Origin: a virus | Length of the DNA: 64,000 bases | Direction: 5' to 3' (one strand) | Virus record (IMG/VR): IMGVR_UViG_3300012269_000002 | Span: 18,407 to 82,406 of that record | Shown here: in pieces, positions 1 to 64,000 of the stretch | How the letters are laid out: every line of letters starts with the position of its first letter | Numbering within the stretch: position 1 is the first letter of the stretch | Translations under genes and position numbers: made by a program | The notes under the pieces: generated by a model | Seen by the model: only the letters and a program-made list of their open reading frames with translations | Databases searched by the model: none | Told to the model about the DNA's origin: nothing

Positions 1-1
1 T

Positions 2-106
2 ACTATGTTAACAACAGTTAATTTTGGTGATTTATCTATGGATGATGACAGTATAGCCGACATTACAGCCGACCTAAGGTTTGACCGAGCAATACTTTTG
101 TTCTAA
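2..106 (+). CDS. C-terminal end of a probable tail tube protein (partial)
   Basis: An open frame enters from the left edge and stops at 104-106. The 34 visible residues end in IADITADLRFDRAILLF. This beta-rich ending resembles the C-termini of T4 gp19-type tail tube proteins, where a stretch like 'IAEFxVTFRYD' closes the chain. A strong terminator follows 95 bases downstream, so the gene ends a transcript. A tube protein just before the baseplate genes would fit a T4-like order. The call rests on a short stretch only; any other virion protein with a similar last strand would look the same. Confidence 0.4.
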   Translation, partial: TMLTTVNFGDLSMDDDSIADITADLRFDRAILLF

Positions 107-138
107 CTTAACACACTTATAATAAGTTACTTACGTTT

Positions 139-199
139 TATCGAATCATAAAACATAAGTAATATCAGAGTATCGAATCATAAAACATAAGTAATATCA
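139..199. repeat. Two direct copies of a 29-bp sequence
   Basis: Positions 139-167 and 171-199 are identical over 29 bases (start TATCGAATCATAAAAC), separated by GAG. They lie between the stop of the upstream tail gene and the terminator at 201-239. Only two copies are present, so this is not a CRISPR array. It may be a tandem duplication or a pair of protein-binding sites. Confidence 0.85.
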
Positions 200-200
200 T

Positions 201-239
201 AAAAAAGTCCGTTTAAACATTGTTTAAACGGACTTTTTT
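201..239 (+). terminator. Rho-independent terminator
   Basis: An 18-base perfect stem (201-218 with 222-239) closes on a 3-base loop and ends in six T. The left arm starts with six A, so it could also work on the minus strand. It closes the transcript of the upstream tail gene. Confidence 0.9.
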
Positions 240-250
240 CTTTATATTTG
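219..250 (+). promoter_or_regulatory. Bacteroidetes-type promoter (ATTG-N20-TATATTTG)
   Basis: ATTG at 219-222 and TATATTTG at 243-250 are separated by 20 bases, matching the Bacteroidetes -33/-7 consensus. The ATG at 255 is only four bases beyond the -7 box, so the transcript would be nearly leaderless. The -33 box lies in the loop and right arm of the preceding terminator. Confidence 0.7.
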
Positions 251-254
251 TGTT

Positions 255-1919
255 ATGAATATAAAAGAGATATTATTAGAATGTAAAGAAGTTCATAAGA
301 ATAAATATAATTATTCCAAGGTGACTTACGTTAATGCTAAAACTAAGGTTGTTATAGGTTGTCCAGAACATGGTGATTTTGAACAATTATTATATAGTCA
401 CAAAAATGGTTTTGGGTGTAATGAATGTGCTTTAATTGTGAGGGCTAATAAACGTAGGTTAAGTCAAGATGACTTTATTGAACAATGTAAAAATGTTCAT
501 GGTGATTATTATGATTATTCATTAGTTAATTATACTAAAATTAAAAATAATATTAATATAATTTGCCCAAGACATGGTAAGTTTGAACAAACTGCCGATG
601 ACCATAAGAATGGTCGTGGGTGTGTTAAGTGTTATAGGTCTAAACAATCTGAAAATAATCTTAAAGAAAATACTGAATCTTTTATTGATAGATTAAATTC
701 TGAGCTCCCAAATAATGATTATGATTTTTCAGAAGTTAATTATATACATGGTAAGTCTAAAGTAATTATTACATGCCCAATACATGGTAGATTTGAGAGA
801 AAGCCTAATTTAATACTGGATAGTAAAAAAATATGTTTGGGGTGTTCACCTAAAAAGATAGCCAGTAATAGGATTACTACTGAGGAATTTATTATTAGGG
901 CCATTAAAATACATGGTAATAAATATGATTATTCGAAAGTTGTTTATAAATCACCAAAATCTAAAATAATAATAATTTGCCCAGAGCATGGTGAATTTAA
1001 ACAATCAGCATATAATCATATAAATCCAATTAATTTTATGGGTTGTAATGAATGTGGTAAAAAATATGATAAAAGTGAAAATGAAGTATCTGATTTTATA
1101 ACTACATTGGGTATCTATTTTGAAAAAAATAATAGGTTAATTCTAAATGGTAAAGAATTGGATATTTATATTCCGTCTCTTAATGTCGCTATTGAGTATA
1201 ATGGGTTATATTGGCATTCTGAATTACATAAAGATAATAACTATCATTTAGATAAAACAATAGAATGTGAAAAACTAGGAATTCAGTTAATTCATATTTT
1301 TGAAGATGAATGGTTAGATAAACGAGAAATTGTTGAGAGTAGATTGAAGAATATATTAGGGTTAACTAACATTAAGGTTTTTGGTCGTAAATGTGTGGTT
1401 CGTGAAATACCAACTAAAGAGTGTAGGTTATTTTTTGATATGAATCACTTACAGGGGTATACTAACTCGAAATATAAATTAGGTTTATATTATAATGATG
1501 AGTTAATTTCAGCTATGTTATTTACCACCCCAAGATTAGGTATTGGTGCTAAGTTCGATGGTTATGAATTAACCAGGTTTGTCAATAAACTTAACACTAG
1601 TGTTGTTGGGGGTGCTGGTAAATTATTAAAACATTTTATAAAAACCTATAATCCAAATGAAATAAGAAGTTATGCTGATAGAAGATGGAGTGATGGGGGT
1701 CTTTATAATAAACTTAATTTTATTAAAATGAATATAAATAAACCAAATTACTGGTATGTTAAAGGATTAAAAAGATATCATAGATTTAATTTTAGAAAAG
1801 GAAAGTTAAATGATATGGGTTATAATATTGAGGGTAAAACTGAGCGTGAGATTATGTTAGAGGCTGGTTATTTAAGGATTCATGATTGCGGAACAATGCA
1901 ATATATATTAAAACCCTAG
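255..1919 (+). CDS. Homing endonuclease: four zinc-ribbon repeats, Vsr-type nuclease, C-terminal extra domain
   Basis: 554 residues. Residues ~5-275 hold four related repeats (about 60 aa) of the form 'H..KYDYSKV.Y...K.KV.I.CPEHG.F.Q', each ending in a second Cys pair, which looks like a DNA-binding zinc ribbon. Residues ~285-375 form a very-short-patch-repair (Vsr)-like nuclease with the signature VAIEYNGLYWH and LIHIFEDEW. The rest (~380-554) has the pattern GLYYNDELISAMLF and LTRFVNKLNTSVVGGAGKLL, resembling the acetyltransferase-like tail found on many phage homing endonucleases. It has its own host-type promoter and terminator, so it is a free-standing mobile gene placed between tail genes. 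The nuclease call is firm from motifs; the target site is unknown. Confidence 0.85.
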   Translation: MNIKEILLECKEVHKNKYNYSKVTYVNAKTKVVIGCPEHGDFEQLLYSHKNGFGCNECALIVRANKRRLSQDDFIEQCKNVHGDYYDYSLVNYTKIKNNINIICPRHGKFEQTADDHKNGRGCVKCYRSKQSENNLKENTESFIDRLNSELPNNDYDFSEVNYIHGKSKVIITCPIHGRFERKPNLILDSKKICLGCSPKKIASNRITTEEFIIRAIKIHGNKYDYSKVVYKSPKSKIIIICPEHGEFKQSAYNHINPINFMGCNECGKKYDKSENEVSDFITTLGIYFEKNNRLILNGKELDIYIPSLNVAIEYNGLYWHSELHKDNNYHLDKTIECEKLGIQLIHIFEDEWLDKREIVESRLKNILGLTNIKVFGRKCVVREIPTKECRLFFDMNHLQGYTNSKYKLGLYYNDELISAMLFTTPRLGIGAKFDGYELTRFVNKLNTSVVGGAGKLLKHFIKTYNPNEIRSYADRRWSDGGLYNKLNFIKMNINKPNYWYVKGLKRYHRFNFRKGKLNDMGYNIEGKTEREIMLEAGYLRIHDCGTMQYILKP

Positions 1920-1935
1920 GAATTCCTAGGGTTTT
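1910..1935 (+). terminator. Bidirectional terminator between convergent genes
   Basis: AAAACCCTAGG (1910-1920) pairs with CCTAGGGTTTT (1925-1935) around AATT. T-runs occur on both strands. It contains the TAG stop of the upstream endonuclease gene and abuts the stop of the minus-strand phosphoesterase gene, serving both. Confidence 0.9.
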
Positions 1936-2679
1936 TTATTTACCATACTTTTTATTTAATTCTTTTTCATAATCGGTATAATTGATTAACGGAAAGAATT
2001 CCCCAATATTTAAACAAATATGTTGACAATTAAATCTAAGAGTCCTTATATTTTGGTGAAAATGACCATAAAAATGATGGGTAATATTGTTATTTTCATT
2101 AATTATATTAAAAGCTGTCGATAACAATTCTCTTTCCAATATTAAATCATCCATTAATTTATCATCATATGTAGCAAATCTATTAATAATTTCAGGTGTT
2201 TTACCTGGAACATTAATCGGTGGTATAAAACTAGGGGTGGTATGTGTAACCAAAATATCAATACCCCTAACTTCTTTTAAGAAATCCTCATTTAAAACAA
2301 ATAATTCATCTTCCCAATGCGAGTTAGTTTCAAGTCTTCTAGGGACCCTATCTATACTAATGGCACCACCTATACCAAGTATTTTTTTATTCTCTATTTC
2401 CAAAACGGTATAATCGGGGTGTAGTTTTAAATTGGATAATAGATAGTCACCCTTAAAAAATTTAGGGTCGTCATGATTACCCCTGATAACGTGTAGGGTT
2501 ATATCCCTTTCCTTTAGAAATTCGTTGAAGAATTCTAATTTTTTTATTTCGTTACTTGTTCTAGTAAACCCAACACCATAATCACCAACATGTATTATAT
2601 GTTCGTTAGTTATTTTTTTTTGCTTTATTGTCCATTGGATAAAAGCATCGTTACCGTGAGTATCCCCTAAGAAAATCAT
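1936..2679 (-). CDS. Calcineurin-like metallophosphoesterase
   Basis: 247 residues with the full metallophosphoesterase motif series: GDTHG near the N-terminus, VGDYG, RGNHDD, VTHTTP and YGHFHQN. These residues bind two metal ions in the family. Likely substrates are phosphoproteins or nucleotides such as (di)nucleoside polyphosphates; the sequence does not decide. It is the only minus-strand gene in the left half of the window and has its own Bacteroidetes-type promoter, which suggests early expression by the host polymerase. It converges on the endonuclease gene with a shared terminator. Confidence 0.9.
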   Translation of the reverse strand: MIFLGDTHGNDAFIQWTIKQKKITNEHIIHVGDYGVGFTRTSNEIKKLEFFNEFLKERDITLHVIRGNHDDPKFFKGDYLLSNLKLHPDYTVLEIENKKILGIGGAISIDRVPRRLETNSHWEDELFVLNEDFLKEVRGIDILVTHTTPSFIPPINVPGKTPEIINRFATYDDKLMDDLILERELLSTAFNIINENNNITHHFYGHFHQNIRTLRFNCQHICLNIGEFFPLINYTDYEKELNKKYGK

Positions 2680-2707
2680 ACCGTTATAAAATTTTTATTA
2701 ATTTACG

Positions 2708-2739
2708 CAAATATAATAAATAAAAAACACTTATGCAAA
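2708..2739 (-). promoter_or_regulatory. Bacteroidetes-type promoter (TTTG-N20-TATATTTG)
   Basis: Read on the minus strand, TTTG (2739-2736) and TATATTTG (2715-2708) are exactly 20 bases apart, a perfect consensus match. It drives the phosphoesterase gene, whose ATG is at 2679. Confidence 0.8.
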
Positions 2740-2756
2740 TAAAACTTTACTTATTA

Positions 2757-2763
2757 TATTTAT
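2757..2763 (+). promoter_or_regulatory. TATTTAT motif (putative phage promoter)
   Basis: TATTTATTTAGTA lies 43 bases before the ATG of the hub gene at 2807. It is one of thirteen such motifs placed directionally before genes in this window. Confidence 0.4.
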
Positions 2764-2806
2764 TTAGTAGATTAAGAATAATAAAATTTTAAAAATAGTT
2801 TTAATT

Positions 2807-3868
2807 ATGAGTGATAAAAAACCAGATGTTTTTCAAACAAAAAACACAGATAATATGGAATTTCCAAGTCAAATTTCTAGTGCAGAGGAACTTGCGGCTA
2901 ATAAAATGAAAAGAAGAACCGAGGAACAAATTAAACTTAGGTCTGAAAATTTAGCTAAAAGTGAGGAAATAGCTAGGGAAACCGAAAAAACAAGACTAAT
3001 ACAAATGGAAGAAAAAAATGCTCACCAATCAAATCAAAATTCTAGTAATCAACAAATGATAGAGCCAACGGTTAATTACCCACAAGTTACTAAAGCACCA
3101 GAACTTAGTGATATTGAAATAATGAGCCAACCCCAAATGAATCAAGCATTTGATGTAATCCCATTACCGTCCGAGGGTAAATTATACCCATCTAAAAAGA
3201 AAAGTATCAAGGTTGCGTATTTAACGACCGCTGATGAAAATATTCTTACGTCACCTAACTTAGTTGATAGTGGGCAATTTTTGGAAATACTATTAAATAG
3301 AAAGATTTTAGAACCAGAACTAAGATATAGTGATTTACACACTGGTGATAGAAATGCTATTATGGTTTGGCTTAGGGCCACTGGTTATGGTACTGATTAC
3401 CAAATACAAATGTTGGATAAAAATAATGTACCATTTGAAACATCCTTTGATTTAAGTACTCTTAAAACAATAAAATTAGGTGCTGAACCAGATTTGGAAG
3501 GTTTATTTTATTTTAAAATGCCATTAAGTGGTGATGATATAAAATTTAAACTATTAAGCGTTGGTGATGTTGATGCAATAGGTGAATTATTAGAATTGGA
3601 TAAGGTTAATGGTGTTACTATTAATACTGAACCTACCCACATTTTAAACTTTCATATAATTGAGGTAAACGGTGATAGAAGTAGAGATTTTATTAAGGAA
3701 TATTCAAATAATATTAGAACATTAGATGCTCAGAAACTTAGGAAATTTATTAGTAGTATCGAAAGCGGTATAGATTTAAATGTCGATATCAAGACTCCTG
3801 GGGGTGGGTCTATAACTACATTTCTTCCAATTAACCCAAGCTTTTTTTGGCCTAACTCGGAATTATAA
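2807..3868 (+). CDS. T4 gp26/gp51-like baseplate hub protein (first frame)
   Basis: 353 residues. Residues 1-115 are charged and low-complexity, probably coiled or disordered. From ~120 the sequence reads FDVIPLPSEGKLYPSKKK, matching the 'LPSkGklY' opening of T4-type hub assembly proteins, and continues with a compact alpha/beta region to NPSFFWPNSEL. In T4-like relatives the chain continues with a short helical domain ending in an 'MP..ER..' motif. Here that domain lies in the +1 frame immediately downstream (see 3842-3867 and 3939-4124). The gene opens the hub operon, as genes 26 and 51 do in T4. Confidence 0.65.
   Translation: MSDKKPDVFQTKNTDNMEFPSQISSAEELAANKMKRRTEEQIKLRSENLAKSEEIARETEKTRLIQMEEKNAHQSNQNSSNQQMIEPTVNYPQVTKAPELSDIEIMSQPQMNQAFDVIPLPSEGKLYPSKKKSIKVAYLTTADENILTSPNLVDSGQFLEILLNRKILEPELRYSDLHTGDRNAIMVWLRATGYGTDYQIQMLDKNNVPFETSFDLSTLKTIKLGAEPDLEGLFYFKMPLSGDDIKFKLLSVGDVDAIGELLELDKVNGVTINTEPTHILNFHIIEVNGDRSRDFIKEYSNNIRTLDAQKLRKFISSIESGIDLNVDIKTPGGGSITTFLPINPSFFWPNSEL
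3842..3867 (+). other. Probable programmed +1 frameshift site
   Basis: Seven T (3842-3848) lie near the end of the hub gene, read as TTT TTT TGG. A +1 slip enters a frame that is open from 3816 and encodes a continuous helical domain (LLEEIYACTKHIGFSYQDT) running into the reading frame at 3939. The upstream part of that domain has no ATG, GTG or TTG start. A shift nearer the zero-frame stop (3866-3868) is also possible. A sequencing error or real mutation in the T7 run would give the same picture. Confidence 0.5.
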
Positions 3869-3938
3869 AACGAGTTTATTAGAAGAGATTTATGCTTGTA
3901 CCAAACACATAGGGTTTTCATACCAAGATACGCTTAGT

Positions 3939-4124
3939 ATGCCTACTTACGAAAGGAGGTCCTATTTATCATTATTGATAAATGAAAATACTAGAAAATC
4001 TGAAAGGATGGAACAAGAAATGGAAAATACTACCAATAAGAACGCAAAGGGTAGTAGGACCAGTAGGGTTAGTGGTGAAACACTTAAAGCAAGATTAAAA
4101 AACGGAGAAATACCTAACAATTAA
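3939..4124 (+). CDS. C-terminal domain of the gp26/51-like hub protein (+1 frame) or small separate protein
   Basis: The ATG-initiated part is 61 residues, starting MPTYERRSYLSLLINE. The same frame is open and clearly protein-like upstream to about 3816. The combined sequence (LLEEIYACTKHIGFSYQDT then MPTYERRSYLSLL) matches, from memory, the C-terminal end of T4 gp51-type hub proteins, where 'IFTFYQINHTL...IMSMIPAERGFVLKL' occupies this place. It is therefore best read as the last domain of the preceding gene, reached by +1 frameshifting. It could also be made alone from the internal ATG. The tail of the protein is rich in E, N, K and R. Confidence 0.6.
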   Translation: MPTYERRSYLSLLINENTRKSERMEQEMENTTNKNAKGSRTSRVSGETLKARLKNGEIPNN

Positions 4125-4143
4125 ATAAGTTAGGTATTTTTTT
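4108..4143 (+). terminator. Rho-independent terminator
   Basis: AAATACCTAAC (4108-4118) pairs with GTTAGGTATTT (4129-4139), followed by T's to 4143. The left arm overlaps the end of the preceding frame and the stop codon lies in the loop. Confidence 0.8.
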
Positions 4144-4154
4144 CGTTTATTAGA

Positions 4155-4161
4155 TATTTAT
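4155..4161 (+). promoter_or_regulatory. TATTTAT motif (putative phage promoter)
   Basis: GATATTTATAGTAAA, 19 bases before the ATG at 4181 and just after a terminator, as expected for a promoter that restarts transcription. Confidence 0.45.
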
Positions 4162-4180
4162 AGTAAATACCATAATTTAG

Positions 4181-5530
4181 ATGAAAAAACTAATTATTAA
4201 CGAGTCTCAACTAAGGCTTATAAAGAATTTATTACTTGAGAATAAAACTCAGGATTTAATTAAAAAAGTTAACATCGGTGATATTATTTTAATTTACAGG
4301 GAAAATGTTGAAAAACATTTAATCTTTGAAGTTATAAATAATTTACCCGATGGTGTTTTTATGAGACCAGCTGATACAAATTCTAAGGATAGAGATAAAT
4401 TGATTAGGTTCAATATCATGGATTTGGATGGTGATACATTGAATTTAAAATGGATTGATAGCCCAGAAGGTGAAAAGGTTGGTAAACCTAGTTGGAAGAA
4501 CGTAACCGTAAAAAATATAACTGGTTATAGTTTACTTGATTCGGATAAAAATCCTAAGGGTTTTGTTAAGCTTAGTGATGAGGAAGAGGAAGAGGTTAAT
4601 ACCGATAATTCAGTAGAGGATGATGATAATATTGAGGATAATCAAAGTGAAAGCGAATATTTAAAAACACTAATATCTAGTTTGGACGAAATTGAGGTCG
4701 GTAGTAAACACATTTTGACCTTAAGTGATAATAGTAAAATACATTTTGAGGTTATTGATAAAGTACCTAATAAAATTGGTATTAAAATATTAAAAAATGT
4801 TGGTAAAGAAGCTAAACGATATGATAAATTAATTGATAATATCCTAGAACTTGAACCATCATCAAAAACAGTTAAATTAGTTAATGGTAAAAAAATATTT
4901 AACATATCATTTTTAAGTTACCCAGATGATAGGGATATTAATGAAGTTGATGAGGATGATGTAGATGTTGGAGAACCAGTAGTAATCAGTAACATAATTA
5001 ATTTTGAAAAATCTTATATAGATGCGAGTACGGATGTTAGTTCTTATGCAACCATTACTGATAAAGAAGCCATGAGTATGATTTTAAAAAACCCTAAGAT
5101 TAGAGGTGCGTTTATGAAGCAACCAACATTATGGGATATGATTACGAATAGTGAACCAAAAGGTCTTATTAAGGCTAAATCTATTCTTGATAAAGTTTAT
5201 AATGGTGACAATGAATCTAATAAACAGGTTACCGATGTTTTAAAAATTCCCAATAAAATAAGTTTTAAACTTTTAGGTGATTCATTTAGTGAAGAAATTG
5301 ATGGAGTTACTTATAAATTAAATAATGAAGTTAAATATATTGCAAAAAATAGGGCCAAGAGAGATGGTGGAGTATTTTCAACTATTTTAACTAAAGGTGG
5401 TATGGAACTATTTATTTATAGAATTAAAAATAAAGATAACGAAGAATATTTAGCCAGAATAATTATAAATTCGGATAGTGGTAAGGACTTTAAAGAAAAT
5501 AGGGTTATAAAAATATTTAAACAACAATAA
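4181..5530 (+). CDS. Unknown acidic protein with an internal repeat, in the tail operon
   Basis: 449 residues; I do not recognise the family. Two regions look related: residues ~28-70 (GDIILIYRENVEKHLIFEVI) and ~170-215 (GSKHILTLSDNSKIHFEVID), suggesting a duplicated small beta domain. They are separated by an acidic linker rich in D, E and N (~130-160). The last 60 residues read like a beta-rich domain (TKGGMELFIYRIKNKDNEEY). It lies between the hub gene and the tape measure gene with a 3-base gap to the latter, so it is probably a virion or tail assembly protein. Confidence 0.6.
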   Translation: MKKLIINESQLRLIKNLLLENKTQDLIKKVNIGDIILIYRENVEKHLIFEVINNLPDGVFMRPADTNSKDRDKLIRFNIMDLDGDTLNLKWIDSPEGEKVGKPSWKNVTVKNITGYSLLDSDKNPKGFVKLSDEEEEEVNTDNSVEDDDNIEDNQSESEYLKTLISSLDEIEVGSKHILTLSDNSKIHFEVIDKVPNKIGIKILKNVGKEAKRYDKLIDNILELEPSSKTVKLVNGKKIFNISFLSYPDDRDINEVDEDDVDVGEPVVISNIINFEKSYIDASTDVSSYATITDKEAMSMILKNPKIRGAFMKQPTLWDMITNSEPKGLIKAKSILDKVYNGDNESNKQVTDVLKIPNKISFKLLGDSFSEEIDGVTYKLNNEVKYIAKNRAKRDGGVFSTILTKGGMELFIYRIKNKDNEEYLARIIINSDSGKDFKENRVIKIFKQQ

Positions 5531-5533
5531 TAT

Positions 5534-8083
5534 ATGGCTTCAAATGATGATTTTTTAAAAAATCTAACAGCTTCGGCTAAAATACAAAAACAGTTAACTT
5601 CAAGTGTTGGTGAATATGCCAAGGCTATAGCTACTATTGGTGAAATTCAAGAAAATATTAAAATTGCGTTAGAGGGTCAAAAAGCTATTGAGGCAGATTT
5701 ATTATTATTAAGACAAGAGGAACAGGACTTAATCAATAAAATGGCTGGTGATAGTGCTAACCTAACCGAAGCTGAACGTAGAAGATTAGCAAATTTAGCG
5801 ATAATAATAAGAAATCAACAAAATATTTCTGACGAACTAGTAAAACAAACTACCTCATTAAATAGACAGAATGATGAGTATATTCAGATAATTAAAAACG
5901 TTAGTAAGGTTAATTTAGGGGTGAGTACCGTTCTTAAAAGTTTAACTAAAGTACCTGGCTTAATTAAAAAAGGTTTTGGTGCTCTAGATGATACTGGTAT
6001 TTTTAAGGTTGATAAAGAAATAAAGTTAACGTCTAGAAGTCTTAATATTTCAAAAGCTAATTCAGATGCATTTGGTCTTAGTTTAAATAAGGCTGCTAAG
6101 TCAACAAGTATGATAGGTGTTCAAACAGAAGACTTATCTAAAATGCAAAAATCATATTCAGAAGAAATAGGTAGGTCCGTAGTACTAAGTGAAGAAGGTC
6201 TAGTAGCTATGTCTAGAATGGCACAAGGTACTAACCTAGGTACCGAGGGTGCTGCTGCTATGGCAGCTGAAATGGATAAATTCAACTTATCGGTTGAGGC
6301 TTCTGCCGATTACGTTGAGGAAACGGTTAAGCTAGCCGCTAAAATGGGTGTAAATTCAGATAAAGCAATTAAAAATTTACAAACAAATCTTAAATTAGCT
6401 CAAAAATTTAATTTTAAAGGTGGAGTTGCTGGAATTACCATGATGGCAAATGAGGCCGCTAGGCTTCGTTTAGACATGGATGGGATATCTGGGCTAGCTG
6501 ATAAGGTGTTTAGGCCAGAGGGTGCCGTTGAAATGGCTGCACAGCTACAAGTTATGGGTGGTGAGTTTGCAAAACTAGGTGACCCTTTCACATTAATGTT
6601 TAAAGCTAGAAATGATTTTGCTGGTTTTGCTAAGGATATTTCAAAGGCTACGGTTGAATTTGTTGACTTTAATGATGAAACTGGTGAGACAATCCTTAAG
6701 GGTGGTCTAGCGGCTGATAGAATGAGGGAGATTTCCAAGATTACGGGTATCGCCACTGATAAATTGGTTGAGATGGCTGGCGCACAAAAAAGGTTGGAGA
6801 AATTCGATTCGATTATCCCAAGTGTAATTTCAGATAAGGAAGATAGAGAAATGATTGCATCTTTAGCTACAATGAAAGATGGTAAGGCTGAAATAGTACT
6901 TTCTGGTGGTGAAAAATTTAATTTAAAGGATATTACCGATAGTACGCTAAAGTATATAAAGGCGAATGATGAAGGTTTAAAAGAAAGGGCTGAAGGTTCT
7001 AGAAGTTTTGATGAGAACATTACTGATTTTAAAAATACAATGAAATCTACATTTTTACCATTAGCTCAAACATTGGCCAAGGATATTGGCCCCAAGATAC
7101 AGGGAATGGTTGATTATTTAAGGGATAATGATTGGTTTGGTAAGATAGAGACATTTATGAAAGGTGTTGGAAGTGCCGTAACGACATTTGGTGATATATT
7201 TAGTCCAAAAGGATTATTAATTGCTGGAATAGCTACACTTATAGCTCAACCAGCTTTATGGGTTATACGTGGACTAAAATTAGCTAAAGGATTTATGAGC
7301 GGTGTTCGTGGCATGGGTGGTATTGGTGATGGAAAAACTGGAAGTAGAACTGGTTCTTCTGGTAGTGGAATGTTTAATACTAGTAGAACTGGTGCTGGTA
7401 TGTCTAAGTCGGCTAAGATGGGGATGAATTTTAAAAGTGCCAGTAAAGGTATTGGTAGTAGGCTTGGTGGACTTACCGCTGCTGGATTTTCTGGTTATGA
7501 TGAGTGGTCTGAAAATAGTGAAAACGGTATGGGAGATGGTGAAAATGCCACTAGAACTGCCGCTAGAGCTGGTGGTGCTGGTTTAGGTGCCTGGGGTGGT
7601 GCCGCTGCTGGTGCTGCTATCGGTAGTGTTGTTCCAGTAATTGGTACAATTATTGGTGGAATTATAGGTGGTATAGCTGGTGGTGCTTTAGGTGATTATG
7701 TTGGTGATAAAGCTGGTGATATAGGTTTCGGTAGTAGTGGTAAACCAATAAAAAGTGTTGATGATGGTATCATAAGTTTTAACCCTAACGATAAATTTAT
7801 GTCGGTTGGTAGTGATGCCATGATTGCTGGAACTAACGTAAACGGAAATAAAAAACTAGCTGAAACGATATCAACTGGTGGTTCTGGTGGCTCAAGTGAG
7901 GTTAAACATAAATTTGATGATTTAAATATTAATATTTCATTGAATAGTGACACTGCATGGTTAAATAGAATCGGTTCGGATATCGCTAACGATAGGACTT
8001 TTGTTAGGGAATTAACTATTAAAATACAAGAAGAAATTAGAATGGCAATAGGTGGTGGAAAACTAAATCCTAACCCAATATAA
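5534..8083 (+). CDS. Probable tape measure protein
   Basis: 849 residues. Residues ~1-130 are heptad-rich coiled coil (many Q, E, L and I). The middle is helical and Ala/Lys/Met-rich. Residues ~555-590 (GLLIAGIATLIAQPALWVI) and ~680-715 (IGTIIGGIIGGIAGGALGDYV) are hydrophobic or Gly-zipper segments typical of tape measures that insert into the host membrane. Length, coiled coil, membrane-like segments and position in the hub operon (T4 gene 29 position) all fit. A Gly/Ser-rich low-complexity stretch lies around residues 595-640. No enzymatic motif was seen. Confidence 0.7.
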   Translation: MASNDDFLKNLTASAKIQKQLTSSVGEYAKAIATIGEIQENIKIALEGQKAIEADLLLLRQEEQDLINKMAGDSANLTEAERRRLANLAIIIRNQQNISDELVKQTTSLNRQNDEYIQIIKNVSKVNLGVSTVLKSLTKVPGLIKKGFGALDDTGIFKVDKEIKLTSRSLNISKANSDAFGLSLNKAAKSTSMIGVQTEDLSKMQKSYSEEIGRSVVLSEEGLVAMSRMAQGTNLGTEGAAAMAAEMDKFNLSVEASADYVEETVKLAAKMGVNSDKAIKNLQTNLKLAQKFNFKGGVAGITMMANEAARLRLDMDGISGLADKVFRPEGAVEMAAQLQVMGGEFAKLGDPFTLMFKARNDFAGFAKDISKATVEFVDFNDETGETILKGGLAADRMREISKITGIATDKLVEMAGAQKRLEKFDSIIPSVISDKEDREMIASLATMKDGKAEIVLSGGEKFNLKDITDSTLKYIKANDEGLKERAEGSRSFDENITDFKNTMKSTFLPLAQTLAKDIGPKIQGMVDYLRDNDWFGKIETFMKGVGSAVTTFGDIFSPKGLLIAGIATLIAQPALWVIRGLKLAKGFMSGVRGMGGIGDGKTGSRTGSSGSGMFNTSRTGAGMSKSAKMGMNFKSASKGIGSRLGGLTAAGFSGYDEWSENSENGMGDGENATRTAARAGGAGLGAWGGAAAGAAIGSVVPVIGTIIGGIIGGIAGGALGDYVGDKAGDIGFGSSGKPIKSVDDGIISFNPNDKFMSVGSDAMIAGTNVNGNKKLAETISTGGSGGSSEVKHKFDDLNINISLNSDTAWLNRIGSDIANDRTFVRELTIKIQEEIRMAIGGGKLNPNPI

Positions 8084-8144
8084 AAATTATTTTTAAAAAT
8101 AATTGATTTAAAGCTTGACTTTGTGGAAAATTTTCTGTAATATT

Positions 8145-8236
8145 GTTATATATAGTAATATAATATATAATATATAATATATAATATATAATATATAATA
8201 TATTATATATAGTAATATAATATATATTATATATAG
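8145..8236. repeat. AT-only 7-bp tandem repeat with flanking inverted/direct copies
   Basis: Six perfect copies of ATATAAT occupy 8158-8199. They are flanked by two copies of a TATATATAGTAATATAATAT-like block. The tract has almost no G or C and can fold back on itself. It fills the 290-base gap between the tape measure gene and the next operon and would melt easily. Such a tract could be a recombination hotspot, an unwinding element or a drifted terminator. Confidence 0.85.
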
Positions 8237-8272
8237 AAAAAAATTTAAATTTTTTATTCAAACGGAAAAATC

Positions 8273-8301
8273 GTGATACTTTAAAGTATCACTTTTTTTT
8301 T
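8273..8301 (+). terminator. Rho-independent terminator
   Basis: GTGATACTTT pairs with AAAGTATCAC (8273-8292) and is followed by eight or more T. It ends the 2.8-8.1 kb tail transcript just before the next promoter-like motif. Confidence 0.9.
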
Positions 8302-8348
8302 ATAATTAATATAAAATATTTATTTTGACATAAAATTGGTTACGTTAA

Positions 8349-8355
8349 TATTTAT
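8349..8355 (+). promoter_or_regulatory. TATTTAT motif (putative phage promoter)
   Basis: AATATTTATAATAAAAG, 18 bases before the ATG at 8374 and 48 bases after a terminator. This is one of the best matches to the window-wide motif. Confidence 0.5.
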
Positions 8356-8373
8356 AATAAAAGAAAGAGTATT

Positions 8374-11300
8374 ATGTCAAATAGTATAAACACATTATCA
8401 CCAAATTTCAGGGATTTTCTACTTGGTAGAAACATCATTAGTGATACTATTAAAAACAATGGATTATTACCACTTTTACAAACGGTTGCCAAACCAGTTG
8501 AAATATCCCGTGCTCCAGAAAGTATTTTACCATCAACGGATATTGAAGTTAATGGTGAGTTTTATAAAGATTTAAATATAATTGAGAATAAATTCCAAGG
8601 TACTGATGAACAGTACAGGTCAATTGATATTATAAAAACAAAGGGTAGTACTAATGAGTTTAGTGTTCGTGACAACTCTAATTTTTACCAACAATTAAAT
8701 ACAACACAAAACACTTATAAAGCTGAGGACGCAAACTACGTTGATGCTTCAATATATTTAAATAGTTCAAGTGCACCAATAATGCAAATGGGTCCGTATT
8801 TAGATGAATTCGGTAATTTAAATGTTGGTGGACCTTCAACACAAGCTTTAGATATAATCGGAAGTGTTTTAGGTGGTAACGGTATTGGTTTTTCAAATAC
8901 TGGAATTGATACTGGGTTTGATGTTAGAAGTTCATTAGCTGGTCGAGTTCTATCGTCCGCTGGGGTTATAAACGATACCAAGTTAGGTCAACTAAGTGTT
9001 GGGTTCTTGGCTACATCATTAGGTAATAACGTTGCCTTTAATATCCAACAACAATCATTAGGTAAGATTAATTTAAACCCATTAAGTTTAATAAAGGGTG
9101 ATAGTGTAATTAGACCAAATTTCAATATAACGGTAGCCAAGGGTACGTTAGGTACGGCAGTTGATTTATTGGAAAGAATACTTGGTTTTGAAACACCAGT
9201 TAGCTTACTTTCAAGGTCTTCTTCAATATTTGCTAGCGAGAGTGGAAATATAAGTACAATCGATAGGGCAAACTCGGTAATCCAAAATACTGGTAAAGGG
9301 CAAATTTTAAGCTTATTCGCTAACTTAAACTCCAACAGTAATGAAAATTTAATAGGTGAGAGAATAGGGTATGTTCCAAATTATGAAGACTCTAGAACAG
9401 AAAGAGGGTTTAATCAAGGACCACTTAATGCTGGAGTTTCATATGCGTTCAATAACACGGGTGCTTTAGGTAAATATTCAAGTGTTCTGATTGGTGGGTT
9501 TAATGATGATTTCGATGAATTTAAAAATTTATTTTTAGATAATAAATTTACTTGGATTGGTACTGGTTCAAATTCATTAACGTATAGTAGTAGTAATTTT
9601 GGGGTTAGTGATGTTCCAGGGGTAATTCCTGATTTTTCAGTTAAAAAAGGTTTATTATTTAAAACACAGGAATTGTTCAAAAATAAAAACATGAGAACCC
9701 TTACGGTTGGACATGGGGTTAGTATCGATGGTTCAACACAAACACAATCAGCAATAAATGCTGGGTTTATGTCCAAGGGTAGTGGGGTTTTAAGTGAGTC
9801 CGCATTAAACGGTACAGCAGATGCTTTGGACCCTAGTAGTGTATTTTGTAGAACTTGGACAACATATGATAGATATTCACAAGTTGGAGACTTACAGAAG
9901 AGTAGTGGTTTAGATGCTTTTGCCAGAATCAATGGTGAAGAGTATAGTAATTCAGTTTTAGATGATAATGGTTTCGTTAGAATAGGACCTTACAAGGGTG
10001 AAGAAATAAAAAAATTCATGTTCTCGATTGAAAACTTAGCTTGGGTGGGGCAATTAGATAAATTATTGGAATCCGAAAAGGGTGAAGGAGATTTACTAAC
10101 AGGAAATAAAGGAAGAATTATGTGGTTTCCACCATATGATATTACATTCAATGAGACAACATCGGTTAACTGGGATAAAAATAATTTTATAGGTAGAGGT
10201 GAACCAATTTATACTTATAACAATACTGAAAGAACTGGCACACTTAGTTGGAAAATCGTTGTTGACCATCCAAACTACATGAACTTTATGGAAGATTTAA
10301 GTAGTGATGAGATTAATTCATTTTTCTCTGGTTGTCTTAAGTCTAAGGGTATTAGAAATAGAATTTTAACAAATGATGAACAAAATAATATTTCAGTTGC
10401 TGAAAACTTTTCACAACCAGAGATAGTAAATAGTGAGACAATCCCAACAACGGTATTCAAGGTATATTTCGCTAATGATAATACAGATATACCAGATTTA
10501 TATGAAAATGGTTTAAAAAATGGTGTTTCAAATGAAAAGATAGATTATAACGAAACCCCATCTGGAATTGTTTCCGAGGAATTTAATTACGGTGTCGGAA
10601 CTACTTTAGGTCAAGGCCCAGTGGGTAGTGTCGGTAGGGTTTATAATGATAATACAAATTTCGGTTTAAATGGGCAAACAACCCCAATTGATGTTGATGG
10701 TGATGTATTTGAAGGATGGCAAGACCCAAAATTTATAACAAAAATAAACTCTTTCTTAAAAGAAAAATGTAGATTTTGTAAAATTAATATTGTTGGTTAT
10801 GCCAGTACTCCTGGAACTGTTAATAATAATTTAATATTATCACAAAGGAGGGCATCTAATATAAATAATTGGTTATTAAATACTAGTGGTATTATTAGTC
10901 CAGATGATGAATTTAGGGAAAAAAGGATAAGTGTAGAGTTTAGAGGTGCTGGTGAAACCGAGGCTGGTGGTCCTGGATGTGTTTTTGGTAGTGAAGATAG
11001 TGAACCATGTAAGCGTTCCAGAGTTGCATCTATTGAAATAGAATATGACCCTACACTAAAGGAGATTATTGAACCAACCGTAACAACGGTGGATTCAAAT
11101 TCACCAACGAGAACAAGTTTAATACCTTTATCCAGATTTTATAATGAATCACATTATTTTGAAAAATTAGAACAAACCGATAACTTTATCTATGATAATA
11201 TAAAACAAAAAATTAAACATTTTCACCCTGGTTTCCATTCAATAACACCAGAAGGGTTTAACTCTAGGCTTACATTTTTACAACAATGTACTAGACAAGG

Positions 11301-11826
11301 ACCTACTACTGGTTTATTAAATGAAAAAGGTGAGGGTGGTAATGTTACAAATCCTAACAATTTAGCTTTTGGTAGGCCACCAGTATGTATTCTTAGAATA
11401 GGTGATTTTTATCATACTAAAATTATAATCGATAATTTAACTTTTGATTATGACCCATTGGTCTGGGATTTAAATCCAGAAGGTGTTGGCGTACAACCTA
11501 TGATAGTAACGGTAAATATGAGTTTTGCGTTTATCGGTGGTTCCAGTTTGAACTCACCAATAAACCGATTACAAAATGCGGTATCGTTTAATTACTTTGC
11601 GAATACGGAAGTATATGACCCAAGAGCACAAAAAGTTAAAGTTAAAGCTGAATTAAAAGAAGGTGAAAAGGCTAGTGGTATGTTAATAAAGGGTACATTC
11701 CCAAATAGTGAAAACTTCATGGTTGATTCGGTTAGTGCTAAAGGAATAAATGTAGGTAATACAGAAATTGTTATTAGTCAAGATGCTATTTTAACAAGTA
11801 CACAAAATCAAATCGTTTCGGATTAA
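8374..11826 (+). CDS. Large baseplate protein with an OmpA-like peptidoglycan-binding domain
   Basis: 1150 residues. Residues ~1-690 are virion-like, with a conserved-looking block (GRIMWFPPYDITFNETTSVN). Residues ~693-893 look like an OmpA-family domain: it opens with FKVYFANDNTDIP, has the core INIVGYASTPG followed by LSQRRASNINNWL, and closes on a beta strand. OmpA domains bind peptidoglycan, so this part may anchor the baseplate or puncturing device to the cell wall. The last third (PPVCILRIGDFYHTKIIID, LVWDLNPEGVGVQPM) resembles tail tube/baseplate junction proteins, roughly where T4 gp48/gp54 act. It is followed at 11 bases by the gp53-like gene. Confidence 0.65.
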   Translation: MSNSINTLSPNFRDFLLGRNIISDTIKNNGLLPLLQTVAKPVEISRAPESILPSTDIEVNGEFYKDLNIIENKFQGTDEQYRSIDIIKTKGSTNEFSVRDNSNFYQQLNTTQNTYKAEDANYVDASIYLNSSSAPIMQMGPYLDEFGNLNVGGPSTQALDIIGSVLGGNGIGFSNTGIDTGFDVRSSLAGRVLSSAGVINDTKLGQLSVGFLATSLGNNVAFNIQQQSLGKINLNPLSLIKGDSVIRPNFNITVAKGTLGTAVDLLERILGFETPVSLLSRSSSIFASESGNISTIDRANSVIQNTGKGQILSLFANLNSNSNENLIGERIGYVPNYEDSRTERGFNQGPLNAGVSYAFNNTGALGKYSSVLIGGFNDDFDEFKNLFLDNKFTWIGTGSNSLTYSSSNFGVSDVPGVIPDFSVKKGLLFKTQELFKNKNMRTLTVGHGVSIDGSTQTQSAINAGFMSKGSGVLSESALNGTADALDPSSVFCRTWTTYDRYSQVGDLQKSSGLDAFARINGEEYSNSVLDDNGFVRIGPYKGEEIKKFMFSIENLAWVGQLDKLLESEKGEGDLLTGNKGRIMWFPPYDITFNETTSVNWDKNNFIGRGEPIYTYNNTERTGTLSWKIVVDHPNYMNFMEDLSSDEINSFFSGCLKSKGIRNRILTNDEQNNISVAENFSQPEIVNSETIPTTVFKVYFANDNTDIPDLYENGLKNGVSNEKIDYNETPSGIVSEEFNYGVGTTLGQGPVGSVGRVYNDNTNFGLNGQTTPIDVDGDVFEGWQDPKFITKINSFLKEKCRFCKINIVGYASTPGTVNNNLILSQRRASNINNWLLNTSGIISPDDEFREKRISVEFRGAGETEAGGPGCVFGSEDSEPCKRSRVASIEIEYDPTLKEIIEPTVTTVDSNSPTRTSLIPLSRFYNESHYFEKLEQTDNFIYDNIKQKIKHFHPGFHSITPEGFNSRLTFLQQCTRQGPTTGLLNEKGEGGNVTNPNNLAFGRPPVCILRIGDFYHTKIIIDNLTFDYDPLVWDLNPEGVGVQPMIVTVNMSFAFIGGSSLNSPINRLQNAVSFNYFANTEVYDPRAQKVKVKAELKEGEKASGMLIKGTFPNSENFMVDSVSAKGINVGNTEIVISQDAILTSTQNQIVSD

Positions 11827-11837
11827 AAATAAATATT

Positions 11838-12155
11838 ATGGCAAATTATTTTGATAGATATAGTAAATTCAGTGAAAACGGTATAATAAAACCAATACCT
11901 GGTTTAAAAATACCACCAGAAAGTACTGATAAAAATGTTGTTTATAAGTTAGGTGAAACAAGGCTTGACATTTTAAGTCAAACGTATTATACTAATCCGT
12001 ATCATGGTTTTTTAATAATGTTAGCAAACCCACAATACGGTGGTTTAGAATTTAACATAAAAAACAATGATATTATTAGGGTTCCATTTCCTTTTGATTC
12101 TGCAATTGAAAGATATTTAAACTCTGTACAGATTTATAAAAAATTATATGGCTAA
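11838..12155 (+). CDS. gp53-like / LysM-like small baseplate protein
   Basis: 105 residues: YKLGETRLDILSQTYYTNPYH then GFLIMLANPQYGG and NNDIIRVPFPF. This is the LysM-like pattern seen in T4 gp53-type wedge proteins and in small LysM tail proteins (P2 gpX type). It is shorter than T4 gp53 (about 196 residues), so only the LysM-like core is kept. Its last 8 bases overlap the start of the giant hub gene, suggesting coupled translation. Confidence 0.65.
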   Translation: MANYFDRYSKFSENGIIKPIPGLKIPPESTDKNVVYKLGETRLDILSQTYYTNPYHGFLIMLANPQYGGLEFNIKNNDIIRVPFPFDSAIERYLNSVQIYKKLYG

Positions 12156-15100
12156 GAAAATAACACAAGATAGATTATTATATTACGAACCAAATCCAGA
12201 TGATAATGTATTAATACCAAATGAGGATATTAGTATATTCGTTGAGTTGGAAACAATGAGTAAAACTAGGTCTATGATTAGGGTTAATACTGTTGATGGT
12301 ACTGGTAAAATAGTAAATAATGGTGAAAAGAACGGTGTAATAAATTTTATAGATGGGGCTAAAGAAAATAAGGAACAATTCTTATCTACCAACTATACGG
12401 TAAACGATTCCGATTTCGATAATGATGGTGATACCCTAGGTATTGAAAGTATTGATATAGAATTTGATACTGCATATACCCCATTGGTAAAAATAAAATT
12501 TATAGATGTTAGGGGCCAATCAATTTTAACAAAGGGGAATAATTCAAAATATAGGGTATTTTTTGAATTACCATACCCAACATTCAATTTAACGGTAAAG
12601 GGTTTCTATGGTAGACCAGTTTCTTATTGTTTACATTTACTTAAATGGAACGCAAAATTTAATTCAAATACTGGCAATTTTGAAATAGATGCTGAATTTA
12701 TAGGTTATACTTATGCTAAGTTGACCGATTTATTAATTGGGTATATTAGGGCAACGGTACAAACCGAAGAAGGTTCTAAGATATTCAATAAATTAAAGGA
12801 AGAAGAGTTGGCCAAGGGTATTGAAATTAAAACCATTGATGAATATTTAGTTGACATCGATAAAATATCCGATGAATTTGAAAAATTAAAAAGTCAGAAC
12901 GAAAATATAAAAGAGGTTAATACAATTGATTTAATTAGAGATGGTCTAACAAGTATTAGGCGTGAAATAACTAGCCTTACCACGTTTATGGTCGGTAAGG
13001 GTACAACTAATTTTAATAATGGTTCTGGTGTTTTGGGTGTTGATGTGACCAATATTTTTGAAATTGATAATAATATAATAAAGACTAGAAAAAAAATAAA
13101 GGAAATTGTTGATGACCCAGAAAGTGGTCTAAATATTAAAATAGGTATAACTAACTTAACCATTAGCTCTACTAATTTGACCTCTATGATTAAATTAAGT
13201 GGTTTAAAAAATTCAGACTTCAATACAACTGAAAGTGGTGTTGAAGCTATTACTCAAAAAACCCCTAACATATATTCAATCGTTGATACAACCCCTATAA
13301 CTCAATTATCTAAATCTGTTAAGAATTCTTTATCAAATAGTAATACGGATAAAGAATTAGTCGTATATGATTTTAGAAGGATTTTTGTTGAATTAAACTC
13401 AATAGAGGGTAAATTAAATACACTCGAAAGTGAACTTAGAAATAAAATTGGTACTGATTTAGCTAACATAGCTAAAACTAAATTAAATTTCGACCCTACA
13501 ATTAGGAATATAATAAGAATTTTTACAATACATTGTGAAGTGTTTTTAAAAACATTACATAAGGTGTCCAATGATGCGGTATTTGGTCCTAATGCTAGTG
13601 ATAGGTTAGAAGTTTTAAATAAAGTTGGATTGAATGAAAAAAATAGTGATTTCAAATCGACATCACCAATATACCCATGGTTCGAGTATAGGGAGGCCAG
13701 TAATGATGAAGGTTTCTTTGAGACTTGGGTTGGTAGTAAAATTAATAGTGACGATACGAATAAAGTTAACGAAGTTTTATTTGTTGAAGATTTATTAGAT
13801 AAATTAGTTCAATTAGGTAGAATAGATGAACAATCCGAGTTAACCTCAAATAATGATTTAGATTTTTATCCAGTCTCGGTATTAGATACTTTTGTTTCTG
13901 GAAATATAAGTGAAAACCCATATTTAACGGCACTAACATCACAAAGGGATAAGACTAGAACAACCCCAGAAGAACTTATTAGATGTTTACTCCTTAGAGG
14001 CTTTCTAGCTCTAGGTTTTAACAATGAAAATTATGGTAGACAATTAGTCTCTTTTATGGGTGAATTGGAAGCATATAACGTATTCAGCGCATTTGGTAAA
14101 ATGAGTTTTAATAAAGTTAATGACTTAATAAATTCGGTTAGACCAAGAAGTAGTGATATTGAAATTAAAATAAAAGAAACTATTGATATTGGTAAGACTA
14201 AATTTAAACGCCCTATACTATTAGACGGTGAAGAAGATAGTTTTTATACTTATAATTATATTTTTGATTCATCAAACGGTAGAGCGTATTTACCAATTAA
14301 TGGTGGATTCGATGGTGAAATATTTTATGAAAATCCTAGTGATAATTTAAATAAACTTAAAAGTTTATCTAGTATTAATAGTTTGACGGATACATATACA
14401 TTTACAAATAATATAAGTAATAGTAGTGTTAATGGGTTAGATATTATTGAAGATGGTTCAGTTTTCTTTAAAATTTTAGAAGATGGGGAATATGAAGGTT
14501 TATCTAATAGAGTCAACAATGGTATAGAACTTTTAGGTCCAGATGGTGCGTATAGAGGATTAATAGCGTTAGATTCTGTTATAGAGGAAGGTAGTATATA
14601 TAATAATGTTTATAAAAATGAAACATTATTAACTCCAAACCCGTATGATGGTAATTTAAAAGCTCAAGAAATATTTAATATTCAATATAAAGATGGTAGC
14701 GTTGAAAATGTGTTAAAAGCCTATTGGTATGTTGAAAATAGGTCTTCATTGACTGGTCTATTCAGTAATGAAAATACTGTTGGTGGAACTTATCTTACTA
14801 AATTATCAAATGAAAACGAATTAAAAAAAATTACGGATTCTACTTTTGAAAATAAAGATTTATTAGAAACAAATTCATTAGGTAATACTAGGTTATCCGC
14901 TAGAATAATTCCTGGCAAATGGGGTGACCAAAAAAACTTAATGATGGATTTGGTTAATGAAGTGGATGTTAATTTAATTTATACACCATATATTGAATTT
15001 TCATCAACTAAAGAAGGTGGTGAAACTAATAATGGTTTTAGTTTGTTCGGTAGTGAATTTTATAATAATCAAAAATTAATTGAAGCTAAAGCATTTTTAT

Positions 15101-17745
15101 TCTTACATACATTTTCTTGGGAGGGAGTAATAGGTAAGGTTGGTGAAGATGTTAGTCTATTTGATAAAATAACAAATGATGAAAACCCAACAATAAAGGG
15201 TTTATTCAATAACTATAGTTCTTTTATAAAAGCCCCTAAATTATGGTGTGCGTTTATTGGTGGTCTTATATATAGATATGAATTAGGTGAATTAGGTGAG
15301 GATATTATTAATTTTAATGATAATCTAATCCCATTTCAAACAGATTCATCAATTTTACCAAAACATGATGAATTCTTATATTCAATTGATGATGCTGGTA
15401 TTATTGATAGGTCAATGTTTGGTATGACGTTTGAACCACAGGACGGTAATTATGCCAAATTGGATAAGGTAATAAAAAACTTACCTTTTAAAGTTAGAAG
15501 TGAATTTAAGCGTATTTTTACCTCATTCGTTGATAGAGAGTTTTTAACAATAGCTAGTGAATTAGAAGTTTGGAACGATACCTATGGGGTTTCGTTCAAT
15601 ACCCTATGGGATAATTTAAATGAATTAAATAGTTCTTCTACTTCAATGGTGGATAATATAAGTAAATCTAGTATTAGAGATATTATGGGTATTAGAGGTA
15701 ATGATGTATATAAAAACTATATATTGGTATTACCCTCAACTAATCCTAGGGATATTAATAATAAAGAATATAAAAAATTAAAACAAATAAATCTATTACT
15801 TAAACCTAATACTTTAGTTTCTAATTTAATTAATAAATTAATAAGTAGTAGTTACATTATACAAAATGGTGCTCCTAGAGTATTTTTGGATAGAACCAGT
15901 TTTAATGATGATAAATATACCTCAATAGGTGTTGATAAAGATGATTATAACGCATACTTAGAAGGTTTTCTAACTAGATTTGAGAAATTGTCGGAAGATT
16001 GGGAAAAAAATGGGAACCCAGAAATAGATGACATACAACAAAAGATATTTAATTCAATAGATGATGATTTAATAAAATTAACATTATACAGGTCTTTAGG
16101 GGCAATTTATAATAAATGGGTGGCTGGAACCGATGATGCTATAACTAGTGAATGTGGTTTTAACACAAATATTATAGATTCATTTAAATTCCTTGATAGG
16201 TCATTCAACGATATAGGTGATAAATTTTATATCAACCCAACCGTTGTTGCGGATTTAATCAGGTTTAATTATAATCAAAGTTTTTTTGATATAGTTAATA
16301 AAATTTTGAGTGATAATAATTTTAACTTTATCCCATTACCGTCATTTGTTAATTTTACCAAAATGGATGAATTAGTTGATATGTTTACACCGTTCCCATA
16401 TAACGATACCCTTGAAGATAAAATAGTTGGGCCAGCGTTTATATGTACATACACTGGACAATTATCAACAAACCTAGATTTAGGTGATAGTTACGAGCAC
16501 ATTGACGATGGTATTTATATAAGTGAGGATAGTGATGGTAAAATTACTGGAATACCAGAGGATTTTAAAGGTGTTGATGATGATTCATTAAATATACCCA
16601 TGATTGGTGTATCTTATGGTCAACAAAATCAAAGTTTCTTTAAGGATATAGCCCTTGACCAAAGGGAATTTACGGAAACATCTGAAACATTACAGGTAAT
16701 TGAAAATATATCAAATAGTGGAGATAAAAGAAAAGCCGCATCCGTTGGACAAAATTTAATGAATATTTACCAAACTAGGTCATATTCTGCCGAGGTTGAA
16801 ATGATGGGTAACGCAATGATTCAACCAATGATGTACTTCCAATTAAACAACATACCAATGTTTAGAGGTGCTTATATGATTCTTAAGGTAACCCATAGCA
16901 TTAAAGCTAACAGTATGACAACTAAATTTAAGGGTGTTAGAATTAAAAAACCTAAAACCAAGTTAGTTGATGCACCAACATTATTTATGCAATTATTAGG
17001 TTCATTAAAATCATTTGGTACTGCTAATGGTATTTCAGATGGTACGGTGGATAGTAGAGACCCATTTGTGGTTAGAGTAGGTTCAGCTGCAACTAGAGGT
17101 GCAAAAACATCTATTTCATGTGGTGTTGTTACTAAAAGTGTTAATGATTTTAATACTGTTTTAAAATTAGTTATTGATTATTTAGAGGGTTCGTATTGTT
17201 CTGGAGGTTTAAATTGTGGTAGTGAAGCAAGTGGTGAAACGTTATGGGGTTTAGATAGGAAAAACCAAAGTAGACCTAATGATGAATTTTGGGCCTTGGT
17301 CGATGCCAAAAAAAATGGTACAAATGGTGTTGGGGTTTTTAACGCAAGATATCCCAAACCAAAAGATGAACCAGAATTATTTGAAATTTTCTCAAGGGTA
17401 ATAAAATTGGATTACGAAAGATTTAAGAAAAATTATTTTAAAAGTGCACCAAATGTTGCGGATATAGTTGAAACAGATGGTAGATTATATTTTAATATGA
17501 TTTATGGTGTATTTAATGGTGCTGGATTCTTTAAGGGTTATGCTCAAGTATTAATAATAGCGTATAATCAAAATAACGGTATAACAACCGATGAATTAAC
17601 AAAAGTATTTGTTGATGAAAGATTGGGTGGTGCGGTAAATGCATTTAGATTAGGTACTGGTGGTAAGAAAATAGGCAGAGGGTCAATGGAATTGATTGCG
17701 AACACAGGTATTGATATCGAAAAAATAGTAGGGTTAAATTGTTAA
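12148..17745 (+). CDS. Giant baseplate hub protein with C-terminal muramidase-like domain
   Basis: 1865 residues, the longest gene here. The N-terminal ~200 residues contain VKIKFIDVRG and FELPYPTFNLTVKGFYGRP, a hub/beta-domain look. The block at ~1550-1610 (MMYFQLNNIPMFRGAYMIL then KVTHSIKANSMTTKFKGVR) resembles the gp27/late-control-D type hub core. Residues ~1665-1865 resemble glycosidase 108 lysozymes: LEGSYC with E1680 as candidate catalytic acid, then SGETLWGLD. In T4, gp27 and the gp5 lysozyme are separate chains that assemble together; here they appear fused, which would let the tail tip digest the wall. The middle ~1300 residues are not recognised. Confidence 0.6.
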   Translation: MAKKITQDRLLYYEPNPDDNVLIPNEDISIFVELETMSKTRSMIRVNTVDGTGKIVNNGEKNGVINFIDGAKENKEQFLSTNYTVNDSDFDNDGDTLGIESIDIEFDTAYTPLVKIKFIDVRGQSILTKGNNSKYRVFFELPYPTFNLTVKGFYGRPVSYCLHLLKWNAKFNSNTGNFEIDAEFIGYTYAKLTDLLIGYIRATVQTEEGSKIFNKLKEEELAKGIEIKTIDEYLVDIDKISDEFEKLKSQNENIKEVNTIDLIRDGLTSIRREITSLTTFMVGKGTTNFNNGSGVLGVDVTNIFEIDNNIIKTRKKIKEIVDDPESGLNIKIGITNLTISSTNLTSMIKLSGLKNSDFNTTESGVEAITQKTPNIYSIVDTTPITQLSKSVKNSLSNSNTDKELVVYDFRRIFVELNSIEGKLNTLESELRNKIGTDLANIAKTKLNFDPTIRNIIRIFTIHCEVFLKTLHKVSNDAVFGPNASDRLEVLNKVGLNEKNSDFKSTSPIYPWFEYREASNDEGFFETWVGSKINSDDTNKVNEVLFVEDLLDKLVQLGRIDEQSELTSNNDLDFYPVSVLDTFVSGNISENPYLTALTSQRDKTRTTPEELIRCLLLRGFLALGFNNENYGRQLVSFMGELEAYNVFSAFGKMSFNKVNDLINSVRPRSSDIEIKIKETIDIGKTKFKRPILLDGEEDSFYTYNYIFDSSNGRAYLPINGGFDGEIFYENPSDNLNKLKSLSSINSLTDTYTFTNNISNSSVNGLDIIEDGSVFFKILEDGEYEGLSNRVNNGIELLGPDGAYRGLIALDSVIEEGSIYNNVYKNETLLTPNPYDGNLKAQEIFNIQYKDGSVENVLKAYWYVENRSSLTGLFSNENTVGGTYLTKLSNENELKKITDSTFENKDLLETNSLGNTRLSARIIPGKWGDQKNLMMDLVNEVDVNLIYTPYIEFSSTKEGGETNNGFSLFGSEFYNNQKLIEAKAFLFLHTFSWEGVIGKVGEDVSLFDKITNDENPTIKGLFNNYSSFIKAPKLWCAFIGGLIYRYELGELGEDIINFNDNLIPFQTDSSILPKHDEFLYSIDDAGIIDRSMFGMTFEPQDGNYAKLDKVIKNLPFKVRSEFKRIFTSFVDREFLTIASELEVWNDTYGVSFNTLWDNLNELNSSSTSMVDNISKSSIRDIMGIRGNDVYKNYILVLPSTNPRDINNKEYKKLKQINLLLKPNTLVSNLINKLISSSYIIQNGAPRVFLDRTSFNDDKYTSIGVDKDDYNAYLEGFLTRFEKLSEDWEKNGNPEIDDIQQKIFNSIDDDLIKLTLYRSLGAIYNKWVAGTDDAITSECGFNTNIIDSFKFLDRSFNDIGDKFYINPTVVADLIRFNYNQSFFDIVNKILSDNNFNFIPLPSFVNFTKMDELVDMFTPFPYNDTLEDKIVGPAFICTYTGQLSTNLDLGDSYEHIDDGIYISEDSDGKITGIPEDFKGVDDDSLNIPMIGVSYGQQNQSFFKDIALDQREFTETSETLQVIENISNSGDKRKAASVGQNLMNIYQTRSYSAEVEMMGNAMIQPMMYFQLNNIPMFRGAYMILKVTHSIKANSMTTKFKGVRIKKPKTKLVDAPTLFMQLLGSLKSFGTANGISDGTVDSRDPFVVRVGSAATRGAKTSISCGVVTKSVNDFNTVLKLVIDYLEGSYCSGGLNCGSEASGETLWGLDRKNQSRPNDEFWALVDAKKNGTNGVGVFNARYPKPKDEPELFEIFSRVIKLDYERFKKNYFKSAPNVADIVETDGRLYFNMIYGVFNGAGFFKGYAQVLIIAYNQNNGITTDELTKVFVDERLGGAVNAFRLGTGGKKIGRGSMELIANTGIDIEKIVGLNC

Positions 17746-17777
17746 ATTGTTTATTAAAAATAATTTAACTATATTTG
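17746..17777 (+). promoter_or_regulatory. Bacteroidetes-type promoter (ATTG-N20-TATATTTG)
   Basis: ATTG 17746-17749 and TATATTTG 17770-17777, spacing 20. The ATG at 17782 follows four bases later, again almost leaderless. It marks a switch from tail genes to a separately controlled unit. Confidence 0.75.
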
Positions 17778-17781
17778 TAAC

Positions 17782-18381
17782 ATGAAAATAGCGAACATAG
17801 TTATAGACACACCAATAAAGGTTAATAATAAATTTAATGTGGTCGATTCCTTTGATAAAATAATCAAGGGAATCCCAACATTATTGGTTGGGTTAAATCA
17901 CGTTAGAAATATAGACCCAAAACCAGATTTCTTAGATAGGAAATTATCCGAAGATGTTTATTGGACATTCAGCAAAAAAGAAAAAAGGGTCCTATTTGAA
18001 GAGGACCTATTCTATTTCACGGAAGCCATTTATAAAAATATAATCAAAAAAACAAAGTATAGATTCATTGATTTAATTCTCACAAATTCGAGTGAGATTT
18101 TACTTATACTTTCTGAAATTAATAAAATTAAGAAAATTATTACATTAAAGCATAAAAATATGTTGTATATTTATGGTGATAATATTATCTTCGGTTTTGA
18201 TTTAAAACAAGTTACGTTCATTGGGTCCGATACTATTAAGTTAATTGATTTAATCAAGAACTTATCTGACGTGTTTTTGGAGGATGATAACATACTTATA
18301 GAGTATAATAATGATTTGGAAATGTTTAATTATGAAACTAAATATATCCCGATATTATACACTATGAACCAAGATGAATAG
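17782..18381 (+). CDS. Protein of unknown function
   Basis: 199 residues, not recognised. It starts MKIANIVIDTPIKVNN and has alternating hydrophobic strands and Lys-rich helices (LIDLIKNLSDVFLEDDN), no signal peptide and no Cys motif. It is the first gene after a host-type promoter and overlaps the next gene by 8 bases, so the two form a small unit that is probably expressed early. Confidence 0.6.
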   Translation: MKIANIVIDTPIKVNNKFNVVDSFDKIIKGIPTLLVGLNHVRNIDPKPDFLDRKLSEDVYWTFSKKEKRVLFEEDLFYFTEAIYKNIIKKTKYRFIDLILTNSSEILLILSEINKIKKIITLKHKNMLYIYGDNIIFGFDLKQVTFIGSDTIKLIDLIKNLSDVFLEDDNILIEYNNDLEMFNYETKYIPILYTMNQDE

Positions 18382-18775
18382 AACAATTTTATTAGCATCC
18401 TTTATGGGTACTAAAGATATAGATATTTTTTTTAAAAAGCTTAAAGATAAATATAACATTCAGAAAACGAAAGTATTCGTATTTGAACATGTAGACGACC
18501 CCACTAAATTAATCGTAACATTTAAATTAGTAATTAAAAATAATATAAGGTTCAATATTAAGAAAGACCTACCAAACTCAATATTAATTCACAAAAGAGG
18601 TACGGCAATCTATACAATCAACGCCCTTAATAAATTAATAGAAAATACCCACCCAGAAACATTGGGAAACATTAATTATAGTTCGGTTAAAATAGATTGG
18701 TCCGAATTTCAAAATAAATTACTTACCTTTTATAATGATGAATTAAAGATATGTGATATAAAACGTATTTTTTAA
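18374..18775 (+). CDS. Protein of unknown function
   Basis: 133 residues, basic, not recognised. Its start overlaps the end of the previous gene (ATGAATAG), a typical coupled arrangement. Features are FKKLKDKYNIQKTKVFVFE, a beta/alpha pattern, and SILIHKRGTAIYTINALNKL near residue 75. The role probably goes with its partner upstream. Confidence 0.6.
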   Translation: MNRTILLASFMGTKDIDIFFKKLKDKYNIQKTKVFVFEHVDDPTKLIVTFKLVIKNNIRFNIKKDLPNSILIHKRGTAIYTINALNKLIENTHPETLGNINYSSVKIDWSEFQNKLLTFYNDELKICDIKRIF

Positions 18776-18785
18776 CTTTTCACCA

Positions 18786-18792
18786 TATTTAT
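18786..18792 (+). promoter_or_regulatory. TATTTAT motif (putative phage promoter)
   Basis: CATATTTATTAGTATAAC, 30 bases before the ATG at 18823. Confidence 0.4.
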
Positions 18793-18822
18793 TAGTATAA
18801 CAAAAGTATTAATATTAATATT

Positions 18823-19002
18823 ATGGATAATAAAAAAAACATTAAAGATAGTGTTAATTCGTTTTTAGGTGAAGATGAAAAAACATTAGAACAAGAAATG
18901 GATTGTTCTTCGGGCACTTGTGTAATCAAGAGCGATAAAAGCTTAGTAGAAAGAATTAACAAAACAATAATAACTGAGGACGGTAGACAACTATTGTTTT
19001 AA
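18823..19002 (+). CDS. Small protein of unknown function, 59 aa
   Basis: Starts MDNKKNIKDSVNSFLGED and ends TEDGRQLLF. It has one CX4C-like pair (DCSSGTC). A TATTTAT motif precedes it, and the next gene starts 12 bases after its stop. Coding is supported by a clean start, codon use like its neighbours and tight spacing. The family is not recognised; it may be a small virion or assembly protein partnered with the acidic protein downstream. Confidence 0.6.
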   Translation: MDNKKNIKDSVNSFLGEDEKTLEQEMDCSSGTCVIKSDKSLVERINKTIITEDGRQLLF

Positions 19003-19014
19003 TACATAAAGGAA

Positions 19015-19785
19015 ATGCATAAAAATATTAACAAAAACTTACTTAGTGAAGAAGTTAAGAGATTTAAACTAATGTCCGAGTACGCCTTCTATGAAGATAG
19101 AACACCAGACAACGGACTTAGCGATGAAGACTTAATATTAGGTATGACCGAAGATGACGATTTAAACTCAGATGAAGATGCACTTGATGCCGAAGCTGAT
19201 GCGGTAGCCGATGATTTAGGGTCTGATTTAGGGCCAGAAGGTGATGGTGGTGAAGAACTTGGTGGTGATTTAGAAGGTGGTGATGAAGATTTGGAAGATT
19301 TAGAATCCATGGACGAACCTATGGACGAACCTATGGATGAACCTATGGAGGATGATGCAGTTGAATTAGATGTAACTGAATTAGTTAATGGTACTGATGA
19401 AGCGACACAAGCAGCAAATGCTGCAAGTGCGGCAGCTGATGAAAGTAACGCTAAGATGGGAAAATTAATGGGTATGGTATCTAAATTAGAAAAACAATTG
19501 GATAGTATGAACGCAATTTCAAATAAAATTGACAACTTAGAACAAGAATTAGAAAAAAGAGCACCGACCCCAGATGAAAAAATAGAGATGAGGTCATTGG
19601 ATTCTTACCCATATAATCTTAAATTAACTGATTTCTGGTCACAACAAAAAGGTCAGTACGATGTCATGAATGACGAAGAAAAAGAAGAGGAATATACTTT
19701 AACGAGACAAGATGTTGATTCATCATACTCAGACTCAATGACTAAGGACTCGTTTGATAATACTTACGAAGAAGAGGATATTTAA
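19015..19785 (+). CDS. Highly acidic coiled-coil protein with MDEP repeats
   Basis: 256 residues. It starts MHKNINKNLLSEEVKRFKLM. A very acidic region (~45-125) is rich in D, E and G and includes three tandem MDEP units. An Ala-rich helix follows (~128-150), then a heptad coiled coil (MGMVSKLEKQLDSMNAIS) and an acidic tail. There is no catalytic motif. It may be an assembly, scaffold-like or DNA-mimic protein; none of these is shown. A strong terminator follows, ending the transcript. Confidence 0.6.
   Translation: MHKNINKNLLSEEVKRFKLMSEYAFYEDRTPDNGLSDEDLILGMTEDDDLNSDEDALDAEADAVADDLGSDLGPEGDGGEELGGDLEGGDEDLEDLESMDEPMDEPMDEPMEDDAVELDVTELVNGTDEATQAANAASAAADESNAKMGKLMGMVSKLEKQLDSMNAISNKIDNLEQELEKRAPTPDEKIEMRSLDSYPYNLKLTDFWSQQKGQYDVMNDEEKEEEYTLTRQDVDSSYSDSMTKDSFDNTYEEEDI
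19309..19344. repeat. Three tandem 12-bp units inside the acidic gene
   Basis: ATGGACGAACCT occurs twice, then once with a single silent change, encoding MDEP three times. In-frame slippage would change the number of MDEP units without breaking the gene. Confidence 0.85.
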
Positions 19786-19805
19786 CATAATTTGTGTTGC
19801 ATATT

Positions 19806-19834
19806 AAAAAGAAGGCTTTTGCCTTCTTTTTTTT
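19806..19834 (+). terminator. Rho-independent terminator
   Basis: AAAAAGAAGGC pairs with GCCTTCTTTTT around a TTTT loop, followed by a T-run. It closes the late block before the replication genes. Confidence 0.9.
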
Positions 19835-19843
19835 GTTTAAAAC

Positions 19844-19875
19844 ATTGATTTAATCGATTATATTAACTTTATTTG
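19844..19875 (+). promoter_or_regulatory. Bacteroidetes-type promoter for the gp32-uvsX region
   Basis: ATTG at 19844-19847 and TTTATTTG at 19868-19875 with spacing 20. The -7 box has one mismatch to TAnnTTTG. It lies just after a terminator and about 190 bases before gp32, leaving a long leader that may have a regulatory role (T4 gene 32 mRNA is autoregulated through its leader). Confidence 0.5.
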
Positions 19876-19957
19876 CGGTATAGGAAATATGAAAATATTT
19901 TAAAAAAAGTTGCTAAAAAAAGTTTACTTTTCGGAATTTTTACGTATATCTAATAAG

Positions 19958-20029
19958 ATGATTATTCATATGCATATTACACAAAACTACTACGAAAAAC
20001 AATTACGAGAGGTTAAATTGCCAGAATAA
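19958..20029 (+). CDS. Possible leader peptide, 23 aa
   Basis: A short open frame (start MIIHMHITQNYYEKQLREVK) ends 36 bases before the gp32 ATG. There is no ribosome site to support it. The only argument is its position in the long leader of gp32; it may be chance. Confidence 0.2.
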   Translation: MIIHMHITQNYYEKQLREVKLPE

Positions 20030-20065
20030 CTATTATAAATAACTATTACATTAAAAAAAACAATT

Positions 20066-21022
20066 ATGAGTAACATTTTTGAAAGCATGTTAAAACAGTA
20101 CGATGAATCACATAATCCCGTGGCATCAAACGCTAAAAAGTACGATTTAAAAAACTACTTTAGTACTTACCTGAAAGATGGTGTAAATCAAATCACAAAA
20201 AAAATTAGAATTTTACCTCCTATGGAAGGGTCAACCGTTCCCTGGGTAGTAAAGTGGGGTCACAAAATTCAAGTTGAAGGCTCTTGGAAAACATTCGCAT
20301 GTCTTAAACATGAGTATGAAGATGCATGTCCTTTCTGTGAAGCTAGAGAGGTTCTATTATCCTCTGGTGAAGCTAGTGATAAAGAGTTAGCTAAAAAATA
20401 TTCGGCTAGAATGATGTATGTCGTTAAAGTTATCGACAGAGATTTTGAATCAGAAGGAGTTAAATTCTGGAGATTTAATCACGATTACAGAAAAACTGGT
20501 ATTTTCGATAAAATAATGGGAGCTATTAAAGCGGTTCAACATGATATATCGGACCCACAAACTGGTAGGGATTTGAATATTGAAATCGCAAGAGACCAAA
20601 ACAAAAGACCAGTTGTCCAATCAATATCTTACCCATTAGTATCAACACCATTAAATGCGGATGCTGGAATAGCTACCGATTGGTTGTCTGACACTAGAGT
20701 TTGGCAAGATGTTTATAGTGTAAGAGATTATAACTATTTAGCGATTGTAGTTAGTGGAGAAGTTCCAGTATGGAGCAAGGCTAAAGAAAAGTTCGTTGCA
20801 AAATCATCACTTGATGTACCTAATACTGGTGGAGATAAGTCTCATGATGATTTAGATTCTGAATTAGTTATGGGTGGACCTAAAGTTAATCCTACCGACA
20901 ACACCGCTAAAGGTGTGGTTCAGGTTAGTACACCAGCAGTTGATTTAGCTAAAGTTAATACAGTTAAACCTAAACCATCTCAAATCGAAGAAGATGATGA
21001 GGATGATGACTTACCATTCTAA
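20066..21022 (+). CDS. 32: gp32-like single-stranded DNA-binding protein with bacterial SSB-type acidic tip
   Basis: 318 residues, close to T4 gp32 (301). The N-terminus is followed by TKKIRILPPMEGSTVPWVVK. The zinc-binding module reads ACLKHEYEDACPFCEAREVL, with Cys, His, Cys and Cys ligands near residues 74-92. The OB-fold part follows, to about 245. The C-terminus is a flexible acidic tail ending EEDDEDDDLPF. T4 gp32 also has an acidic tail, but this ending matches the bacterial SSB tip (DDDxPF) that recruits repair enzymes. It coats ssDNA at replication forks and in recombination, and heads the cluster with uvsX, exonuclease and helicase. Confidence 0.9.
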   Translation: MSNIFESMLKQYDESHNPVASNAKKYDLKNYFSTYLKDGVNQITKKIRILPPMEGSTVPWVVKWGHKIQVEGSWKTFACLKHEYEDACPFCEAREVLLSSGEASDKELAKKYSARMMYVVKVIDRDFESEGVKFWRFNHDYRKTGIFDKIMGAIKAVQHDISDPQTGRDLNIEIARDQNKRPVVQSISYPLVSTPLNADAGIATDWLSDTRVWQDVYSVRDYNYLAIVVSGEVPVWSKAKEKFVAKSSLDVPNTGGDKSHDDLDSELVMGGPKVNPTDNTAKGVVQVSTPAVDLAKVNTVKPKPSQIEEDDEDDDLPF

Positions 21023-21050
21023 ATTAAATTAAAATATAATACAATATAAT

Positions 21051-21073
21051 AATGGGTGTGTGATGCACCCATT
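21051..21073 (+). other. RNA hairpin between gp32 and uvsX
   Basis: AATGGGTG pairs with CACCCATT around a 7-base loop. It has no T-run, so it is more likely a processing or attenuation element than a full terminator. It would let gp32 be made in excess over uvsX. Confidence 0.5.
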
Positions 21074-21102
21074 GTTATCTACAATAATTAATAAATTTAA
21101 AT

Positions 21103-22206
21103 ATGGCAAAAAAAGCACCAAAAAAAGTAGTAGAAAAGAAAAATTTTGATTTAGATTCGTTCTTAGAATCCGAAAATTTAAACTCAGACCCAAAAGATAA
21201 AGAATTATCCTGGGTACCATTATCAAAGGCTTGGCATGATTCATTAAAATTACCTGGTTTTCCAAGAGGTTTTGTTAGCTTAATTAGAGGTTATTCAAAT
21301 ACAGGTAAATCAACAGCATTTTATGAGGCCATTGCTGGCGCACAAAAAATAGGCGACTTTGCCGTGGTTATTGAAACCGAAGGTAACTGGAACGATGGTC
21401 ACGCAAAAATGGTCGGGGTTAAGTTTAAAGAAGTGGTAGATGAAAAAACTGGCGAGATAACCGAAAAACCAGATGGGTTTATGTTACTTAGAGGTAAGGA
21501 TTTATATGATAGATATAAAAACTATGACCACAAGGATTCAAAAATGACCACAAAACCAACTAGGGGTGAACCAGTTATTGAAGATGTTGCGTTATTTATT
21601 AATGAAATGATTGACAAACAATCAGAAGGTTTAATAGATAGAAACATGGTATTCCTTTGGGATTCAATCGGAACACTTAACTGTTATAAATCAGCAGTAT
21701 CTAATGCTAGTAATAACATGTGGAATGCTGGCGCAATGGGATGCTTCCAATCACTGGTTAACTTTAAGATACCAGCGAGTAGAGATATCGATAGTGAGTA
21801 TATTAATACATTTATATGTGTTCAAAAAATATGGTTGGATAGTATGAACGGTACGGTAATTAAACACAAGGGTGGTGAATTTATGTTCTATAATTGTAGA
21901 ATACTGGTACACTTAGGTGGTATATTAACACATGGTACTACTAAATTAAAAGCTAAATCATTAGGCCAAGATTACCAATATGGAATTAAGGCTAAGATTA
22001 GGTGTGAGAAAAATCATGTAACGGGTATTGAAAGAAGTGGAGATATCGCTTCAACACCTCACGGATATGTTAATCCAGATGAACTTGATGAGTACAAAAA
22101 AGAACACCGTGCATTCATTCATGAAGCATTGAGTGTAGATTATGATGCAAAAATTGACTTTTCAGAAGAAGATGGCAATTTTGATGATGTGGATAAGGAA
22201 AGTTAA
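21103..22206 (+). CDS. uvsX: UvsX-type RecA recombinase
   Basis: 367 residues (T4 UvsX 391). Walker A is GYSNTGKSTAFYEA (~residue 67-75). The acidic strand FAVVIETEGNW corresponds to the RecA beta strand with catalytic Glu, and Walker B is MVFLWDSIGTL. The N-terminus is Lys-rich (MAKKAPKKVVEKK) and the C-terminus acidic (FSEEDGNFDDVDKE). It forms filaments on ssDNA with gp32 for strand exchange and recombination-dependent replication. It is followed 30 bases later by the exonuclease gene. Confidence 0.95.
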   Translation: MAKKAPKKVVEKKNFDLDSFLESENLNSDPKDKELSWVPLSKAWHDSLKLPGFPRGFVSLIRGYSNTGKSTAFYEAIAGAQKIGDFAVVIETEGNWNDGHAKMVGVKFKEVVDEKTGEITEKPDGFMLLRGKDLYDRYKNYDHKDSKMTTKPTRGEPVIEDVALFINEMIDKQSEGLIDRNMVFLWDSIGTLNCYKSAVSNASNNMWNAGAMGCFQSLVNFKIPASRDIDSEYINTFICVQKIWLDSMNGTVIKHKGGEFMFYNCRILVHLGGILTHGTTKLKAKSLGQDYQYGIKAKIRCEKNHVTGIERSGDIASTPHGYVNPDELDEYKKEHRAFIHEALSVDYDAKIDFSEEDGNFDDVDKES

Positions 22207-22236
22207 AAATAGTATTAACCTTTAAAGGTAAAAGTT

Positions 22237-23292
22237 ATGAGAAGATTGCCACCTAAAGAATTAGGTAATAAAGCAATTCAAAGTACATTAGTAGTCGATG
22301 GTAATGCCCTCTATAAAAGAGGTTTTATCGGGGCTAGGGAAGAATACAACCACAAGGGTAAACAAATAGGTGGTGTATACCAATTCCTAACGGTTTTAAG
22401 GAAGTTATTAGAAGATAATTTATATCACAATGTATTTGTGTTTTGGGACGGTGATTTTTCTGGAAAACTAAGGTGGGAAATTTACAAAGATTATAAAATA
22501 GCTAGAGGTAAGGACTATATAAATGGGACTAAACCTGACGACCCATCTGAAATCATACAAAGGGGTATGGTATTCAATTATTTGGAAGAGTTATACGTTA
22601 GACAACTTGTGGATAATGTTGTCGAGGGTGATGATTTCATAGCCTATTACTGTAAGGTTAAAAAGGAACATGAAAAAATTACAATAGCCACAAGCGATAG
22701 GGATATGTGCCAATTAATTACGGATGATGTTAGAATCTATATGTTAGATTTAAAGACATATGTAACTAAGGATAATTTTAATACATATTTTAAATATCAT
22801 TTAGATAATGCCGCACTAATGAAAATATTATGTGGTGATAATAGTGATAGTATTAAAGGTGTAAGAAGACTTGGTGAAGGTACACTATTAAAACATTTTC
22901 CAGAGTTGACCGAAAGGAAGGTAGAGTTAGATGAAATTATAGAGGGTGCAATAAAACTACAGGGTGAAAGAATATCCAATAAACAAAAACCCCTACAAAT
23001 TCTGACCAATATTTCAGAAAGTATAACTGACGGAATACAAGGTAGTGATTTATTTGAAATAAACCGAAAACTAGTTGATTTGACAGTACCACTATTAACC
23101 GAAGGGGCAATAGAGGAAATAAATAACCTAATCGATTCACCAATGAGTGACGATAGAAGCATAAAAAAAGTATATGCGATGTTAAAAGAGGATGGGATAG
23201 ATAAGATGTTAGGTGAACATAGATTTACCGAGTACCTATTACCGTTTAAAAAATTAATTGAAAGAGAGAAAAAAAATAACATTTTAAATTAA
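22237..23292 (+). CDS. rnh: 5'-3' exonuclease / RNase H (FEN family)
   Basis: 351 residues, slightly longer than T4 RNase H (305). FEN/PIN-type metal-binding acids are visible in order: TLVVDGNALYKRG (first Asp), VFWDGDFSGKLRW, VVEGDDFIAYYC and ITIATSDRDMCQL, followed by a helix-hairpin-helix region (CGDNSDSIKGVRRLGEGTLL). It removes RNA primers and nicked 5' ends during lagging-strand synthesis, together with gp32. Confidence 0.9.
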   Translation: MRRLPPKELGNKAIQSTLVVDGNALYKRGFIGAREEYNHKGKQIGGVYQFLTVLRKLLEDNLYHNVFVFWDGDFSGKLRWEIYKDYKIARGKDYINGTKPDDPSEIIQRGMVFNYLEELYVRQLVDNVVEGDDFIAYYCKVKKEHEKITIATSDRDMCQLITDDVRIYMLDLKTYVTKDNFNTYFKYHLDNAALMKILCGDNSDSIKGVRRLGEGTLLKHFPELTERKVELDEIIEGAIKLQGERISNKQKPLQILTNISESITDGIQGSDLFEINRKLVDLTVPLLTEGAIEEINNLIDSPMSDDRSIKKVYAMLKEDGIDKMLGEHRFTEYLLPFKKLIEREKKNNILN

Positions 23293-23297
23293 AAACT

Positions 23298-23792
23298 ATG
23301 GAGAAAGTAAAAAAGAATTTTTGGGACGACTTTAGGTTTGAATTCAACCTTTACATCAATGACAATATTATATGTCAAAGAATGTTTAACGTTAAAGGCT
23401 ACAATAAACAAGTCTTAAATTCATTAGAATTAAATGAGTTAATGAGGTCATTAACGGGTATCAACAACAATGAATTAGGGTATATGGGTGTTATCCCAAC
23501 CTACTTTAAATATTTGTGTTCAAATGTGTCTTGGAGACATTATAACCCTTACAGGTTATCTGAGACTAGTGAAAACGTAAAACCTATGTTTGATAGTGAA
23601 GATATTTTCACATTTGAAATCAAGGTTGACAAGCGAGTTGTTGCCAAAAGTCAATTCTCAGGTAATTGGTTCCAAACGGACGTTAGGTATGCCGTTAATA
23701 TTAGAGACATTATCCCAGAGATAATTTCAGAAATAGAGGAATATATGAGTAGAGAAGAGTACACCTTACCTTACGAATCTGGGGTTTATTAA
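23298..23792 (+). CDS. Protein of unknown function in the replication cluster
   Basis: 164 residues starting MEKVKKNFWDDFRFEFNLYI. It is mixed alpha/beta with several aromatic residues (SNVSWRHYNPYRL). I do not recognise it. It begins 5 bases after the exonuclease stop and ends in a terminator, so it is the last gene of the gp32-uvsX-rnh unit and probably serves DNA replication. T4 places loader gp59 and other small proteins in comparable spots, but no sequence motif links this protein to them. Confidence 0.6.
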   Translation: MEKVKKNFWDDFRFEFNLYINDNIICQRMFNVKGYNKQVLNSLELNELMRSLTGINNNELGYMGVIPTYFKYLCSNVSWRHYNPYRLSETSENVKPMFDSEDIFTFEIKVDKRVVAKSQFSGNWFQTDVRYAVNIRDIIPEIISEIEEYMSREEYTLPYESGVY

Positions 23793-23804
23793 CCCCAGAT
23801 TTTT
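23776..23804 (+). terminator. Rho-independent terminator
   Basis: AATCTGGGGTT (23776-23786) pairs with AACCCCAGATT (23791-23801), followed by a short T-run. The left arm lies in the end of the preceding gene. It separates that unit from the helicase gene. Confidence 0.75.
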
Positions 23805-23841
23805 AAATCCCCATTTATAAAGTTAAAAAGTTTGAATAATT

Positions 23842-26286
23842 ATGAGTAAAATAGATAAAGATAAGTTAGGGTATTTAGGTATTGATTTCCAATATAGGTT
23901 ATTACAGCAAATTATAGTAGATAGAAAATTTGGTGAGTCGATTATAGATATAATGACACCAAATTACTTTGAAGATGCATTTTTAAGGAGTGTTGCTGGT
24001 AAAATAAAGGATAACTACGAAAAATACGAAACAATACCAGACATGAATAGTTTGGAATCTATATTATATGAAAATATAATTGATGAAGTTGACAAGGAAA
24101 TGTATATCAGTTCCCTTAAAAGAATCAAAGAGGCCGAACAGAACAATAGTCTTAGAACCCAAGACATTGCAATGAAATTTTGCAAACAACAAGAGTTAAA
24201 AAAATCTGTAAGAGAAATGCAGTTGATAATTGAAAAGGGTGACTTGGACGATTATCATTTATGTGAAGAACTTCTTAAGAAAGCCTTAGAGGTCGGACAT
24301 AGTAAAGATGATGGTATAGATGTATTCTATGATATCGAAAGTGTATTATCCGAAGATTTCAGGGACCCAATACCAACGGGTATCGATGGATTGGATACTT
24401 ACATGGATGGTGGATTGGCTAAAGGTGAATTAGCGGTGATTTTAGCCCCTACTGGGGTTGGTAAAGCTCAACCTCTTACATCTAAAATATTAACACCTAA
24501 CGGTTGGACAACTATGGGAAAAATACAAGTTAATGATTTTGTTATTGGTGATGATGGTAAAAAGACTAAAGTTATTGGTGTGTTTCCACAAGGTAAACGA
24601 CCTATATATGAAATTAAATTTAACGATGGTACATCTACATTATGTGATGAAGAACATTTATGGTCTGTAAATACAATAAACCAACGTAATCGTAAAACTA
24701 AAAAAAATGGTAAAGTAGTTTATCTACCAAGTGATGATAGTTTTAAAACGATTAAAACTAAAGACATGTTAGATGATATTAAAAAATGGGGTGGTAAAAA
24801 TAATTATAAAATACCCATAGTTAAACCAGTTCAATTTGAAAATAATACTAAATTACCTATCGACCCATATGTAATGGGATTAATATTAGGTGATGGATGC
24901 ATTACGGATTCAAATCAACCTAGAATAACAACTAAAGATGAATTTATTGTTAATGAAGTTAAGAGTAGGTATAATGATGTTAATATTTATTCTAGAGAAC
25001 GTTATATTGAAGAAAATAGTACCAATAAAATTATGTTAAATAAAAGGAGTATTCTTGAAATATCATTATTAGGTGCTAAATCTAAATTAAGTGATTTAAA
25101 ATTATATGGTTGTAATAGTGAATCTAAATTTATACCTAACTTATATTTGTTTAATACTATAGAAAATAGGTTATCTTTGTTACAAGGTTTAATTGATAGT
25201 GATGGTTACATTAATTCACATAGAATAGAATATGTGACTGTTTCAGAATCGCTATGTAATGGAATGATTGAGTTAATTCGTTCATTAGGTGGTAAAGTTA
25301 GTTTTAAAACGAAAATAGGTTCATATAAAAATAAATTAGGTGAAATTATTAACTGTAAAAAATATTATAGATTATCTATGAGTTTACCCAATAATGGTAT
25401 TATACCTTCCTTATTACCTCGTAAACGTAATAAATTTATAAATAGGGAAAAATATTCTAGTAATAAATTTATTACCTCAATTGAATATCACGGACATTTA
25501 GAGGCACAATGTATTATGGTAGATAATATTAATCATTTATATGTGACAGATGATTATATTGTAACTCATAATACCACATTGAGCACTAAGTTAGCAAACC
25601 ACGCTAAAAACATAGGTAAAAACGTTCTACAGATATTCTTTGAGGATAACCCAAAGATAATTCAGAAGAAACATTTAACATGTTGGATGGAAGGTAAATA
25701 CACATTAAACGAGCTAAGTGAAAATAAAGAAGAAATATTTGCTGTTGCCGAGGAAATGCAAAGTAGACCTGGAACTATTAGATTAAAAAAATTTCCTAGT
25801 GATAGTACTACAATTCCGATAATTAAACAGTATATTAAAAAATTGATGTCACAAGGATTTAAACCTGATTTAGTTATATTGGATTATATTGACTGTGTAC
25901 AATCAAGTAAACAATATAAGGAAAGTTGGGATGCGGAAGGTAATGTAATGCGACAATTTGAAACGATGTTATCAGAACTTGATATGGCTGGTTGGACCGC
26001 TGTTCAAGGTAACCGTTGTGTTTCTATTGATACTCATGTAGTTACTAAGAAAAATGGTAATATAAAAATAAAAGATATTGTTGAAGGTGATGAAATATTA
26101 ACACATAAAGGTTATAAGAAGGTAACACATGTATTTCCTATTGAAAAGCAACCGATATATAAAATAAAATTAAAATCTGGTAAAACTATAAATGTATCTA
26201 AAAAACATAAGTTTCCAACTAGTGATGGAAAACTTTTATCAATACAAGATGGTTTAAAAGTGGGTGATAAATTATTAACTAAATAA
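23842..26286 (+). CDS. 41: gp41-type replicative helicase, N-terminal gene (contains a contiguous intein and a split-intein N half)
   Basis: 814 residues. Host protein parts are residues 1-208 (N-terminal domain, RecA-fold start LAVILAPTGVGK) and the stretch encoded by 25573-26016 (148 aa: TTLSTKLANHAKNIGKN, Walker B LVILDYIDCVQ, end TAVQGNR). Removing the intein at 24466-25572 gives GVGK-TTLS, a perfect P-loop. The last 89 residues are a split-intein N half starting CVSIDTHVV. The C half and the rest of the helicase are encoded at 27469-27957. Joined, the mature helicase is 467 residues (T4 gp41 475). It unwinds DNA at the fork with the gp61-type primase encoded at 61.5 kb. Confidence 0.95.
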   Translation: MSKIDKDKLGYLGIDFQYRLLQQIIVDRKFGESIIDIMTPNYFEDAFLRSVAGKIKDNYEKYETIPDMNSLESILYENIIDEVDKEMYISSLKRIKEAEQNNSLRTQDIAMKFCKQQELKKSVREMQLIIEKGDLDDYHLCEELLKKALEVGHSKDDGIDVFYDIESVLSEDFRDPIPTGIDGLDTYMDGGLAKGELAVILAPTGVGKAQPLTSKILTPNGWTTMGKIQVNDFVIGDDGKKTKVIGVFPQGKRPIYEIKFNDGTSTLCDEEHLWSVNTINQRNRKTKKNGKVVYLPSDDSFKTIKTKDMLDDIKKWGGKNNYKIPIVKPVQFENNTKLPIDPYVMGLILGDGCITDSNQPRITTKDEFIVNEVKSRYNDVNIYSRERYIEENSTNKIMLNKRSILEISLLGAKSKLSDLKLYGCNSESKFIPNLYLFNTIENRLSLLQGLIDSDGYINSHRIEYVTVSESLCNGMIELIRSLGGKVSFKTKIGSYKNKLGEIINCKKYYRLSMSLPNNGIIPSLLPRKRNKFINREKYSSNKFITSIEYHGHLEAQCIMVDNINHLYVTDDYIVTHNTTLSTKLANHAKNIGKNVLQIFFEDNPKIIQKKHLTCWMEGKYTLNELSENKEEIFAVAEEMQSRPGTIRLKKFPSDSTTIPIIKQYIKKLMSQGFKPDLVILDYIDCVQSSKQYKESWDAEGNVMRQFETMLSELDMAGWTAVQGNRCVSIDTHVVTKKNGNIKIKDIVEGDEILTHKGYKKVTHVFPIEKQPIYKIKLKSGKTINVSKKHKFPTSDGKLLSIQDGLKVGDKLLTK
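24466..25572 (+). mobile_element. Contiguous LAGLIDADG intein in the helicase P-loop, class 3 type
   Basis: 369 residues. The first residue is Ala (AQPLTSKILTPNG) instead of Cys or Ser. Block B has EEHLWSV, block F has AQCIMVDNINHLYVT, and the end is VTHN before Thr+1. Trp in block B, Cys in block F and Thr before the terminal His-Asn form the W-C-T set that marks class 3 inteins. In that class the block F Cys starts the splicing reaction. Two LAGLIDADG motifs (VMGLILGDGCI and LLQGLIDSDGYI) show an endonuclease domain that can home into empty helicase genes. Boundaries are set by the exact restoration of GVGKTT. Confidence 0.9.
26017..26286 (+). mobile_element. Split intein N half (helicase)
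   Basis: 89 residues from CVSIDTHVV to a stop. It has block A Cys1, a GDEIL strand and a block B-like SKKHKF. Length and pattern match the N halves of the known phage gp41 split inteins (about 88 residues). It pairs with the C half at 27469-27621. Confidence 0.9.
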
Positions 26287-26325
26287 CTTTTTTGTACTGC
26301 GGTTAACTTTTTAATAAATTATAAC

Positions 26326-26332
26326 TATTTAT
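26326..26332 (+). promoter_or_regulatory. TATTTAT motif (putative phage promoter)
   Basis: ACTATTTATAATGAAA just before the nuclease gene. If this is its promoter, the ATG at 26346 rather than 26334 is the real start. Confidence 0.45.
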
Positions 26333-26333
26333 A

Positions 26334-27476
26334 ATGAAATATATTATGAAAAAGTTAACTGCAAAATATATTATTAATAGGAAAATGTTTAATAATATTG
26401 AAGAAAATACGATTACTGAAAGACATTTAAATGAAATTGATAAAATTTTAAAAAAATATGATAATAAAACTATAAAAAATAGGTTAAAAAATATTCATGA
26501 TTTTATAAAATATAATGTTGATGGGTGTTGGTTAGAAAGGATAAATATTATTAGAACTGTTTTAAAAAATGATGTAACATCTGATTATGCTTTAGAAATA
26601 AGATATGGAAAAAAAAATGTAGAAAAAAAGAAAAAAGATTTTTCAAGTAAATTTGGACATAGTTTAGAAAAATATAAAAAAAAATATGGTGAGTTGTTAG
26701 GTAAAATAAAATGGGAAGAATATTTAAAAAAATCAAAAACACCTTGGGGTTTAGATGCATGTATTGAAAAATTTGGTAAAATAAAAGGTCCTAAAAAATG
26801 GGATGAAAGACTAAGTAGAAAAAATAAAACTATGTCTGAGCGAAAATTAATAAAACCATATAGAAATGGTAGAACTTTAAAAGAATATCAAAATAGGTAT
26901 GGAATTGAAGAAGGTTTTATTAAATGGGATAAAAGAAATAAAAAACAAAGTTATAGATTTAGTAAAAAATATTATATAAATACTTTTGGTGAAAAGGTTG
27001 GTAATGAAAAATGGAATGAATATCGTAAAAGAATGAATTTAACTTCATTAGATAGTTTCATAAAACGTTACGGTAAAAAGAAAGGTATTGAAAAGTTTAA
27101 CACTTACATAAGTAAATGTTTTAAAAGTGGTTCTTTTTATAGTAAAATTTCACAAGAATTATTTTTTGAAATTTATAATAAATTAACTGAAAATATAAAA
27201 AAGGGTGTTAGATTTGCTAAATTGAATGGTGAGGAAGTATTTCACGTTAATCAAGATGATTTAAAAATAATAATGGTTGATTTTAAATGTGGTAATAGAA
27301 TAATAGAGTTTGATGGTGATTATTGGCATGATAATACTAAACAAAAAATAATTGATAAAAAACGAGATGAGTATTTAAAAAGTAAAGGTTATAATATTAT
27401 GAGAATATGGGAATCAGAGTATTTGAAAAATAAAAATAAAATAATAAATAAATGTTTAAAATTTATAAATGAATAG
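26334..27476 (+). CDS. Vsr-type homing endonuclease lodged between split-intein halves
   Basis: 380 residues from 26334 (376 from the likelier ATG at 26346, which leaves room for the TATTTAT motif). Residues ~118-265 contain five repeats of the form '(Y/F)GxxxGxxK(W/F)xxY' (for example KYGELLGKIKWEEYLKK and TFGEKVGNEKWNEYRK), probably DNA-reading modules. The C-terminal ~90 residues are a Vsr-fold nuclease: MVDFKCGNRIIEFDGDYWHD, then YNIMRIWESEYLKN, the signature of the nuclease family described with split inteins in 'fractured' phage genes. It overlaps the C half gene by 8 bases. It probably cuts helicase genes lacking the element, spreading the whole intein-nuclease cassette. Confidence 0.85.
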   Translation: MKYIMKKLTAKYIINRKMFNNIEENTITERHLNEIDKILKKYDNKTIKNRLKNIHDFIKYNVDGCWLERINIIRTVLKNDVTSDYALEIRYGKKNVEKKKKDFSSKFGHSLEKYKKKYGELLGKIKWEEYLKKSKTPWGLDACIEKFGKIKGPKKWDERLSRKNKTMSERKLIKPYRNGRTLKEYQNRYGIEEGFIKWDKRNKKQSYRFSKKYYINTFGEKVGNEKWNEYRKRMNLTSLDSFIKRYGKKKGIEKFNTYISKCFKSGSFYSKISQELFFEIYNKLTENIKKGVRFAKLNGEEVFHVNQDDLKIIMVDFKCGNRIIEFDGDYWHDNTKQKIIDKKRDEYLKSKGYNIMRIWESEYLKNKNKIINKCLKFINE

Positions 27477-27621
27477 TGATATGAATAAATATGATATTAG
27501 TATGGATGATTTTTCATTAGATGAAATAGAATCCATAGAATTAATGGGCGAAGAAGATACAATAGATATAACAGTAGAAGATACACATATGTTTTATGCT
27601 AATGATATTTACACACATAAT
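27469..27621 (+). mobile_element. Split intein C half (helicase)
   Basis: Up to 51 residues, with block F (TIDITVEDTHMFYANDIY) and block G ending in His-Asn, followed by Ser+1. It is a standard C half, partner of 26017-26286. Confidence 0.9.
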
Positions 27622-27957
27622 TCATCACTTACGGCAGAAACGGTCGATTCAAGTATGTTCGGGGGGTCTATTAAAAAAGCACAAATAGGTCACTTCATCA
27701 TTTCAATAGCAAAAACATTGGACCAAAAAGAACACGGAACCGCAAATATGGCGATACTTAAATCTAGATTTGGTCAAGACGGGATAATATTTGAGGATAT
27801 TATTTTCGATAATGGTAGAATACAGATAAGTATTAATAAGGGGCAAGAGGATGGTCATAGCTTTTTACAAAGTAAACAAAATAGAGCCGTAAAGGACCAG
27901 AATAGAGTTAGTAATATTATGGCCGCCATACAAGAGAGAAAAGAATTAGAAGGATAA
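27469..27957 (+). CDS. 41: gp41-type helicase, C-terminal gene (split-intein C half plus helicase end)
   Basis: 162 residues. Residues 1-51 are the split-intein C half ending MFYANDIYTHN. After it comes the helicase C-terminal part of 111 residues, starting SSLTAETVDSSMFGGS with Ser as the +1 nucleophile. It then contains SIKKAQIGHFIISIAKT and FGQDGIIFEDIIF, typical of the helicase C-terminal core. Protein trans-splicing with the product of 23842-26286 would rebuild the 467-residue enzyme. Starts at codons 5 or 12 are also possible; codon 12 would give a 40-residue C half, closer to known ones. Confidence 0.9.
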   Translation: MNSDMNKYDISMDDFSLDEIESIELMGEEDTIDITVEDTHMFYANDIYTHNSSLTAETVDSSMFGGSIKKAQIGHFIISIAKTLDQKEHGTANMAILKSRFGQDGIIFEDIIFDNGRIQISINKGQEDGHSFLQSKQNRAVKDQNRVSNIMAAIQERKELEG

Positions 27958-27984
27958 AAAATTAAATAATTAAAAATAGAAATT

Positions 27985-28959
27985 ATGATTGAACCAATTT
28001 TACAAGAGAATAAGAACAGATTTGTTATATTTCCAATAGTGCACCAAGACATATGGGAATGGTACAAAAAAGCTGAATCAACTATTTGGACAGCAGAAGA
28101 AATAGATTTATCACAAGATTTGACCGACTGGGAAAAACTTAATGATAACGAACAATACTTTATTAAGAACGTATTAGCGTTTTTTGCCGCATCTGATGGT
28201 ATTGTTAATGAAAACCTTGCAGAAAACTTTGTTAGTGAAGTGCAATATGCCGAAGCTAAATTTTTCTACGGATTCCAAATAATGATGGAAAATATTCATT
28301 CAGAGACATACTCATTGTTAATTGATACGTATGTTAAAGATGAGGAAGAAAAAGATAGGTTATTTAGGGCTATCGAAACAGTCTCAGCTGTAAAGAAAAA
28401 AGCTGAGTGGGCATTAAAGTGGATTGATTCACCTAGTTTTGCTGAAAGATTAATTGCTTTCGCTGCGGTTGAAGGTATTTTCTTTTCAGGTTCGTTTTGT
28501 TCTATCTACTGGTTAAAGAGTAGAGGACTTATGCCTGGACTTAGTTTTTCAAATGAATTAATTTCAAGAGATGAAGGGTTACATTGTGATTTTGCGGTGC
28601 ATTTACACAATCACCACTTAGTTAATAAAGTTCCAAAGGAAAGAATTAGAGAAATTTTAGAGTCGGCCCTTGAAATTGAAAAAGAATTTATTTTAGAATC
28701 ATTACCAATTAGTTTAATAGGTATGAACTCTAAATTAATGTCTCAATACTTGGAGTATGTAACCGATACCTTGTTAGTGGATTTAGGTTGTGAAGCTATT
28801 TATAACGCTAAAAACCCATTTGATTTCATGGTTAATATCGCATTGGAAAATAAAACTAATTTCTTTGAAAAAAGAGTTAGTGAGTATTCAAAAAACGGTG
28901 TTGGAAAAAGTTCTGAAACAAATATCATGACTTTTGGTGAAGATGATGAAGATTTTTAA
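27985..28959 (+). CDS. nrdB: Ribonucleotide reductase small subunit (class Ia NrdB)
   Basis: 324 residues. The di-iron and radical region reads [20 protein letters not shown] then Y, with Glu, His and the radical Tyr in the usual spacing. The second metal set is seen in [14 protein letters not shown]. The C-terminus FGEDDEDF is the acidic tail that docks on the large subunit. It provides the tyrosyl radical for reduction of ribonucleotides to deoxyribonucleotides during phage DNA synthesis. It is uninterrupted, unlike its partner nrdA, and lies 23 bases upstream of it in the same operon. Confidence 0.95.
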
Positions 28960-28982
28960 TATATATTAATAAACTATAAATA

Positions 28983-31415
28983 ATGAAAGTAATAAAAAGA
29001 GATGGTTCATCGGAGCCAATTAAATTCGATAAGATATCGGCAAGAATTAAGAAACAAACTTACGGTTTGAATACGGATTATGTTGATTACATGGAAGTTA
29101 CTCAGAAAGTTATTGCTGGAATTTTTGATGGTATTACAACAAAAGAATTAGATAACCTAGCCGCAGAAATTGCGGCTTCGTTAACTAGGGTACATTATGA
29201 TTATTCTAAACTTGCCTCTAGGATTTCTATTTCTTCATTAAAGAAGTATACTAAAAAAAGTTTCACGGAAACCATTGAGGACCTTTACCATTATGTAAAC
29301 CCAATAACTGGCGAACAAGCTGGTCTTATTGCGGACAACGTATATAATATCGTTCGTGAAAACTCCAAAAAACTTGAACAAATGATTGTTCATGACAGAG
29401 ATTTCGACTATGACTTCTTCGGTTTTAAAACACTTGAAAGAGCATACTTATTAAAAATTAATAATGAAATAGCCGAAACTCCACAACATATGTGTTTAAG
29501 AGTTTCATTGGGGATTTGGGGAGATAACCTTAAAGAGGTTCAAAAGACATATGATTCCTTAAGTAAAGGTTTATTCACACACGCAACACCTACGCTTTTT
29601 AATTCTGGAACTAAAAAGCCACAGTTGTCAAGTTGTTTTGTTGCTGGTACAAGTGTATTTACAACAAGTGGTGTTAAAAATATTGAAGATGTTGAAATTG
29701 GTGATAAAGTAGTTACTCACAAGGGTAACGTTAAGGAGGTTCAACAACTACATAAAAATAAATTAAATGATAGACAATTGTATGACCTTAAAACTTATGG
29801 TAGTCCAAATATGACTGTAACTGGTAATCATAGAATTTTATCATTATCAAAAGAACAAGATAAGTGGGGTAAAACACCAAAATGGAACTCGGTTGAATAC
29901 CTAAGGGTCGGGGATTATGTGGCCATACCAAACAAAATTGGTAAATATGCACCAGAAAAGGTTGAATTAATAGATTATGTACCAAATAATTATGGTAATA
30001 TAGAATTAGAAAGTGAAATCATTGGAGATAAACTAAAAGTAAAATCAAAATGGTTGCGAAGACACAAATTAAATAATAATGGTGGTAATATTATAGTCAC
30101 TAGAAAACATAATGAGATAAATAAATCAATCATAATTGATGAAGATTTTGCATTTTTATTAGGTGTTTGGATTGGTGATGGAAATATATTAACTGGTAAA
30201 GATTATAGTAAAACTTTAACTGTTAATAGGGGTATTAGATTTACAAATAATAAGGATGCCTATGGTTTAATTGATAGGTTAGATAAATTAATAACTAAAA
30301 TATTCGGTATTGATGGTAATATTTCAAAACCAACAAAAACCAATACAATAACTATTGATGTACATTCACATGTTATATCTAATTATTTTTATAAAAACTT
30401 TGGTAAGGGTTTTAATGGTAAAAAAATACCCGATTTCATGTATAATTGGGATAAACTTATGATTTCAAAATTTTTAGAAGGTTTAATAACTTCTGATGGT
30501 TGTGTGACTAAAAGTGGTGATATTAGGATTACTATGGCAAATATTGACTTAATCAAATCAATATTTGCTTTATCCAGAAACTGTGGTATACCATTATCAT
30601 ACTCCGAGGCAACATCATTAAAATTAGGTGGGACTAAATTAACCGCTAGGATATCTTTACCTAAGGGTTCAATAGATTTATCCAATATCTATAAACTATA
30701 TAATGACGAAAGGTTAAGTGAGTATTTTAATAAGTCAAATAAAAATTCCAATATTAAAATAATAAATGGTACAACTTTTATTATAATAAATAAAAAAAGT
30801 GAAAATATTAGTAAACCAGAATTTGTATATACGCTAGGTGTTCAGGATGACCATTCATATGTTGTTGAAGGTAATGTAGTTGAAAATTGTTTCCTATTGG
30901 GTATGGCAGATGATTCAATCAAGGGCATATATGAGTCTTTAAGCGATTGTGCCGACATTTCTCAGTCCGCTGGTGGTATCGGTATCCACATTCATAATGT
31001 TCGTGCCAAGGGCACTTATATAAAGGGTACAAATGGAACCTCTAATGGTATTGTACCTATGTTGAGGGTTTATAATGAAACAGCTAGATATGTAGACCAA
31101 TGTTTTACCGAAGAAACATTAATCAATACCGATAAAGGGTTAATTAAAATTAAAGATATTTCTGAAGGGGATAAAGTTAAAACGTCAAATGGTTTTAATA
31201 AAGTTAAAAAAGTTAAAAAATTTAATAAAGAAAAAAGAGAATTAATAAACGTTAATGGTAAAACTAAATCAACAGTAAGTCACCCTTATTTAGTAGTTGA
31301 AGATTCAACTGGTAGAGATTTAGAAATCATTAAATTATCAATTAAATCTGGAACATTAATACCTAAATGGGTTGAAGCTAAAGATTTAAATAAAAATATG
31401 TTTATATTAAAATAA
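28983..31415 (+). CDS. nrdA: Ribonucleotide reductase large subunit NrdA, first gene (intein + split-intein N half)
   Basis: 810 residues. NrdA parts are residues 1-217 (ATP-cone MKVIKRDGSSEPIKF, then fold to PQLSS) and 71 residues at 30888-31100 (CFLLGMADDSIKGIYESL to YVDQ). They are separated by a 418-residue LAGLIDADG intein (29634-30887). After YVDQ comes a 104-residue split-intein N half and a stop. The eukaryotic-type sequence (ARYVDQ, GGIGIHIHNVRAKGTYI) marks it as class Ia. The Cys at the intein's +1 is the redox-active cysteine (human C218 equivalent; also residue 218 here). The rest of the enzyme is encoded at 31457-32681 and 33528-34796. Confidence 0.95.
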   Translation: MKVIKRDGSSEPIKFDKISARIKKQTYGLNTDYVDYMEVTQKVIAGIFDGITTKELDNLAAEIAASLTRVHYDYSKLASRISISSLKKYTKKSFTETIEDLYHYVNPITGEQAGLIADNVYNIVRENSKKLEQMIVHDRDFDYDFFGFKTLERAYLLKINNEIAETPQHMCLRVSLGIWGDNLKEVQKTYDSLSKGLFTHATPTLFNSGTKKPQLSSCFVAGTSVFTTSGVKNIEDVEIGDKVVTHKGNVKEVQQLHKNKLNDRQLYDLKTYGSPNMTVTGNHRILSLSKEQDKWGKTPKWNSVEYLRVGDYVAIPNKIGKYAPEKVELIDYVPNNYGNIELESEIIGDKLKVKSKWLRRHKLNNNGGNIIVTRKHNEINKSIIIDEDFAFLLGVWIGDGNILTGKDYSKTLTVNRGIRFTNNKDAYGLIDRLDKLITKIFGIDGNISKPTKTNTITIDVHSHVISNYFYKNFGKGFNGKKIPDFMYNWDKLMISKFLEGLITSDGCVTKSGDIRITMANIDLIKSIFALSRNCGIPLSYSEATSLKLGGTKLTARISLPKGSIDLSNIYKLYNDERLSEYFNKSNKNSNIKIINGTTFIIINKKSENISKPEFVYTLGVQDDHSYVVEGNVVENCFLLGMADDSIKGIYESLSDCADISQSAGGIGIHIHNVRAKGTYIKGTNGTSNGIVPMLRVYNETARYVDQCFTEETLINTDKGLIKIKDISEGDKVKTSNGFNKVKKVKKFNKEKRELINVNGKTKSTVSHPYLVVEDSTGRDLEIIKLSIKSGTLIPKWVEAKDLNKNMFILK
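29634..30887 (+). mobile_element. Contiguous LAGLIDADG intein in nrdA, inserted before the catalytic Cys218
   Basis: 418 residues. Block A is CFVAGTSVFTTSG, block B TVTGNHRI, and the nuclease motifs are LLGVWIGDGNIL and FLEGLITSDGCV. Block F is VYTLGVQDDHSYVVEG and the end is VVEN before Cys+1. The residue before the terminal Asn is Glu instead of the usual His. Removing it restores PQLSS-CFLLGM, the conserved NrdA sequence. Boundaries are firm. Confidence 0.95.
31101..31415 (+). mobile_element. Split intein N half (nrdA, at YVDQ)
   Basis: 104 residues with block A CFTEETLINTDKG and block B STVSHPYLV, then a stop codon. Its C half follows after only 41 bases (31457-31627), with no endonuclease gene between them. 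Confidence 0.9.
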
Positions 31416-31456
31416 TAAACATGTAAGAACATGAATTTAATAAAATAAAATAAAAA

Positions 31457-31627
31457 ATGGCATACAAAGATAGTATTGAAAATTTTAATGAGCTAGGTTA
31501 TGACTTAGATAACATTAAATTAGAAAAAGTTAAATCAATAAGTACTTCAATAGAAGATTGTGAAGTATATGATTTAGAAATTGATGAGTTTCATAATTAT
31601 GAAACAGAAATGGGATTAGTTCATAAT
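31457..31627 (+). mobile_element. Split intein C half (nrdA) with Gly at +1
   Basis: 57 residues, with block [19 protein letters not shown] and block G LVHN. The residue after the terminal Asn is Gly (GGT), not Cys, Ser or Thr, yet YVDQ-GGGK is the exact conserved NrdA sequence. The boundary is therefore secure and the chemistry unusual. Confidence 0.85.
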
Positions 31628-32681
31628 GGTGGTGGTAAACTTTTGCCTTCACGTTAAAAAAATTCAGTTAATTGCTGGAACTCCCTTAGAGTTTATAATA
31701 CTACAACGCAGATGGTAACGTCAAACGTGAATGTTTGAAAAATTATAAAATTGGGAAATCAGCAGCCAAGGTTCTTAGAAATAAGAATAAGGTTCAACGA
31801 CTAGGTTATGGAGTCTTAATATTAAGTTAAAGATAGTAAAAACCCACGAAAGCTGGACAATGTTAATTCATTGAAGATATAGTCTAGACTTATTAGAAAT
31901 AATAAGAGGTTGAGATAAAGAACTCAACGTTAATACAACGAAAAGAAAGGGTAGTATTGCCGTATATTTAGAGCCATGGCATGCGGATGTACAGGATTTC
32001 ATTCAATTAAGAAAGAATCACGGAAAGGAAGAAATGAGAGCTAGAGATTTATTCTTAGCCTTATGGACCCCAGATTTATTTATGCAGAGGGTTGAATCCG
32101 ATGGTGATTGGACTTTAATGTGTCCACATGATTGTCCAGGTTTATCCGATGTTTATGATACTAAGGATAGTAAGGCTTTTACTGAATTATATGAAAGTTA
32201 TGAGGCTTCTGGTAAAGGAAAGAAAACCTTAAAAGCTAGAGAATTATATGCTGAAATTCTTGAGAGTCAAATTGAAACTGGGACACCTTACATATTATTC
32301 AAGGATGCTGCCAATAGTAAATCAAACCAACAAAATATAGGTACAATTAAGTCTTCAAACTTATGTCTAGTTGGTGAAACTAATATTAAAATTAGATTAA
32401 ATGGTATTGAGGGTGAAATAAGAATGGATTTATTAAATGAGTTATTTAAAACTAATGAAAATTTAGAGGTTTTAAGTCATAATATTAGAACAAAAGTTAA
32501 TGAGTGGAAATTAGTCACAAATTCAGCAATGACTAACCCTAAAACTAATGTTTTAAAAATAACTGACGAAAAAACTGGTAAATCAATTAAATGTACGCCA
32601 GAGCACGAAGTCTTTACTGAGAATAGAGGTTATATTATGGCTAAAGATTTAAAATCTGATGATGTTTTAGTAATTAATTAA
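31457..32681 (+). CDS. nrdA: NrdA, second gene: split-intein C half, group I intron, middle of NrdA, second split-intein N half
   Basis: Coding parts are 31457-31636 and 31941-32681, joined by removal of the intron at 31637-31940. The order is a 57-residue intein C half, Gly-Gly-Gly, intron, then [20 protein letters not shown] onward for 141 residues to SSNL, then a 105-residue split-intein N half and a stop. Without intron splicing, the frame ends after GGGKLLPSR at 31657. The NrdA part contains the specificity loop (GGGKRKGS) and [18 protein letters not shown]. The ATG at 32034 lies inside the exon and is not a real start. An A-rich stretch, not a Shine-Dalgarno, precedes 31457. Confidence 0.9.
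31637..31940 (+). mobile_element. ORF-less group I intron in nrdA, 304 nt
   Basis: All core elements are visible: P (AATTGCTGGAA), Q (AATCAGCAGCCAAG, near 31757), R (GTTCAACGACTAG, near 31792) and S (AAGATATAGTC, near 31874). The 5' splice site follows the U at 31636. The guide GCCTTCA pairs with the exon's UGGUGGU through a G.U pair at the cleavage site. The intron ends in G at 31940. Joining 31636 to 31941 restores GGT-AAA-AGA-AAG-GGT (G-K-R-K-G). Hairpins TTCTTA-GAAA-TAAGAA and CTTATTA-GAAA-TAATAAG fit peripheral stems. There is no open frame inside, so any homing must rely on an endonuclease encoded elsewhere. Confidence 0.95.
32364..32681 (+). mobile_element. Split intein N half (nrdA, at SNL before the active-site Cys)
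   Basis: 105 residues, with block [15 protein letters not shown] and block [10 protein letters not shown], then a stop. It pairs with the C half at 33528-33626 across an intervening GIY-YIG gene. Confidence 0.9.
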
Positions 32682-32712
32682 AAATATTTTAGTAACTTCC
32701 ATAATTATAAGA

Positions 32713-32719
32713 TATTTAT
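32713..32719 (+). promoter_or_regulatory. TATTTAT motif (putative phage promoter)
   Basis: GATATTTATTATTAAA, 9 bases before the ATG of the GIY-YIG gene at 32729. Confidence 0.45.
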
Positions 32720-32728
32720 TATTAAATT

Positions 32729-33493
32729 ATGGAAGTTATGAAAAATAATAAATATTATGTGTATGGTTATTTCGACCCTAGAAAAGGGGGTGAATATAAA
32801 TTTGGTAAATATGTGTTTGAATTTGAGCCAATATATATTGGTAAAGGTAAATGTGGTTCTAAACGAATGGAAAGGCATTTATTATTCATAAAAGATAGGA
32901 ATATTGATTTAACGAATAATAAATATAAATTAAACTTATTTAATCAGATAATGAGTGATGGTCTTGAACCCATTTTTTTTAAAATAGAAGATAAATTAAA
33001 TGAAGACATCGCTTATAGTATTGAAACGCTTTTAATTGATTTAATTGGATTTAGACACAATAATACTGGAACATTAACCAATATAAGTGTTGGTGGATTT
33101 GGTGGTGATATGTTTACAAATAACCCTAATAAAGAATATATTAGGTCATTAAGGGTTAAACAAATGAGTGGTGAAGGTAACCATAGGTTTGGTATTAAAT
33201 TAGAGGATACCCCATCACATAAAATGAGGGGTGAAAATCATTGGAATACTGGTCGAGAAATTTCAAGCTCAACTAGAAAATTGATGTCAAAAAATAATAG
33301 CGGTAAGAATAACCCCAATGCCACTAAAGTGTGTAAGTATGATTTGGATGGTAAATATATTTGTACATATAATACGATGAAAGAGGCATGTGTTGAAAAT
33401 AATGTTAATAAGGGTTGTTTGATTAGGGCGTGTAAATCAAATTTAAAATACACTGCTAAAGGTTTTAAGTGGGGTTATAATAATAATAATTAA
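32729..33493 (+). CDS. GIY-YIG homing endonuclease between split-intein halves of nrdA
   Basis: 254 residues. The GIY-YIG core is at the N-terminus (YYVYGYFDPRKGG and PIYIGKGKCGSKRMERHL), with Glu in the SIETLLIDLIG helix as the likely metal ligand. Middle NUMOD3-type motifs are GEGNHRFGIK and RGENHWNTG. The C-terminal NUMOD1 helix-turn-helix reads KVCKYDLDGKYICTYNTMKE to the KGFKWGY end. These modules bind DNA in intron- and intein-associated nucleases. It lies between the two halves of a split intein, the same layout as the Vsr-type gene in the helicase, but from an unrelated nuclease family. Confidence 0.9.
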   Translation: MEVMKNNKYYVYGYFDPRKGGEYKFGKYVFEFEPIYIGKGKCGSKRMERHLLFIKDRNIDLTNNKYKLNLFNQIMSDGLEPIFFKIEDKLNEDIAYSIETLLIDLIGFRHNNTGTLTNISVGGFGGDMFTNNPNKEYIRSLRVKQMSGEGNHRFGIKLEDTPSHKMRGENHWNTGREISSSTRKLMSKNNSGKNNPNATKVCKYDLDGKYICTYNTMKEACVENNVNKGCLIRACKSNLKYTAKGFKWGYNNNN

Positions 33494-33527
33494 ATCAATT
33501 AGTATATATAAAAATATAAAAAATAAA

Positions 33528-33626
33528 ATGATAAAAATAGAAGAATTAGAAGAGGAAGTTTCAGTTTATGATATCACTGTAGATGGTAATCATAATTTCT
33601 ACGCTAACGACATTTTAGTACATAAT
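33528..33626 (+). mobile_element. Split intein C half (nrdA, +1 Cys)
   Basis: 33 residues starting MIKIEELEEEVSVYDITV and ending in Val-His-Asn, a typical short C half very like those of known phage split inteins, followed by catalytic Cys+1. Confidence 0.9.
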
Positions 33627-34796
33627 TGTACTGAAATAATGGAGGTTAGTACACCTGATGAAACAGCCGTATGTAACTTAGCTAGTGTCGCACTACCAAA
33701 GTTCGTTGAAATCCCAAGTGGTAAAGTTAAATCTAAAGATAAGGAATTAAGAACATTCGACCATGATGGGCTATATGATATAGCATATCAGATTACGGTT
33801 AACTTAAATCAAGTTATCGATATTAACTGGTATCCAACAGAAAAGGCTAAAAAGTCTAATTTTAGACATAGACCAATTGGTATCGGTGTTCAAGGTTTAG
33901 CTGATACATTTGCCATGTTAGGTTTACCGTTTGAATCAGATGAGGCTCAAAAATTAAATAAAGAAATTTTTGAAACGATTTATTTTGCATCTATGACAGC
34001 ATCTATGGATTTGGCTAAAATAAGTGGTTCTTATGAAACATTTGAAGGTTCACCAGTATCTAAGGGTATCTTCCAATTCGACATGTGGGAAATGGAAGAA
34101 GGTGAATTATCTGGAAGATGGGACTGGATTAAGTTGAAAAAAGCGGTAATTAAAAATGGTGTTAGAAATTCATTATTATTAGCACCGATGCCAACAGCAT
34201 CAACAGCTCAAATATTAGGTAATAATGAATGTTTTGAACCATATACCACCAACATATATAAGCGTAATGTTTTAGCTGGTGAATATATCATAGTGAATAA
34301 ACATTTAATAAGTGATTTAATCGACTTAGGGTTATGGGATGATAAACTTAGAATTGATTTAATCAAGAGTAATGGTTCTATTCAGAGTATTGATAGAATA
34401 CCACAGAACGTTAAAGATATTTATAGAACTGTTTGGGAAATGAAATCCTCAACACTACTTAAAATGTCAAGGGATAGAGGTTTATTCATTTGTCAATCTC
34501 AATCAATGAATTTATTCATAAGGGATGCAAATACGGCTAAATTATCAAAAGCTTTGATGTATGGTTGGAAATTGGGTCTTAAGACTGGTATGTATTACCT
34601 AAGAAGTAATTCTAGCGTTTCGGCCAAACAAAGTTTAGGTGCCGAAGTTCAACAAAGAGTAATCGAAGAGGTAAAACAAGAAGTGCCCGAAACTAAGTTA
34701 GTTGCACCCATTGTAAGCTCGATAGCCGAAGAAGAAGCACTTAAGGGTGTTACTTGTAGTTTGGATGACCCCGATTGTGAGGCATGTGGTAGTTAA
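33528..34796 (+). CDS. nrdA: NrdA, third gene: split-intein C half plus C-terminal NrdA
   Basis: 422 residues. Residues 1-33 are the intein C half ending NFYANDILVHN. Then come 389 residues of NrdA starting CTEIMEVSTPDETAVCNLAS, where the first Cys (+1) corresponds to the radical-site cysteine (human C429) and the second to human C444. Later come NSLLLAPMPTASTAQILGNN (phosphate-binding) and the twin-Tyr region (MYYLR). The C-terminal CEACGS carries the redox pair that re-reduces the active site. With the other two genes it makes an 821-residue subunit. A terminator follows. Confidence 0.95.
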   Translation: MIKIEELEEEVSVYDITVDGNHNFYANDILVHNCTEIMEVSTPDETAVCNLASVALPKFVEIPSGKVKSKDKELRTFDHDGLYDIAYQITVNLNQVIDINWYPTEKAKKSNFRHRPIGIGVQGLADTFAMLGLPFESDEAQKLNKEIFETIYFASMTASMDLAKISGSYETFEGSPVSKGIFQFDMWEMEEGELSGRWDWIKLKKAVIKNGVRNSLLLAPMPTASTAQILGNNECFEPYTTNIYKRNVLAGEYIIVNKHLISDLIDLGLWDDKLRIDLIKSNGSIQSIDRIPQNVKDIYRTVWEMKSSTLLKMSRDRGLFICQSQSMNLFIRDANTAKLSKALMYGWKLGLKTGMYYLRSNSSVSAKQSLGAEVQQRVIEEVKQEVPETKLVAPIVSSIAEEEALKGVTCSLDDPDCEACGS

Positions 34797-34817
34797 ATGT
34801 AATTAAGTATTAATATT

Positions 34818-34850
34818 AAAGGTCTTTCAGCGATGTTAGACCTTTTTTTA
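34818..34850 (+). terminator. Rho-independent terminator
   Basis: AAAGGTCT pairs with AGACCTTT around a 12-base loop, followed by a T-run. It ends the replication/nrd transcript. Confidence 0.85.
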
Positions 34851-34885
34851 TTTTACCATTTATTTTTTAAAAAATTTTATTATAA

Positions 34886-34892
34886 TATTTAT
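34886..34892 (+). promoter_or_regulatory. TATTTAT motif (putative phage promoter)
   Basis: AATATTTATGATAAAATAG, 14 bases before the gp25-like start at 34907 and just after a terminator. Confidence 0.5.
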
Positions 34893-34906
34893 GATAAAAT
34901 AGTATT

Positions 34907-35296
34907 ATGGCTGGTAATGGAGTTTTCATAAATATAGGCTTTCCCTTTAGTGAAAGTAATAGAGGGTTTTTCTTAAAATTAAATAATGATGATAAGGGTG
35001 CCATCAAATCTGATTTAATGCATTTAATACTCACCAGAAAGGGTGAGAGGTTGTATATGCCAGAATTTGGTACAAACCTATTGAAATATATTTTTGAACC
35101 AAATGATAACGTAACCCAAGAGGATATTAAAAGGGAAATAAACCTTACAGTTAAAAAATATCTACCAAATCTACAAATAAACGGGGTTATCGTTAACGAG
35201 AATGAGGCAACACCATATGGTGTAACAGTTAGAATAGATTATACCGTAACAGATGACGTATTCCAAGAAACAGACTTCGTTATAATTGAATTATAA
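34907..35296 (+). CDS. 25: gp25-like baseplate wedge protein
   Basis: 129 residues (T4 gp25 132). It contains SDLMHLILTRKGERLYMPEF then GTNLLKYIFEPND, the hallmark of the gp25/lysozyme-like wedge family. It joins sheath to baseplate in contractile tails. It is the first gene of the wedge operon and is followed by gp6, the same order as in T4 and in related contractile injection systems. Confidence 0.92.
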   Translation: MAGNGVFINIGFPFSESNRGFFLKLNNDDKGAIKSDLMHLILTRKGERLYMPEFGTNLLKYIFEPNDNVTQEDIKREINLTVKKYLPNLQINGVIVNENEATPYGVTVRIDYTVTDDVFQETDFVIIEL

Positions 35297-35339
35297 AATA
35301 TAACTTTTATTTACTTTTAATATATTTTATTTATTATAC

Positions 35340-35346
35340 TATTTAT
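35340..35346 (+). promoter_or_regulatory. TATTTAT motif (putative phage promoter)
   Basis: ACTATTTATAATAAAATAAAC, 13 bases before the gp6-like start. Confidence 0.5.
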
Positions 35347-35359
35347 AATAAAATAAACT

Positions 35360-37177
35360 ATGGCCAAGAAAATAAATTATAATTCAAGGAATTTTGCTGA
35401 TGTAAGACAAGAGTTAATCAGCTTTGTTAAGCAATATTACCCAGATATATTCAATGATTTTAACGATGCATCGGTTGGTATGATGTTATTGGAATTAAAT
35501 GCCGCTGTTGGTGACATGTTATCTTTTCATACCGATAGGATGTTTCAAGAAACCCAATTAGATTACGCACAGGAAAGAGGTTCAATATTATCTATGGCCA
35601 GAACTTTTGGATTAAAGGTTCCTGGTAAAAGTCCATCGGTAACAATTGCCGATTTTTCCGTTACGGTTCCAGTATTAGGTGACACGTTCGACATTTCATA
35701 CGCACCAATATTAAGAAGAGGTGTTCAAATAAGTGGTGGTGGTAAAGTATTTGAAACTACTGACGAAATAGATTTTTCAAGTCCGTTTACTACTGGTGGA
35801 ATACCCAATAGATTGATTATACCTAATTTTGATTCTAACAATACATTAATTAATTACAGGTTAACTAAAAGGGAAATGGTTATTAACGGTGTTAGTAAAA
35901 CCTTAAAGAGAGTTTTAACTGGTGATAATATTAAACCATTTTTTGAAATAATATTACCAGACGATAATGTATTATCCATAAATTCAATTATTTCACTAGA
36001 AGGAACCAACTATGTAACAATACCCACAACAAATCAATTCTTTGACGAGGATTTAAGATGGTATGAGGTAGATGCCCTGGCCGATGATACGGTTTTTATT
36101 CCTAATAACGATGTAATTAGTGATAATTCAGCGATTATCCCAGGTAAATTCTTTAGGGTCAATCAAAGATTTATAAGGGAATATACTGATAATGGTTTTA
36201 CCAGAATTATATTCGGTGGTGGTTCAGAAGATGTTAGTTCTTTATCTAATTTTGGGGTAAACCCAAACCTAGTTAATAGAATAGGGGATTTTATTAATAA
36301 TTTATCATTAGGTATAACCCCTAAACCGAATACCACTATGTTTATTCAGTATAGAGTTGGTGGTGGTGCCGATACCAATGTTGGACCAAACTTATTAACG
36401 ACCATTAATCAATCCGAAACAATTGTAAACGGACCAAACTCAACGGTTAATCAATCCGTTAGAAATTCACTTACGGTAACTAACCCGTTACCAGCTTTAG
36501 GTGGTAAGGACGAACCATCAATTGAAGAATTAAGGAATTTGGTTAGATATAATTTCTCATCACAAAATAGGGCCGTAACACTTCAAGATTATAAAACTAG
36601 GATAGCTTTGATGCCAGGTGAGTTCGGAGTGCCCTTTAGAGTGAACGTAATGGAGGAACAGAATAAAATTAAGGTCTATGTCTTAACATTGGATAACGAT
36701 GGGGATATAAGCACGTCATCGAATATGACGTTAAGAAATAATGTAGCTACTTACTTATCCGATTATAGAATGATAAATGATTTTGTTGAGGTGGGTAATG
36801 GTAAGGTATATAATTTAGGTTTTGAGGTCGATTTATTTATTGATAAACAATTTTCACAATCACAGGTAATTTCTCAAACGATTATCGAGATTACAAATTA
36901 TTTCAACATCAATAACTGGGGTATGGGTGATAATATTTATTTAACTCAGTTAATAGAACAAATAAATAATGTAAGTGGTGTTATAAACGTTGTTGATTTA
37001 AGGGTTTATAATAAAGTAGGTGCTGGTAGGTATTCTTCAAATGAAATACCACAACCTTACATTGATGATGAAACAAGACAAATAGATTTATTGGGTGAAT
37101 ATACCATTTTTGGTGACCCAGTGGGCATGTTTGAAATTAAAAGACCAGACCTAGATATTCGTGTTAGGGTAAAATAA
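35360..37177 (+). CDS. 6: gp6-like baseplate wedge protein (baseplate J family)
   Basis: 605 residues (T4 gp6 660). The N-terminus SFVKQYYPDIFNDFNDASVG then MMLLELNAAVGDMLSFHTDR is the classic gp6/J opening. The C-terminal half has LRNLVRYNFSSQNRAVTLQD followed by YKTRIALMPG, the J-type core. gp6 dimers form the ring that opens when the baseplate changes shape at infection. Confidence 0.92.
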   Translation: MAKKINYNSRNFADVRQELISFVKQYYPDIFNDFNDASVGMMLLELNAAVGDMLSFHTDRMFQETQLDYAQERGSILSMARTFGLKVPGKSPSVTIADFSVTVPVLGDTFDISYAPILRRGVQISGGGKVFETTDEIDFSSPFTTGGIPNRLIIPNFDSNNTLINYRLTKREMVINGVSKTLKRVLTGDNIKPFFEIILPDDNVLSINSIISLEGTNYVTIPTTNQFFDEDLRWYEVDALADDTVFIPNNDVISDNSAIIPGKFFRVNQRFIREYTDNGFTRIIFGGGSEDVSSLSNFGVNPNLVNRIGDFINNLSLGITPKPNTTMFIQYRVGGGADTNVGPNLLTTINQSETIVNGPNSTVNQSVRNSLTVTNPLPALGGKDEPSIEELRNLVRYNFSSQNRAVTLQDYKTRIALMPGEFGVPFRVNVMEEQNKIKVYVLTLDNDGDISTSSNMTLRNNVATYLSDYRMINDFVEVGNGKVYNLGFEVDLFIDKQFSQSQVISQTIIEITNYFNINNWGMGDNIYLTQLIEQINNVSGVINVVDLRVYNKVGAGRYSSNEIPQPYIDDETRQIDLLGEYTIFGDPVGMFEIKRPDLDIRVRVK

Positions 37178-37198
37178 ATAGAATTAAATAAAAAAGTT

Positions 37199-37570
37199 AT
37201 GGGTTGTAGTAGTTGTAAAGATAAAAGTAAGGGGTTCCTTCCAAATGGGGGTGTCAATAATGCAGATAATAGTGGATTATCATTAGTTGAAAAGATAGTA
37301 ATATTTATAACTAAAACAATTGGTTTTATTATAGGTGGGGCTATTTTAGCTATTATTGTTATACCATTTTCACTATATACCTTATTTAAGATAGTTTATT
37401 TTGAAGAATCAATAGATATTACTGGTGCCTTGATAAGTTTAGGTAATATACTAATGAAAGACCGCAGTGGTGATGACGATTTGAATGATGTTAACATTGA
37501 CGATATTGACTCACAGGATTATGAATTGGTTGGTGTCGATGACATAACCGATGACTTTAAAAATAAATAA
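37199..37570 (+). CDS. Small membrane-type protein in the baseplate operon
   Basis: 123 residues. The N-terminus has CSSC (residues 3-6). A long hydrophobic stretch (~29-68: VEKIVIFITKTIGFIIGGAI, ILAIIVIPFSLYTLFKIVYF) could form one or two membrane helices. The tail is acidic (DDDLNDVNIDDIDSQDYE). There is no clear signal peptidase site. It ends 3 bases before the 1409-residue gene, which has its own membrane-like segment, so the two may act together. Its family is unknown. Confidence 0.6.
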   Translation: MGCSSCKDKSKGFLPNGGVNNADNSGLSLVEKIVIFITKTIGFIIGGAILAIIVIPFSLYTLFKIVYFEESIDITGALISLGNILMKDRSGDDDLNDVNIDDIDSQDYELVGVDDITDDFKNK

Positions 37571-37573
37571 TTA

Positions 37574-40500
37574 ATGTCTGATAATATTAGAATAAAAACA
37601 ACACCAGGTGGTGGGGATAAGCGACTTAACGTAAAAATTGACCAGAAATTCGATTTTATCGAAATACTTTCACTTAAAATCTCACAAGAGGAAGCATATA
37701 GAAAATTCTGTTCGGACTACGGGGTTGTGGTCGGTAGGGTTATTGTTAATAATGGGTTAGGTGTACCTAATGCCAAGGTTTCTATTTTTATACCGATAGA
37801 TGAAGAAGATTCAATAGACCCAGAAATACTTGGACTTTACCCTTATGAGGTTATAACCGATAAGGATGAAGATGGTATTGGTTATAATTTAATGAGTAGA
37901 AGTGCCAGGGGTAAGGATGATTGTTACACATCAATAGGTACGTTCCCAAGTAAAAGGGAAATACAGGATAACCCAGAAATGACTGAAATTTATACCAAAT
38001 ATTATAAATTCAGTACAACTACAAACGAATCTGGTGATTTTATGTTATTCGGGGTACCAGTTGGGACCCATTACTTACATGTAGATGCTGACATATCGGA
38101 TATTGGTATATTATCACAAAGACCTTATGATTTAATTTCACAAGGTGTTGATAAAAATAAATTTTATTCAAGTAATAAATTTAAGGGTAGAACTGAAGAC
38201 CCGAACTTAACGCAGTTAAAAACGGTATCACCAGTGAGTGTTTCCGTTGTCCCATTTTGGGGTGATATAGATGAGTGTGAAATAGGTATTACTAGGGTTG
38301 ATGTTGATTTAAAAACAACGATTATCCCAACTGCAATATTTATGGGTTCCATATTCAGCGACAATGAAAAAAATAGTGTAAATAAAAATTGTAGACCAAG
38401 AAAAAACTTAGGTAAGGGTGATGAACTCGATACTGGTGGGGGTTCAATTAGAATGTTACGTTATAAAAACGATGGGTCAATAGAGAATTTTGACGTAGAG
38501 GGTGGTAGGGTTATAGACGATAATGGTGTTTGGGCCTATCAGATACCTATGAATATCGATTATGTGATAACTTCAGAAGATGGTACTTTAATTCCATCTG
38601 AAGACACTACTAAGGGTATAGCTACCAGAGCTAGAGTTAGGTTTAAAGTGGACATGGATTCAACGGGTGGTGAAGGTAGACTTAGAGCTAGGGCTAGTTA
38701 TTTAGTACCACATAACCCAGATAATTATTTTGATTCGGATTATTCGTTTGATAATACAACTAAGGATAAACATTTTACCGATTTATTTTGGAATAAGATT
38801 TATACGGTTAAAAATCATTTAACAAGGGTTCAGGGTGTTTCTAATGTGGAAAGAAGAACGTTTGTTGGTTTAAAAGATGTAGACGAGGGTGGTATTAATA
38901 ACCCTTTACCATTTAATAAAATGGATACCAAGACAAACCCATTATTTGTGGTTATTTGTATAATTCTTTCAATAATGGTATCACTAATTTGTTTTATTAA
39001 TAGTTTTATTATAATAACTATTAATCTTATTTTTTCGGGAATAAATGCTTTATTAAGAATGGTATGTAAAGTTATTTCTTCTTTAGCACTTGGTATAACA
39101 GATGCAGTACCCCGTAAAATTGGTCCTTTTAAAATATGGAGTGATGAAAAAAAAGATAAATTTAGACGTAAGGCATGTATGGGTTGTTGTGAAAATAATA
39201 GTTGTACCAGATGTAATTGTAATAATATTATAAAATTATTAGGTTATATCACACTTGGATGTAAAGAAGAAAAATATGCGATATGTGGTGGTGGTAAAGG
39301 TTGGTTGAAAAAAGCGACTCTAGAGGCTACTATATATAGACTTAGTCTTGATGTAAACGAACCAACAGATAATGCAGGTGAATGTCCTAAAGAACCAGAT
39401 TCTATTCCAGGTAATTTTCATTACCCTGGTGATTTACATTGTCATGAAGAAACAAAAATATTAGATATTTTTAAAATAGAAGATGCTGGATTTTTAAATT
39501 GTATATTATTACAAATTGCTGAAGCACTTAATGTATTTAAATTTGATTTTTATAATGATTGGATAAATGGTACATTATATTCATTTTTACTTAAATATAA
39601 GAAAAAGAAAAATAATGAAGGTAAATATTGTAATGTTGATAATAGTTATAGTAATTATATAGTTGATAGCTGCACATCCGCACCACCACAAGACCCAAGC
39701 GCAACCAGTGATAAGGTTGATTTAAGAGGTGGGGTCGATAGTAGTAGAAATATTAAAATTAATGAGGGCTATATTAAGCGTTTTAAGGGTGAATTATTTT
39801 ATGCTGCATATACAAGAACAAATGGTTATAAATTATTTGCAACAGATGTAGTTTCCTTAGGTTCCATTCTTGACTGTGATTGGCAAGGTGTACCTAAAAT
39901 ATATCCATGGTTAGTTGAAACAACATATAATGCACCACCACTCCAACATGAATATGTTATATTGGATAACGGTCAAAGAGTTATTGATGTATCTGGTTAT
40001 AATAGCAATGACTGTAATAATAATAATAGTCCCTTAATAGGTGAAATTACTTGTTTCGGTTTAAAAACTGGACCAAAACAATGTAATAATATTAAAAGAT
40101 TTAGTGAATTGGGTATGGGCCTAGATGAAAGGCGTATCGAGGATGGTGGATTGAATGTTGATAATACAATAAGTAATACAGACATTGAGAATCCGTTCAT
40201 TAGAGGTGCCTTTGTATTCGCAAATAGACAATCTCAAATAGGTGGGGCAACAATACCATTAACATATATAGATAGTTTATCTGGTGGTCAATATAGTTAT
40301 GACTATAACGACCCAACGTATAACCTATTTAGAAACCCTAATAAAAAAAGAATATGGCAATACGAAGATTCATTCTACTTTTATTTTGGACTTAATGCTG
40401 GTAAAACTGCATTAAATCTAATGTTAGATAAATTCTTCCCTACATGCATACCAGAAGTCGATAATGATTTCTTTGTACTGGTAAATAATATTATCGATGA

Positions 40501-41803
40501 TGATAATGGTCCATTACCAACAGGTTCAATTGAAATAGACGTTATAGGTGGTATCGGTCCTTTTTCTTTCCAATGGGTTGGGCCAGTAGTAAATGGTATT
40601 CAATATCCAACAGTAAACGATACCCAAAATATTAGTGATTTATTTGTTGGCACATATAACTTAATAGTAATCGATTCAATAGGTAATGTAATAAAAGGTT
40701 CCTTTATTGTACCAGGACCTCCTAGTGTTTTTTGCGAAGTACAAACGGTACCAACTAGTTCTTTTGGTGCATCCGATGGTGAAATAATTGTGGGTATTAT
40801 AAGTGGTACACCACCATATAGTATTGAATTATATAATGCCATAACTAATAATTTAATTAATACAGTATCTAATATAATAACTTCTTCATATAATATTACT
40901 GGTTTATCTAGTGGTAATTATAGGGTTTTAGTTAAAGATAATGGAACACCTGAAACACAGTGCTCCACTATTGTAAGTATAACTGAACCAGGGGCGTTAA
41001 ATATTGTGGTTGACGGTTCATCCGTTGGGTGTTTTGGTTCAACTAATGGTAGAGCTACTGTTGATATAAGTGGTGGGTTACCACCATATACTATATTATG
41101 GTCAAACGGTGGTAATACTACAAGTATTAATAATTTAGGACCTGGTAATTATTCAGTAACCGTTACTGACATTGCTGGACAAAGTGATAATGGGTCATTT
41201 ACGGTCACGAACCCACCACAAATTAATTATAATATAACAAGTAAAAATATTACTTGTTTATTTACGGATGATACTGAATTCAAAGAGGGTCTTGGGTCCG
41301 AAGATGGTGAGATAACCGTAAACGTATTAGGTGGTGGTTCACCTCCATTTACAATATCATTACAAGGGGGTTATAATGATATATCAAGAGTAATTAATGG
41401 AAACTCAACGGTATTTAGTAATTTACCTTATGGTTCATCGTTATTCTTTGATTCATATACTGTTATTATTACTGATTCTAGGGGTTGCTCTAGAATAGAA
41501 GATGTTTTTATTTATAGACCAGAATTTAAATTAGGTGGTAGTTTGGCCTATAATTCAAATACCTTAACAGCGACAGCAATAGGTGGGTTTGCGGTAACAA
41601 CTGATGAAGATGGAAACATAATCGGAAATTACACGTACAGATGGGAAACTATTCTTTCTGGTGGTTCAAACTTTACTGCGGTGACAACAACGACCAATAA
41701 CCAATATACACCAACAACATCTGGTAGATGGAGAGCTGTTATTATCGATAATAACGGAACTGGTGGTGCATGTGAGTTTATAACAAACGAAAGGACTGTT
41801 TAA
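37574..41803 (+). CDS. Large tail/baseplate protein with transthyretin-like, membrane-like, Cys-rich and SprB-like repeat regions
   Basis: 1409 residues. Residues ~51-175 resemble a carboxypeptidase regulatory (transthyretin-like) fold: VVGRVIVNNGLGVPNAKVSI, later GDFMLFGVPVGTHYLHV. Residues ~456-503 are strongly hydrophobic (PLFVVICIILSIMVSLICFI onward). A Cys-rich stretch follows at ~535-560 (CMGCCENNSCTRCNCNN), probably binding metal. Residues ~970-1316 hold four immunoglobulin-like repeats of SprB type. It sits after gp25 and gp6, where T4 has gp7/gp8/gp10, so it is probably a wedge or peripheral baseplate protein. A membrane-like segment in a virion protein is unusual. Confidence 0.65.
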   Translation: MSDNIRIKTTPGGGDKRLNVKIDQKFDFIEILSLKISQEEAYRKFCSDYGVVVGRVIVNNGLGVPNAKVSIFIPIDEEDSIDPEILGLYPYEVITDKDEDGIGYNLMSRSARGKDDCYTSIGTFPSKREIQDNPEMTEIYTKYYKFSTTTNESGDFMLFGVPVGTHYLHVDADISDIGILSQRPYDLISQGVDKNKFYSSNKFKGRTEDPNLTQLKTVSPVSVSVVPFWGDIDECEIGITRVDVDLKTTIIPTAIFMGSIFSDNEKNSVNKNCRPRKNLGKGDELDTGGGSIRMLRYKNDGSIENFDVEGGRVIDDNGVWAYQIPMNIDYVITSEDGTLIPSEDTTKGIATRARVRFKVDMDSTGGEGRLRARASYLVPHNPDNYFDSDYSFDNTTKDKHFTDLFWNKIYTVKNHLTRVQGVSNVERRTFVGLKDVDEGGINNPLPFNKMDTKTNPLFVVICIILSIMVSLICFINSFIIITINLIFSGINALLRMVCKVISSLALGITDAVPRKIGPFKIWSDEKKDKFRRKACMGCCENNSCTRCNCNNIIKLLGYITLGCKEEKYAICGGGKGWLKKATLEATIYRLSLDVNEPTDNAGECPKEPDSIPGNFHYPGDLHCHEETKILDIFKIEDAGFLNCILLQIAEALNVFKFDFYNDWINGTLYSFLLKYKKKKNNEGKYCNVDNSYSNYIVDSCTSAPPQDPSATSDKVDLRGGVDSSRNIKINEGYIKRFKGELFYAAYTRTNGYKLFATDVVSLGSILDCDWQGVPKIYPWLVETTYNAPPLQHEYVILDNGQRVIDVSGYNSNDCNNNNSPLIGEITCFGLKTGPKQCNNIKRFSELGMGLDERRIEDGGLNVDNTISNTDIENPFIRGAFVFANRQSQIGGATIPLTYIDSLSGGQYSYDYNDPTYNLFRNPNKKRIWQYEDSFYFYFGLNAGKTALNLMLDKFFPTCIPEVDNDFFVLVNNIIDDDNGPLPTGSIEIDVIGGIGPFSFQWVGPVVNGIQYPTVNDTQNISDLFVGTYNLIVIDSIGNVIKGSFIVPGPPSVFCEVQTVPTSSFGASDGEIIVGIISGTPPYSIELYNAITNNLINTVSNIITSSYNITGLSSGNYRVLVKDNGTPETQCSTIVSITEPGALNIVVDGSSVGCFGSTNGRATVDISGGLPPYTILWSNGGNTTSINNLGPGNYSVTVTDIAGQSDNGSFTVTNPPQINYNITSKNITCLFTDDTEFKEGLGSEDGEITVNVLGGGSPPFTISLQGGYNDISRVINGNSTVFSNLPYGSSLFFDSYTVIITDSRGCSRIEDVFIYRPEFKLGGSLAYNSNTLTATAIGGFAVTTDEDGNIIGNYTYRWETILSGGSNFTAVTTTTNNQYTPTTSGRWRAVIIDNNGTGGACEFITNERTV
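40481..41520 (+). repeat. Four SprB-like repeats within the tail protein
   Basis: Each unit of about 80-100 residues has a 'G.I.V.V.GG.PPY...W.....I..L..GNY.V.V.D..G' pattern. The clearest is the third (CFGSTNGRATVDISGGLPPY, then LGPGNYSVTVTDIAG). It is the pattern of the SprB repeat found in the mobile gliding adhesin of Flavobacterium. Confidence 0.75.
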
Positions 41804-41805
41804 TT

Positions 41806-43536
41806 ATGGATAAAAGAATAAAAAATAAGTTAAATAGTGGTGTATCTAAATTAGATATAAACACCAATTCATATGTTAAAGTTGAATTAGGTGGTGAATT
41901 AAATGTTTTACCACCAGGTGAAATTAATTATGTGTTAGATGTAAATGAACAATTTGATAAAGAGCGTAGGGAATCGCAAATATATAGGTTCACATTTACA
42001 ATTTCACCCCTATTCAGTAATGTTCTACATAATGTTAGAGGTAATAACAACCTAGGGACATTCGGTAATTCAATAATACCTAAATTTGGTAACGGCTTAA
42101 CCACTCTCAATGATTTATTATTTAGGGAAGACCCATATGATAATGATTTTACGGGTCAATTGGAATTAACATACGAAGAGGCAATCAACAGAAACTTAAA
42201 AGAAGTTAACGGTTGGTTTGGATTTTACGACCCAGATTTAACTAGAGGTTCCTTATGTAAGTTTTATGATTTGGAACCAACTAGGGAGCGTTTTGATTTA
42301 AACTCTAGTATTAATAAAAATTGGGGTATGACAATAACGTATCCTTACGCCAGTGATGACACTCACATCATCGTAAACGGTGGTTTAAATATTATAGAGG
42401 CAGAATCAGTATTAGTTGGTAATGTACCCATGGTGGCCTTGGGTGTGTCTACTAAACATGGTCTAAACAACGGTGATACAGTTAGGTTATTAAATATGCC
42501 CAATTCAAATTATGAAGGTGATTTTAGGGTAAGAAGATTAGGTCTGGATAACGGTGATAATAAAGATAACTATTTTGTGGTTAGTATTGACCCGACCACT
42601 GTACCGATTGGTGGTAACTTTAGTAATGGTAGAATGAGAAGGGTAGTAAATGGTGAACCATCAACTTACTATGTTAGAAAGTTCAAAAAAATTATGTTAA
42701 ATGAGGATAACTTTGAAATTTATCCTCTAGCATACAGTAAGACTATTTTTAATGATAGTATTTTCCAAATGATAGTTAACGAGGATATTGATATTTCTGA
42801 ATTAACCGATAATCTAGGTAGACCATTAAGTGAACTATATCTTACATTTGTTAAAACAAATAGTCAGGGTACGTTCGGACCAGTTAAGAGTGGTTTTGAT
42901 TTAGAGTTTCTACCTGGTAATCTAATTGAAAACTTATCTAATGTTAGAAGAATTCATGATGGTGCCAGTAATGACCCGTTCACATCACAATTATCATTGG
43001 AATTTCAATTAAGTATGGATTCATATGATGAGTTTTACGGTGACATTGTTGAATATAATAAATTTGAATTGAAAGAAACCGTTTTATCGGATGTTTTACA
43101 CAGATTTAATACCGTCAATAGGGAACAAATTTATAGTGGAGTGGCCGATGGACCTAGAAGAGAAGGTTATCTATATAAACCACATCATAAAATACAAATA
43201 AAACAGTTTTCATTGTATATCGAACAAGGCGATTCAAGCACTCTTGATATACCAGATTACGCAGAAGATTTAGGTGATGGTAGATTTTTATGGAGGGATT
43301 TACTGGATATAGGAATCTCCAATGGTGAAAATGATGTATTAGATTACCCATTCACAAATGGGACACACTATATATATAAACAATTGTGTTTAAATACTAT
43401 AAGACAAGACCCATTCGGTGTTTATGATTTATTTTATAGTGGTATAAACACAGAAACCGACTTTTCACCAGCTGACCCTATCGGTGATGCAATAACGGAT
43501 AAGTTTACAATTAAAAATAGTGGAGATGCGTGTTAA
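41806..43536 (+). CDS. Virion structural protein of unknown type
   Basis: 576 residues, starting 2 bases after the previous gene. It is rich in beta-strand patterns, Asn and Gly, with a block YVLDVNEQFDKERRESQIYR near residue 42 and GWFGFYDPDLTRGSLCKFYD near 137. No enzymatic motif was seen. Its place in the wedge/fibre operon and 17-base overlap with the next gene argue for a baseplate or fibre-attachment role. Confidence 0.6.
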   Translation: MDKRIKNKLNSGVSKLDINTNSYVKVELGGELNVLPPGEINYVLDVNEQFDKERRESQIYRFTFTISPLFSNVLHNVRGNNNLGTFGNSIIPKFGNGLTTLNDLLFREDPYDNDFTGQLELTYEEAINRNLKEVNGWFGFYDPDLTRGSLCKFYDLEPTRERFDLNSSINKNWGMTITYPYASDDTHIIVNGGLNIIEAESVLVGNVPMVALGVSTKHGLNNGDTVRLLNMPNSNYEGDFRVRRLGLDNGDNKDNYFVVSIDPTTVPIGGNFSNGRMRRVVNGEPSTYYVRKFKKIMLNEDNFEIYPLAYSKTIFNDSIFQMIVNEDIDISELTDNLGRPLSELYLTFVKTNSQGTFGPVKSGFDLEFLPGNLIENLSNVRRIHDGASNDPFTSQLSLEFQLSMDSYDEFYGDIVEYNKFELKETVLSDVLHRFNTVNREQIYSGVADGPRREGYLYKPHHKIQIKQFSLYIEQGDSSTLDIPDYAEDLGDGRFLWRDLLDIGISNGENDVLDYPFTNGTHYIYKQLCLNTIRQDPFGVYDLFYSGINTETDFSPADPIGDAITDKFTIKNSGDAC

Positions 43537-44368
43537 CAACTATACATTAAAAATACCTACAATGAGTGGGTCAACTGGTCTTAAAATAGATTTACCGATA
43601 AGTCAATCAATTGGTTTAGCTGGTCAATCTGAAATTATAGAATCAAAATTCGTAAATGTTGAGGTAGAAAACTCTATTAATCGAACATTCGATTATGAGA
43701 AAGTTAAATTTTTACCTAAAAACTCATTAAACGATAATTTGGTTAATGGTATCTTATATAAATTAAATTTTATAGATAATGGGGCTTACCCATCGAATAC
43801 CTATTGGTCCAATATCGGTTTAACTAATAATGATTTTAAATTTAGAAAAAATGGTTTTGTTAAATCTTTTTTAAGGTTGGATTTTTATAATACGGACATA
43901 ACCTCAACTCAAAGGTTATTATTTTTCATAACTTTATTTCCTAAGTTTAATTTAAATGACCTACAAAGTAACGGTACACATCCACAACCATCTAATTATA
44001 GTGTAACATTTAGGTTAGGGAATAATATAATAGATAAAAAAGTTAACGGTGAGGGGTTTGCAATATACTATTTTAAAGATGAGGTATTACCGACTGTACC
44101 CAAAGAGCTTTATATGAGGGCCACCTTCAATAATGCAAAAACTGGTAAAACTACTAGATTTATGTCAAATAATAATCTAAATCTAAGTATAGATAATTTA
44201 ATTAAGACGACTAGTGGAACTAATTTGGTGAACAACTTACATACTAGATATTTATTAGAAAGGGATGTTGATGGTTATTATTATAGACTGGATTCTACTT
44301 ACTCAAATAACATATTGAATAGTTCAGATAATTATTCAATAAATTTATATGAAATCAGTGTACAATAA
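43520..44368 (+). CDS. Virion structural protein of unknown type
   Basis: 282 residues, beta-rich, not recognised. A second ATG two codons in (43526) is an equally good start; either overlaps the preceding gene. It shares its last base with the next start (TAATGA). Such tight packing with neighbours implies joint assembly in the tail. Confidence 0.6.
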   Translation: MEMRVNNYTLKIPTMSGSTGLKIDLPISQSIGLAGQSEIIESKFVNVEVENSINRTFDYEKVKFLPKNSLNDNLVNGILYKLNFIDNGAYPSNTYWSNIGLTNNDFKFRKNGFVKSFLRLDFYNTDITSTQRLLFFITLFPKFNLNDLQSNGTHPQPSNYSVTFRLGNNIIDKKVNGEGFAIYYFKDEVLPTVPKELYMRATFNNAKTGKTTRFMSNNNLNLSIDNLIKTTSGTNLVNNLHTRYLLERDVDGYYYRLDSTYSNNILNSSDNYSINLYEISVQ

Positions 44369-45231
44369 TGAAGATAATTAAACGAAAAATATCATTAGAC
44401 GACTTTATCAGTAAGGAACCTGGAACTTGGGGCAACCTATTGGTCGAGTCATTTAATATAAATGTTTTCATAACCCAGGATTCCGATGATATGGGTATAA
44501 TGACTGATTTAGACTTCGTACCTAAAGATAATACAACCCCAGATTACCAAATATTAACGGATAAGTTAAGTACACTTGGTCTTAACTTTAATTTCATGAA
44601 CGGTGGTACATTTAATACCTCACAAACTGAAATTGAATCCAGCACTAGAATTGCTGACTATAACCATAGTGATTATTTTGTTGAGGGTGGTATTGTTTCT
44701 GGACTAACGGAAGATAGGTTAGATGTAGTTAAATCATATGATAGGGATTTGGTCTATAAACCTTTATTTGATGTTGATAAGGGTGTATATTTGGATTATA
44801 GGGGTAATAATGTAAACGGTGTAACCAGGGTAAATAGTAATTTAAATAACTTGAACCCTATCACTTATTCCGAGGATGTTAATATTAGCGACCCAAATAT
44901 AGGTACAATATCTCAGAGTAGTGGATTGTACTTTATGACGTACAATAATATAATCAGGGAATTAGTTACACCAGATTTAGGAATTGTTGAAATCCCAACG
45001 ACAAAAATGTATTATAAGTCCCAAGGCTTTAACGATACGAACACATTAATAGCGGCAAACGTAAAGGAAGAATATTTATTTGGTATAACAACGGCACCAG
45101 AAGTTCAAAGTGATGTATTTATTGATAGAGGAAGAAATACGATATTACAAAGACATTTACAATTAGGTGAAATTACAAACATTAGTGATTTAATCAATTA
45201 TGGTAATGGATTTTATAAAATAATAAAATAA
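44368..45231 (+). CDS. Virion structural protein of unknown type
   Basis: 287 residues starting MKIIKRKISLDDFISKEPGT. The central region is Asn/Asp-rich and beta-like, and the end (TILQRHLQLGEITNISDLIN then YGNGFYKI) resembles ends of baseplate-associated proteins. The start overlaps the previous stop by one base. Its function is inferred from context only. Confidence 0.6.
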   Translation: MKIIKRKISLDDFISKEPGTWGNLLVESFNINVFITQDSDDMGIMTDLDFVPKDNTTPDYQILTDKLSTLGLNFNFMNGGTFNTSQTEIESSTRIADYNHSDYFVEGGIVSGLTEDRLDVVKSYDRDLVYKPLFDVDKGVYLDYRGNNVNGVTRVNSNLNNLNPITYSEDVNISDPNIGTISQSSGLYFMTYNNIIRELVTPDLGIVEIPTTKMYYKSQGFNDTNTLIAANVKEEYLFGITTAPEVQSDVFIDRGRNTILQRHLQLGEITNISDLINYGNGFYKIIK

Positions 45232-45250
45232 AAATTAAAAGTAGAATATA

Positions 45251-46162
45251 ATGAGTGGAACATATGGTACAGTAAGGTCGGCAGACATGTCACCAGAAGA
45301 CGTTGATATAACAGTTTTTTATTCCCCGAATAGGGAATCGGTAAATAGTAACGTATTTAAACTGGATTCTCAAAATTTAAGACCAATAAATAACCCAAAT
45401 AATACGACTGGTGGGTTTGAAATTTTCGGTGGATTATATTCACTTAATCTACCCGTTGAGAATTTTAGCTCTAAGGGTATCTATACAATAGTATTTAAAC
45501 CAGTTGAAATAAGAACTAGAATAGTAGATTGCGGTGTTTTATCGGCTTTTCCAGATATAAAGGGAATATTATTCGATGCATCAGATAGTAATTTAACCGA
45601 CTTTATCGATAAGTTCGAGAATAATAATCTTGTTGGATATCGAATCGAATATTTAACCACAAGTAACTTAAATACTAATAAAAAGATAAGAAATTTCTTT
45701 AAGATAGTAACATCAAATAATAGGGCAGAACCCGTTAACCAAAACTTAACGAATACTAATCAAAAAGCAATAAGATATAGATTTAATGATAACTCTAGTC
45801 TAGTTTTTTGTACTGTTTCCCCTTCATCATCCAGTAATGTAAAACCAAATATTTTACCTTTTATCGGGTCACCGAACCAGGATGTAATTATAACCAATAC
45901 TTTCTTTAGCCCTTTTGTACTTGAAGTTGAATTAGTTGAATATGATATAGAATCATTGGCTATCGGGTTATTCGGAAATCAAACAAAAAGTCTTGAAGAT
46001 GGAGTTTATACACTATATAACTTTAATGATGATATTTATAAACAATACAATCTATTTGAGATTAAAGATAGGTTTAGTGGTAAGCCATTATTTGAAATTA
46101 AGGAAAATAGACTTAATAATATTGACTTTACAAAGGGATTTGATGATATATCAGATATATAA
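45251..46162 (+). CDS. Virion structural protein of unknown type
   Basis: 303 residues starting MSGTYGTVRSADMSPEDVDI. Beta-rich, with a segment YIVFKPVEI-like (KGIYTIVFKPVEIRTRIVDC) common in small T4-like tail proteins of Bacteroidetes phages. No catalytic motifs. The next gene begins 21 bases on. Confidence 0.55.
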   Translation: MSGTYGTVRSADMSPEDVDITVFYSPNRESVNSNVFKLDSQNLRPINNPNNTTGGFEIFGGLYSLNLPVENFSSKGIYTIVFKPVEIRTRIVDCGVLSAFPDIKGILFDASDSNLTDFIDKFENNNLVGYRIEYLTTSNLNTNKKIRNFFKIVTSNNRAEPVNQNLTNTNQKAIRYRFNDNSSLVFCTVSPSSSSNVKPNILPFIGSPNQDVIITNTFFSPFVLEVELVEYDIESLAIGLFGNQTKSLEDGVYTLYNFNDDIYKQYNLFEIKDRFSGKPLFEIKENRLNNIDFTKGFDDISDI

Positions 46163-46183
46163 TAAAATGATAAAATAAAACAT

Positions 46184-49100
46184 ATGAGTGATAAAATTAA
46201 AGTGGTCGGTTACGCTCAAAGGGTTTTTCTTGGGGATGGAATTGAATACAGGAACTTTACCGAAGACTTAGTTGGAAATCAACAAACGGAGGGTGATGAT
46301 GGCACTGGTGCGAATTCAAACTTTACATTAAACAACTTTGTTATCACAACTAATTTTGAGGGTAGAACAAGTAGGTTATACGACACTAAAAAATTTAGTG
46401 ATTTTATAACCCTAAACACTTTAGATATATCAAGCATTGAAGCCACTAAATTATTAAGTAATAATATAAATATTAAAATTAACTTAGATAATACTAATTT
46501 ATCTAATTTTGCATACTTTGGTTCCGCAACCGAATTTGTTAGGGTCAGCCTTGAAAATATAATTACTTCGTGGCCAGCATCATTGTATATGGTTCCGAGT
46601 AGACTTAATAATTTAGGTGTAACCACCAACGGTTTTACTGTTTTAAATTATAATTACGACTTATTGTTAAATAAGGCGAAATTTACCGTTGATACTAATT
46701 TCATTAATAATAAATTTGATATTAATTACCAAAAAAACGGTAATATTGTAGATACATTTAATGAGGGTAATGATTTAAGGAATTTATCCGCAAACTTCAG
46801 TAGTTATGTTATTCTGGTCGGTGACGATGAATACCCTATTATAGGATATAGTGGGTCAGAAAATAAATTAAACGACTATATTAACTTCGAGGTCTATGGT
46901 GACCCATTTAAAGTTTCAGGTGGCACCAATTTAATGTTGAGATATCACATTAAACCTAAGAATTTATTAGTTGAAGAATTTTTTAATTCATTAAACGGTT
47001 TTGAATCTAATCTATTAAATAGGTTAGTAACGCCTAAATATACATCCGAATACGACTATCAAGTGGAAAGTGACACTGGGGTCTTGATTAATAGAAGTCA
47101 AAAATTGACGTGGCCCGTTACCGATGGGTATAATATTGATTTTAGCACTAATGATTATACCGAATTTGTAACTAAACTAGTAGAAATAAGTAATGATAAG
47201 GATGCCCTACAAAGTAACCTTGTCGCTAGATTTTTAACCTCGGAATCAATTTCAGATTTTGATACCTTACCAACATGTGACGGTAATACACAAGAGACTT
47301 CTGGGCAAAAAATGAATAAAACCCTTAAAATATATGGTAGGGAGTTTGATGAAGTTAAAAAATATATAGACGGTATATCATATGCAAACGTGGTAACCTA
47401 TGATAAAAAAGATAATACCCCAGACCAGTTAGTTAAGAATTTAGCTAGAATTTTAGGTTGGGAATTAGTATCATCAGTTCTAAACGAAGATTTGGTATCA
47501 TCTTATCTACTACCAAAGAAATCATCACTACTTGGACAAAGTAGAGGTTTGACGGCACAAGAGGCAGATATTGAAATGTGGAGAAGATTAATTCTAAACT
47601 CGGCTTGGATATGGAAATCAAAGGGAACTAGAAAGGCTGTTGAGTTTTTCTTTAAATTTATAGGTGCACCAGAAGGTCTTATTAATTTTAACGAGTTCGT
47701 GTACTCCGTTAAATCCCCGATTAATATGGAATTATTCATGAGTGTTCTAGAAAATAATAATCTAGACACTAATTTGGATTTTTATAATGTTGATTCCGAA
47801 GGTTACCCAAAATTCTTTGATAATACATCCGACATGTACTTTCAAAAGGGTGGTAAGTGGTACAGGGAAACGGGGGGGGCTAATGCAACACAAAATATAT
47901 CAACGGGCAATAACCCCCATGTTGGTCCATACGATAACGGTAGGGAATATATAAACCAATTAAATAATATTATTCCATCGTTCAGCGCATTTACATTAAC
48001 GTCAACAACGACAACCACTTCAAGTGAACAATTGTTCAGTAATTATAATAGTGGTATATTTAACGGATATTCTGGACCAACTTATTTTAATGTGGTTGAT
48101 GAAGAAGGTCAAAATTTTAGTAGTATAGTAACAATAACACCAACTATAATTAGTGACCCATGCCCACAATCGGAACAAACTGATTGTGGTTGTGATGTCG
48201 ATGAAGATGATGAGGCTATAAAAATAGATATTCAAAATAGGGGTGTTTGTTTAAATTTAGATTGTGATTCTATGTTTAATAGAATTGACTTTAACCAATT
48301 AGATGATTTATATCTATTCAATTATAAGGTATATAATATGGATGGTTCGGAATCTACGACAATTAATAAGGAAAGTAAATTTGGACCAAGAGAATGTTGC
48401 TCTGGTTTGTTAGATAATAGAAACAACCCTAGTAGGTCATATTATCATGAAGAATTCCAATATACGGGTATGACTGAAACGAATGTCCAAGTGTTTATAT
48501 CAGAACCGAAGAACAGTGGGTATATCTGCTGCTCATCAAATGGTATTGAGTCTGATTTAGGTTTACTTGGGTGCGGTAAAGAACTATCCTGTCAATGGCA
48601 ATTAGTATCGACTAATATATCTGATATGTGGCAATTCAATGAAGAGCCAGGTTTAGTGTTTTTAACCTTTAAGGACCCAAGGGGTAATAGTAGATTAGTT
48701 AATGTGGCTGATTCTGGTTTCTGTGTTGTGGGTAGTACCCCTAAAATTGTTACAGACCCATTTACTGGTGAGGTTGGGTATGCGTGTGCGGTATCTAATA
48801 ACACAACAAAACTTAGAGAAATACGTGATATATATTTGAATAGGGCTAAGGGTATAATTGGTTGTTCAGCACCAACGCCAACGCCTACTAGAACGCCAAC
48901 GCCAACGCCTACTAGAACGCCAACGCCAACGCCAACGCCTACTAGAACGCCAACGCCTACTAGAACGCCAACGCCAACGCCTACTAGAACGCCAACGCCA
49001 ACGCCTACTAGAACGCCAACGCCAACGCCTACTAGAACGCCAACGCCTACTAGAACGCCAACACCAACACCTACTAGAACGCCAACACCAACGCCTACTA

Positions 49101-49315
49101 GAACGCCAACGCCAACGCCAATTGTAGAATGTTTTTCTTACGAGATACAAAATAACGATAGTGAAGATTTAGTTTTCGAATATACGGATTGTAGTGGAGT
49201 TTTTATACAAGTTACCTTAAGTCAATTTGATGTAGATGCTGTATGTGCTCAATTTCAACCTACTATTAGAAGTGGTTTTGGGTTTGTATCAAACGCTTTA
49301 GAGCAATGTAATTAA
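46184..49315 (+). CDS. Large tail protein with a Pro-Thr repeat linker and a small Cys-containing C-terminal domain
   Basis: 1043 residues. The middle (~410-510) has [20 protein letters not shown] then [20 protein letters not shown] and [18 protein letters not shown], resembling the phage tail protein I / gp7-like helical region. Residues ~675-890 hold several Cys pairs. Residues ~897-979 are a Pro-Thr-rich linker with ten Thr-Arg units. The last ~64 residues ([20 protein letters not shown], ending EQCN) form a compact domain with two or more cysteines, probably a receptor-binding or display module held out on the stiff linker. It is a likely peripheral baseplate or fibre component. Confidence 0.6.
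48872..49120 (+). repeat. Pro-Thr-Arg coding tandem repeat (249 bp)
   Basis: Units built from CCAACG and CCTACTAGAACG alternate, encoding (PT)nR with ten Arg. Copies are almost identical, with three silent ACA variants near the end. Long reading frames on other strands here are by-products of the periodic sequence. Confidence 0.95.
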
Positions 49316-49816
49316 TAAATTATAATAAAAAAATAATTAAAATACCCTTATTCATAGATTACGACAAATACGATAATATAGATTGTACAAAAGATAGCAG
49401 TAAAATACCACAAATATTTAGTAACTCCTTAGAGTTATATTTTAATGAAAAAAGCTTAATTTATAGTATTTTATGAATGGTATTTAAATGATATAATTAC
49501 AATATTTTGGTGTTGTAATAAGAAATTATTACAACACCAGGATATATTTAACAAAAAATAAATATATGTTTATTAAAACTTTATCTACTTTATTTTTGTT
49601 ATAACTAGTAATTCAAGTTCAATTAGTTAAATTCTATACTTACGGTACACTAACTGAATCTGAATATAACAACGGTAGTGTAGATTTATTAAAGATTATA
49701 TATATACATATATTGGTGTCGTTACAGTTGGTTATGGTAGTAACAATTTAGATTAATATTTACATTTTAAATAAATAAAGTACTTTATAAGATAATTATA
49801 ATAAAAGACAATCAAT
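49316..49816 (+). pseudogene. 500-bp gap with broken coding remnants
   Basis: No intact gene. One open stretch without a start follows directly in frame after the two stops of the previous gene (IPLFIDYDKYDNIDCTKDSS to LIYSIL). Near the right end, two frames together read TLTESEYNNGSVDLLK and IYTYIGVVTVGYGSNNLD, as if one frameshift broke a gene end. A perfect hairpin lies between them (49508-49539). This looks like the scar of a lost tail or mobile gene; the identity is unknown. Confidence 0.35.
49508..49539 (+). other. Perfect 14-bp hairpin with GAAA tetraloop
   Basis: TGGTGTTGTAATAA pairs with TTATTACAACACCA around GAAA. There is no T-run, so it is not a standard terminator. A GNRA loop on such a stem suggests a structured RNA element or remnant. 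Confidence 0.7.
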
Positions 49817-52800
49817 ATGGCTGACAATTTGATATTAAGCCCTTGTTTTACAAGACAGGACTATAACGGTGCCAACTATTCAATAGTTGAAAACCCGAAT
49901 GGGACTGTATCTATATACGACACCGACTCAAACCCGATAACTGACCATGAAAATAAAGCATGTTGTAAGGCATTGGGATATAATTTCGATATTGATGCTC
50001 AAAAATGTTTATGGGTTAATACCAACAATGACGGTAACGATAGATTCGTAGCTGAAAATTGTGAGTTCAAGGCGTTTAAAATTGTTATAAACCCAGAAGG
50101 TAACAGTGGAACTATTCTTAACCTAGATTCAAATGAGACATGTTGTTTAAATATCTCATTTGATTACCTATTTAATTTTGAATGTGATGTATTAGAAAAT
50201 TTTATTAATAATTCATCACTTAATAGTACGAATAATAATCTAACATATATAGATATATTTGAAAATCTGGATATTAGGTTTAACCTTGAAAAGATTGACC
50301 AAAGTACTGGTAGATTAGAAACCGTATTCCAAGAAAGTATTTTTAATATTTCAGAAGGTGGTTTAAGTGATTATATAATTAATAATCAAGGTTCAACTGG
50401 TTTATTAATCGATGGTGGTTGTAATACTTTCAAACCCACTATCCAAGGTCAATTATTGGCTCAATATCAATCCAACAACGAAACAATTCCGACCAGTGTT
50501 ACCAGAACATTCAACGATTGGTTCAACACATGTTGGTTAAGGTATGAGAGGGAAATATGTAGTCCTAGTATTATTGATGATTTAACCAATGAAAATATAA
50601 ACATATCTATAACCGTTAACAACTCATACACTGATTTTTCAATTTTATTAGATAGAATTAAAATACATAAAAACGCTGAAAAAATTGTTAACGTTGAGAC
50701 CTTTATATCAGAACCACCTAAGTTCGATTTTGAAAGGGTTCCAGATAATAAAAAATCATGGTTAGCTAATAAGGTCAAGGAGAATAGGGATTTTGACCTA
50801 AAACTTAGAGCTACCGAATATGTTAGTAATGAACAAAGGTTAACAATCAATAGTAAAGAGATAGATTTAAATTTAAGTCCAGCAAGGGCTGTTGAGCAAG
50901 ATATCTGGAACTATATAGGTGATAATAATTGTATTTTAGAGGGTTGTAAACAAACTGGACCGTTTGAGCCATACTCATGTCCAGATGGATTTGAATTTGA
51001 TGGTAGTAATCTGACCGTATGTGTTATGAGTGCATTTACGAATACTATTAAGGTGGGTAACGCTTATAATGTATCTAGTTGGTATAATTTTAATAGAGTA
51101 AACCATTACGGCCTCAGAGGGACTATATTTATTGAAGAGGAAGTAACTGATATGGTTTGGCCCATATACTGGACTGGCACGCCCGAAAATACTTGGGTTG
51201 GACCTAATTATAATGCTGATTATTTAACGGATTCATCTGGCTCACCAATATCGGCTACTGGTTTTGGTACCGAATTCGGACAAGGAAATGTGATTAGGTG
51301 GGCATCACCAGAAGCATTTAGTGGTCATAGAAGTAAATTTGGTTCGTCCGAATCTACAACGGTTGGTGGGGTCTCAAACCCTAACTTACTTTGGGGTGGT
51401 ACACCAGGACTTAATAGTATGATAATGGCTGGTAGATTATTTAATTCTGCCATATGGGTGCAAGGTACTGGCATTAATAATAAATTTTTCAATAATAGGT
51501 GGTTAGGTTTATCTAAGTGTTTGGAGATTGAAACATCTATGATATATAATATTGGTTTTGCTGGTGATGACAAAGTTAGAATAAAGGTTAATGGTGAGTG
51601 GTTGATTAACCCAGATATTAGCCCAGAAAGACCTATTGGACCTAATAGTGGCTTTGATACGATTAGACCTAATAGTAGGTTCACACAAGCTTATGTTGTT
51701 GTTCCAGTTAATTTATTTCAAGGTAAAAACGTAATCGAGGTCGAAGGGTATAATAGTACTGCTGGAGCACCAGCTGGGTTCGTATGTGAAGTTTATAGTG
51801 CCAGCACAACTTATCTTAAAACATTATTAACTGAAAGCCAGTTAGATGAGGTTACGATATTTAGTACTAAGGACTATATTGGTCAGGAATTTAATGTTGT
51901 TGGTAGTGAGGGTTATTTTTGTCCAACTGGTTATGCCTTGGACACATGTTTACCAGAACCTTATCAATGTCTAGAAATAAATAGGGTTAATAGTATTAAA
52001 AAAGAAAGAGAGATATGTTGTTGTGCTGGTGACCCACTTGTAATAACCAGTTATAATGGAATTACAACACAATTATCTATTGACACATTACCTGGGGCAA
52101 TTTTAGATTGTCAAGACATATTAGACACCTATGATTCTGTAAATGCGATTGATATTATAAAAAGTGAATGTCGATTAATTTATAAAATAGGTGATAAAAC
52201 CAAAACAACTTTTAAAGGTTATTATTTAACAGAAGAAAATGACGGTAGGGTAGGTGTTTATGATGTTAATTGGTTATCGGGTGTAACTGAAACATACACA
52301 AGTTTAAACGATTTAGTTGATTCTGAATGTTGTGAAGTTATCTCATCAATATTTTTATCAGACGTTCAAAATAACCTACAAGGTGTTGACATATATCCAA
52401 AGGTATCCTGGGATACTAATTTAAAAAGTTGTGTATATGGTAAGTTCGGTGATGATGGTTGTATTAATATTGATAATTTATTAACAACAGAAGTTTTTGA
52501 AATAGATACTATAGGTGAATTTGGTCGAACATTATCATCTGAATTAATCGATGTTAAGAACAGACAAACAATTTCGACATATCCGACCCTTAGGATGTTA
52601 TATGATAGATATAATTTTCACGCATTAGATTATTGTGATGTTGATAGTTCAAAATTAGATTATTTCGATATGGATAAGTTCGGAAATACGGTTGGTGACT
52701 ATTGGGTCGATTTAATGGAACAAGTAATACCAGCAACAACTATTTGGAATTCAACATATGAATATAGAAACACTATATTCGACCAACAAAAGTTCCAATA

Positions 52801-53065
52801 TAGAAAATCGCTAGTATTTAATTGTACAGACCCAAGTGGTAATTACCCTTTTGAAAGTGTGGCCAATGACAATTCAGTAGATGTTATCCTAGAAACGTTA
52901 CCAAAAACATCGACAACGGTTTCTAGTGTTGAAGAATGTACTGGTGTTTGGGCAATGCAATATAATGTGGGTTCTGAATTTTTAGGTACAGTAAGCATTA
53001 TCGGGGTAAACGCAAATGGTGGTTCAAACGGTAATGTAATAAACGAAATAAGCCCGTTTGACTAA
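49817..53065 (+). CDS. Large tail fibre/adhesin-like protein with a PA14/lectin-like domain
   Basis: 1082 residues. The N-terminal ~130 residues contain paired Cys (KACCKALGYNFDIDAQKCLW, ETCCLNISFDYLFNFECDV). Residues ~410-680 include YNIGFAGDDKVRIKVNGEWL and FQGKNVIEVEGYNST, the look of a carbohydrate-binding PA14/galactose-binding-like beta sandwich. A further Cys-rich part follows (EREICCCAGDP). The C-terminal ~200 residues are unassigned. It is probably a receptor-binding or fibre protein. A weak match to the window-wide upstream motif (GATAATTATAATAAAAG) precedes its start. Confidence 0.6.
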   Translation: MADNLILSPCFTRQDYNGANYSIVENPNGTVSIYDTDSNPITDHENKACCKALGYNFDIDAQKCLWVNTNNDGNDRFVAENCEFKAFKIVINPEGNSGTILNLDSNETCCLNISFDYLFNFECDVLENFINNSSLNSTNNNLTYIDIFENLDIRFNLEKIDQSTGRLETVFQESIFNISEGGLSDYIINNQGSTGLLIDGGCNTFKPTIQGQLLAQYQSNNETIPTSVTRTFNDWFNTCWLRYEREICSPSIIDDLTNENINISITVNNSYTDFSILLDRIKIHKNAEKIVNVETFISEPPKFDFERVPDNKKSWLANKVKENRDFDLKLRATEYVSNEQRLTINSKEIDLNLSPARAVEQDIWNYIGDNNCILEGCKQTGPFEPYSCPDGFEFDGSNLTVCVMSAFTNTIKVGNAYNVSSWYNFNRVNHYGLRGTIFIEEEVTDMVWPIYWTGTPENTWVGPNYNADYLTDSSGSPISATGFGTEFGQGNVIRWASPEAFSGHRSKFGSSESTTVGGVSNPNLLWGGTPGLNSMIMAGRLFNSAIWVQGTGINNKFFNNRWLGLSKCLEIETSMIYNIGFAGDDKVRIKVNGEWLINPDISPERPIGPNSGFDTIRPNSRFTQAYVVVPVNLFQGKNVIEVEGYNSTAGAPAGFVCEVYSASTTYLKTLLTESQLDEVTIFSTKDYIGQEFNVVGSEGYFCPTGYALDTCLPEPYQCLEINRVNSIKKEREICCCAGDPLVITSYNGITTQLSIDTLPGAILDCQDILDTYDSVNAIDIIKSECRLIYKIGDKTKTTFKGYYLTEENDGRVGVYDVNWLSGVTETYTSLNDLVDSECCEVISSIFLSDVQNNLQGVDIYPKVSWDTNLKSCVYGKFGDDGCINIDNLLTTEVFEIDTIGEFGRTLSSELIDVKNRQTISTYPTLRMLYDRYNFHALDYCDVDSSKLDYFDMDKFGNTVGDYWVDLMEQVIPATTIWNSTYEYRNTIFDQQKFQYRKSLVFNCTDPSGNYPFESVANDNSVDVILETLPKTSTTVSSVEECTGVWAMQYNVGSEFLGTVSIIGVNANGGSNGNVINEISPFD

Positions 53066-53089
53066 TAATAAAATAAAAAATATATAACT

Positions 53090-53332
53090 ATGCCATTATT
53101 AATTAAAAATGTAACAGGAACGGTCTTAGATAACCTATCGACCAATATAAACAAACTTAGTTTCGTTGAAGGTAGTTTTGGTTATAGTGAATGGTTTAAA
53201 ATTGGTAATTTAGAGGTTTTCTTACAAAATTTTAAAAATGTCGATAGAAGTGAACCACTTATAACACCTAATAAATTTGGTTTAGTGGTTAATAATAATA
53301 AAACCTTTGTAGAGTTAGAAATTTCATATTAA
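53090..53332 (+). CDS. Small virion protein, 80 aa
   Basis: Starts MPLLIKNVTGTVLDNLSTNI and ends FVELEISY; all beta-like. It shares one base with the next start. Size and coupling suggest an adaptor between the fibre-type protein upstream and the 631-residue protein downstream. The family is not recognised. Confidence 0.6.
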   Translation: MPLLIKNVTGTVLDNLSTNINKLSFVEGSFGYSEWFKIGNLEVFLQNFKNVDRSEPLITPNKFGLVVNNNKTFVELEISY

Positions 53333-55227
53333 TGAGTTATCAGGATAAAATATATAATCAAAATGTTAAGGGTATTAAAAATAGTACCGCCCCAGTTATA
53401 AAAACGAGTTCGGATATTTGTGTTTTCAGTAGCCCATTATTTACCATGGTGGGTGGTGATAAAATACAATGTTCCGATGTTACGTTTGATGTTAGTGGTA
53501 CTTCATTTGGTGATATATATTCCGCAACTACGGAGTGTTTTATTATAAATAATTTAGATATAGCTTGCTTTAACGATATTAATTGGAATACAAATATATA
53601 TGAGGATGATAACTTAGTTTATTCTTCCATATTCTACACTTCCAATTCAATATTTGGTGATGAACCTACATTAATCGACTTTACTTTAGGCGTTACCACT
53701 GCTTTCAATATTTTAGGGTATGATTATGAAGTAGATGGTAGTACATACAACGTTAATCAAATACGTGGTATCGGTAACCTCAAAATAGATATTGAGACAA
53801 ATTTAAACTATAGTGAATCGTGTCCGTTAACTGGTGCATCGTCTGGTAATACATTTACGGGTACGTGTGAAGATATTAATTCAAATATTGTAGATATTAA
53901 CTATAATAATTTAGTGCCGAGTGATAATAATGTATTTCCAATTACTGGGCAGACCAGTATAGCGTTGGAGTTTATATTTACTGGTAATACGGGTTCATTC
54001 GAGAACATGGATACGGATACTAAATTTAAGTTTGAGATATACGAATTTAATGAAGTTTTAGGAATCTTTAATGAAACTCCAAAATTTACATCACCACTTA
54101 AAGATTGGGCAACAATAAGTGGGACTAGTGCATTTACCGAAACAATCAGTGTCGATAATTTAAATATCGATGGCAACTATTTAGTAAAGGGTTATTACGT
54201 TTTTAATAAATGTACCGAATTTGCTAATTTATTGGGTCAAAAATACACAACGGAGATTAATAAATTGGGTGATGAATATAGGTTATATAACGCTAATAAA
54301 GATTTTTATTTCGTAGTGTTCAATAATGCAGATGTTCCATTAGTAGAAAGTGGGGATAATAACGAGGAAAACGTATTTGGCGTATTAAAGGTTATAAGTC
54401 AAATATTACCAGGTGGAACCGACCAGTTTTCATACCCAGTACAATCTGGTGATTTAATTGTTAATCTAAACGGACTTACTCTAGGTAAAGGACTAGACTA
54501 TTCAATAGAACCGATTAGTGAAGGTGGTCGAACAGTTTTAAAATTAAGTGGTGACACATATGACGGTGATGTACTCACCTATATCTATACAAGCTCGGAT
54601 GAATCTAAAAATAATATTAAACAAGATGTTATTGATGTAGTTACCACTATTACAAATGGGTCAACCAACAATCAGGGTGATAATAAAGTATTCTTCAACA
54701 CAACAAAAAATAAATACGAATTATACATGGAAATGACTCCAGTATCTAATAATGACGTTGTAGTTACTATAAATGGTATGGCATTGGCCAATAATATTGA
54801 TTATTATCTTTCATCATCAAATCCTAAAAGAATTATTCTTGAAGGGGATATAATAATTGGGGATATTATTAATATTTGGTATAATACCAATATTAAAGCA
54901 CAAGGTAATATATTTTCGGATACCGTTATAATCGATTGGTCAATAATAAATCCACCAAAGTTAAACGATAGGGGTAAATTTACACTTGAATTAAGTAGTG
55001 ATTTGGATTTTACAAATATAATAAACTCAATAGAGGTACCTTATATTCAAAATATCATAACATATTCAACGATACTAGGTTTAGTCGGTAGTGCTGGCGA
55101 TAAAGTTTATTACAGGGTCAAGAATGAAAAAAAATTCATAGATATTTGCGGTGGTCCCATTATTAGTACTTCATTTAGTGAAATAGTGGATATAACAATA
55201 CAAACAAATTCAATAAATTCATACTAA
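53332..55227 (+). CDS. Virion/tail fibre protein of unknown type
   Basis: 631 residues. Two similar modules occur near residues 370-425 (SGDLIVNLNGLTLGKGLDYS) and 470-525 (NNDVVVTINGMALANNIDYY). Each has the 'v.vNG..L....DY......I.L...' pattern seen in repeated beta modules of phage fibres. The N-terminal part has scattered Cys residues. No catalytic motif was seen. It is probably a fibre shaft or attachment protein. Confidence 0.6.
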   Translation: MSYQDKIYNQNVKGIKNSTAPVIKTSSDICVFSSPLFTMVGGDKIQCSDVTFDVSGTSFGDIYSATTECFIINNLDIACFNDINWNTNIYEDDNLVYSSIFYTSNSIFGDEPTLIDFTLGVTTAFNILGYDYEVDGSTYNVNQIRGIGNLKIDIETNLNYSESCPLTGASSGNTFTGTCEDINSNIVDINYNNLVPSDNNVFPITGQTSIALEFIFTGNTGSFENMDTDTKFKFEIYEFNEVLGIFNETPKFTSPLKDWATISGTSAFTETISVDNLNIDGNYLVKGYYVFNKCTEFANLLGQKYTTEINKLGDEYRLYNANKDFYFVVFNNADVPLVESGDNNEENVFGVLKVISQILPGGTDQFSYPVQSGDLIVNLNGLTLGKGLDYSIEPISEGGRTVLKLSGDTYDGDVLTYIYTSSDESKNNIKQDVIDVVTTITNGSTNNQGDNKVFFNTTKNKYELYMEMTPVSNNDVVVTINGMALANNIDYYLSSSNPKRIILEGDIIIGDIINIWYNTNIKAQGNIFSDTVIIDWSIINPPKLNDRGKFTLELSSDLDFTNIINSIEVPYIQNIITYSTILGLVGSAGDKVYYRVKNEKKFIDICGGPIISTSFSEIVDITIQTNSINSY

Positions 55228-55242
55228 TAATTTACTTTTGAG

Positions 55243-55249
55243 TATTTAT
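55243..55249 (+). promoter_or_regulatory. TATTTAT motif (putative phage promoter)
   Basis: AGTATTTATTAGTAAATAAG, 31 bases before the ATG at 55281. Confidence 0.45.
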
Positions 55250-55280
55250 TAGTAAATAAGATTAAACTAAGTTATAATAT

Positions 55281-57446
55281 ATGAGTTATATAATAAATAA
55301 TACAAGTGCTTTTGTTAATATAAAATTAACTGAAATTGGTAGACAAAAAATAGCACAAGGTCAATTGACCTTTAATTCTTGGGCTATAGGTGATTCTGAA
55401 ATAAATTATGACAGAGAGGTAAACCATGATAATTTCCCAATGGACGTAAGTTTATCGGGTTCAAGTAAGGTTTTACGCCCGTTTGATAATCAACCTAATC
55501 TTAAATACTTCATAACTTCACAAAATACTAGTGAAGGTGGATTAAATGTTTTAAATACTTCACAAATCAATACAATAAAAGCTATTGTTAACAATAAAGC
55601 CGAAGATAGAGGTTTCTTTGAAAAAGTGGGGTCTGATTATGTAACGTATAGTGGTGACACTTACATAAAGGGGGGCGGTATTATACCTGGACCCAATATG
55701 GACGGTTCAAATATCTTGGTTATTGGCACTGGTTACACGGTTGGTGATGTAATATTGGTTAAGGTATCCAATGACACCGTTGGTACACTACCTTTAAATC
55801 AAAATACAACACCAGTACCAAACCTATGGTATAAAATACAATCATTAACGACCACAAACGATGTTAATGATACGGCAATTTTAGATAGGAATCTACCAAA
55901 CACTAATTCTAGTATTTCCGACTCACAATTTATAGTTTATACTGGTGGTGAAGTTTATGGTAATTTCGGTTTTGAGGAAACCACACCATACTGGAACAGT
56001 AATACATTATCATTTGCTGGGTCAAGTGAAATATCATCTGGTGATGTTGCAGTTTGGAATATGAATAATGTGTGGTGCGAAAACTTAGTAGGTATGACAG
56101 GTACTAGTGTTAATAATTCGGTATCAACACCTAATGAGAATTTTAGTAAATTTGGTTCTAATGGTTTTTTAGGTCAAAAGTATCCATATTTAGGATATTC
56201 ATGTAATGAAAATAGTGGGGCTAATAGTGGTGTATTAGATGAATGTAATTCACTTGGACAGTCGGTAAAAGATAGGACTAAAAAATCAATATCAATATTA
56301 CATTACACAAATAACACTATATCCAACTTTTATGGTGAGTATCTATTCATTGACGGTGATAAAAATAAAAATTTAATATTACGTCTTCCAGATATTATGT
56401 ATCATAGAAGAGATTTTACAAGTGAAAATGGTACATTAATGGGAATGGATTTTATAGCTAGTGGGGATACTAAATTTATAGATAATTCAGATATCAAATA
56501 TATTGAATTAGTTGAATATGGAACTTTGGTTAGTGGAACCCCTAGAGTTGTAGGTAAAGTATTCCCACAATTAAAGACCGTTATTTTCGATGATGATGAA
56601 ATTATTGCGGCAATGTCCTATAAATCAAATAGAAATTGGACATTACCATCATTAAGTGCCAACCTAATAACCTCAAATTTGGGGTCTGGTTCAGGTGTTT
56701 TAGCTGCTAAAAAAACAATGTATATTACATATAGTTTCGAGAACTCCACAACCAACGGTTTAGGTACGACACTACCATGTCAATCATACGCTAAAATATA
56801 CAACTCAACGTCTAGTAGTAAAGATGTTCAATTTAAATTGAACGATATCGATTTGCTACCTTACATGAGAAAAGAAGAAAAAGTTGGGTATGATGGTCTT
56901 GGTTTCTCAGCAAGGGAGTTCAAGGTATTATATCAAATAGTTGATGATGTAACGGATAGACCAAAATCAGATGCTTGGAAAGTTTACGATTACACCAATA
57001 CAAATATAACCGATGCGGTCGGTGAAACTATAGACCCAATTAAATTAGAAAATCAAAACCCAACGGTAAACGGATTCTTAATTGATAGTGTGGTTGATAC
57101 TTCAGCCACTATATTCAGCATTATGACATCTTTAAACATGCCAGCGAATACAACACCAGAAGTTTTACAATTTGGTGATGAACGATTTTTCTACGGTAAT
57201 TTGGAAACATATATTGGTGCAACGATTTATAAATCTATATTCAATATAGATATTTCTGCCGATGACTTTAAAACCACTGGTAACCCAAGTAGGTCCAATG
57301 CTGCGGTTAATCCACCAGATATTAGAGTTACCGAAGTAGGTATATATGATAATACTGGTGATTTAGTTATGATTGGTAAATTAAGTAAACCAGTAAAATT
57401 AACATCTGGAAATACTATCATGGTTGAGTTAAGTATCGACTTTTAA
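55281..57446 (+). CDS. Tail fibre-like protein (paralogue of the next gene)
   Basis: 721 residues. The N-terminus reads FVNIKLTEIGRQKIAQGQLT followed by FNSWAIGDSEINYDRE. The C-terminus has IRVTEVGIYDNTGDLVMIGK. Both ends resemble phage tail fibre proteins in which a conserved head ('ITEIGLYD..G.L.AIGKL') attaches to the virion. The middle ~500 residues are unique and probably hold the shaft and surface. It shares both ends with the following gene, pointing to an old duplication. Confidence 0.65.
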   Translation: MSYIINNTSAFVNIKLTEIGRQKIAQGQLTFNSWAIGDSEINYDREVNHDNFPMDVSLSGSSKVLRPFDNQPNLKYFITSQNTSEGGLNVLNTSQINTIKAIVNNKAEDRGFFEKVGSDYVTYSGDTYIKGGGIIPGPNMDGSNILVIGTGYTVGDVILVKVSNDTVGTLPLNQNTTPVPNLWYKIQSLTTTNDVNDTAILDRNLPNTNSSISDSQFIVYTGGEVYGNFGFEETTPYWNSNTLSFAGSSEISSGDVAVWNMNNVWCENLVGMTGTSVNNSVSTPNENFSKFGSNGFLGQKYPYLGYSCNENSGANSGVLDECNSLGQSVKDRTKKSISILHYTNNTISNFYGEYLFIDGDKNKNLILRLPDIMYHRRDFTSENGTLMGMDFIASGDTKFIDNSDIKYIELVEYGTLVSGTPRVVGKVFPQLKTVIFDDDEIIAAMSYKSNRNWTLPSLSANLITSNLGSGSGVLAAKKTMYITYSFENSTTNGLGTTLPCQSYAKIYNSTSSSKDVQFKLNDIDLLPYMRKEEKVGYDGLGFSAREFKVLYQIVDDVTDRPKSDAWKVYDYTNTNITDAVGETIDPIKLENQNPTVNGFLIDSVVDTSATIFSIMTSLNMPANTTPEVLQFGDERFFYGNLETYIGATIYKSIFNIDISADDFKTTGNPSRSNAAVNPPDIRVTEVGIYDNTGDLVMIGKLSKPVKLTSGNTIMVELSIDF

Positions 57447-57498
57447 TAGTATATAAGAATAATATAAATAATGATTGAACTAAGAATATACTTTTAAT

Positions 57499-58701
57499 AT
57501 GGGATTTTTAAATAACACACCTTCGATAGAATTAAAAGCCAAACTTACCCCAAAAGGTAGAATAGGTTTAATAACAAATGATAATAATCTTATCACCTCA
57601 TTTAGTTTGGGGGATTCGGATAGTTATTATTCTGTTTTTTCTGGCCTAACTGGTGGACAAGTTCCACAGATATCTGGTAACTATTATGGTGCCGACACCA
57701 ATAATGGTGGAATCGATTACGTATTAAAAAGTGTACTAAAGTTTAATTCGACTACACTTAGAAAACCAATTGAAACGCAATCAATAAATGTTTCTTCATT
57801 CCCTCAATCACTTGGGTATAACGATTTATATTTTTCCGCTGGAACTTTTTCACAACAAATTGTGGATTTAAAAGACCTAAATAGTGATTCATTAGTTAAT
57901 TTATTCTATTCATTTAACTTACCGATAAGTGATTCTGATTTTATGAGATTTACTGGTACTACATTCCAAAATGGTGGATTTTCAAATACCGCATTAGGTG
58001 GACTAGCTACCGATAAGATATTGGTAATAGGTATCGATGGTAGTGAGTATAGTGAATTAATCGATGGTAAAAGTATTAAGTTATCGTTGGAGACCAGTAT
58101 TCAACCATATGAAGTTTATTCAACTTACGAAAGAAAAGGTATCTCATTAACCAACGAAGATTCAGCTGTAACCGATTCATCGACCAATGTTGCCAATTTT
58201 GGACCTAACAGGGTTTTATTATTCAGTGATGATGTAAAAAGACCTAACGGTAACCCATTATTAAGTTGGGCCACTGGATATGCACAAAATAAACCATTTA
58301 GTGTTAACGGTAAACAATTATTTAATTATAGGGGTAACGTCAACACGAGCACAACCCCAGATGAGGCAATAGGTATCGCATATTTGGATAAGGGCTTTAT
58401 TGTTATTACCCACCCAGACATTGTAGATAACTTCGTATTAACTGGGTCAACCTCTAGTGCAACTACAATTAGTTTCAATACTATTAGAAACAGAGTATCA
58501 CAATCAATTACCTGTATTGCCAATAGGGGTGAATTCGGTGTATCGACAAACCCTACCTGGGCTACTTCGGATGTACCTAGAATTACCGAGATAGGTCTTT
58601 ACGATTCCAACAATACTTTAATTGCCATTGGTAAATTAAATCGAACATATGATAAGCCTGTGGATGATTTTGTTGCTTTTAATATAACTATTGATTATTA
58701 A
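57499..58701 (+). CDS. Tail fibre-like protein (shorter paralogue)
   Basis: 400 residues. The N-terminus SIELKAKLTPKGRIGLI then ITSFSLGDSDSYY parallels the same region of the gene before, and the C-terminus ITEIGLYDSNNTLIAIGKLN is clearly homologous to its end. It differs in length by 321 residues, all in the middle. The two may form hetero-oligomers or recognise different receptors. It is the last gene of the structural block. Confidence 0.65.
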   Translation: MGFLNNTPSIELKAKLTPKGRIGLITNDNNLITSFSLGDSDSYYSVFSGLTGGQVPQISGNYYGADTNNGGIDYVLKSVLKFNSTTLRKPIETQSINVSSFPQSLGYNDLYFSAGTFSQQIVDLKDLNSDSLVNLFYSFNLPISDSDFMRFTGTTFQNGGFSNTALGGLATDKILVIGIDGSEYSELIDGKSIKLSLETSIQPYEVYSTYERKGISLTNEDSAVTDSSTNVANFGPNRVLLFSDDVKRPNGNPLLSWATGYAQNKPFSVNGKQLFNYRGNVNTSTTPDEAIGIAYLDKGFIVITHPDIVDNFVLTGSTSSATTISFNTIRNRVSQSITCIANRGEFGVSTNPTWATSDVPRITEIGLYDSNNTLIAIGKLNRTYDKPVDDFVAFNITIDY

Positions 58702-58709
58702 TCCTTTAC

Positions 58710-58716
58710 TATTTAT
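58710..58716 (+). promoter_or_regulatory. TATTTAT motif (putative phage promoter)
   Basis: ACTATTTATAAAAATTG, 39 bases before the RuvC-like start at 58756. A more distant match than most. Confidence 0.35.
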
Positions 58717-58755
58717 AAAAATTGTTTTATTATTATATTAAATTATAAATAAGCT

Positions 58756-59406
58756 ATGGAAGATAATAAAAATAACCTAATATTAGGCCTGGATGTTTCA
58801 ACAAAAACGATTGGAATTGCTTTGTTCGAGGATTTAGGTAAGAGTGGTAAATTAAAATTACTTCACCATGTTACACCTAACGTAAAACCAAAACCAGAGA
58901 GTAATATTCAAATGTTATTTGAAAAGGCTAGAATATTCGATGAAGAATTTTTAAATAAATATAGTAATGTAGGTATAACTAAAGTTATAATCGAAGAGCC
59001 TCTTTTACGTTCAAATAACGTAAACACCGTAGCAACCTTACTTAGATTCAATGGTATGATTGCCAGGGCAATATATGATACACTTGATATTGTTCCAGAA
59101 TTTATTTCATCTTACGATGCTAGAAAATTCGGTATACCCGAATTAATGGGCATTAGAAAATTTAATAAAAAGGGTGAACCATATAGTGAAAAAGAAATCT
59201 CCAAGAAAGAACCAGTATTATTTGGCGGTTATGATTGGGAAGTCGATAAAAAAATGGTCGTTTGGGAAAAAGTTGCGGATTTAGAACCACAAATCACTTG
59301 GTTACATACAAGAACAAAAACCTTAAAAAAGGAAAATTTTGACATGAGTGATGCTTATATCACAGTTATAGGCTATATGAATAAAATTGGTGTGTGGGTT
59401 AAATAA
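58756..59406 (+). CDS. RuvC-like Holliday junction resolvase
   Basis: 216 residues. Acidic catalytic residues of the RuvC/RNase H fold appear in order: LILGLDVSTKTIGIALFED (first Asp), KVIIEEPLL (Glu) and FDMSDAYITVIGY (C-terminal Asp pair). It is longer than bacterial RuvC through an insert of about 50 residues near 130-185. It resolves branched recombination and replication DNA before packaging, the role of endonuclease VII in T4. A diverged copy of its last 21 codons occurs at 60259-60324. Confidence 0.85.
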   Translation: MEDNKNNLILGLDVSTKTIGIALFEDLGKSGKLKLLHHVTPNVKPKPESNIQMLFEKARIFDEEFLNKYSNVGITKVIIEEPLLRSNNVNTVATLLRFNGMIARAIYDTLDIVPEFISSYDARKFGIPELMGIRKFNKKGEPYSEKEISKKEPVLFGGYDWEVDKKMVVWEKVADLEPQITWLHTRTKTLKKENFDMSDAYITVIGYMNKIGVWVK

Positions 59407-59463
59407 TAACACACATATATAAATCTTTTCTCACCTAAATCGGTATTTTACCCACTTTCTATA

Positions 59464-59470
59464 TATTTAT
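59464..59470 (+). promoter_or_regulatory. TATTTAT motif (putative phage promoter)
   Basis: ATATATTTATAAATAAAG, 10 bases before the GIY-YIG gene at 59481. Confidence 0.45.
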
Positions 59471-59480
59471 AAATAAAGTT

Positions 59481-60266
59481 ATGGGGGATAAAATAGTTAG
59501 AAAGTTATCTAAAACACCATTATGTGGTGTGTATCAGATAGAAAACACAATTAATAATAAAAAATATATTGGCCAATCAATTGATATAGAGAGGCGATGG
59601 AATCAACATCGTTATGGTAAAGGTAGTATTATATTAAGAAATGCTATAAATAAACACGGTATTAATAATTTTGAGTTTACAATTCTAGAGTCTATACCAA
59701 TTGGTAATAGAGATAAAATGATTGATGAACTAACCTTAATTGAAGAAAAATGGTTATCTAAGGAGAAACCTTTTCTAAGAGAAAATGGTTATAATATAAA
59801 TAAAAGCGCAAAAGTGAATATACCAATTGAAAGACCTGAAGGTTATGGTGAAATGATTAGTAAAATAAAAATTGATAATAATCATTGTGGTAAAGCTACA
59901 GTTCAATACGATTTAGAAGGTAATTTAATTAAAGTGTGGAAATCCGCTGCACAAATAGAAAGAGTATTAGGGTTTAAGGCTGAAAATATTTCAGCATGTT
60001 GTTTAAGAAAAAACAAAAGTTCTAAAGGGTTTATCTGGAGGTTTAAATGGGATTTGGTATCCAAATATGATATTATAAATTTAAAAATTAAAAAAGGTGC
60101 ATCTAAAACAATAGAACAGAAAACGTTAGATGGTAAAGTTATTAGAGTTTTTGATTCACTAACCGCAGCTTCTAATTTCACCAACATACATTATACATAT
60201 ATTAGTAAAGTTTGTACTAAAAAACAAAAAACGGCTGGCGGTTTTAAATGGTCCTACCATGAGTGA
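59481..60266 (+). CDS. GIY-YIG homing endonuclease downstream of the resolvase gene
   Basis: 261 residues. The GIY-YIG domain spans ~10-100 (CGVYQIENTINNKKYIGQSI, then ERRWNQHRYGKG; Glu in LTLIEEKWLS). Two NUMOD1-type DNA-binding units follow: ATVQYDLEGNLIKVWKSAAQ to GFIWRF, and KTLDGKVIRVFDSLTAASNF to GGFKWSY. It ends exactly where a diverged copy of the resolvase 3' end begins, overlapping it by 8 bases. The likely target is therefore the catalytic-motif region near the end of the resolvase gene. Confidence 0.9.
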   Translation: MGDKIVRKLSKTPLCGVYQIENTINNKKYIGQSIDIERRWNQHRYGKGSIILRNAINKHGINNFEFTILESIPIGNRDKMIDELTLIEEKWLSKEKPFLRENGYNINKSAKVNIPIERPEGYGEMISKIKIDNNHCGKATVQYDLEGNLIKVWKSAAQIERVLGFKAENISACCLRKNKSSKGFIWRFKWDLVSKYDIINLKIKKGASKTIEQKTLDGKVIRVFDSLTAASNFTNIHYTYISKVCTKKQKTAGGFKWSYHE

Positions 60267-60324
60267 TAGTTACTTATGTGTTATTGGTTATATACAAAAA
60301 AATGGTTATTGGCCTATAAACTAA
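60259..60324 (+). pseudogene. Diverged duplicate of the resolvase 3' end (21 codons)
   Basis: Reads MSDSYLCVIGYIQKNGYWPI plus Asn and stop. The intact gene ends MSDAYITVIGYMNKIGVWVK. The match covers the last catalytic Asp motif and stops at the endonuclease gene. The many differences imply an origin in a related phage, not recent copying. Confidence 0.8.
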
Positions 60325-60330
60325 GTTCCT

Positions 60331-60366
60331 ATTGCAAATATGGATTAATTTTCATATATTTGCAAT
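60331..60366 (+). promoter_or_regulatory. Palindromic Bacteroidetes-type promoter before a primase 5' remnant
   Basis: ATTG (60331-60334) and TATATTTG (60355-60362) have spacing 20. Both boxes lie in an 11-bp perfect inverted repeat, ATTGCAAATAT with ATATTTGCAAT (60356-60366), so a repressor could cover the whole promoter. The ATG of the remnant follows at 60367. Confidence 0.65.
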
Positions 60367-60441
60367 ATGGACAATATTTTAATTAATTTATTTAGGGGAT
60401 TTTTAGGTGAATGCCACAGTCACAATGATGACAGTGGTCAA
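60367..60441 (+). pseudogene. Diverged duplicate of the primase 5' end (25 codons)
   Basis: Reads MDNILINLFRGFLGECHSHN then DDSGQ. The intact primase at 61527 starts MDNIILNIFRSFLGEPHEHN then EESGQ. Similarity stops at SGQ, three bases before the 3' end of a minus-strand GIY-YIG gene, which has evidently been inserted there. Confidence 0.85.
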
Positions 60442-60444
60442 TAT

Positions 60445-61293
60445 TCATTTATTAACCACATTCCAAATTGTTGATTTACTAATATTAAATAAATCAGCTA
60501 ATTTTCTGGTTGAATAATAACCAGTTTTATATAGATTTATAATTTCTTTTTTAATTGTATCAGTTAATTTAGTTTTTTCATTTGAAGAAAAATACACCCA
60601 CTTAAACCCAATACATATTTTAGTTCTACCATTACAAACTGAACTAATTCTAGATGGGTCGATATTATAATTATTAGCTGCATCAGTTAAACTATCCCAT
60701 AGTTTAATTGTATTACCATCAGTATCTAACTGGTAAACTTTTCTTTTATTTAACGCTGGTTTACCTTTTTTTATGTTGGATAATTTATTTTTAGTTTCAC
60801 TTGAATGACCAACCCCAGTTTTAGTTTTTATAAGTTTAATTATAGTTTCACTATAATGTTTTTCACCAGTATGTGAAATGGACATCATTTTTTTAGTTTC
60901 ATCAGAATGTTTATTACCTAAGTTATATTTATTACCCTTATGAATTTTAGATAATTTCATTTTTGTTTCGTCTGAATGCTTAAAACCTAACATGTTATTA
61001 GCAAAGCCACATATATTATATGTTTTATCTTTATCAAATGGTTTCATAACATCTAAATGATATTGTTCACGTATTAATAGGTCGGTAACATTTTCAATAA
61101 TTTCGATTATATTAAACTCAAAATTATTTTCACCATATTTGTTCCAAGATTTTTGCAAATAATCATTATCATGAATACCCTTTCTAAGTGTACGTTTATG
61201 GTCATACCATCTTTTAGTTATATTAATTGAACTACCAATATAAAATTTACCGTTTTTTATATTTATTATCCTATATATACCTATTTTATTCAT
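60445..61293 (-). CDS. GIY-YIG homing endonuclease with NUMOD3/NUMOD1 and C-terminal helix-turn-helix
   Basis: 282 residues. GIY-YIG at ~4-90 (IGIYRIINIKNGKFYIGSSI, then KRWYDHKRTL; Glu in LLIREQYHL). NUMOD3-type repeats 'HSDETK.K.S' occur at ~105-170, a NUMOD1 unit at ~183-233 (KVYQLDTDGNTIKLWDSLTD to FKWVY), and a final helix-turn-helix (YYSTRKLADLFNISKSTIWN). Its start codon overlaps the stop of the small ribbon-helix-helix gene upstream on the same strand. It points against the neighbouring genes and interrupts the primase 5' remnant. Confidence 0.9.
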   Translation of the reverse strand: MNKIGIYRIINIKNGKFYIGSSINITKRWYDHKRTLRKGIHDNDYLQKSWNKYGENNFEFNIIEIIENVTDLLIREQYHLDVMKPFDKDKTYNICGFANNMLGFKHSDETKMKLSKIHKGNKYNLGNKHSDETKKMMSISHTGEKHYSETIIKLIKTKTGVGHSSETKNKLSNIKKGKPALNKRKVYQLDTDGNTIKLWDSLTDAANNYNIDPSRISSVCNGRTKICIGFKWVYFSSNEKTKLTDTIKKEIINLYKTGYYSTRKLADLFNISKSTIWNVVNK

Positions 61294-61438
61294 TTTCTTT
61301 TATATGTGTTTCTAACAACTCCCCAATTAATTTAGATTTATTATTTGTGATTTTATTTAACTGGTCATTTAAGTCTTTATCCAAAGTTATACTAACTTTT
61401 ATTTTCTTATCACTTTCATTTAATTTTGGTCTTCCCAT
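61286..61438 (-). CDS. Ribbon-helix-helix protein coupled to the GIY-YIG gene, 50 aa
   Basis: Starts MGRPKLNESDKKIKVSITLD and continues KDLNDQLNKITNNKSKLIGE to KENE. The beta strand (KIKVSITL) followed by two helices is the ribbon-helix-helix DNA-binding fold used by small repressors such as Arc and CopG. It overlaps the endonuclease start by 8 bases (ATGAATAA), so the two are translated together. A TATTTAT motif precedes it on the same strand. It probably represses its own promoter and limits endonuclease expression, or acts as a DNA-binding partner. Confidence 0.75.
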   Translation of the reverse strand: MGRPKLNESDKKIKVSITLDKDLNDQLNKITNNKSKLIGELLETHIKENE

Positions 61439-61453
61439 ATTATATCTTTATTA

Positions 61454-61460
61454 ATAAATA
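61454..61460 (-). promoter_or_regulatory. TATTTAT motif on the minus strand
   Basis: On the minus strand GATATTTATTAATAAAG lies 15 bases before the ribbon-helix-helix start at 61438. The motif follows gene direction, which argues against chance. Confidence 0.5.
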
Positions 61461-61513
61461 TCTATAAAAATAATAAAAATAGCTTTTTTATAGCATTTTT
61501 AAAAAAAAAGTTA

Positions 61514-61521
61514 TATATTTG
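61514..61521 (+). promoter_or_regulatory. Bacteroidetes-type -7 box before primase
   Basis: TATATTTG ends five bases before the ATG at 61527, as at the other host-type promoters. No NTTG box is found 20 bases upstream, so the -33 part has probably been replaced by inserted sequence. Confidence 0.5.
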
Positions 61522-61526
61522 TAAAC

Positions 61527-62489
61527 ATGGATAATATCATACTTAACATATTTAGAAGTTTTTTAGGGGAGCCACATGAACACAATGAAGAAAGTGGTCA
61601 AACAAGTTGGGATTGTCCAGCTTGTGCTGAGGATAAGGGACTTCCTATGGGTCAAGGTGATGGTAGACATAAATTAGCGATTAATTATAAACGTGGTATA
61701 TTTAAGTGTTGGGTTTGTAACTACCAAAACAACATGTACGGTAAAATACCTAAATTAATCAAACGATACGGTAATAAAAAAATACTAAAGGATTATTTAT
61801 TACTTAAACCAGAGAATGATTATCAACCGAACCTAAATGATATACAAGCAACGGTTGTACATTTACCCGATGGCTTTAAAAAACTTAGTGAGTGCACTGG
61901 TAGTGAGTATAAATATTCACACGCATATTATTATCTAATAGATAGAGGATTTACTGATGAAATAATTAAAGAATTTAATATAGGTTTTACTACTTATGGT
62001 AAATTTAGGAACAGGGTCATAATCCCATCATACGATGAGGTAGGTGATTTAAATTATTTCGTTGGTAGGGCTTGGGACGATTTCAATAAACCAAAATATA
62101 ATAACCCAGATGCTGAAAAACAAGCGATTATCTTTAATGAGGATAAGATTAATTGGGATTCTACAATATATTTGGTAGAAGGAGCCTTTGACCATATAGT
62201 AATTCCAAACTCAATACCTATACTGGGTAAAAATTTAAGTGTTAGAGTTAAACAAATGATATTAACCAAGTCCAGAGCGGATATTGTAATATTATTAGAT
62301 GAGGATGCCTACGATGATGCTATTAGAATTTATAAAGAACTTAATGTTGGTGATTTATATAATAAGATTAAGTTATGTACTCCACCGTATAAAGAAGACC
62401 CAGCTTCTATTTTTAAAAATGAAGGTAGGTCTGGTATTATAAAATTATTAAAAACTTCTAAAAGGGTTCCAGAAATTGAGTTATATTAA
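61527..62489 (+). CDS. 61: gp61-type DNA primase
   Basis: 320 residues (T4 gp61 342). The N-terminal zinc ribbon has SWDCPACAEDK and GIFKCWVCNYQN (~residues 29-72). The TOPRIM fold has TIYLVEGAFDHIVI (Glu) and ADIVILLDEDAYDDA (Asp-x-Asp). It makes RNA primers with the gp41-type helicase encoded at 24-28 kb. A start at 61527 follows a -7 box closely. Its stop overlaps that of the convergent gene by 4 bases, without a terminator. Confidence 0.92.
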   Translation: MDNIILNIFRSFLGEPHEHNEESGQTSWDCPACAEDKGLPMGQGDGRHKLAINYKRGIFKCWVCNYQNNMYGKIPKLIKRYGNKKILKDYLLLKPENDYQPNLNDIQATVVHLPDGFKKLSECTGSEYKYSHAYYYLIDRGFTDEIIKEFNIGFTTYGKFRNRVIIPSYDEVGDLNYFVGRAWDDFNKPKYNNPDAEKQAIIFNEDKINWDSTIYLVEGAFDHIVIPNSIPILGKNLSVRVKQMILTKSRADIVILLDEDAYDDAIRIYKELNVGDLYNKIKLCTPPYKEDPASIFKNEGRSGIIKLLKTSKRVPEIELY

Positions 62490-63061
62490 AAATCGTCATC
62501 GTAACCAAAATCAAAATCATCATCAGGTAAGCCGATTAAATCTTCTTCACTATCACTACTTAAGAAAGGTGTTTTACTTATAATTTTAGCCCCTAAACCT
62601 CTATTTTTTAAAGTTATTTCTTTTTCATTCGGAAATTCCATTCTATTTCTTATTGTGGCATCTACATCTATTAAGTTCTTGGGTGATTTAACTATAAGTA
62701 GAACAGGTTCACCACCACCAACATGACTTTTCTGACTGTGACTAGATGATAAATCTTTATCACTTAAAACATAGTGTGAACCTATATGTTTTGTATCAAT
62801 ACTTTCTATACTACTAACAAATACTACTCTATATAAAGTAATAGTTTGAGGTAATTTATTAAGTATATATAAAATATTTTCCAATGCCCTTTTTGCTAAG
62901 TTTGGGTTACTAAATGAAGTCTTAAGACCCAATTTTATATATTCATTTCTTAAATCATTTGTGATAGCATCTTCATTTAGAGTATATTCATCCTTTGTAG
63001 CATCTGAAACGTGATGATATTCTAAATCTTCCCTTAACCTTTGTTTTATATAATTTTTCAT
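62486..63061 (-). CDS. Putative ADP-ribosyltransferase-like protein
   Basis: 191 residues. Three motifs in order suggest the R-S-E class ART fold: ITLYRVVFVSS (Arg), IGSHYVLSDKDL (Ser position) and FPNEKEITLK (Glu-x-Glu). The N-terminus is helical and the C-terminus ends in an acidic low-complexity tail (LPDDDFDFGYDDDF). Phage ARTs such as T4 Alt and ModA modify host RNA polymerase or other proteins. Here a TATTTAT motif precedes the gene. No single motif is decisive; structure prediction would settle it. Confidence 0.5.
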   Translation of the reverse strand: MKNYIKQRLREDLEYHHVSDATKDEYTLNEDAITNDLRNEYIKLGLKTSFSNPNLAKRALENILYILNKLPQTITLYRVVFVSSIESIDTKHIGSHYVLSDKDLSSSHSQKSHVGGGEPVLLIVKSPKNLIDVDATIRNRMEFPNEKEITLKNRGLGAKIISKTPFLSSDSEEDLIGLPDDDFDFGYDDDF

Positions 63062-63076
63062 GTATTATATTTTAAT

Positions 63077-63083
63077 ATAAATA
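63077..63083 (-). promoter_or_regulatory. TATTTAT motif on the minus strand
   Basis: On the minus strand AGTATTTATATTAAAAT lies 15 bases before the start at 63061, directly back to back with the plus-strand host-type promoter. Confidence 0.5.
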
Positions 63084-63115
63084 CTTGATATAATAGATAA
63101 AAATTAGTATATTTG
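63084..63115 (+). promoter_or_regulatory. Bacteroidetes-type promoter (CTTG-N20-TATATTTG)
   Basis: CTTG 63084-63087 and TATATTTG 63108-63115, spacing 20. It precedes the gene at 63133 by 17 bases. Confidence 0.75.
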
Positions 63116-63132
63116 CCTAAATACGTATAATT

Positions 63133-63690
63133 ATGTTGGATTTTTATTTATTAGATTTGCTAGGTAATGCCGATAATGGAAAATGGTCCGTTATCGAAAA
63201 TAGGTTGATTAGACTGGATAATCAGGATAAAGAGTTATATTTTTATGAAATCACCAACACACACCACACATCCTTTATACAGGATACCGCAAACTATATT
63301 TTAGACTTAACAACGTTTAAGTTAATTGATAATGGTATTAAAGTGCCATTGAATATAATATTCAGATATAAGTTATATGATAAGATTATTACAGTGTTCG
63401 ATGAATTTAATGATGAAAAAGAGGTAGATAATCGCCCAAATTATTTGTCTTATACTACTACCAAACGTAAACCAAATTGTAATACTAGCTCACCTGTTGA
63501 TATAGGTCAAAGTTATAAAGAAAGATATAGTGGAAGGTATATTTGGCCCTCACGTAGTACAAATGAGGTGGATAATTCGTTGACAATTAAAAAAGAAATG
63601 AATTTTAATAAATCAATCCCACAACATAAGATTAATAGAATATTACAATTAATTAGTAAGAATGAAAAACGAACCAAATACCAACTATAA
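63133..63690 (+). CDS. Protein of unknown function
   Basis: 185 residues starting MLDFYLLDLLGNADNGKWSV. The first ~95 residues look like a compact beta-rich domain (VPLNIIFRYKLYDKIITVFD). The rest is polar with SYKERYSGRYIWPSRSTNEV, probably flexible. It is not recognised. Its end overlaps the next gene by 29 bases, so it belongs to the same early unit as the nuclease fragment that follows. Confidence 0.6.
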   Translation: MLDFYLLDLLGNADNGKWSVIENRLIRLDNQDKELYFYEITNTHHTSFIQDTANYILDLTTFKLIDNGIKVPLNIIFRYKLYDKIITVFDEFNDEKEVDNRPNYLSYTTTKRKPNCNTSSPVDIGQSYKERYSGRYIWPSRSTNEVDNSLTIKKEMNFNKSIPQHKINRILQLISKNEKRTKYQL

Positions 63691-64000
63691 AGCCGAGTTA
63701 TTAAAGATAGGTGAGGAAATAAGAAATATAATTACCGAAAAACAAAAAGAACTTGAATTAACGTTTGTTGAAGATACCCACACTTATCATATTAGAACAA
63801 AAGAGGGTGACATGACAACTAAATTTCCATCGGTATCAACTGTTATTAAACAATTCTACAATGAGTTTCCAGCACTTGAAAAATCATTCGATATGTGTAA
63901 TGGTGATATATTTGAACAAGACAAACTGTTAACCGAATGGAGGGGTACAGCGGATTATGCTAATTCTAAGGGGTCTAGGGTACATTATTTATTAGAAATG
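63662..64000 (+). CDS. PD-(D/E)XK-type nuclease, N-terminal part (runs off the window)
   Basis: 113 residues visible. LTFVEDTHTYHI, FPSVSTVIKQFYNEFPALE and ADYANSKGSRVHYLLEM follow the N-terminal pattern of RecB/Cas4-type phage exonucleases, in which 'G..vH.llE' supplies the first catalytic residues. The Asp and Glu-x-Lys parts would lie beyond the edge. The overlap with the previous gene fits a coupled pair. Confidence 0.6.
   Translation, partial: MKNEPNTNYKAELLKIGEEIRNIITEKQKELELTFVEDTHTYHIRTKEGDMTTKFPSVSTVIKQFYNEFPALEKSFDMCNGDIFEQDKLLTEWRGTADYANSKGSRVHYLLEM

Follow-up and report, generated by a model that had tools for sequence, protein, structure and literature searches.

The window, a stretch of 64,000 nucleotides, comes from a virus record of 161,293 bp and encodes an intact RuvC-like Holliday junction resolvase of 216 aa (58756..59406, plus strand; PHROG 159, E 3e-5) and an intact DnaG-type primase of 320 aa (61527..62489, plus strand; phrog_47, E 1.5e-40; PF08275, E 2e-9). 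The resolvase has about 380 relatives in viral contigs, and their alignment gives D13, E80/E81, D196 and D199 as invariant residues. We take the spacing of D196 and D199 to resemble that of the last catalytic pair of RuvC; a search of solved structures returned a marginal match at best. Two GIY-YIG genes lie between the resolvase and the primase. Gene 1 (59481..60266, plus strand) encodes 261 aa with a NUMOD1 domain (PF01541, E 5e-12; PF07453, E 6e-10). Gene 2 (60445..61293, minus strand) encodes 282 aa with NUMOD3, NUMOD1 and a C-terminal helix-turn-helix (PF01541, E 3e-11; PF07460, E 2e-14). Hence, both have the GIY-YIG catalytic domain and NUMOD-type DNA-binding modules, with the main domains above curated cut-offs. 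Gene 2 is preceded by the 50-aa MGRPKL ORF (61286..61438, minus strand), which belongs to the same cassette and has weak similarity to a CcdA-type antitoxin (PF07362, E 0.007) and to a phage repressor family (phrog_876, E 2e-4). A promoter-like TATATTTG element stands upstream of the intact primase (61514..61521, plus strand).

The two nuclease genes enclose a remnant of 183 nt (60259..60441, plus strand), made of a resolvase 3' end from M197 to the stop (MSDSYLCVIGYIQKNGYWPIN followed by the stop codon; 60259..60324), an intergenic spacer of 42 nt (60325..60366) and a primase 5' end, codons 1-25 (MDNILINLFRGFLGECHSHNDDSGQ; 60367..60441), all on the plus strand. It begins exactly at resolvase codon M197, extends to about primase codon 25-28, and its resolvase DNA supplies the stop codon of GIY-YIG gene 1. 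The spacer contains a promoter-like site on the plus strand, TTG (60332) followed after 20 nt by TATATTTG (60355-60362). This spacing presumably fits the Bacteroidota promoter consensus, which would suggest a Bacteroidota host. The site (60332-60362) is an orphan, well formed, and aims into the 3' end of gene 2 in antisense.

A contiguous copy of the junction

The initial annotation described the fragment as one contiguous resolvase-primase junction (resolvase 3' end, promoter, primase 5' end), and our analysis confirms this. The remnant resolvase tail matches the intact one at 11/20 aa and 40/60 nt, and the primase head at 17/25 aa and 59/73 nt. In six-frame protein comparisons the two parts score 64 and 103, respectively. 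The maxima among 2000 dinucleotide shuffles are 40 and 50, so that none of the shuffles reaches either score, and the best scores elsewhere in the window are 37 and 33. The similarity to the intact ends is not due to chance. The fragment also has the length of a native junction: from resolvase codon 197 to primase codon 25 it spans 183 nt, against a median of 186 nt in empty junctions (53 junctions in the comparison), and its spacer of 42 nt compares with an empty-junction median of 48 nt. Two further IMG/VR contigs carry the array without a single base difference over more than 8.3 kb, which makes a one-off assembly error unlikely.

Nuclease genes and displaced ends in related phages

Searches with the resolvase, the primase and the nucleases retrieved 66 distinct junctions, of which 42 were empty (18-136 nt between resolvase and primase) and 24 occupied (gap above 300 nt); later searches raised the total to 110. 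The occupants in the first set of 66 include homologues of gene 1 and gene 2, an HNH-type gene (L051) and a LAGLIDADG-like gene (L073), along with unrelated genes, e.g. a glycosyltransferase (L070). Gene-1 homologues with more than 50% identity sit at the same junction in other phages, and gene-2 homologues occupy the same site in L038, L044, L088 and L195. Profile searches detected resolvase or primase remnants at 10 of the 13 nuclease-occupied junctions and at none of the 11 otherwise occupied (Fisher exact test, about 1.5e-4, to be read as a guide only since the loci are partly dependent, L048 and L049 being near-identical). Remnants thus sit beside nuclease genes only, in unrelated phages and at the same codons. 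L028 and L195 retain the nuclease without a remnant. In L028, the gene-1 homologue (3518-4567) precedes an unrelated short reading frame, possibly a later stage of decay. The LAGLIDADG-like endonuclease gene of L073 (1699-2640) likewise has no detected remnant; counted with the HNH-type gene of L051, it would bring the nuclease families at this one junction to at least three.

The breakpoints recur. Four gene-1-type remnants (window, L029, L033, L093) begin at the ATG of a DM(S/T)D motif; those of L048 and L049 begin at its second Asp codon. In four phages, gene-2-type remnants, with equivalents of the window's in L044, L088 and L038, break off at primase codons 23-28, immediately ahead of the conserved FDCPxC codons. 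If cut sites are placed from these breakpoints, both nucleases seem to target codons in which the host gene has little room for change. Gene-1 homologues in the opposite orientation are found at the same resolvase codon in L048 (3594-4373), L049 (5735-6514) and L093 (4001-4786), and in all three the resolvase remnant remains on the far side of the nuclease despite the inversion. A resolvase tail remnant, MADSYCCVLGYMNKTGKWKI, also lies in L289 (about 900-1240) beside an inverted gene-1 homologue, which is followed by a thioredoxin-like gene and not by a primase. The window phage has another GIY-YIG gene directly upstream of a ClpP-like protease gene (L290 4754-5422; G000:C1 about 107253-107921) and a further one near G000:C1:124996.

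Pairs of phages with an occupied and an empty junction bear on which copy is native. The occupied L044 and the empty L045 are about 99% identical around the junction. They share 163 nt without a mismatch, from the resolvase end through the spacer and the primase head to base 6763; beyond this base L044 has the nuclease, followed by a primase in which the first 75 nt are only 67% identical to L045 and the body 99%. The pair L088/L040 has one mismatch in the spacer and none in the head remnant, while the intact primase head matches at 49/75 positions (65%) and the body at 862/863. From these alignments, the stranded fragment in L044 and L088 is the phage's own end, and the intact gene wears the end of the newcomer. 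The remnant has gone from L195, where, relative to L198, the intact head is diverged (75%) and the body is 89% identical. The target gene combines a native body with an element-borne end in L044, L088, L195 and L051, native and replacement ends differing at 25-35% of bases. In L044 and L088, compared with their empty sisters, the displaced native end is on the far side of the nuclease, and the geometry of the window is the same. An insertion without a nuclease, containing the glycosyltransferase (L070 compared with L062), left both ends unchanged, which indicates that end replacement goes with nucleases.

These pairs (L044/L045, L088/L040) establish a fixed site with occupied and empty alleles for the gene-2 homologues; for gene 1 the comparison is with more distant empty relatives. 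We found no occupied/empty pair above 90% identity in the gene-1 family: the best empty sisters of the carriers L029 and L033 are at about 81%, and L028, at 86%, is itself occupied. The only clear pair for replacement of the resolvase end involves the HNH-type gene, which in L051 lies between a new-tailed resolvase and the remnant. This remnant is a mosaic, the first 119 nt being closest to the L197/L044 lineage and the remainder matching the close sister L025, so that the part past the crossover is native. The simplest reading of the mosaic would be that a donor's old remnant recombined with the native end of the recipient, as has been proposed for the WHO elements of yeast (PMC7282813). The initial annotation had suggested that remnants may serve as homology arms, a role that this one relative supports.

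The extent of the mobile unit emerges from the comparison of L088 with L038. Similarity is higher in the nuclease (88%), in the stretch leading up to the primase (88%) and in the intact head of that gene (89%) than in the flanks, i.e. the native remnant region (72%) and the primase body (68%). The MGRPKL ORF lies between nuclease and primase in all five gene-2 cassettes, that of the window included. This block and the shared ORF imply a unit formed by the nuclease, the regulator-like ORF, the promoter and the primase 5' end. Pairwise identities gave no clear signal that gene 1 travels with the adjacent resolvase tail, these tails being very short.

Origin of the junction in the window

We consider it likely (probability of roughly 0.8) that a double insertion of two homing elements, each replacing the end of a gene, produced the junction of the window; the same anatomy at both of its ends makes the double event the best reading. 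Element 1 would comprise the resolvase 3' end and GIY-YIG gene 1, with its point of entry in the resolvase at the DM(S/T)D codons. For element 2, which would comprise GIY-YIG gene 2, the small regulator-like ORF, the promoter and the primase 5' end, the point of entry would be in the primase at about codons 23-28, immediately ahead of the CPxC motif. With a co-infecting carrier phage as the template for repair, the cut gene would be joined to the carrier's diverged end and so remain whole, and the native end would come to lie beyond the nuclease gene. The window nucleases are predicted to cut at these sites, and the new ends should resist further cutting. Two such events from opposite sides, in either order, would strand the native junction as an island of 183 nt, which could act as a homology arm in the next round of homing. 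The presence of gene-1 homologues in both orientations at one codon counts against this model, which does not explain it.

Under the double-insertion model, codons 197 to stop of the intact resolvase (59344..59406, plus strand) would be the replacement 3' end brought by element 1, because the remnant begins at the same codon and because the end is replaced in L051/L025. Codons 1-25 of the intact primase (61527..61601, plus strand) would be the replacement 5' end from element 2, because the intact heads are foreign in L044/L045, L088/L040 and L195/L198. The promoter-like element upstream of the intact primase is probably element-borne too, because in L088/L038 the equivalent stretch travels together with the nuclease (88%). 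Similarity to element or native junctions is weak and inconsistent in the 90 nt that precede the intact primase.

The remnant would thus be the native copy of the window phage, and the intact ends foreign. The initial annotation had it the other way round: an incoming junction from a related phage was left as scraps, and the resident resolvase and primase kept their own ends. Its view that homing nucleases explain the junction was borne out, and the comparison with related phages that it proposed upheld both the contiguous junction and the role of homing, but not its choice of the foreign copy, which is probably wrong. None of the informative pairs shows resident genes left whole with incoming ends as scraps; L044/L045 and L088/L040 show the remnant to be native. 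An incoming junction would be in keeping with the divergence of the remnant from the resident genes, yet it requires an insertion into a short spacer that makes no use of homology at either gene, and the boundaries of the remnants fall at recurring codons inside the genes. We regard it as unlikely for the window. In the window itself, however, the primase heads of L005, L006 and L007, which are its nearest relatives by primase body, resemble the intact head more than the remnant. It is here that the case for the window is weakest: the similarity could be explained by drift of the unselected remnant, but also by the reverse polarity. L034 slightly favours the remnant head, so that these short ends, compared at 60-80% identity, pull both ways. 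The empty relatives recovered for the window phage reach at most about 79% resolvase identity, and searches for a close sister through the L034 primase, with a degenerate DNA pattern for the resolvase tail of the remnant, in bacterial and archaeal genomes and among named phages returned none.

Two further explanations fare less well. The native island might be kept for a function, either as the source of an antisense RNA across gene 2 or as a decoy site for the nucleases. This would be compatible with the double insertion, and the promoter-like site is indeed intact and the primase-head frame still open. We find it rather improbable, as L028 and L195 keep their nuclease without a remnant and a recent insertion or a role as homology arm suffices for retention; the decoy idea, also raised in the initial annotation, is not needed. 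Simple tandem duplication of the resident junction, or chimeric assembly, followed by divergence and without homing, would account for the clear homology and identical order of remnant and intact ends, but is very improbable given the identical array in two other contigs, the recurrence of remnants beside nuclease genes only, in unrelated phages and at the same codons, and the pairs in which the diverged copy is the end of the intact gene with the breakpoint inside it.

Known counterparts and implications

The replacement of gene ends is already known from yeast and from fungal mitochondria. Each time a WHO element homes in Torulaspora or Lachancea yeasts, FBA1 receives a new 3' end, and a fragment remains of the former one (Coughlan 2020, PMC7282813). 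The likeness is close: the end of the target gene is replaced, the gene is kept whole, the old end is displaced as a homology arm, and repeated invasions stack up (PMC7282813). However, WHO proteins are intein-derived, have zinc fingers and replace the 3' end only (PMC7282813), whereas here GIY-YIG nucleases (and one of HNH type) act in phages, the 5' end and promoter are replaced as well, and the attack comes from opposite sides on two adjacent genes. Membership of the WHO family is ruled out by the type of nuclease, and the likeness is one of working. In fungal mitochondria, the accessible part of one account (PMC3630166) describes mORFs at atp6, atp9, cox2 and nad3, and at Allomyces atp6, in which an endonuclease ORF brings a foreign C-terminal coding end and makes a hybrid gene. 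Downstream of it remains the native end, which matches that of close relatives; the mORF of atp9 is a GIY-YIG gene. As far as that part goes, these elements differ in being mitochondrial, mostly LAGLIDADG and confined to 3' ends, with no paired 3'/5' arrangement (PMC3630166).

Among phages, the seg and mob genes of T4 include free-standing, intergenic GIY-YIG genes that adjoin the gene they cut, with co-conversion of flanks and marker exclusion; the available sections of the source (PMC2988022) describe replacement or gene splitting but no displaced native end that is retained. Phage homing endonuclease islands also place nuclease genes at exchange boundaries between related phages, and their flanking nucleases are proposed to home together. 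They differ as islands of cargo genes, and partial copies of gene ends are not described in the portion of the text at hand (PMC10448857). We found no report of gene-end replacement in phages in the literature searched, which is weak evidence as subscription journals were mostly outside its coverage. What is new here is the phage setting, the GIY-YIG nucleases, the exchange of a 5' end together with the promoter, and the two opposed elements that isolate a whole native junction.

By bringing a spare end, a free-standing homing nuclease can target a conserved and important gene that nonetheless survives. When a 5' end and promoter are replaced, the element can also alter the expression of the host gene. 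With occupied/empty pairs at hand, the mechanism can be tested directly. The pairs also carry a warning: partial gene copies beside phage nucleases may be native DNA and not the newcomer. In a broader reading, for which the odds seem about even, the junction would be a standing arena for end-replacing homing elements of several nuclease families, which attack both genes from both sides and swap ends and promoter. If so, the old host ends left by successive invasions would be the arms for the next, and the ends of two replication genes would evolve by swapping and not by simple descent.
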